Virus record (IMG/VR): IMGVR_UViG_3300037264_001350
Location: 1-22,660 of that record
From: a virus
Direction: 5' to 3' (one strand)
Length of the DNA: 22,660 nucleotides
The stretch's first letter is position 1; each line of letters starts with the position of its first letter. Positions 1 through 22,660 of this stretch are shown piece after piece. Both the position numbers and the translations under genes were made by a program. Under the pieces are notes generated by a model. It saw nothing but the letters and a program-made list of their open reading frames with translations, had not been told where the DNA came from and did no database searches.

Positions 1-1133
1 AGTTCCCGCTCAATGGGGGCGGCCCGTGCGGCCTCCTCAATCTGCTGTTGTGACCCGAGTTGTGTCCCGAGTCCAAGACTCATGGCAGTGTCGCGTTGAA
101 GGTCCGCTTGGGTGCGTCCACCTAATTGCCCGCCAAGGCTCGTGAACCCGGAGGCTTGAGCATTGAGGGCATTGATAAGCCGGTCCATCGCTCCGGTCTG
201 CCGTCCCTGTTGCGCTCCAGCGATGTCCTGCAAGATCGGTAACGTCTGCTGGCGATTGCTAATTTCTTGCTGGAGGAGCGGAACTTCAGCCGCAAAGAGT
301 TGCCCGCGCAAATCGGCAATCCCCTGTTCCAACGCCCCGCTGCGTCCTAATCCCGCCTGCGCAAGTTGATTCTGCAAGGCTGGCAAGGCTCGAGTGTTGT
401 AGCTCTGCTCCAAGGCCGCAATCGCCTGTTGCGTGACCGGCGAGGACCCCAGTGGTCCTCCGGTGAGTTGTAGGATCTGGGCGAGGGCTTGCTGTTCGGC
501 TTCTGGCGTCGTAATCGGTTGTCCAGCCACTCCGGTCAAGGCCGTCAGCGCGTTGGTAGCCCCCGACTCTTGCGTGGTTGCGCCGACCCGTTGACCCAAC
601 AAGTTCTGAGTGCCACCCAAATTGGTGTAGTATTCTCCGGACGCTTGCGTGGGGCCAAGATTCCGGGTCTGATCCAGGAGACCCATCCCCTGCAATCCTT
701 GGTTCCTCGCGTCAAGCTCTGCTTGGGGTGTGGCGACGCCAGTGCTCGCCAAGCTATTTAAGACCCCTTGCAGGTTGAGCGCCTTGTTCGCATCGACAGT
801 GCCCAAATCGGTGCTGCCCAGGCTTCCCGCCGCACGTCCGGCCAAGTCGTACAGTCCTTGTTCGACGCCCGTCATCGGGGCAATTTGCAGGCGAGACGCG
901 GCGAGTCCTTCAGGGGTCCGTTGCCCAGCCGAGAACGCATTGAACCAATCCATCGCGGCGGGTTGCATAGAGATCGCGGACTGCACCGAATTAGAAATCA
1001 GTGGTTTCATCTCCTCAGGAATGGTCGCCGATACGGTGCCACCTCCGCCCTTGAATCGCCACGCCCGCTCGGTCCCGTCAAAGGATGAGATAAACCGCCG
1101 ATATGATCGTGATGTCCCCGTATAGCGTCTCAT
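1..1133 (-). CDS. Gln/Ala-rich virion protein, partial (putative ejection/internal virion protein)
   Basis: An open frame runs from ATG at 1133 to the left edge with no stop, so the C-terminus is missing; 377 residues are visible. The start overlaps the stop of the upstream gene as ATGA and has an SD (GGTGGAGGTGG) just before it. The N-terminus (RRYTGTSRSYRRF) is basic. The body is Ala, Gln, Leu and Gly rich and predicted helical, with segments such as ALPALQNQLAQAGLGRSGAL and repeated Gln-Gln runs that suggest coiled coils. It is the most distal tail-side gene seen. Long Gln/Ala-rich proteins at this place in short-tailed phages are often internal virion or DNA-ejection proteins, or tail-needle parts. 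That role is inference from position and composition; I see no catalytic motif. Confidence 0.7.
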   Translation of the reverse strand, partial: MRRYTGTSRSYRRFISSFDGTERAWRFKGGGGTVSATIPEEMKPLISNSVQSAISMQPAAMDWFNAFSAGQRTPEGLAASRLQIAPMTGVEQGLYDLAGRAAGSLGSTDLGTVDANKALNLQGVLNSLASTGVATPQAELDARNQGLQGMGLLDQTRNLGPTQASGEYYTNLGGTQNLLGQRVGATTQESGATNALTALTGVAGQPITTPEAEQQALAQILQLTGGPLGSSPVTQQAIAALEQSYNTRALPALQNQLAQAGLGRSGALEQGIADLRGQLFAAEVPLLQQEISNRQQTLPILQDIAGAQQGRQTGAMDRLINALNAQASGFTSLGGQLGGRTQADLQRDTAMSLGLGTQLGSQQQIEEAARAAPIERE

Positions 1134-1657
1134 ACCACCTCCACCTTTCGCACCATGAGCATTTTGTCGGCTGTAAAGCCGTTGTACCGTGGGAACACGT
1201 CAGGATTTCGTGGCGTGAGCGTCTTGATGGTTGTCGCTCCTTGTGACGCGGCCCACGCATCGAGCTCCGCACACAATGCGCGCCGTTGCACGGCGGTCGT
1301 CAGATACGGGGTGTCAAGCTCAACTTGAATGAGCATTGCGAAGGGGACACCCCATGCGTGTTCAATGGTGGCGATCAGATGCCCCACCACATGGCCCCTC
1401 TCGTTGCGAGCGACCCACACCGCGACCGTTTGATTCCCGGCGATCCACTGAGCATGGATAAATCGCTGGATGATGCCAGGAGGATTATCGGAATGAAGCC
1501 GCGCGAGAAAGGCTGGGATACGGTCAATGACGGCACACATTGTCACCCGATCGGCGCTTGTCGCAGGATCAAGCCGTATAATGACTGCACGTGCGACGGA
1601 ACGACGAAGGCCATGCCCGTTCTGTATGGCCTGCTGGCGCTCACACGCGGCGATCAT
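1130..1657 (-). CDS. GNAT-like protein, copy A
   Basis: 175 residues from ATG at 1657, which overlaps the previous stop as ATGA and has an SD (GAGGGG). Upstream in-frame starts would overlap the neighbour by about 70 nt and add no conserved sequence. The segment GHVVGHLIATIE, the following strand MLIQVELDTPY and the C-terminal QGATTIKTLTP...YNGF follow the strand-helix-strand order of GNAT N-acetyltransferases. The usual acetyl-CoA loop (R/Q-x-x-G-x-G/A) is not evident where expected; that place reads LTTAVQRRALCAEL. The protein may therefore have lost catalysis and act structurally. It is a clear paralogue of the next gene upstream. GNAT-like proteins do occur among tail genes of phages, but their role there is largely unknown. 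Confidence 0.75.
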   Translation of the reverse strand: MIAACERQQAIQNGHGLRRSVARAVIIRLDPATSADRVTMCAVIDRIPAFLARLHSDNPPGIIQRFIHAQWIAGNQTVAVWVARNERGHVVGHLIATIEHAWGVPFAMLIQVELDTPYLTTAVQRRALCAELDAWAASQGATTIKTLTPRNPDVFPRYNGFTADKMLMVRKVEVV

Positions 1658-2121
1658 GGCTGCCCCTCGAAGGGCAATGTGAGGAGGGTCAGATAAGGTC
1701 GAAACCCGCTGTGTCGCATCCATGCCTCAGGATCACGCGGTGTCAGCATCTTCAGGCTCGTCGCCCCTTGTCCACGCGCCCACGTTGAGACCTCCGCCAT
1801 TATTGCACCGTGCTGGTCAAGTGTGAGCGTATAGGGATGATCGATCTCCACCTGCATCACCATTCCGTAGGGGACACCCCATAATGATTCAATGACTGCG
1901 ATAAGATGTCCGATTACTGTCTCCCCGTCCAGCATGACCCACAATCCAACGGCCTCCGATCCTGCCGCCCAGAAGCTTGTCAGGTGCGACGTAACCACGC
2001 AGGGGTCAGATTCCAACCTGAACCGCTGGATGAAGGCCGGGATACGAGCCACAAGCGTCCCTATGTGCCTCCAATGGTCCGGCATGGTCGGTCGTAATCG
2101 GAGAATCGTCGTGTCCCTCAT
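1654..2121 (-). CDS. GNAT-like protein, copy B
   Basis: 155 residues. The start at 2121 lies two bases after the preceding stop (2123); a longer version from 2154 would overlap that gene and adds a stretch absent from copy A. It aligns with copy A along its whole length: RIPAF near the start, GHLIAVIESLWGVPYGM, MQVEIDHPY, the helix AEVSTWARGQGATSLK, then LTPRDPEAW and SGF. The pattern fits the GNAT fold, again without an obvious R-x-x-G-x-G acetyl-CoA loop. Tandem position and ATGA coupling to copy A point to a local gene duplication. Whether it modifies a virion or host protein cannot be told from the sequence. Confidence 0.75.
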   Translation of the reverse strand: MRDTTILRLRPTMPDHWRHIGTLVARIPAFIQRFRLESDPCVVTSHLTSFWAAGSEAVGLWVMLDGETVIGHLIAVIESLWGVPYGMVMQVEIDHPYTLTLDQHGAIMAEVSTWARGQGATSLKMLTPRDPEAWMRHSGFRPYLTLLTLPFEGQP

Positions 2122-2122
2122 A

Positions 2123-2530
2123 CTAGCGCACCACGGACCAATCCACTGTGCCACCGGCGCCGCCGGGGCCGGTACTGACGGTGATCGTAAATCCAGTGAC
2201 CGTTTTGCCTGTGACCCACACTCGCGTATCCCATGAGGGCGTCACGGCCACCTGATAGCTGGTATCCAACTCCCGTCCCTCGAACGCTACGGCTTTCGTG
2301 GTGTCGGCAGCTCCGAACGTGGCAAAGCTACTATTGGATACTATGAACACCAGGACCTTAGCCAAAGTGCCCCAGAGGGTGATTGCAATGGCATCATGGA
2401 ACCGCCGCGCCCAGACCGTGAGGTCGTAGACCGTCTCAGCCAACCTCGACACATCCTCGGTCTGCTGCCGCTCATTCGGGGGCATCGGCAGGACGGGTCG
2501 GGTTGACAGTTTACCCGTGGTCTGGGGCAT
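2123..2530 (-). CDS. Tail-fibre-associated protein with C-terminal lectin-like beta domain
   Basis: 135 residues from ATG at 2530, with SD GGAGGA; its start overlaps the end of the preceding small gene by 20 nt. Residues about 20-60 are helical (ERQQTEDVSRLAETVYDLTVWARR). The C-terminal half is beta-rich: KAVAFEGRELDTSYQVAVTP, then WDTRVWVTGKTVTGFTITVS, then VDWSVVR at the end. This order (F/Y-x-V, W, KT-x-x-GF, W at the end) resembles H-type-lectin-like and similar sandwich domains at the tips of phage tail proteins. It sits just after the tail fibre, which supports a receptor-binding or fibre-accessory role. The fold assignment is inference from pattern, not from a search. Confidence 0.7.
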   Translation of the reverse strand: MPQTTGKLSTRPVLPMPPNERQQTEDVSRLAETVYDLTVWARRFHDAIAITLWGTLAKVLVFIVSNSSFATFGAADTTKAVAFEGRELDTSYQVAVTPSWDTRVWVTGKTVTGFTITVSTGPGGAGGTVDWSVVR

Positions 2531-2696
2531 GTTCCTCCGGCGATGGCGTCTCTTTTAAGGTGGTTATTGCTGACTTCAAGAGTTCATTTTCTTTTATCAA
2601 CGCCTGCGCTTGTCGCGTGACCAGCAACAGCATGGCCTCCTTCTGTCCGATAATCCAGATCAAGTCGTCGTTCGTGAGTGCTTGTGGAACTGCCAT
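2511..2696 (-). CDS. Small coiled-coil protein
   Basis: 61 residues from ATG at 2696 with an excellent SD (GGAGG) seven bases ahead. The sequence is one long helix with heptad-like hydrophobics (LIWIIGQKEAMLLL, then QAQALIKENELLKSAI) and a short acidic/proline tail. It looks like a small oligomerising accessory of the tail fibre cluster. The same position in many tailed phages holds short coiled-coil proteins of unknown role. No enzyme motif is seen. Confidence 0.75.
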   Translation of the reverse strand: MAVPQALTNDDLIWIIGQKEAMLLLVTRQAQALIKENELLKSAITTLKETPSPEEHAPDHG

Positions 2697-2724
2697 AGGG
2701 CCTCCTTATCCTCCGAGATAGAAA

Positions 2725-3036
2725 CTACACAATCTTTTTGAGCAACGTGCCGAGCTTTCTCATTTGTTGAGGCAACGTGGCGTCACCCTCAAGCACCGTA
2801 CAATGCGCGAGGAAATCGATCTTGGCTTGCACGAGAGAGTCGTCCTTCGTCTGCTGCTTCGACTTCTTCAGTGGACTGTGTGCGGCAAAGACCGCGAGAA
2901 TCGCCGTGCGCTGGGACGGGGTGAGCGCAGGATCGTCTGTCCGCACAACGCCATCGCTCTCACGCCATGAGAACGGAAGCCCTGCAACGCCAGCCGCGTC
3001 TAATTCATCACCGATCGATGGTCCAATCTTCGCCAT
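2725..3036 (-). CDS. Small tail-cluster protein (fibre accessory)
   Basis: 103 residues, ATG at 3036, SD TAGGAG. The opening (GDELDAAGVAGLPFSWRESD) followed by a short acidic strand and LTPSQRTAILAVFAAHSP is a pattern I associate with small proteins encoded directly after tail fibre genes, some of which act as fibre chaperones or attachments. The C-terminal half is a Lys/Gln-rich helix ending in KLGTLLKKIV. It lies 8 nt after the tail fibre stop, so it is almost surely co-transcribed. Function is inferred from neighbourhood only. Confidence 0.75.
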   Translation of the reverse strand: MAKIGPSIGDELDAAGVAGLPFSWRESDGVVRTDDPALTPSQRTAILAVFAAHSPLKKSKQQTKDDSLVQAKIDFLAHCTVLEGDATLPQQMRKLGTLLKKIV

Positions 3037-3044
3037 TTAGTCTC

Positions 3045-4397
3045 CTACCATGTCAGCACCGAAATGTGCCGATCAGCAAAGTATCCCGCAGTACCCGCCG
3101 TCTGCTTGTATTTTGCTGTGATCGTCGTTGACGCGGCTGTCAGCCCTGGCAGCATCGTCGTGACCCCGAATCGACCTCCAATACTTGCAACGCTTGAACG
3201 CACAATTACGGCAGTCGTATCGGTTGCGGCTCGTGTATTCCCGCTGCTTAACGCGAAGTCCATATAGGCCGATCCGTTTAGGACATCATTGAGCAGGTAG
3301 CTATTCACATGAATCAGCAAGACCCCGCTTGCGCCAATCGTCACAGTCACGGCAGGACCGGAAGTGGGGAGGTCGGTGTACGTAGTCGAAGTCGTAGATT
3401 CGCTAGTCGCTACTGTCGCGGTTCCAGAGGTAATCGTGGAACCACCGCTTGCTGGAGTAGCCCATGTCGCATCGCCACGCCAGTAGGTCGTAGCTGACGC
3501 TCCAGTACCACTATTGAGGTTGGCGACGGGCAGATTGCCGGTGACGCCGGTCGTTAGGGGCAAGCCTGTGAGATTGGTTGCGGTCCCTGATAAAGGTGTG
3601 CCGAGTGCCCCGCCAGCATACAAGATCGTTGCCGCTGCATCTGGGAACGTATAGACGCGGGCCACTGTGGGGCCCGCTGCGGTGAAGTAGGCAATCCCTG
3701 TGCCTCCGTTCGCTGATCCGAGAATCCCGCTCACATCCGCCGTGAGACTCACAGCCCCGAAGGTCGGAAGCCCGGCGGCATTGCCGTGGAGCAGTGTGGT
3801 CGTGGTCCCCAGCGAGCCAAGAACGGTCGGAGCCGCCCCTGCACCCCCGCCCAGCACAAGGGCGTTGGCGGTGAGCGCCCCGGACGAGGCCCATGCTGTT
3901 GCGCTAGAGAAGTACGGAATCCCGCCACTGGTCCCGGCGACCGTCAGGGCTAAGGTGCCGGAACCCGTAATGGGCGATCCAGCCACCGAGATCAGCCCGC
4001 CCGTAAAGGTTTCTGCGACGCTTGTGACCGTTCCGGGGGTGTAGGCTTCCCATGCGGTGTTGCCCGCGTTCCGCCGGAGACTTTGGCTTGCAGCCGCGAC
4101 GATCGCTGTTAGAACATTCGAGGCGTTGGTGGCGAGCATGGCCGCGTCTGCAATCGTCGCCAGCCCTGTTCCCCCATACAGGACCCCCACCACATCCGCG
4201 TTCCAGAGGGCGTTCGTGAGCGTGAGCTTGCCTGCGGTGCTCACGCTGCCGATGGTGGCTGAGATGGTGGACGGACTGATCGGCAACGTAAAAAGGTCAG
4301 CTAACAGTTGCTTGAGATCACGAATCTGGTTATCTCCCAGTCTCGGACTATCCGTTCCGGCTGGTGAGGTAGGATTGATTTGCTGGGGAAAGGCCAT
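3045..4397 (-). CDS. Phage tail fibre protein
   Basis: 450 residues. The ATG at 4397 with AGGAGGT eight bases ahead is chosen over an upstream in-frame start at 4463, because it follows the preceding stop by one base and the resulting N-terminus ([18 protein letters not shown]) begins with the usual fibre attachment pattern [19 protein letters not shown]. The long middle is low-complexity beta: repeated [50 protein letters not shown] and [12 protein letters not shown] units, rich in Gly, Thr, Ala and Ser, as in trimeric beta-helical fibres. The C-terminal about 130 residues are less repetitive ([20 protein letters not shown]..., ending DRHISVLTW) and form a likely receptor-binding or trimerisation head. 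No cysteines or protease motif stand out. Confidence 0.88.
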
Positions 4398-4398
4398 C

Positions 4399-5982
4399 TT
4401 AATTGACCTCCTGTGGGGTGGTGTACAGCGTCGCGCCACGCCATTCCCAGGGGATCGTCGCACTGACGGCGTGCTGTGTGGCGATAAATTGCGCTTCCGG
4501 TGTTCCGGTCCCGGTTCCAGTCGTCGCGGTGGCCGTATCGAGCACGTGACGGCTCGCGTCGCTCAAATCAAAGGTCTGTTGCAATTCCGCCGGATAGCTC
4601 GGATCGGTTGCCAAGCTGTCCGTCGTGCCGATCTTCATGGTCCCCGTGACGGCACTGTCCGTCTGTTTGAAGAAGGTCTCCATCGCATCGGCCCGCGCCC
4701 GCTTGCCGGGTTCATGGGGTCGCCAGAGGTCCCACGTTGCGGCAATGGCCCCCCCGTCGTCATTGCCCGTATCCGTCACACGATAGACCTGCGACGTGCT
4801 CCCGATCAATTCCTCTTGGCTCGCTGCTGATAAAAAGCTATCCCATGACGGATAATCCGTACTAATCGTGTCCCACGTCCACCCGGCTGGCAAGTTATCC
4901 CAATTGAGCGCCGAGATCACCCGGAAGGGCCAGGATGCCGTCGCCTCAATTCCGACGGCGAGGGCATGATGGAACCATTGCTGCGTGTCGATCTGATACG
5001 AGACGGCTTCCGTGGGATTGTCGTTTATCGTAGGATAGAACCAATATATACTACGGTCCATCTGGCGATAGAAGCCATGAGACCGGCCCACCGTGGTCAT
5101 ATTCAAGCTCGCTTGGACCTTCTTGCGGATGGGTCCGCCAATATGGGTCGCTCGCACCCCGTCAAAGCTGTAGAAACTCCCATCCTGGCCCAGGTAGTAC
5201 ACGACGCCGAATCGCTCAATGACGGCGTTAGGGCTCGCTGGTCCTGGCTGCGTATCCTGGAGTTCCACGCGGAACGGGAACACCCCCGTTTGCCCAACGC
5301 CGATCCATTGACTCTGTTCCTTTAGAACGGCAAACCCCGTTCGACTGAGCGATCGCACGGCAACAATGTCATCGTTGGTGTCCGCAAGATCAATCAGATT
5401 GACGGCTTGCCACGTCGAGCGAGTATTGAAGTCTGAGATCCTCAGCCGATAAGGATACCGGACGCCGCCTTCCACCGTGTTCCCGACGACGATCCGGTTA
5501 CTGGCTACCGTCCAATCTTTCGCCGTGGTCCACTGTGACAATCCGGTTAAAGCTGAGTAGGTTGCCGCCAACCCGTCCCATTCCTTGGGGCCGTTGACGT
5601 TGTTCAGACCGAGGATATAAATCGTCCCGCCTTCCGGCCAGAGGAGAAAGCGCCCAAGATCGTCGGCAGACCCGGAGAGGGCCGTGCCGGTAATGTTGTC
5701 CCACGCGTTCGTGTTAAAATTGGCAACTTTCCAGGTGGTGAGGCCCATTGCCACCACCTTTTGTGCGCCCCCCGACAACTTGTAATACATCCCCCCGACT
5801 ACCTGTTCGCCAAAGGCGCTCGTAAATAACTTCGTGAGACCGGGGCGCGGAAGGAGACGACCATGCTGCGTAATGACGTTTTTGGAATCAGCGAGTGAGC
5901 CAGGAGGGACTTCGTGCGGGAGGAGATCGTACCTTACTCCCCCAGTTGGCACGCCAATTACGTAGGGGACGCCACGTGGCAT
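4399..5982 (-). CDS. Beta-rich tail nozzle/stabilisation protein
   Basis: 527 residues, ATG at 5982 with a GGGGGG-type SD. The N-terminus ([28 protein letters not shown]) is the signature I know from short-tail hub proteins, in which a list of added nodes is followed by blades. Blade-like repeats follow: [54 protein letters not shown] and [11 protein letters not shown]. These resemble the beta-propellers of P22 gp10 (packaged DNA stabilisation protein) and T7 gp12 (tail nozzle). It lies between the adaptor and the fibre, the expected place. The exact family is uncertain; a tail tubular or nozzle role is inference from pattern plus order. Confidence 0.7.
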
Positions 5983-5983
5983 C

Positions 5984-6178
5984 TCAACCCCCCTGCTGCC
6001 GACGCCGCATCAACTCGGCCATAAGCGCGTCCAACGAAAGAGCTCCGGGCCGCGCCATCACCTCCTTGGTTGCCGGTGACAGCGGCGGCGGAGGCGGAGG
6101 CGTTTGTATAGGCGGCGGTGGCTGATTCGCCTGCTGCATCGCACTCATCAATGACTGCATGGTCCCCATAAGTTCCAT
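5984..6178 (-). CDS. Small Met/Pro/Gln-rich protein
   Basis: 64 residues. The ATG at 6178 shares a base with the preceding stop (TAATG) and has GAGGTC as SD. It has an N-terminal Met/Gln-rich helix (GTMQSLMSAMQQANQ), a proline tract (PPPPIQTPPPPPPLSP) and a basic C-terminal helix (LSLDALMAELMRRRQQGG). Such proline-linked two-helix proteins are seen among phage structural genes; here it may bridge adaptor and nozzle. No known family recognised. Confidence 0.7.
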   Translation of the reverse strand: MELMGTMQSLMSAMQQANQPPPPIQTPPPPPPLSPATKEVMARPGALSLDALMAELMRRRQQGG

Positions 6179-7107
6179 TAGAAGACCTCAAGGTCGTGGG
6201 AAGCCAGGAATTCATCCGACCAGCCAGACCCCGCACTCGTCTTATCGGGAAGGTGATGAATCGACCCGTATCGCTTCTGGTCCTGCATGATCGCGGTTTC
6301 CAGTGCGCCGAGTTTCTTGTCGTTCGGATCGCCGGAATACAAAATCCAATACATTTGCGCGATCGCTCCGTATCGGGGATCGCCGTGCTTCGCCATGAGG
6401 AACAGGGCCGCCTTCTGTGAGGCCAAATACTCAATAGGGTCTTGGCGAATCAACAAGTCCGTCGATTGTCCCAAGGTCGGCGCTTTCTTAAGGTAAGGTG
6501 TCCGCATTACTCCAGCTACGTTCGGTCGCGGCCATAGTTCGATCTGATACGCGCCGTCGCTCGCCAGTTCACGCGGCGCCCAGGCCATCGTCGTGCCCGT
6601 GGAGGTCCGGGCGGGATCAATCGCGTCGATCTGCTCTTTCGTGGTCTCGTGCAGCGCATATTCTCGCGTGGGAAGAAGCACCTGATCGACATCGGCGGCA
6701 AGTTTATAGACGTGCTGGAAGATGACATACGTGGCAGCAGCCGTTGTTGCGGCCTGCCAGCCTGTTCCACCCGTGGGGGATTCTATCGTCAGGTGAGTCG
6801 CATCGACATACGTGGCAACGCGGTAGAGTTCATTCGCGCTCCCGATCCGAATCCAGCGGTCCACCATCGCGGAGGTCCAAGTCGTCCCGACGCCGACGAG
6901 CGTGGCGCTGCCTTGCGTAGCGGTCAGTGTGCCTGTCTTGTAGTCGGCTACCAGCGCAACGAGCGCATCGACCTTACGAGCGTGCCACTCGTGCGCCTCC
7001 CAGATTTGACTGTAGGAGGTCTGGATAAACGCATCCGCTTCAGCTTGTGTGATCTTCCCAGCCGCGTTGCGTTGGACCGCCGTACTGACAGCGCTCAGTG
7101 TCGCCAT
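6178..7107 (-). CDS. Head-tail adaptor / tail tubular A-like protein
   Basis: 309 residues, ATG at 7107; the SD is weak. The N-terminal helices (QAEADAFIQTSYSQIWEAHEWHARK) and C-terminal helical part (PIEYLASQKAALFLMAKHGD, then QMYWILYSGDPND) frame a beta insertion at about residues 57-110 (GTLTATQGSATLVGVGTTW...WIRIG...LTIESP). This helical body with an inserted beta module matches adaptor proteins that sit under the portal, such as T7 gp11 or P22 gp4-like proteins in short-tailed phages. Its position upstream of the nozzle gene supports that. The beta insertion (TGTxTxTxGSxTxxGxGTTWT) is a common phage surface module. Confidence 0.68.
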   Translation of the reverse strand: MATLSAVSTAVQRNAAGKITQAEADAFIQTSYSQIWEAHEWHARKVDALVALVADYKTGTLTATQGSATLVGVGTTWTSAMVDRWIRIGSANELYRVATYVDATHLTIESPTGGTGWQAATTAAATYVIFQHVYKLAADVDQVLLPTREYALHETTKEQIDAIDPARTSTGTTMAWAPRELASDGAYQIELWPRPNVAGVMRTPYLKKAPTLGQSTDLLIRQDPIEYLASQKAALFLMAKHGDPRYGAIAQMYWILYSGDPNDKKLGALETAIMQDQKRYGSIHHLPDKTSAGSGWSDEFLASHDLEVF

Positions 7108-7113
7108 GGGTGG

Positions 7114-7434
7114 CTACCGTACCCCGAATCGCGCGTGTTGCGTCGCCCCCGTATTGCCCAGGGCGGTCGTTGTCGAGGCCACAACCACACCCAACTGGAA
7201 CACGCAGCCGTCAAGGAGGAGGTCGGCCGGATCACTCGCCGCAGACTTGAGCACCACGTGCGGAAGAGTCGTGCCAACTGTCACATCCGCTGCTGCCGCC
7301 GCATCGAACAACTGGAGATAGGAGGCCGCGGCCACCGTATTGATCGCATGCACGAGGTCCACGTCAATCTTGCCGGACTTCACGAGGATCGCCGTGGCTC
7401 CAACGCTATCCTTGATGATGATCTCGTAACTCAT
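7114..7434 (-). CDS. Small structural protein of unknown function
   Basis: 106 residues. The ATG at 7434 is preferred because it has a good SD (AAAGGGGAG) and everything upstream in that frame looks non-coding (Gly/Arg/Ser/Thr mixture). The product begins MSYEIIIKDSVGATAILVKSG, contains a helix (DLVHAINTVAAASYLQLFDAAA) and then strands (VTVGTTLPHVVLKSAAS, FQLGVVVASTT). It looks like a compact alpha/beta virion component. Position between the decoration-like protein and adaptor suggests a head-completion or minor capsid role. I do not recognise a family. Confidence 0.7.
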   Translation of the reverse strand: MSYEIIIKDSVGATAILVKSGKIDVDLVHAINTVAAASYLQLFDAAAAADVTVGTTLPHVVLKSAASDPADLLLDGCVFQLGVVVASTTTALGNTGATQHARFGVR

Positions 7435-7553
7435 CGCTCCCCTTTCTGAGAGGCCCTCGGGGTGGCCGGTGGCGCACCCCCGTTGAGTAGACCGCGTGTG
7501 GGCCGAGGCGTTGTCTCTGCTGCCCCCACCGGGGGCCTTGTCTGTGTTTCCGG

Positions 7554-8921
7554 CTACCACCCGATAGCAAGGACGCGAGCCGTCACCGCAGACAGATCGA
7601 CGGCATTGCCGACCTCAGCCAAGGCCGCAGCGGTTGTGGCCGTGCCTGTGAGCGCCGGCGCGGAGTTCGTCCCAGCCGGGGTATCACGCTTCCATCCGAC
7701 TGCCGCCTCTGTCGTCACGTCCTCATCGAGGTTATCGACGACAACGGCCTTCATGCGCTCATGCGCGTTGGCTGAGTCGTGGTCCCAATACACCTGTACT
7801 CCAGTCGGTGAGGCCGCGTAGGCGACCTTGATAAGCTCGCCGGTTGAGGTCGGGATGTAAAGGTCTCGCTCACCGCCATTTGCAGCATTGAATCCAGCGG
7901 CAGCCGCTTGCACGTAGAGCAGGGCCGCTCCAACCATCTGCGCGGCGGCTTGGTCATGCGAGACCGTGAAGGTTGGGCCGCTTGCGCCGACCGTGCCGGT
8001 TGAGGTCGTCGCGCCAGGCCCTACCGTGACGAGCTTGGCAAGAGTGCCAGCGACAAAGCTAGGCCGCGCTACCAAGTGGCTACTCTCAGCCACCTTGTAC
8101 GGCTCATCGAGGTTATCGACGACAACGGCCCGCAGCCGCTCGTAGGTGTTCGCGGCGTCCTCATCGAAGTAGACAGCCGGAGTGGCGCCGTTAGTACTAT
8201 CGGCAATAGACAGGTAATTACCGTCTGACAACGGCACCAAGCATGGGCCAACCGTACCAGCGAGAGTCGCTTCAAGCCCGCCGCTGGCGGCAATGGCTCG
8301 CACTTCTACACCGTTTGTCGCAGCGCTGTCATCGTCCTCAATGAGCAGGGTTTGTGCGCCGTTGGCGATGGTGCAGGTGCCATGGGCGTTGGTGGGAGAC
8401 ACAAACTCTAAGTGGCCGAGTTGATACCCAGGGAGGAATTCCACATCGTCAATGACGACGTAAATCTGCACGCCTTCAGTGGCCGCCGTGTCACTATCCT
8501 TGATGAGCCCGGCTGCTGAACCCTCAAGCACGACGTTATACACACCAGGGCCGGTGTCGGGCACAACATACAGCGCATGACCAACGGTGGCGGCGTTGTC
8601 GTTGTCGTCCACGATCCCGGATGTCCCGACATTGGCTGTCCCAGTGAAGGTGGGGGCCGCGACGGTCCCCGCGGGGGTCAGTGTCGCCGTCCGGTACGCC
8701 TTGAACTTGAGATTTGTCTTATCGAACTCCAGCACATACCCGGCTGGCTGAGACAAAATACTGATCTCGTCAATCGTGACGAGGCCAAACTTTGCCGCCG
8801 TGACGGTATCGCCGTTTGTCGCGTAGCTCGACGACATCGCCACCGTGGCAAGGACCCCGTTACGGTTGCCGAGTGGAAGGAAAGAATCGCCTGAACCGAT
8901 CGTCTGCGTTGTGGCTCCCAT
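7554..8921 (-). CDS. Repeat-containing capsid decoration-like protein
   Basis: 455 residues, ATG at 8921, SD AGGAGG. Both ends look alike: TLTPAGTVAAPTFTGTA (about 80-96) and DTPAGTNSAPALTGTA (about 413-429), with a long insert between. The insert has five copies of an Asp-rich motif at about residues 104, 140, 194, 251 and 379 (VDDNDNAAT, IKDSDTAAT, IEDDDSAAT, FDEDAANTY, WDHDSANAH), each followed by a Val/Ile-rich strand. Residues 226-273 and 353-400 are related blocks that both end AVVVDNLDE and share a perfect 28-bp DNA repeat. Asp-rich motifs might bind calcium. The ends resemble short beta proteins I associate with phage capsid decoration; that role is inference from pattern and position. 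Confidence 0.7.
   Translation of the reverse strand: MGATTQTIGSGDSFLPLGNRNGVLATVAMSSSYATNGDTVTAAKFGLVTIDEISILSQPAGYVLEFDKTNLKFKAYRTATLTPAGTVAAPTFTGTANVGTSGIVDDNDNAATVGHALYVVPDTGPGVYNVVLEGSAAGLIKDSDTAATEGVQIYVVIDDVEFLPGYQLGHLEFVSPTNAHGTCTIANGAQTLLIEDDDSAATNGVEVRAIAASGGLEATLAGTVGPCLVPLSDGNYLSIADSTNGATPAVYFDEDAANTYERLRAVVVDNLDEPYKVAESSHLVARPSFVAGTLAKLVTVGPGATTSTGTVGASGPTFTVSHDQAAAQMVGAALLYVQAAAAGFNAANGGERDLYIPTSTGELIKVAYAASPTGVQVYWDHDSANAHERMKAVVVDNLDEDVTTEAAVGWKRDTPAGTNSAPALTGTATTAAALAEVGNAVDLSAVTARVLAIGW
7722..8130 (-). repeat. 28-bp direct repeat inside the decoration-like gene
   Basis: Positions 7722-7749 and 8103-8130 are identical over 28 bases, 381 bases (127 codons) apart and in the same frame. 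Both encode the AVVVDNLDE-type end of a repeat block. Flanking protein sequence is similar but the flanking DNA has diverged. This suggests an old module duplication with recent gene conversion or strong constraint on this segment. Confidence 0.85.
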
Positions 8922-9104
8922 CTAACATGCCTCCTGTCTGAGAAAAACTACGTTGTCAACCCGTCGCGCCCTTATTGAACGATTTACTCTTCCAACGGGT
9001 CGGCCTCGTGGTCCTCGACTATGTTCGCACTTTCTCCGATTCATTTCTAACAGCCTGTCCCGCAGGGCCTCTCGCGCTTGCCATGCCTCATTCTGGGTGT
9101 CCAC
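8922..9104 (-). CDS. Small basic protein (GTG start)
   Basis: 60 residues from GTG at 9104, with AAAGGT seven bases ahead; its stop abuts the ATG of the next gene directly. Residues 1-25 form a charged helix (NEAWQAREALRDRLLEMNRRK); the rest is Arg-rich (RGPRGRPVGRVNRSIRARRVD) and could bind nucleic acid. The tight junction supports a real gene, but no family is recognised, and a shadow origin cannot be excluded. Confidence 0.5.
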   Translation of the reverse strand: MDTQNEAWQAREALRDRLLEMNRRKCEHSRGPRGRPVGRVNRSIRARRVDNVVFLRQEAC

Positions 9105-9136
9105 GCTAGACCTTTGTAAGTAGTTGCTTCTAAAGG

Positions 9137-9895
9137 TCAGGCGATCGGACGCACGAACCCGAAAAGCAGCAAATCGACAGGACTCTTATTCGATACCACG
9201 TCCGCCGCATGAGTTCCGATTTGTGTTCCAACCCACAAATCTACCGCATCGCTCCCATGCGTTCCCACCGCTGCCGCATCCGCGACTACAGGGTTCAGCG
9301 ACGTGACGGCGCTCGTGGCCTTATGAAGGACATCAGGGCACAGGCCGTATCGCTGCCACCAGCCATAGTAGTTGTCCGACACGCCACCCTTGCCGACCGC
9401 TACACCCTTCACCTTGCTGGCGAGATCACCATCGGCAGCATCATTGAGATGGTTGAAGCTCACCACCCGCAGGTCATCATTCGCGGCGAGAGCCACCGTA
9501 AAGGGACGGCCCGCATCGACTTGAATCACCGTCGCGCTATTCGACACAATCGGCGAAGATTCGCCTTCCGGCGCGGCGCCCGCACTGTCATCGTTATCAT
9601 CGACATACAGAATGCGCCCAGCATACGCGCCAGCGGTAAATCCGCTCTTCGTGGCGCTGGTCGTTGTCCCACTGGTGATGTTCGCAATCGTCGCATCGGC
9701 AATGCGCTTCTGCAACTCACCCTGGGCAATGGCGCTACCGCTCATATTGCGGCAATACTCGAATACGCGGAAGCCGTAGGCGTCGATCTGAAATGACAAC
9801 TGCCCGAGCTTGTGCTTCGCGTTCAAGTGATCGGCGTTCAAGTCCTCATTGCCCACCGGGATCATGTTGCCCATGTGCAAAAACAAATCAGCCAT
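9137..9895 (-). CDS. Capsid-associated beta-rich protein (putative decoration protein)
   Basis: 252 residues, ATG at 9895; its start follows the preceding stop by a few bases, and CTCC/GGAG-type pairing is present in the overlap. The N-terminus holds MGNMIPVGNEDLNADH and a helix-strand segment (KLGQLSFQIDAYGFRVFEYCRN). A central Asp-rich loop (ILYVDDNDDSAGAAPEG) resembles the Asp motifs of the following large gene. The C-terminal part (AVGKGGVSDNYYGWWQRYGL...VDLLLFGFVRPI) has the look of virion shell proteins. It lies two genes after the major capsid gene, where decoration or minor capsid proteins are usual. Family not certain. Confidence 0.7.
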   Translation of the reverse strand: MADLFLHMGNMIPVGNEDLNADHLNAKHKLGQLSFQIDAYGFRVFEYCRNMSGSAIAQGELQKRIADATIANITSGTTTSATKSGFTAGAYAGRILYVDDNDDSAGAAPEGESSPIVSNSATVIQVDAGRPFTVALAANDDLRVVSFNHLNDAADGDLASKVKGVAVGKGGVSDNYYGWWQRYGLCPDVLHKATSAVTSLNPVVADAAAVGTHGSDAVDLWVGTQIGTHAADVVSNKSPVDLLLFGFVRPIA

Positions 9896-9898
9896 TCG

Positions 9899-10249
9899 TT
9901 AGACTCCTTTTGGCAAATCGCCGGAGCCACCCTCACAGGCGGCCCCGACGAGCCACGTTTGACGGCGGGCCTGCCGGTCTTCCGGCTGTGCCTCGCCCAT
10001 TGACCCACGTCCAGCGGGAAGCGCTCGAAACCGAGCCTTCAACACCTGCTCAATCGAGTAGTCACGCTGCATGCCATCTATCTCCACAAGAATCCGTTGG
10101 CAATGGTGCCGCTCAGCCACCTTCAGCGCCATGATCGCTGCCGCCATCGGCGGAAACCGCGAGGGTACATCCCGGACAATCAAGGTGTCGAAAAACTCCC
10201 GCTTGCCCCAATGCTCCTGCATGGCCCGTTCAGTAGCCGGCTTCAACAT
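9899..10249 (-). CDS. Conserved-looking hypothetical protein between capsid genes
   Basis: 116 residues, ATG at 10249 with GGAGGA eight bases ahead. The first 75 residues look folded: helix (ATERAMQEHWGKREFFDTL), strand IVRDVP, helix (PMAAAIMALKVAERHH), strand RILVEIDG, helix (SIEQVLKARFRALP). The C-terminal 40 residues are low complexity and basic, then acidic. It may be a small head-module factor. I do not recognise a family, and no catalytic motif stands out. Confidence 0.65.
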   Translation of the reverse strand: MLKPATERAMQEHWGKREFFDTLIVRDVPSRFPPMAAAIMALKVAERHHCQRILVEIDGMQRDYSIEQVLKARFRALPAGRGSMGEAQPEDRQARRQTWLVGAACEGGSGDLPKGV

Positions 10250-10262
10250 CGCTGTCCTCCGA

Positions 10263-11228
10263 TTAGGTGAGGCCAGTCATCAGGAAGTTCAGGCGCGGCG
10301 CCCGACCACGCAACTGCCCGGCCCACAAGACCTGTCCGATCCGCTGATCGCGGTGCGCTGGGCGGAACCAGCCCTCGAAGATCATGTTGCGGCCACGCAT
10401 GACAACCAGTTCGACGAAGTTGGAATTGATCCCGAAGAGATAGCCGCTGGGGACATGCGAATCCACAGCCCAGTCGGCCCCGTTGAATTTGATGACCGCC
10501 ACACCAGCGCGGGTGATGTCGTTGAAATCCGACCCGGCCTCCATGCGCTGCAACGGATGGACACGGTCCCACGCCTTATTCCACAACGTCTGATCGCTCA
10601 AGAGGAGGTCCGGCTTGGCCGGATTGACGGTTGCCCGCCCAAACTCGACGTTGACAGCGGACATCGAAAAAGGACCACCCGTGGTCTGGACCTTGGCTTT
10701 AATCGCAGAGCCGAGGGTATCGGTGCCGTAACTGATACCCGCATAGCTGCTGACGCCACCCACCGTGCCGTCATTGACATAGTTGAGGAGGCCAATCAGC
10801 TTGTTGGGGTCGGTGCCAAGACTCTGGATTAGATCGGTCCCCATGTCATCAGCAATCCGCATCTCGGCTTGCGCCATCAGAGTTTCGATCGCATCGACGA
10901 GGGCATTGGCCCCACTGTTGGCAACCTCTTCCAACCCGTCGATGGTGCAGTTCGAGTAATACCGAGCCCAGGGGGCGCGGAACTGGGTCTTGGTATTGAC
11001 AATCGACGTGTCGAAGTCAGTACCACGACCGTAGGAACCGCCGGGGACCTTGTCGTAGATCAAGCCCCAGTTCATTTGGGCGCCGCCCTCAATAATGCGA
11101 CTCTTCGCATCGAGGCGGATAAAGGTGGGATTACTCGCGTAGACCTGATCGTCGAGATCGTCGAGATACAGGTCGGTTGTGTGAGTTAAAACATCGTCAA
11201 TCTGCCGTGATTCGGTAGGCAGCGCCAT
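10263..11228 (-). CDS. Major capsid protein
   Basis: 321 residues, ATG at 11228, SD AAGGAGAT. It directly follows the scaffold-like gene. The sequence has the look of an HK97-fold coat protein: an N-arm with acidic helix (THTTDLYLDDLDDQVY), a segment for the E-loop (MNWGLIYDKVPGGSYGRGTD...VNTKTQFRAPWARYY), the spine helix (GANALVDAIETLMAQAEMRI) and the A-domain beta strands (PDLLLSDQTLWNKAWDRV, AVIKFNGADWAVD, GYLFGINSNFVELVVMRGRN). The ending FEGWFRPAHRDQRIGQVLWA is usual in this class. I infer function from gene order plus this pattern; a structure prediction would settle it. Confidence 0.85.
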   Translation of the reverse strand: MALPTESRQIDDVLTHTTDLYLDDLDDQVYASNPTFIRLDAKSRIIEGGAQMNWGLIYDKVPGGSYGRGTDFDTSIVNTKTQFRAPWARYYSNCTIDGLEEVANSGANALVDAIETLMAQAEMRIADDMGTDLIQSLGTDPNKLIGLLNYVNDGTVGGVSSYAGISYGTDTLGSAIKAKVQTTGGPFSMSAVNVEFGRATVNPAKPDLLLSDQTLWNKAWDRVHPLQRMEAGSDFNDITRAGVAVIKFNGADWAVDSHVPSGYLFGINSNFVELVVMRGRNMIFEGWFRPAHRDQRIGQVLWAGQLRGRAPRLNFLMTGLT

Positions 11229-11240
11229 CGTGCCATCTCC

Positions 11241-12098
11241 TTATCTCGCTAGATGAGGAGCCGTTTCTAACGCCGCTCGCACCGCCGCCACACGGATCGC
11301 CTCACGCCCCTTGGGTCGGTCGGTCGCCTTGCCGCGCAACGAGGCGGTTCGTGGAAGAGCCTGACCATTTCTCGCCTGAAACTCCTGCTCAATGTCTGCA
11401 CGAATCTGCTGCCGGAGCTTCTTTTCGTCTTCCTCACGTTGCCGTTTGGACACTTCGCCCTCCAGCACCGCTTGAAAGGGATCAAAGCCCTGCTGCGTCA
11501 TCTGCTCGGCCTTTTGAAGGGCCGCGCCGTAGATGCCATCAATATCCTTATCGGGAAACACCGCCTTCAACATGGAGAACAACAGCTTTTCCTTCTGGGC
11601 CTGATAGGTGGATTGCTGCTGAAAGACCTGTTGGAGTTGGGCAGTGAGTCCCTTTGTATATTCGGCTTGCGCCTGTTGGTACAACGGCGCAATGACGCTT
11701 TGCAAGAGATAGGGCAGTTGTTCCTCCGGCGAGGCGCTGGCCCATTTCTGCGCCCAAGCCTCCATTGAGACCTGGCTTTGCGCGGGACCGGCCTGACCGG
11801 TGGCAAGTTGGTCAATCTTGCGAGCATCCCACCCGATCTTCTCCAGATAGGGCGCCCACTGATTCCACGTCGAGAGCGTCTTTTCGTACTCACTCGTCCG
11901 GCGTTTCAAGTCATCATAATCCGCACGCTGACCGAAGGTTCGTTCGCCCTCGGTATACATCTTCATGGCTTCAGCGGCGGTCTTTCCACGCAGTTTTTCA
12001 GGAACCTCTAACTCACCGAGGCGTTCTGGAAAGCGAAACTCCTCCCCGCCAGTTCCAGGCTGGTTCTGGGGTGTCGGTTGCAACTCAACTTCAGACAT
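11241..12098 (-). CDS. Scaffold protein
   Basis: 285 residues from ATG at 12098 with AAGGAG ten bases ahead (an in-frame TTG lies one codon earlier but is less likely). The protein is acidic and Gln/Glu/Lys rich, nearly all helical: RTFGQRADYDDLKRRTSEYE, LYQQAQAEYTKGLTAQLQQ, VSKRQREEDEKKLRQQIRAD. The C-terminus (KGREAIRVAAVRAALETAP) is basic, as scaffolds need to contact the coat. The N-terminal FPERLGELEVPEKLRGKTAAE pattern is usual for scaffolding proteins near portal and coat genes. It lies directly upstream of the capsid gene, the classic place. Confidence 0.85.
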   Translation of the reverse strand: MSEVELQPTPQNQPGTGGEEFRFPERLGELEVPEKLRGKTAAEAMKMYTEGERTFGQRADYDDLKRRTSEYEKTLSTWNQWAPYLEKIGWDARKIDQLATGQAGPAQSQVSMEAWAQKWASASPEEQLPYLLQSVIAPLYQQAQAEYTKGLTAQLQQVFQQQSTYQAQKEKLLFSMLKAVFPDKDIDGIYGAALQKAEQMTQQGFDPFQAVLEGEVSKRQREEDEKKLRQQIRADIEQEFQARNGQALPRTASLRGKATDRPKGREAIRVAAVRAALETAPHLAR

Positions 12099-12152
12099 CA
12101 AGTTCTCCTTGTGTGGGCCGAATGGCTACGGTTCTCCACTGGGCTTGTGCGG

Positions 12153-12422
12153 TTAGGGCATCCGTGCCGGGGATTGCAGACCCCTGGGCCGCAAGGGTTC
12201 TCCAGTGTCTCCAGATCCGCCGTCATCGGGGATTCCCGCCCCCAAGGGGGACAGGGCATCAGCAATACGATCGCTCATCATCGGGTCAAGTCGAGCGGCC
12301 TTTCGGAGCAGCGCAATCGCCTGTTCAATGAGGCGCATCGCCGTCGTGTGGACTATCGCGTCCATCGGACCCTGGCTGACTTCGGTGAGTCCTGGCACAG
12401 GGGGCACGCTTGGAAAGGCCAT
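12153..12422 (-). CDS. Small helical head-module protein
   Basis: 89 residues, ATG at 12422 with SD AAGGAGC, 11 nt after the preceding stop. The central helix (DAIVHTTAMRLIEQAIALLRKAARLD) is amphipathic; ends are Pro/Gly rich. It sits between the portal group and scaffold. Possibly a portal or scaffold accessory; no family recognised. Confidence 0.65.
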   Translation of the reverse strand: MAFPSVPPVPGLTEVSQGPMDAIVHTTAMRLIEQAIALLRKAARLDPMMSDRIADALSPLGAGIPDDGGSGDTGEPLRPRGLQSPARMP

Positions 12423-12433
12423 CGTCTCGCTCC

Positions 12434-12562
12434 TTACTTACACGGGTTGACTTTAGTCAGGGTCTTGCCCCCGGTCGGATTCGTCGGGGCGTTGATGGAC
12501 TTGCCGATCTTGACCGGCCCGGAATGTCCGGCATAGGGTTCAGCCTTACCTATCTTCGCCAT
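12434..12562 (-). CDS. Very small basic protein
   Basis: 42 residues from ATG at 12562 with a near-perfect SD (AAGGAGGA) and a TAA stop at 12434-12436. The product (MAKIGKAEPYAGHSGPVKIG, then KSINAPTNPTGGKTLTKVNP and CK) is Lys/Gly rich, with two related K-I-G-K segments. SD strength and the next gene's SD lying right after its stop (AAGGAG inside TAAGGAGC) support translation. Role unknown; a structural peptide or DNA-binding microprotein is possible. A terminator-like hairpin lies 30 nt upstream. Confidence 0.65.
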   Translation of the reverse strand: MAKIGKAEPYAGHSGPVKIGKSINAPTNPTGGKTLTKVNPCK

Positions 12563-12592
12563 GCGTCTGTCCTCCTTCAGTGTTTCGCCAAT

Positions 12593-12627
12593 AAAAAAGC
12601 CGACTCAGGACAATCCCTGAATCGGCT
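12593..12627 (-). terminator. Intrinsic terminator-like hairpin (element B)
   Basis: On the minus strand AGCCGA at 12627-12622 pairs with TCGGCT at 12603-12598, one mismatch, then 5 bp (TCAGG/CCTGA) and a 6-nt loop, followed by a T-run (12598-12593 T's on the minus strand). It is a canonical rho-independent terminator shape. It lies inside a structural gene run, 30 nt before the small gene starting at 12562. A 10-mer (TCGGATACTC) sits 11 nt upstream of the stem, exactly as in the element at 14936-14993. Confidence 0.75.
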
Positions 12628-12669
12628 TCTCGGTGTGAGAGTATCCGAACGATCAGCGTGCGTAGGGGC

Positions 12670-13110
12670 CTACATCGGCCCAATCCTCATCGGCAGGTTT
12701 GCAGGACCACTCTGGGGCATAGCCCCAGGCCCAGGCATGGCCTGCCGAGCCATCATCTGCTGTGCCGCCATCTGGTCCATCGGTCCCGCGTTCCCCTGCA
12801 TCGGCACCCGGACGCTTTTATCGGCCCGTTCACCGGTCGTACTCATAATCTTCATGAACTTCGTAAACGTCTGAAGCATCGTATTGATCCCCGCGCCCGC
12901 CGCCATCGACATGACTTTATCCATAGGGTTCCCCCCTGGCGCATTAGGCGGTTGTGGGAGCCCACCCTGGCCGAGTCTAGCCAAGAGCGAGGCAATCCCT
13001 GGTGGGGGTCCGCCCATCCCACCCCCCGGAGGCGACATCGGCAGCCCTGGGGGACCTCCCGCGCCCATCATACCCGGCGGCGGCATTTGCAATCCCGGCG
13101 GTAGCATCAT
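12670..13110 (-). CDS. Pro/Gly/Met-rich protein next to portal
   Basis: 146 residues. It starts at the first of two ATGs (13110) after AAGGAGGAAACG. The first 60 residues are Pro, Gly and Met repeats (LPPGLQMPPPGMMGAGGPPG), then a helix (DKVMSMAAGAGINTMLQTFTKFMKIM) and a Met/Gln tail. Low-complexity proteins of this kind sit directly after portal genes in many environmental phage genomes; they are probably minor virion or assembly factors. A putative promoter and a 16-bp inverted repeat lie just upstream. Confidence 0.7.
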   Translation of the reverse strand: MMLPPGLQMPPPGMMGAGGPPGLPMSPPGGGMGGPPPGIASLLARLGQGGLPQPPNAPGGNPMDKVMSMAAGAGINTMLQTFTKFMKIMSTTGERADKSVRVPMQGNAGPMDQMAAQQMMARQAMPGPGAMPQSGPANLPMRIGPM

Positions 13111-13128
13111 CTACGTTTCCTCCTTACT

Positions 13129-13144
13129 GTATCAAATATGATAC
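13129..13144. promoter_or_regulatory. Operator-like inverted repeat upstream of 13110 gene
   Basis: GTATCAAATATGATAC is a perfect 6-bp inverted repeat with a 4-nt centre. It sits 18 nt before the gene start and just downstream of a putative promoter (13154-13182). An almost identical 16-bp site lies at 21609-21624; both are preceded by ACT. A repressor-operator role is inferred. Confidence 0.55.
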
Positions 13145-13153
13145 TCTAACCGC

Positions 13154-13182
13154 TTACTACCAGAGAGAACCCAGCGTGTCAA
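13154..13182 (-). promoter_or_regulatory. Putative minus-strand promoter
   Basis: TTGACA (perfect -35) at 13182-13177, 17-nt spacer, then TAGTAA at 13159-13154 with TG and one base before it (TGGTAGTAA). The -10 match is weak, but the extended TG and perfect -35 compensate. It lies between the portal stop and the next gene, with the operator-like repeat downstream of the predicted start. Confidence 0.45.
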
Positions 13183-13190
13183 CAACTTTT

Positions 13191-14918
13191 TTACGCGCCC
13201 ATCCCTAATTGTGTCCCGGAGCGGTTCGTCCGCACTCGTCGCCCACCAGAGTCTATCCCCATTTGCGCCTTCTTCGCCTGTTCCGCTTGCGCCCTCGCGT
13301 AGGCAGCCTCGGCGTCCGGCACCAGCTCCGGTCCCAAGGTCTTCAGCACGGAAAGCCCATCGACGAGGCCTGCTTGCGCCAGTTGTTGCATAATCAGCGC
13401 TCGCTGGATTCGATTACTTGCTAAGCCGCTATTCGGCACAACCAGGTAATTGAATTCTGCGAGGAAATCCCGATGCTCGGTCTGATTCGTTACGAGGATT
13501 GGCCGCCCTTCCGTGGTCTTGAGAAGCTTCGACCGCTCGAACAGATACTGTACAAACTCCCCCGACGGTCCCACGATGTCGAACACGCGATCGCCCGTAT
13601 AGTATTGGAGAATCCGCGATAGAAGCTTCTGTCCTACCCTGCGCATCGTCGTTTCAAGGTTGAAATTGACCGACCGAACCAGACTTTGCGACGCCTGCTG
13701 ATAGGCTTCCATCGCCCCAAGGCTTGGCGCAGACGGGGACCGGCCTCCCGGTGCAATGTCCTTCAGACCTACCATGACTTCCATGATCGTCGGGATAAAC
13801 GACAAGAGTTGGAAGTAGTAGGGTGGCATATTCGGCGGAGGGTCCCGACGCAAGTCACGGCCAAACCGCTTTTTCACCACCAACGCTTCAAGGTTATCGA
13901 GCTTGTTCCATTCCTTTGGTTCGAGCGCATCAAAGTCGCCGACAATCCAGACATTGTTATTGAGGATGGCGTTGCGAATCAACAGATCGCCCATACGGTT
14001 GAAGGCTTCACCGAGTTTGCGAATCGCCTTAATATCGCCATCGCCCCACGGCGTCCCACTACGCGAGGTCCACGCCCACAAGGCCAGCGGACAGGTCCCA
14101 TCCCAATAGGGATTCGGTCCATCGTAGAGGATGATGTCCCCCGCACGGACGATCTTACGGCCCCCAGGATACAGATAGTCGCCGGTTGCGTTCTTGCTGA
14201 GATCGCGGCGCCAAAAGGTACGGAGCCGAGCACGCGGGATAACTGACGCTCCCTTGTCCCGCGTCGAGAGTCGTTGCGGACCGGAGATGCGTCGCCGCGC
14301 CGTGCTGATCGACGATGGATAACTGCTCACCCCAACATCGGGCTGCACCAAGTCACCACGTCCGGGGTATTTCTCGGCAAGCCAGTCGAGACTCGGCCAG
14401 TCCTCCCACCAGACGTACTCAGCCTCCTCAAGGTCTTCCGTGCTCGTCACCGCTGGATCAAGCCCAATCGCCTCCGGGGGAATCACCTTCACGACAATAT
14501 CGCCCCGACCATAGAGCGCATCAGGGTCCCATTCAACGAGATACCCGACCGTCCCCACGGTCCCCGCATTATCGGCAGCCGTCTTCTGTTTCTGCTGCAT
14601 GCCCAGATGGTCCCACAACGCCTGAGCGGTATCGTTGAGAATCTTCGCAGGGGCGGCAAAGTCTTTGCGGCGACTCGTGACGAGGATCTCCGGTTTACTC
14701 TCGGTGAGCGCAGCGATCTTACGGTCGAGATAGTTCCCCGGCAGGTTCGCCTCGAAATGCGGAGGGCGCGAGCCTTTCCAGAGGCCGCTACCTTCTCGGA
14801 CCCGGCGATACTCTTCCCATTTTGAGTGGAGGCCAAGCCGCTCCTTGGCAGACTTCCCCTCGGAGATCAACTTGTCGGTCAACTGCAAGAGCTTGCGTTC
14901 ACCGGGTGCCAGAGCCAT
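13191..14918 (-). CDS. Portal protein
   Basis: 575 residues. The ATG at 14918 has AAGGGAGG ahead and follows the terminator-like hairpin; an in-frame extension to 14957 would pass through the hairpin and is rejected. N-terminal helices (RKLLQLTDKLISEGK, WEEYRRVREGSGLW) lead to NLPGNYLDRKIAALTESKPE, a classical portal segment. At residues about 119-150 GTVGYLVEWDPDALYGRGDI and VVKVIPPEAIGLDP give the beta stretch of the wing. Later parts include the C-terminal helical stem with KRFGRDLRRDPPPNM, GLKDIAPGGRSPSAPSLGAM and QASQSLVRSVNFNLETTMRR. The C-terminal tail is basic and Ala/Gln rich. Length and order next to terminase fit a T7 gp8/P22 gp1-type portal ring. Confidence 0.85.
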   Translation of the reverse strand: MALAPGERKLLQLTDKLISEGKSAKERLGLHSKWEEYRRVREGSGLWKGSRPPHFEANLPGNYLDRKIAALTESKPEILVTSRRKDFAAPAKILNDTAQALWDHLGMQQKQKTAADNAGTVGTVGYLVEWDPDALYGRGDIVVKVIPPEAIGLDPAVTSTEDLEEAEYVWWEDWPSLDWLAEKYPGRGDLVQPDVGVSSYPSSISTARRRISGPQRLSTRDKGASVIPRARLRTFWRRDLSKNATGDYLYPGGRKIVRAGDIILYDGPNPYWDGTCPLALWAWTSRSGTPWGDGDIKAIRKLGEAFNRMGDLLIRNAILNNNVWIVGDFDALEPKEWNKLDNLEALVVKKRFGRDLRRDPPPNMPPYYFQLLSFIPTIMEVMVGLKDIAPGGRSPSAPSLGAMEAYQQASQSLVRSVNFNLETTMRRVGQKLLSRILQYYTGDRVFDIVGPSGEFVQYLFERSKLLKTTEGRPILVTNQTEHRDFLAEFNYLVVPNSGLASNRIQRALIMQQLAQAGLVDGLSVLKTLGPELVPDAEAAYARAQAEQAKKAQMGIDSGGRRVRTNRSGTQLGMGA

Positions 14919-14935
14919 GCTGCCTCCCTTCAAAG

Positions 14936-14972
14936 AAAAAGCCGATACTCTCAACATACAAGAGCATCGGCT
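14936..14972 (-). terminator. Intrinsic terminator-like hairpin (element A)
   Basis: On the minus strand AGCCGAT (14972-14966) pairs with ATCGGCT (14946-14940), one mismatch, then CTCT/AGAG and a 9-nt loop, followed by TTTTT. It is placed 18 nt before the portal start, so portal transcription must read through it, be antiterminated or start downstream. TCGGATACTC lies at 14993-14984, 11 nt upstream of the stem, as in element B at 12593-12648. Confidence 0.75.
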
Positions 14973-15168
14973 TCCGGGTTACGGAGTATCCGAGTGGTGT
15001 GCCGGTCTTTCCCGGCTGTCAAACCCATCTCTCTTGAGATCGTCTCTAAGATTCGATCCCTGTCCGTCCCCTGACTCGGTTAGCGAGCGGGAGTCGAACC
15101 CGCCGGATTTACATCTACATCATGAAGACATGGTATCTGGGGCGCATTTCACAAGTATAGCACTTCTG
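14973..15168. other. Intergenic region upstream of portal
   Basis: About 200 bases with no convincing gene. It holds the conserved 10-mer of element A (14984-14993), a small GCCGG/CCGGC hairpin at 15001-15017, a possible 25-codon leader frame on the minus strand (15028-14951) that ends inside the terminator loop, and a 17-nt minus-strand sequence at 15087-15103 that looks exactly like a tRNA T-arm (5-bp stem, TTCGACT loop). I could not build the rest of a cloverleaf around it, so no tRNA is called. Confidence 0.5.
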
Positions 15169-15453
15169 TTATTGTTCCCAATAATTGATATCCTCCGTTG
15201 TGCGTTGATAATATGGACTAAGTTCTCGGTTCAGTTCCTCATCATGCTCGGAAAATATCGTGCAGTTATGGCCTAGATGTGTCGCCATAAACGAGACAAG
15301 AAGAGCGGCATTAAACGTATATCTCCGCTTGATGCTTTCTTCTAGTAATAGCGCCTCATCACGAGAACAAGATGACGAGAGGAGCGCATAGAATTTATCC
15401 AGATCACGAGTAATCAGACAATCACGACAGGCCACGCTGTAGATAGTCCCCAT
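15169..15453 (-). CDS. Small Cys/His protein, probable metal-binding
   Basis: 94 residues, ATG at 15453, a few bases after the preceding stop; SD weak. It begins MGTIYSVACRDCLITRDLDK and has FMATHLGHNCTIFSEHDEEL later. C9-x2-C12 and H-x2-H-x-C form a possible zinc site. The pattern (MGT-Y-S-x-x-C-x-x-C, later H-x-GH) is one I recall from small hypothetical phage proteins encoded near terminase genes. Function unknown; a DNA- or protein-binding role is likely for such a small Cys/His unit. Confidence 0.7.
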   Translation of the reverse strand: MGTIYSVACRDCLITRDLDKFYALLSSSCSRDEALLLEESIKRRYTFNAALLVSFMATHLGHNCTIFSEHDEELNRELSPYYQRTTEDINYWEQ

Positions 15454-15456
15454 CGT

Positions 15457-16155
15457 CTACACCGCAACCAAGCCCTGCATCCCTGGGGCCTCCAGAATCG
15501 GGCGCGTGCTTCTAGACGGTATCGGCAACTCGGCGGTCGCCGCCTTCCCACCGCACACGTTCGAGCAATATCGCTGGCCGTGGCGGACTGGCGTAAAGGG
15601 TTTCCGACACTCGTGCCATTCGCAGATCGACGGCCCAACGGACCCCTGCGTCTGCTGCGTCTCCCAACTGGGATCGATCAGCGGTGCCTGTAACCGACCA
15701 CTATCCGCCGCTCCCATCAGATGCCCGTAGATGAGCTGAGAGGGTTCAATGTGCAGGACCGATTCGCATATTTCATACGCGAAGTCGCGGGTCGCTTCCG
15801 GGAGCATATCGATGAGGGCACGAGCACAGTCTTCGATGGAATGTGGTGAGGCTGACAATACGCCCGTATAGGGTGAGACCTGCATCGTCATCCTCGGCGA
15901 GTCTGTGCGCTCCGCAACGAGCCGCGAGACTTCCTCGTCGATCAACCGTGCCACCGTGGGTTCGGTAAGCCTCGCCTTCAGGCGTATCTCCACTTCCTGC
16001 TCGATGATCTCTTCCGGCACATGCTGCGCAGCCTGCCCCGCCATGAGGCTATCGAGATACTTCGATAGAGATGGACTACCGGATGCCTTCGCTGCACATT
16101 TCAGTTTCTCGTACCGCTCCAGGCTCAGACTCAGGGACTTGTATTTCATTGCCAT
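15457..16155 (-). CDS. Protein with N-terminal RHH-like segment and C-terminal zinc finger
   Basis: 232 residues from ATG at 16155 with GGGAG ahead, six nt after the terminase stop (a GTG at 16170 is the alternative). The N-terminus (MKYKSLSLSLERYEKLKCAA and SLSKYLDSLM) resembles a ribbon-helix-helix DNA-binding unit; a charged helix follows (PEEIIEQEVEIRLKARLTEP). The C-terminus holds CEWHECRKPFTPVRHGQRYC and SNVC, a zinc finger of the C-F-QRYCS-C type. The same finger recurs in the membrane-anchored protein at 19383-20036, including the following GKAAT/GSKSAT and ELP. It may regulate or assist packaging; its exact role is unknown. Confidence 0.75.
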   Translation of the reverse strand: MAMKYKSLSLSLERYEKLKCAAKASGSPSLSKYLDSLMAGQAAQHVPEEIIEQEVEIRLKARLTEPTVARLIDEEVSRLVAERTDSPRMTMQVSPYTGVLSASPHSIEDCARALIDMLPEATRDFAYEICESVLHIEPSQLIYGHLMGAADSGRLQAPLIDPSWETQQTQGSVGPSICEWHECRKPFTPVRHGQRYCSNVCGGKAATAELPIPSRSTRPILEAPGMQGLVAV

Positions 16156-16160
16156 GTTGC

Positions 16161-17966
16161 CTACTCCCACGCCTCTTGCTCTGCAAGGGCTCGCTCGAAA
16201 CCGTCCTGATAACTATTCTTCCGCACCACCTGATCCCAATTTCGGTCGTAGAACGCCGGGTCTTTCGGGGCCTGCACGGTCTTTATCTCAACCGGAGGCC
16301 CATCCCATCCCTCGAAGGTTTCGTCGATAGAGGCGCGAAGACAAATAGCATACGACATTACCGCGTCGTCTAACTCCCCGGGGATCGCCTCATAGTGCCG
16401 GTCGCTGTACTTGCGGAAGGTCGTCAATTCCTTCCACAGGGTCTCAGACCGGATCGTGGTCTTGCCGGCAGTCAACCAGTCAATCATCGTGGACACCAGA
16501 AACACCTTTGAGTTCGGAGTGGTGTCCCATCCCGTGTCTTTCGTGAGAATCTTCGAGGCCACCTTGGAATAGTTCTTCCAGATGAACATGTTGGGGTACA
16601 CCTTCCCCAACTCCGAATTGGTATAGAACCCCGGATTGCCGGGATTCGATTCGATGGCGACTTGAGCCGTATTATACGCCAAGCCCAACCATTTCGCAAT
16701 GTTCACCAACGGAGACCCTGGATTGATCATATTGTCGCGCCATTCCGCTACTTGGCATTTGTCACGGCGCCGCAGCACCGTCCCCACGGTATACGTCTGG
16801 CCGACGCCAGCGCACACGTCATAGGCAATATCGTAGGCTTCGCCAGGTTTCGGCCACTCCCAAATCTTTAACGGTCCCTCGGCTTCGGTAGAGAACCAGC
16901 CGCCGTTCGCAGGGTCAAAAGCATGGACGGCCCCTTGGAAGATCGGCTCCCGCACCTGTGCCTTCAGGTCCTTCAATGTCTGACTGGTGAGCAGGTTTGT
17001 GCCGGGGATAATCCACGCTTCCTCGTAGGTCAATGGATACGACTGCTGAAACCGTTCTAAACCCCCGCTCTCGGAAAACTCCGCCAACTTGTAGCGCCGC
17101 CACTTAATGAACTCTGGCGTCACGCCCTTGATCTTCAGGAGTTCCCGTTCTTCCTTACTGAAGTCCAAGGTCTCACCGTCTCGAAGCGGTAACGCACAGT
17201 CTGGATCGTCTTGTGCCCCAACAAATGTAAACCGCCACGGGGTATACTGCCGCTCCTTCCTGACATCATCACACATCGTCTTAAACCACGAGGTCATTGG
17301 ATTATAGAACGCCGCTGATTCCATAATGAGAATCGAGCGATATTTCATCGGGACCGCATCGAAGATGGCGGATTGGAGTTCTTCGGGCTTTTCGTATCTC
17401 CCAACTTCAGAGAGATGAGCCGCGTGCAACGTCCTCCCGACTCCTGAGTGAATGTTTTTGGCTGTGGCAATAAAGATACGACTATTCAATCCAGGATTCA
17501 GGATGGCATCCTTACTGTCAGGATTATCGAAGACGAGCCCTTCGATGGTATCATGCTTCACCATTGGGCGGATCGACGCATCAAGGGAGCGATGGAAGGT
17601 CTGGTGCATGACAAAGATTTCTCTTGCGGTATCCTTGTCGTGCGCAATGATGAGCGCGTTCATGTTTTTGTTGAGAGCGCACTTCCAATGCACCAAGCCT
17701 GATGCTTCCGTCGTCCCGCCTATTTGGCGCCCCTTAAACCATATCTGGCGAGCAAACTGTTCGTCCTCAAGTTGCTGTTCTGTAGACTTCCACCACCGCA
17801 TCTGTCCTGGGCGGTTTCGGATGTCCAGCGCGATCTCCTCGCCGCCTTCTTTTGTCCGAATCTTCAACTGCTCACGAGCGAAGAGTGGATAATCCTGTCG
17901 GTAGAGATAGTGCCTGGCTTCGCGGAGGAGGCGGGCCTTGGGGATGGAGTCCAAGAGAGTAGTCAT
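16161..17966 (-). CDS. terL: Terminase large subunit
   Basis: 601 residues. The ATG at 17966 overlaps the upstream stop as ATGA; a longer frame to 18068 lies inside the previous gene and is rejected. ATPase: WFKGRQIGGTTEA at residues 76-88 is a variant Walker A (K-x-R-Q-x-G-x-T) with HAAHLSEVG at 181-189 as the Walker B region. Nuclease: the RNase H-like fold shows YDVCAGVG with D383, AIESN with E439 and ELDDAVMSYA with D533/D534. The set matches phage DNA-packaging motors, which translocate DNA into the procapsid and cut it. It sits upstream of the portal, scaffold and coat genes. Full length with all key residues, so probably active. Confidence 0.95.
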   Translation of the reverse strand: MTTLLDSIPKARLLREARHYLYRQDYPLFAREQLKIRTKEGGEEIALDIRNRPGQMRWWKSTEQQLEDEQFARQIWFKGRQIGGTTEASGLVHWKCALNKNMNALIIAHDKDTAREIFVMHQTFHRSLDASIRPMVKHDTIEGLVFDNPDSKDAILNPGLNSRIFIATAKNIHSGVGRTLHAAHLSEVGRYEKPEELQSAIFDAVPMKYRSILIMESAAFYNPMTSWFKTMCDDVRKERQYTPWRFTFVGAQDDPDCALPLRDGETLDFSKEERELLKIKGVTPEFIKWRRYKLAEFSESGGLERFQQSYPLTYEEAWIIPGTNLLTSQTLKDLKAQVREPIFQGAVHAFDPANGGWFSTEAEGPLKIWEWPKPGEAYDIAYDVCAGVGQTYTVGTVLRRRDKCQVAEWRDNMINPGSPLVNIAKWLGLAYNTAQVAIESNPGNPGFYTNSELGKVYPNMFIWKNYSKVASKILTKDTGWDTTPNSKVFLVSTMIDWLTAGKTTIRSETLWKELTTFRKYSDRHYEAIPGELDDAVMSYAICLRASIDETFEGWDGPPVEIKTVQAPKDPAFYDRNWDQVVRKNSYQDGFERALAEQEAWE

Positions 17967-18229
17967 GGCTTTACAGCGGTATCCGACTTGTTGCCTTGAT
18001 ACACGCCAATGAACGAAAAGAATGGTGGAGCATATCGAACAAATCCAGCCATCCTCAACGTACTGCAAAGAGGCTCTTTGTCTTGAAAAGATACCGCGGG
18101 TGAGGCCATAGGCCTGCTTTGCGCCTCAGCCGTCGCTGGAGTCAGTGGGGCCACGCTGCCGGACGTATCCATAACAGGGGCCGCATCTGTCCAGGAGGGC
18201 GAGACGAAGAACCCGCGATGAGTCGTCAT
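17963..18229 (-). CDS. Small hypothetical protein coupled to terminase
   Basis: 88 residues. The ATG at 18229 follows the preceding stop by six bases with no clear SD, implying re-initiation; its stop overlaps the terminase ATG. It is Pro/Ala/Ser rich (APVMDTSGSVAPLTPATAEA) with an aromatic segment near the end (FVRYAPPFFSFIGVYQG). No family recognised. The overlaps on both sides support it as a real translated unit. Confidence 0.6.
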   Translation of the reverse strand: MTTHRGFFVSPSWTDAAPVMDTSGSVAPLTPATAEAQSRPMASPAVSFQDKEPLCSTLRMAGFVRYAPPFFSFIGVYQGNKSDTAVKP

Positions 18230-18235
18230 GTCAAT

Positions 18236-18697
18236 TTACGAAGATGGGGAGCCATACGAAATGTCCTCCCATGGTGTGCGATGCGCCACCATCATCTCTT
18301 TCGTGATCGGGACAATCGGCACCGACCAATCTACTTCGTTGCCGCCAAGGCGCTGTAATCGCAGAGAGTATTTAGGATACTCCGAGTCTGTTGGCGCATA
18401 AGGCACTTGAAAGCCTTTCCCTGCGTGTGCGTCATCAAGCAATCCGCTTAGCTGTATTATGGCAGATTCGAACGCGCGCGCTTTCGCCAGCGCAAACTCC
18501 TCCAGATCTCCCCTCTCCTCAACGACGGCTCGCGTATAATACTTCAACCAGACGCGTTCCCCTGTCACGGAGGACTGTGCGGGATAGACCCATTGTAAGG
18601 TCCGACTCCATTCATGGGGCTTTGGGTTCTGTCTCCAGTAGGTATCCTCAATGACGATCATCGAGGGCAGGGCTGTTTTTCCGCTGTCACTCATCAT
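18236..18697 (-). CDS. Hypothetical protein, early packaging module
   Basis: 153 residues, starting at the first of two ATGs (18697) that overlaps the upstream stop as ATGA. Contains WSRTLQWVYPAQSSVTGERV, WLKYYTRAVVEERGDLEEF, a helix (ALAKARAFESAIIQLSGLLDD) and a C-terminal YSLRLQRLGGNEVDWSVPIV. It is mixed alpha/beta, soluble, without signal or membrane segments. I do not recognise it. Co-transcription with terminase suggests a role in packaging or late control. Confidence 0.65.
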   Translation of the reverse strand: MMSDSGKTALPSMIVIEDTYWRQNPKPHEWSRTLQWVYPAQSSVTGERVWLKYYTRAVVEERGDLEEFALAKARAFESAIIQLSGLLDDAHAGKGFQVPYAPTDSEYPKYSLRLQRLGGNEVDWSVPIVPITKEMMVAHRTPWEDISYGSPSS

Positions 18698-18855
18698 GCG
18701 GTTAGCTTCACTGAGCTCTTGAGATTCATGTTCGTCACGCCGCCTTGGAAGAAGTTTATCTCAACGGCACCCGTCTGCTTCTTCTCCACCCAAGTTTTCT
18801 GGATTTCGATGTATGGCACCAACGCCTCCGGCACTGACATCATTACCATCCTCAT
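18694..18855 (-). CDS. Small protein, 53 residues
   Basis: ATG at 18855 overlaps the preceding stop as ATGA, and its stop overlaps the next ATG as ATGA. The product opens MRMVMMSVPEALVPYIEIQK and ends GGVTNMNLKSSVKLTA; it is short, mixed charge, with a helix then strands. Tight coupling at both ends is the main evidence that it is a gene; there is a GGGGGTGAGCGAGGA run ahead that could serve as SD. No family known. Confidence 0.65.
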   Translation of the reverse strand: MRMVMMSVPEALVPYIEIQKTWVEKKQTGAVEINFFQGGVTNMNLKSSVKLTA

Positions 18856-19136
18856 TCCTCGCTCACCCCCCGCTCCGCTTCAAAGACCGCATCGAACCAC
18901 GACGGCGCCTGCACGTTCGAGCTGACCACTCCGGGCTGTTCGGCGAGTTTGATGGTCCGTTCGAGTGAGACTCGATGGGATTTTTGATTCGTGACAATGA
19001 CGCGGCACAAGACGACGAGATCGCGGCGAAGGGCTTTGAGTTCTTCAACGACATCGGTAAGGGTCGCGGGGACCGGGGGCGGGACGGGTGTGCGCTTTTT
19101 ACGGGGAGAGGGTGAGGTTTGGGAAGGAGACGCCAT
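18852..19136 (-). CDS. Small coiled-coil protein with basic N-terminus (small-terminase candidate)
   Basis: 94 residues; the ATG at 19136 shares a base with the previous stop (TGATG). The N-terminus is Ser/Pro/Lys rich (SPSPRKKRTPVPPPVPATLT) and likely disordered and DNA-binding; residues about 27-66 form a coiled coil (TDVVEELKALRRDLVVLCRV, then SHRVSLERTIKLAEQ). Small terminases combine a DNA-binding end and an oligomerising helix, and this gene lies a little upstream of the large subunit. No helix-turn-helix is evident, so this is only a candidate. Confidence 0.6.
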   Translation of the reverse strand: MASPSQTSPSPRKKRTPVPPPVPATLTDVVEELKALRRDLVVLCRVIVTNQKSHRVSLERTIKLAEQPGVVSSNVQAPSWFDAVFEAERGVSEE

Positions 19137-19294
19137 CAGCGGGCCACGTGCTTATTGTGGACCATCTGTATCACGTCCTTTAATCCCTCCCGGACCTTGC
19201 GGTCGGGATGGAGTGTCGCGAGTTCGCCGAGCCGACGTAGCTTCGCTTTCATGCGTGTGGCTTTTACGGGGATGGGTCCGTTACGTTGCATCAT
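19136..19294 (-). CDS. Small basic protein, 52 residues
   Basis: Begins at the first of two ATGs (19294; the second at 19291 is also possible) after CAGGGTGTG, and its TGA overlaps the next ATG. The product (MMQRNGPIPVKATRMKAKLR, RLGELATLHPDRKVREGL, KDVIQMVHNKHVAR) is rich in Lys and Arg with two predicted helices. A helix-loop-helix of this charge could contact DNA or RNA. No family recognised. Confidence 0.6.
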   Translation of the reverse strand: MMQRNGPIPVKATRMKAKLRRLGELATLHPDRKVREGLKDVIQMVHNKHVAR

Positions 19295-19382
19295 CACACC
19301 CTGTTGACAGTTGTGGTCGCTGCTCGCCAGCCGATCGCATCATCCTCTCAAATTCCTCCGGCGTCGCTTGGCGATTTGCTCG

Positions 19383-20036
19383 CTAGTAGTACCCAAGGGT
19401 CCAAACAACGGCAAGAGGGAGACCCATGAGCGCTGCCTCTCGTTCGATGTGTTGTGCGTACACCTCCGCCTGAGCTTTTACCCCTTCTTCGTGCATGTTC
19501 CTCCTTGTGCCAGCCTCCACATTCGTGAGCTGTTCCAATTTGCCACGATGGGGGTCTTCCTTTCCTCTGCCCATCCCTATCCATCTTCCAGGCCTCCGAA
19601 GAACTCCTTGGGCGCTGAGTCTACGACGTGCCCTTGCCCCACCCGACCACAGACTCCACTCTTGCTTCCAAGGGTGGATCGCCAGCCATTGCAGTTGGTA
19701 GGCACGTTCCTTCTCTCGGTACGACCACGCAGGAGAATACGATTGTAACTGCCTGCCGTTGAGCGTCGTCGGGAGTTCGCAAGTGGCCGACTTCGAGCCG
19801 CAGGCATTCCCACAAAACCGCTGTCCAGGTTGAGCGGGAAGAAAAGACTGCTCACACCATTCACATCTGCTTGTTTCGAGAGCCACAGGGGCGGGTGTTG
19901 TCTGTATCGATGGGTTGAGAATTGAGTCTAGTTCTTTCAGCTCCCTCATATCACGAAAGGACAGAGCAACCATGAGAGTGAGGCTCACGATGCCTACGGC
20001 CGGCAGCACGATGAAGAAGACAAAGAACTCTTCCAT
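19383..20036 (-). CDS. Membrane-anchored zinc-finger protein; C-terminal half uncertain
   Basis: 217 residues from ATG at 20036 (shares a base with the upstream TGA; GTG at 20039 is the alternative). Residues about 4-28 form a strongly hydrophobic membrane helix (FFVFFIVLPAVGIVSLTLMV). Then a linker and a zinc finger CEWCEQSFLPAQPGQRFCGN followed by AC and GSKSATCELP, closely matching the C-terminus of the protein at 15457-16155. Beyond the finger the frame is Trp/Arg rich and of doubtful coding quality; an ATG at 19574 in the same frame, two bases after a stop in another frame, could begin an independent 63-residue gene (MGRGKEDPHRGKLEQLTNVE). A helix (KAQAEVYAQHIEREAAL) sits near its end. 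It stops at TAG 19385-19383. Confidence 0.55.
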   Translation of the reverse strand: MEEFFVFFIVLPAVGIVSLTLMVALSFRDMRELKELDSILNPSIQTTPAPVALETSRCEWCEQSFLPAQPGQRFCGNACGSKSATCELPTTLNGRQLQSYSPAWSYREKERAYQLQWLAIHPWKQEWSLWSGGARARRRLSAQGVLRRPGRWIGMGRGKEDPHRGKLEQLTNVEAGTRRNMHEEGVKAQAEVYAQHIEREAALMGLPLAVVWTLGYY

Positions 20037-20374
20037 CACTCCTCTAAGGCTCCCCGAACTCCTGTTCTCGTCGCAATAGCCAGTAACATCGCCTGCGGAA
20101 GCTGCGAGAGTACGTCATCCATACCACCAAGATCCTCGGCCCGCTGTGGTGTGACCTTCACTTCCTCTGCCGCATAGTCGCCGGCTATTCTAGCTCGAAG
20201 CTTAATCCCCTCAACGTTCGCCCGCCAGTCGTCATGGTTGAGCAAGTACTCAATTTTCTTTGCAATGGCCTCGGCTTTGAGCGTCCCTATGCGCTTAAAC
20301 ACATCGCGTACCTGCTCGTCGGCCACGGCTTGCAACTTCTCTAACACTTCCGGGGGAGGTGGGCCTATGGGCAT
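20036..20374 (-). CDS. Helical protein, possible small terminase
   Basis: 112 residues, ATG at 20374 with AAGGAGATG ahead. Predicted almost fully helical: EVLEKLQAVADEQVRDVFKR, GTLKAEAIAKKIEYLLNHDD, VEGIKLRARIAGDYAAEEV, then MDDVLSQLPQAMLLAIATRT. The size and helix content fit small terminase subunits or similar packaging factors upstream of the large subunit, but no HTH signature is certain. It overlaps the preceding gene by 10 nt and the following by one base. Confidence 0.65.
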   Translation of the reverse strand: MPIGPPPPEVLEKLQAVADEQVRDVFKRIGTLKAEAIAKKIEYLLNHDDWRANVEGIKLRARIAGDYAAEEVKVTPQRAEDLGGMDDVLSQLPQAMLLAIATRTGVRGALEE

Positions 20375-20553
20375 AGCATCTCCTTCAAGGCTTGGTCAAC
20401 CACCTGCGCAACTTGCTCACGATCCAAGGATCCCCACTGCGCTCGCAAGGGCATCGCGGTTTGATAGGCTAACAACCAGGCGCGGCGCGTAGTCCGCTCA
20501 CTACCGACATTCCACGAGCCAAGCCGGGACAGAAACTCCACCTCGTCCTTCAT
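20365..20553 (-). CDS. Small protein of unknown function
   Basis: 62 residues from ATG at 20553; the longer in-frame version to 20667 runs through the previous gene and has a poor composition. MKDEVEFLSRLGSWNVGSER, TTRRAWLLAYQTAMPL, then a helix (REQVAQVVDQALKEMLCP). The pattern LGSW-N-x-G-x-R...RAWLLAY suggests a folded, conserved unit, but I cannot name it. Overlaps the next gene by 10 nt, typical of this operon. Confidence 0.65.
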   Translation of the reverse strand: MKDEVEFLSRLGSWNVGSERTTRRAWLLAYQTAMPLRAQWGSLDREQVAQVVDQALKEMLCP

Positions 20554-20591
20554 GTTCCAGGTCGTTGAGCTTCCGCGGGCTCGTGGAGAGA

Positions 20592-20918
20592 CTACCAACA
20601 CACCGCCCCCCCGCCCACCTGGACACACCCGCCGTCTCGACTCCTTGTGGGAAGCGGTCGATACCACTCCGGGGGGACGCTCGGGACGATCACCGCCTCC
20701 GGGACATCTGCTCGTCCTCCGCTCGGAACTGGATACCCCTGGAGACCACGTTCCGCCCCAGGCCCATCCACGCTCCGCATCCGCGAGGAGTAATCCCAGA
20801 TCATCGTACCATCGTCACACGACGCGAGCGCACTGCCGTAGCGGGTACAGGTGAGGGCGTCAGCGGAGACGGCGAGACCAAGGAGTCCTGCCACAATTAC
20901 GCATCCGATGAGTTTCAT
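20592..20918 (-). CDS. Secreted/periplasmic Cys-containing protein
   Basis: 108 residues, ATG at 20918 with AAGGGAGGGG ahead and overlapping the upstream stop as ATGA. A textbook signal peptide is present: MKLIGCVIVAGLLGLAVSAD then cleavage likely after ADA. The mature part begins LTCTRYGSALASCDDGTMIW with two cysteines; a later pair (GGC and VCW at the end) could form disulphides. The C-terminal half is Pro/Gly/Arg rich. A secreted host-surface protein in a phage operon could give superinfection exclusion or aid lysis; this is inference. It is not a typical lipoprotein (no lipobox at the cleavage site). Confidence 0.75.
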   Translation of the reverse strand: MKLIGCVIVAGLLGLAVSADALTCTRYGSALASCDDGTMIWDYSSRMRSVDGPGAERGLQGYPVPSGGRADVPEAVIVPSVPPEWYRPLPTRSRDGGCVQVGGGAVCW

Positions 20919-21109
20919 GCTGTCCCCTCCCTTCTCCTCAACGCACGACGGCTGATCCCGCAGTCATCGCAGAGCCAGGGCGCGTCAGGGTCGGCGTGCT
21001 GCGTGGCAATGATGTCTCCGCACCATCCACAGGTCAAGAGCCCATCACGGCGAAGATTCGGCACAGGCCGTCCATCGAGAAGTTTGATATGGTCGTCGTA
21101 AAGTGCCAT
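20915..21109 (-). CDS. Small zinc-ribbon protein
   Basis: 64 residues, first gene of the late run, ATG at 21109 with only a weak AGG for SD. Two C-x2-C knuckles (CGWCGD at 27-32 and CDDCGI at 47-52) with intervening H and W make a zinc ribbon; flanks are basic at the C-terminus (SRRALRRREG). Such proteins often regulate transcription or act as adaptor to host factors. Its position directly after the promoter region suggests a regulatory role in late expression; not proven. Stop overlaps the next ATG as ATGA. Confidence 0.75.
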   Translation of the reverse strand: MALYDDHIKLLDGRPVPNLRRDGLLTCGWCGDIIATQHADPDAPWLCDDCGISRRALRRREGTA

Positions 21110-21187
21110 TGTGTGCCTGTTGACCTAAATGACTCGTGTGAGGTATTGTTTTATTTCTTATATAGCACACGATAATTTGGGCATCAG

Positions 21188-21215
21188 ATTATCTTATATT
21201 CAAGAATCGTGCCAA
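21188..21215 (-). promoter_or_regulatory. Putative promoter for the leftward late run
   Basis: TTGGCA at 21215-21210, 16-nt spacer, GATAAT at 21193-21188 (five of six -10 bases). It lies 80 bases ahead of the zinc-ribbon gene in AT-rich DNA. The -35 is inside a 15-bp sequence repeated at 21375-21389. Confidence 0.5.
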
Positions 21216-21389
21216 CTTCTCTTTCCGCTCTCACAACCTCAACGCTATCACCTGTGAGGTGCGATTACTTTCCTATTACCACACCTTGAATATCCGTGTC
21301 AAGGAAAAAAGAGGCTTACGCGGGGAAGATTTTTTCTTGTTCTTGTGTACCCTTTTAGATACAGTAAGTCCTAACAAGAATCGTGCCAA
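21201..21389. repeat. 15-bp direct repeat in the control region
   Basis: CAAGAATCGTGCCAA occurs at 21201-21215 and 21375-21389, 174 bp apart, in the AT-richer control region. The first copy overlaps the -35 of a candidate promoter. Each may be a binding site or a promoter core. Confidence 0.7.
21273..21302 (-). promoter_or_regulatory. Second putative leftward promoter
   Basis: TTGACA at 21302-21297, 18-nt spacer, TAATAG at 21278-21273 with TG-G before it. It matches the design of the promoter at 13154-13182 (TTGACACG ... TGGTARTA). An inverted repeat CACCTGTGAGGTG (21250-21262) lies right after the predicted start. Confidence 0.45.
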
Positions 21390-21602
21390 GAAAGAGACAG
21401 TGTGATATTTTTTCAATGAGACGGTGAAATTAAGGAATGTTGTGGGAATTTTGAGGGGGTAGGGGAAACCCAGTGAAGGAGAAAACATAGTCTCTACGTC
21501 ACCTGCGAGCGCCACATTGAGCATTATGCTCGGTCCATAATGGCGGAACAAAATCATCTCACTAGCCACCTCACCTAGTCGCTCCCGCTGTTGACCTATC
21601 AT
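21276..21602 (-). CDS. Doubtful 108-residue frame in the control region
   Basis: An open frame with ATG at 21602 and AAAGGA eight bases ahead. The first 45 residues look protein-like (GQQRERLGEVASEMILFRHY, MLNVALAGDVETMF), the rest is low-quality (Lys/Ser/Phe runs) in AT-richer DNA. An operator-like repeat (21609-21624) and possible -10 (TATAAG) lie directly upstream, as for a regulated gene. It may be a small early gene, or a frame with a mutated 3' half. No family recognised. Confidence 0.35.
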   Translation of the reverse strand: MIGQQRERLGEVASEMILFRHYGPSIMLNVALAGDVETMFSPSLGFPYPLKIPTTFLNFTVSLKKYHTVSFLARFLLGLTVSKRVHKNKKKSSPRKPLFSLTRIFKVW

Positions 21603-21608
21603 CCCACT

Positions 21609-21624
21609 GTATCCTTTATGATAC
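21609..21624. promoter_or_regulatory. Operator-like inverted repeat, second copy
   Basis: GTATCCTTTATGATAC: 5-bp inverted arms, 16 bp in all, matching the site at 13129-13144 in 13 of 16 positions, including ACT before it. It lies seven bases before the doubtful gene's ATG. Confidence 0.5.
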
Positions 21625-21765
21625 GTCTTATAAGGAACAATATGTAACCTTGACTGATCGGTACAAAACCAATGTTATTGAGTAGTTATAAGATTGAATG
21701 GGATCGAGAGAGGTTATGAGAGAAGACACACACCAGATCTGGTAGGCCCAGAGGCTATCTGTAGG
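21625..21765. other. Non-coding stretch downstream of the HTH gene
   Basis: AT-richer DNA with a possible -10 for the 21602 frame (TATAAG on the minus strand near 21630), a CCAGATCTGG palindrome at 21733-21742, and no convincing gene. No clear terminator for the HTH gene is seen. Confidence 0.5.
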
Positions 21766-22311
21766 CTATTGGTGCAGGTACGCGAGTAGTTGGCGCAGGC
21801 TGGAGGTAATGAGGGCGGCGCGAGATTGCCCATGGCCGGGGTGAGTGTACACGCGGGGGATACCGAGCTTGCAGAGTATGGGATAAAGCCTATCCCGTGA
21901 GATTTGGAGGAGGGCGCACACATACGCGATCGGGTAAACCTCCTCTCCCTCCGCTACCTCCACGGCGCCCCCCCACTGTGTAAGTCTTACATACCTACTG
22001 GGACATCTTTGTCCCACCTGGGACATCTTTGTCCCACTCATCGCTTGTATCGCCGATCCCACTCGTGCCCACTCCCACGCCTCACCCCTCCTAGCGCCCC
22101 CATGCCCATACCGACCCTTATACCGACCCTTATACCGCCCCTTATATCGCCCCTTATCGGGATGCCCTACAGGGTAGAGCCGTGGCCGTCCACCACGGTG
22201 TCGCCTGCCATCGCCAGGACAGGCAGCCAGGTGGGCATCATAGCCTGCCTGATACTGCGGCTGTAGGCAGCGCGGGCAACGCGGGTACTGCGCGGGATCA
22301 TCTCTCACCAT
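21766..22311 (-). CDS. Zinc-finger/HTH DNA-binding protein, probable phage regulator
   Basis: 181 residues, ATG at 22311 with no SD but a promoter -10 placed so that transcription should begin at the ATG (leaderless). Residues 12-31 form a CCHC zinc finger (C12-x2-C15-x11-H27-x3-C31). Then an AT-hook-like GGRPRLYP (40-47), four tandem KGRY repeats (53-68), a duplicated linker (about 92-105) and a C-terminal winged-helix/MerR-like helix-turn-helix (VYPIAYVCALLQISRDRLYP, then ILCKLGIPRVY). This is a sequence-specific DNA-binding protein by architecture. It is divergent from a strong rightward promoter, which suggests a repressor of the switch region. Exact family unknown. Confidence 0.75.
   Translation of the reverse strand: MVRDDPAQYPRCPRCLQPQYQAGYDAHLAACPGDGRRHRGGRPRLYPVGHPDKGRYKGRYKGRYKGRYGHGGARRGEAWEWARVGSAIQAMSGTKMSQVGQRCPSRYVRLTQWGGAVEVAEGEEVYPIAYVCALLQISRDRLYPILCKLGIPRVYTHPGHGQSRAALITSSLRQLLAYLHQ
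21979..21991. repeat. Short palindrome inside the HTH gene
   Basis: TGTAAGTCTTACA is a perfect 6-bp inverted repeat with one central base, directly next to the tandem palindromes at 21998-22037. Together they form a cluster of dyads within coding sequence. Confidence 0.7.
21998..22037. repeat. Tandem 20-bp duplication, each copy palindromic
   Basis: Two perfect adjacent copies of a 20-bp unit that contains TGGGACATCTTTGTCCCA (7-bp arms, 4-nt centre). Because 20 is not a multiple of three the two copies are read in different frames in the HTH gene (SGTKMSQ and VGQRCPS). Possible autoregulatory operator pair or recent slippage. Confidence 0.9.
22108..22155. repeat. Four tandem 12-bp repeats encoding KGRY
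   Basis: Units of ATACCGACCCTT (two identical, two with one or two changes) run head to tail. On the minus strand they encode four KGRY units in the HTH protein. Twelve bp is in frame, so copy number can vary without frameshift. Confidence 0.92.
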
Positions 22312-22317
22312 GTGGGC

Positions 22318-22326
22318 ATTCTACCA
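22318..22326 (-). promoter_or_regulatory. Extended -10 giving a leaderless transcript
   Basis: TGGTAGAAT on the minus strand (TAGAAT at 22323-22318, TG at 22326-22325). Six bases separate it from the ATG at 22311, so the usual start point (about seven bases after -10) falls on the A of ATG. No good -35 at 17 nt. Confidence 0.5.
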
Positions 22327-22391
22327 TAGCGAGAAATTGGCGTACATCTATTATTCTCTATCCCCGCAAACCCACGCCCATGGCCGATCTA

Positions 22392-22420
22392 TACGATTTG
22401 TCCCAAAACATGTACGATTT
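22392..22420. promoter_or_regulatory. Paired TACGATTT direct repeats upstream of the rightward promoter
   Basis: TACGATTT at 22392-22399 and 22413-22420, 21 bp start to start (two helical turns), ending three bases before the -35. The same-face spacing suits a dimeric regulator. Confidence 0.6.
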
Positions 22421-22423
22421 CCC

Positions 22424-22452
22424 TTGACAGCTACAATCCATAGCTCTATATT
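22424..22452 (+). promoter_or_regulatory. Strong rightward promoter
   Basis: TTGACA at 22424-22429, a 17-nt spacer and TATATT at 22447-22452: near-consensus sigma-70 type. An inverted repeat ATAGC/GCTAT (22440-22458) straddles the -10 and could be an operator. It drives the gene beginning at 22508. Confidence 0.82.
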
Positions 22453-22507
22453 GGCTATAGATCGAGGGTAGCTGAGGCGGGACAACACCTAACGCGGGAG
22501 AGAGACG

Positions 22508-22660
22508 ATGCGCACCATGACTGAGGCGGATGCAATCAGCTACATTATAGCCACCTGTCCGTCTCTCACCTATGGGCAGTGTTACGCGGTACGGGGGGAT
22601 CAACTTATCCCCAAGAGGCGCTTCCGACGATCCTACAATCGCCCGGACGGGGTGCAGTCG
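22508..22660 (+). CDS. Rightward gene, partial (unknown)
   Basis: ATG at 22508 with GGGAGAGAG ahead; open to the right edge (51 residues seen). It begins MRTMTEADAISYIIATCPSL, followed by TYGQCYAVRGDQLIPKRRF and a basic stretch. An ATG three codons later is a second candidate start. It is the first gene of the rightward arm, likely early or switch-controlled. The fragment is too short for a family. Confidence 0.7.
   Translation, partial: MRTMTEADAISYIIATCPSLTYGQCYAVRGDQLIPKRRFRRSYNRPDGVQS

Follow-up and report, generated by a model that had tools for sequence, protein, structure and literature searches.

Tandem palindromes of a class found in phage initiator genes, beside a divergent promoter region in a tailed-phage genome fragment

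Introduction

In the O protein of phage lambda, a winged HTH (wHTH) comes before the stretch encoded by the iteron array, and the P-binding C-terminus comes after it. The array, to which O binds, is made up of four 19-bp iterons midway along gene O (PMC3985674). A different arrangement is that of the leaderless divergent regulators, exemplified by lambda cI with its promoter PRM and by PaaR2 (PMC8630535).

The DNA analysed here, hereafter the window, is the complete 22,660-nt virus record IMGVR_UViG_3300037264_001350 (positions 1-22,660), a fragment of the IMG/VR type. From the letters alone, an earlier note had read positions 22312-22507 as a divergent genetic switch, with a leftward gene leaderless in the manner of lambda cI from PRM. 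We compare this region and the gene at its left with both arrangements, and with a class of paired palindrome, GGGACA-N4-TGTCCC, that marks initiator genes in other phages.

Results

Genomic context

Positions 22312-22507 form a 196-bp gap between a leftward ORF, P0001 (22311-21766), and a rightward gene that starts at 22508 (Table 1). The rightward gene is preceded by a GGGAG Shine-Dalgarno sequence (22496-22500), 7 nt before its ATG, and our searches returned no credible relative for it; a palindrome, GGGGAT-N6-ATCCCC, lies within this ORF at 22595-22612. Through the portal, terminase large subunit (TerL) and major head protein (MCP) genes we found one close relative, contig L002 (8.2 kb), with ca. 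77-81% nucleotide identity over the long matches; it ends near the terminase gene and stops short of both the gap and the palindrome array described below. The DNA of 20900-22660 had no match among phages, and Rfam and tRNA scans of the window were empty.

Table 1. Position of the features discussed in the text.
Feature	Positions	Strand	Details
Major head protein (MCP)	11228-10263	-	phrog_9953, E 1.4e-27
P22-like portal	14957-13191	-	PF16510, E 1.3e-21
Terminase large subunit (TerL)	18068-16161	-	phrog_2, E 1.6e-16
Leftward ORF P0001, 181 aa	21766-22311	-	CCHC finger, GRP segment, KGRY repeats, iteron array, C-terminal wHTH
Predicted wHTH, MerR/excisionase/AlpA type	21772-21942	-	codons 124-180; AlphaFold2 and Foldseek
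Two perfect tandem 20-bp units with TGGGACA-N4-TGTCCCA	21998-22037	.	iteron-like array
12-bp direct repeat, four in-frame copies (KGRY x4)	22108-22155	.	repeat scan
RGGRPR, AT-hook-like (GRP segment)	22180-22197	-	codons 39-44; translation
C-x2-C-x11-H-x3-C finger-like pattern	22219-22278	-	codons 12-31; C12, C15, H27, C31; translation
Extended -10 of leftward ORF, TGgTAGAAT	22318-22326	-	rank 41 of 45,248; 6 nt before ATG
TACGATTT, copy 1	22392-22399	+	overlaps half-site TTTGTCCCA (22397-22405)
Half-site TTTGTCCCA	22397-22405	+	half of the array palindrome; 9-mer found nowhere else in the record except within the array
TACGATTT, copy 2	22413-22420	+	exact 8-mer repeat
Rightward promoter TTGACA-17-TATATT	22424-22452	+	TTGACA 22424-22429, 17-nt spacer, TATATT 22447-22452; exact match; pattern count and weight-matrix scan
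Nested imperfect dyad over the -10	22428-22474	.	outer CAGCTAC/GTAGCTG, inner ATCCATAGC/GCTATAGAT; marginal
Half-site GGGACAA	22479-22485	+	just downstream of predicted rightward start
Rightward gene start	22508-22660	+	cut by contig end, 150 bp in

Elsewhere in the window, the listed TTG start of TerL (16161-18068) is probably too early, as the TerL of L002 begins at MTTLL/MTLLA, ca. 34 codons in. Two leftward genes (15457-16170 and 19383-20039), apparent paralogues and weakly NinG/HNH-like, have in common a treble-clef-like motif with a cysteine pair and GQR(Y/F)C.N.CG.K.AT.ELP. Likewise, the adjacent and overlapping ORFs 1130-1723 and 1654-2154 are alike and have the look of acetyltransferases (GNAT), within the phage structural region.

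Divergent promoters, repeats and half-sites in the gap

The near-consensus rightward promoter and the extended -10 of the leftward gene, both singled out in the earlier note, are indeed present. The pattern TTGACA-N16-18-TATAWT occurs once in the window and in 0 of 100 shuffles, and the rightward site ranked first as a sigma-70-like promoter when the 45,248 positions on both strands of the record were scored with a rough weight matrix. The leftward site has a poor -35 (TGTACG, 3/6) and its predicted transcript start falls at or next to the ATG (22311). Because the extended -10 sits so close to the ATG, and no Shine-Dalgarno sequence occurs in the 25 nt upstream, a leaderless start of the leftward ORF is plausible.

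The proposed operators fared less well. The two copies of TACGATTT lie on the same helical face, as described, and the 8-mer is absent elsewhere in the record; when the 196-bp gap was shuffled, 19% of the sequences contained an exact 8-mer direct repeat, and 2.5% one with both copies on one face. The inverted repeat centred on the -10 is also real (inner arms matching at 8/9 positions, outer arms at 7/7), with a level reached by 2.1% of shuffles at the -10 position and by 33% anywhere in the gap, and its single-strand fold is ordinary (z -1.1). Both elements are thus near chance level (p ca. 0.02 each at best) and suggestive at most as signals. This agrees with a reading in which the phage is virulent, the promoter is a strong but unremarkable early one beside a small leftward gene, and the repeats have no role; indeed, phage early regions are commonly headed by strong sigma-70 promoters. 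Against this, the paired palindrome in the leftward gene would have to be a coincidence with a class strongly tied to initiator genes, and we regard such an explanation as very unlikely.

Two half-sites of that palindrome, TTTGTCCCA and GGGACAA, bracket the rightward promoter. Counted as hexamers, there are 2 half-sites in the 196-bp gap versus 22 in the 21,765 bp elsewhere, roughly a 2% event. Array-bearing relatives show no excess upstream of their genes (0.14 vs 0.39 half-sites per kb), and on these figures we rejected promoter half-sites as a general trait of array genes. It is possible that the protein recognizing the array also regulates the rightward promoter via its half-sites, a proposal to which the comparison with relatives lends no support.

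P0001 combines a finger-like pattern with a C-terminal winged HTH

Of the six frames, that of P0001 scores highest on codons, yet the score is weak (-0.11 vs +0.25 for TerL). Its translation contains the elements that had been read in it, namely a CCHC pattern, a GRP segment, four KGRY units and an HTH, and the structure prediction suggested at the time places a wHTH at the C-terminus. AlphaFold2, run without an alignment, modelled residues 1-116 mostly with low confidence, as was also a helix at residues 18-30 in the finger-like stretch. Folded alone, the wHTH reached a pLDDT of ca. 83-92 over its helices (mean 71), and the nearest folds in Foldseek were those of BldC, RacA and TorI. Comparison with viral AlpA/PrtN/excisionase-like proteins gave Foldseek probabilities up to 0.98, with E values no better than 0.014. 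The modelled C-terminus is therefore likely of the MerR/AlpA/excisionase wHTH fold type, an assignment of fold that, with no match at E < 0.001, does not establish family membership.

At the sequence level, the architecture is as unfamiliar as the earlier note had found it: P0001 had no match in Pfam, PHROGs or NCBIfam, and no relatives in phage genomes, viral contigs or bacterial genomes. By sequence it does not belong to Phage_rep_O, HTH_36 or the PHROGs initiator families and, having no HTH_3/S24 match, it does not qualify as a repressor of the CI or Cro families. Profile comparison with the array-bearing proteins of other phages matched only the array-encoded peptide itself. A PDB sequence match (8hdr, E 0.017) was rejected as chance.

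A tandem palindrome lies within the P0001 gene

Overlooked in the earlier note, and outside the gap that it had flagged, two perfect tandem palindromes of the initiator class lie inside the leftward ORF, at 21998-22037. They encode residues ca. 92-105 of P0001, ahead of the wHTH. Across the record, 18-mers recur within 200 bp in two places only, this array and the 12-bp KGRY repeat, both in the P0001 ORF. As 20 bp is not a whole number of codons, the second copy is translated in another frame than the first (GTKMSQ, then VGQRCPS), an argument for a signal at the DNA level. A BLAST search with the 56-nt array retrieved nothing from phages and plasmids, as expected for so short a query; the sole match to the exact 18-mer TGGGACATCTTTGTCCCA, a T4-like coding sequence reading LGTKMSQ, was judged to be chance.

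The P0001 gene adjoins an A+T-rich stretch (21110-21765) that holds the four A+T-richest 60-mers of the record (67-75% A+T) and, in the weight-matrix scan, promoter-like sites on the minus strand; it is a possible unwinding and late-promoter region. This A+T-rich gap also contains an exact 15-bp direct repeat, CAAGAATCGTGCCAA, at 21201-21215 and 21375-21389, and a second repeat, CTGTTGACCTA, at 21117 and 21588, which may be late-promoter or origin elements.

The GGGACA-N4-TGTCCC class marks initiator genes of other phages

A scan of IMG/VR, with the window's own motif as the query, retrieved 34 stretches with two palindrome copies 4-24 apart and 5 with one palindrome and a further half-site, where our own estimate of the chance expectation is <0.1 (22 fixed bases, 21 gap lengths, tens of billions of bases). 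A random motif would have returned essentially nothing, and the link with initiator genes does not depend on the window; it is thus unlikely that the window's array arose by chance. The arrays contain two to four copies, on either strand, and are almost always in genes, directly after an N-terminal wHTH. Copies occur in all three reading frames (30, 21 and 16) and are mostly spaced 22-24 bp (22 bp in 16 cases, 23 bp in 18 and 24 bp in 8), which together indicate selection at the DNA level.

Nearly all the genes concerned are those of replication initiators, from different wHTH families. Among 32 array-bearing ORFs, 21 matched phrog_678 and 16 phrog_391 (both 'replication initiation O-like'), 20 matched phrog_270 and 17 phrog_428 (both 'replication initiation protein'), and 17 matched Pfam HTH_36, while the 25 families listed for 34 control ORFs from the same loci included none for replication initiation. 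For instance, L092 encodes a lambda-O homologue (PF04492, Phage_rep_O, E 3e-26) whose domain match spans residues 5-96, ahead of the array at residue ca. 115, and the gene after the initiator in L070 looks like one for a DnaC-type ATPase. Since nearly all the arrays are in initiator genes, and that of L092 is placed as in lambda, we take them as putative iterons of phage initiators and infer, from sequence, that the initiators bind them. Five annotated phages with initiators related to that of L086 all lack the GGGACA-N4-TGTCCC array, and some have other linker repeats. In the open-access literature searched, we found no paper placing this motif in the context of a phage origin. At L087:2582-3304, a pair of the palindrome, with spacing 33 and in frame, occurs within the linker of an S24-peptidase repressor resembling CI and is probably a coding duplication.

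The array could also be the binding site of this phage's initiator without P0001 being that initiator: the ORF would encode some other DNA-binding protein, or nothing, and the initiator gene would lie in sequence that the fragment lacks. In favour of this, the contig is incomplete, P0001 has a weak codon signal and no match among initiator families, and in L067, L068 and L079 the arrays are outside any obvious initiator ORF. Conversely, nearly all arrays sit in the initiator's own gene, and P0001 has a confident wHTH, a finger pattern and the best-scoring open frame across the array; we consider this alternative unlikely.

Discussion

Our results suggest, with a chance only slightly better than even, that the leftward gene, within a phage early-control region, contains an iteron array of origin type, and that the region works like such an origin. 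The gap would then control divergent transcription where the early and late regions of this tailed phage, with its P22-type portal, meet. Its strong rightward promoter, of the host sigma-70 type, would drive early genes lost past the contig end, and the weaker, extended -10 promoter would give rise, leftward, to a DNA-binding protein's mRNA with little or no leader. P0001, or a phage initiator like it, would most likely bind the palindromes in its own gene and build a nucleoprotein complex that helps to open the adjoining A+T-rich DNA, in the way that lambda O acts at ori-lambda in gene O; replication would start here, and the same protein could adjust the rightward promoter via the half-sites beside it.

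In support of an origin are the two perfect copies in a wHTH ORF and the location of the A+T-richest DNA (21110-21700) next to the gene. Counting against it, P0001 belongs to no initiator family, its wHTH follows the array and is MerR/AlpA-like rather than HTH_36-like, there are only two copies, spaced 20 bp as compared with 21-24 bp in most others, and the codon signal of the ORF is weak. Likewise, no DnaA-box cluster is visible in the record, and no helicase-loader gene in the fragment, which ends 150 bp into the rightward gene. Given the copy number and spacing, the position of the wHTH, the codon signal and the missing homology to initiators, we refrain from classing P0001 among the O-like initiators. 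That it is instead the first of a new type, with a zinc-finger/AT-hook front, an AlpA-like wHTH at the back and, taken over into its own gene, the widespread GGGACA-N4-TGTCCC iterons, and that it controls the divergent early promoter through the half-sites and so couples origin firing to early transcription, is an improbable proposal.

A transcriptional switch would have P0001 binding the palindromes in its own gene, together with the half-sites or dyad at the rightward promoter, and thereby choosing between leftward and rightward expression. Several features fit this: the divergent layout with a strong promoter facing the gene of a DNA-binding protein, the start of leaderless type, as in lambda cI and PaaR2 (PMC8630535), the TTTGTCCCA and GGGACAA sites at the flanks of the promoter, and a wHTH resembling those of AlpA/PrtN/excisionase regulators. 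Of the earlier reading, the divergent layout and the possibly leaderless gene are borne out by the sequence. Nothing shows a switch, and the analogy with lambda cI holds in geometry only: the level of the direct repeats and of the -10 dyad is close to chance, the region is absent from the one relative, and we identified neither an integrase among the genes looked at nor a second repressor in the fragment. Moreover, the palindrome class goes with replication initiators and not with repressors, L087 being the one S24-repressor outlier. We therefore hold a switch to be distinctly unlikely. The sole unmistakable signal in the leftward gene is of the iteron type found in phage initiator genes and points to replication control, and not to a lysis/lysogeny decision; a replication origin with its control region is more likely here than a lambda-like on/off switch.

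The arrays in L066-L103, many unrelated phage contigs, offer a handle for finding phage origins. If the palindrome is a binding site, sequence would suffice to locate the origins in many uncultured phages, and it would become testable why unlike initiators share one iteron. The window would add to these an initiator, or an origin-borne regulator, of unrecognised build.

Among described systems, ori-lambda and O are alike in having palindromic iterons ca. two helical turns apart within the gene of a wHTH DNA-binding protein, and the lambda-O homologue of L092 carries the very GGGACA-N4-TGTCCC class after its Phage_rep_O domain. Lambda O itself differs in having four 19-bp iterons of another sequence, whereas the window has two copies in a gene with the finger first, the wHTH last and no homology to O. 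The HTH_36-type initiators (L066-L102) have the same palindrome, in tandem, inside a wHTH gene and repeated at the DNA level in different frames; unlike P0001, their copies are mostly spaced 22-24 bp, the wHTH is N-terminal and they match PHROGs initiators. Lambda cI/PRM and PaaR2 also have divergent promoters and a regulator -10 that places the transcript start at the ATG, but P0001 lacks a CI-type HTH and the repeats proposed as operators in the gap are near chance level. Finally, BldC, RacA, TorI and PrtN resemble the predicted fold of the 60 C-terminal residues of P0001, which, unlike the MerR/AlpA/excisionase proteins, matches no sequence family and has its wHTH fused behind a finger and a repeat-coded linker.
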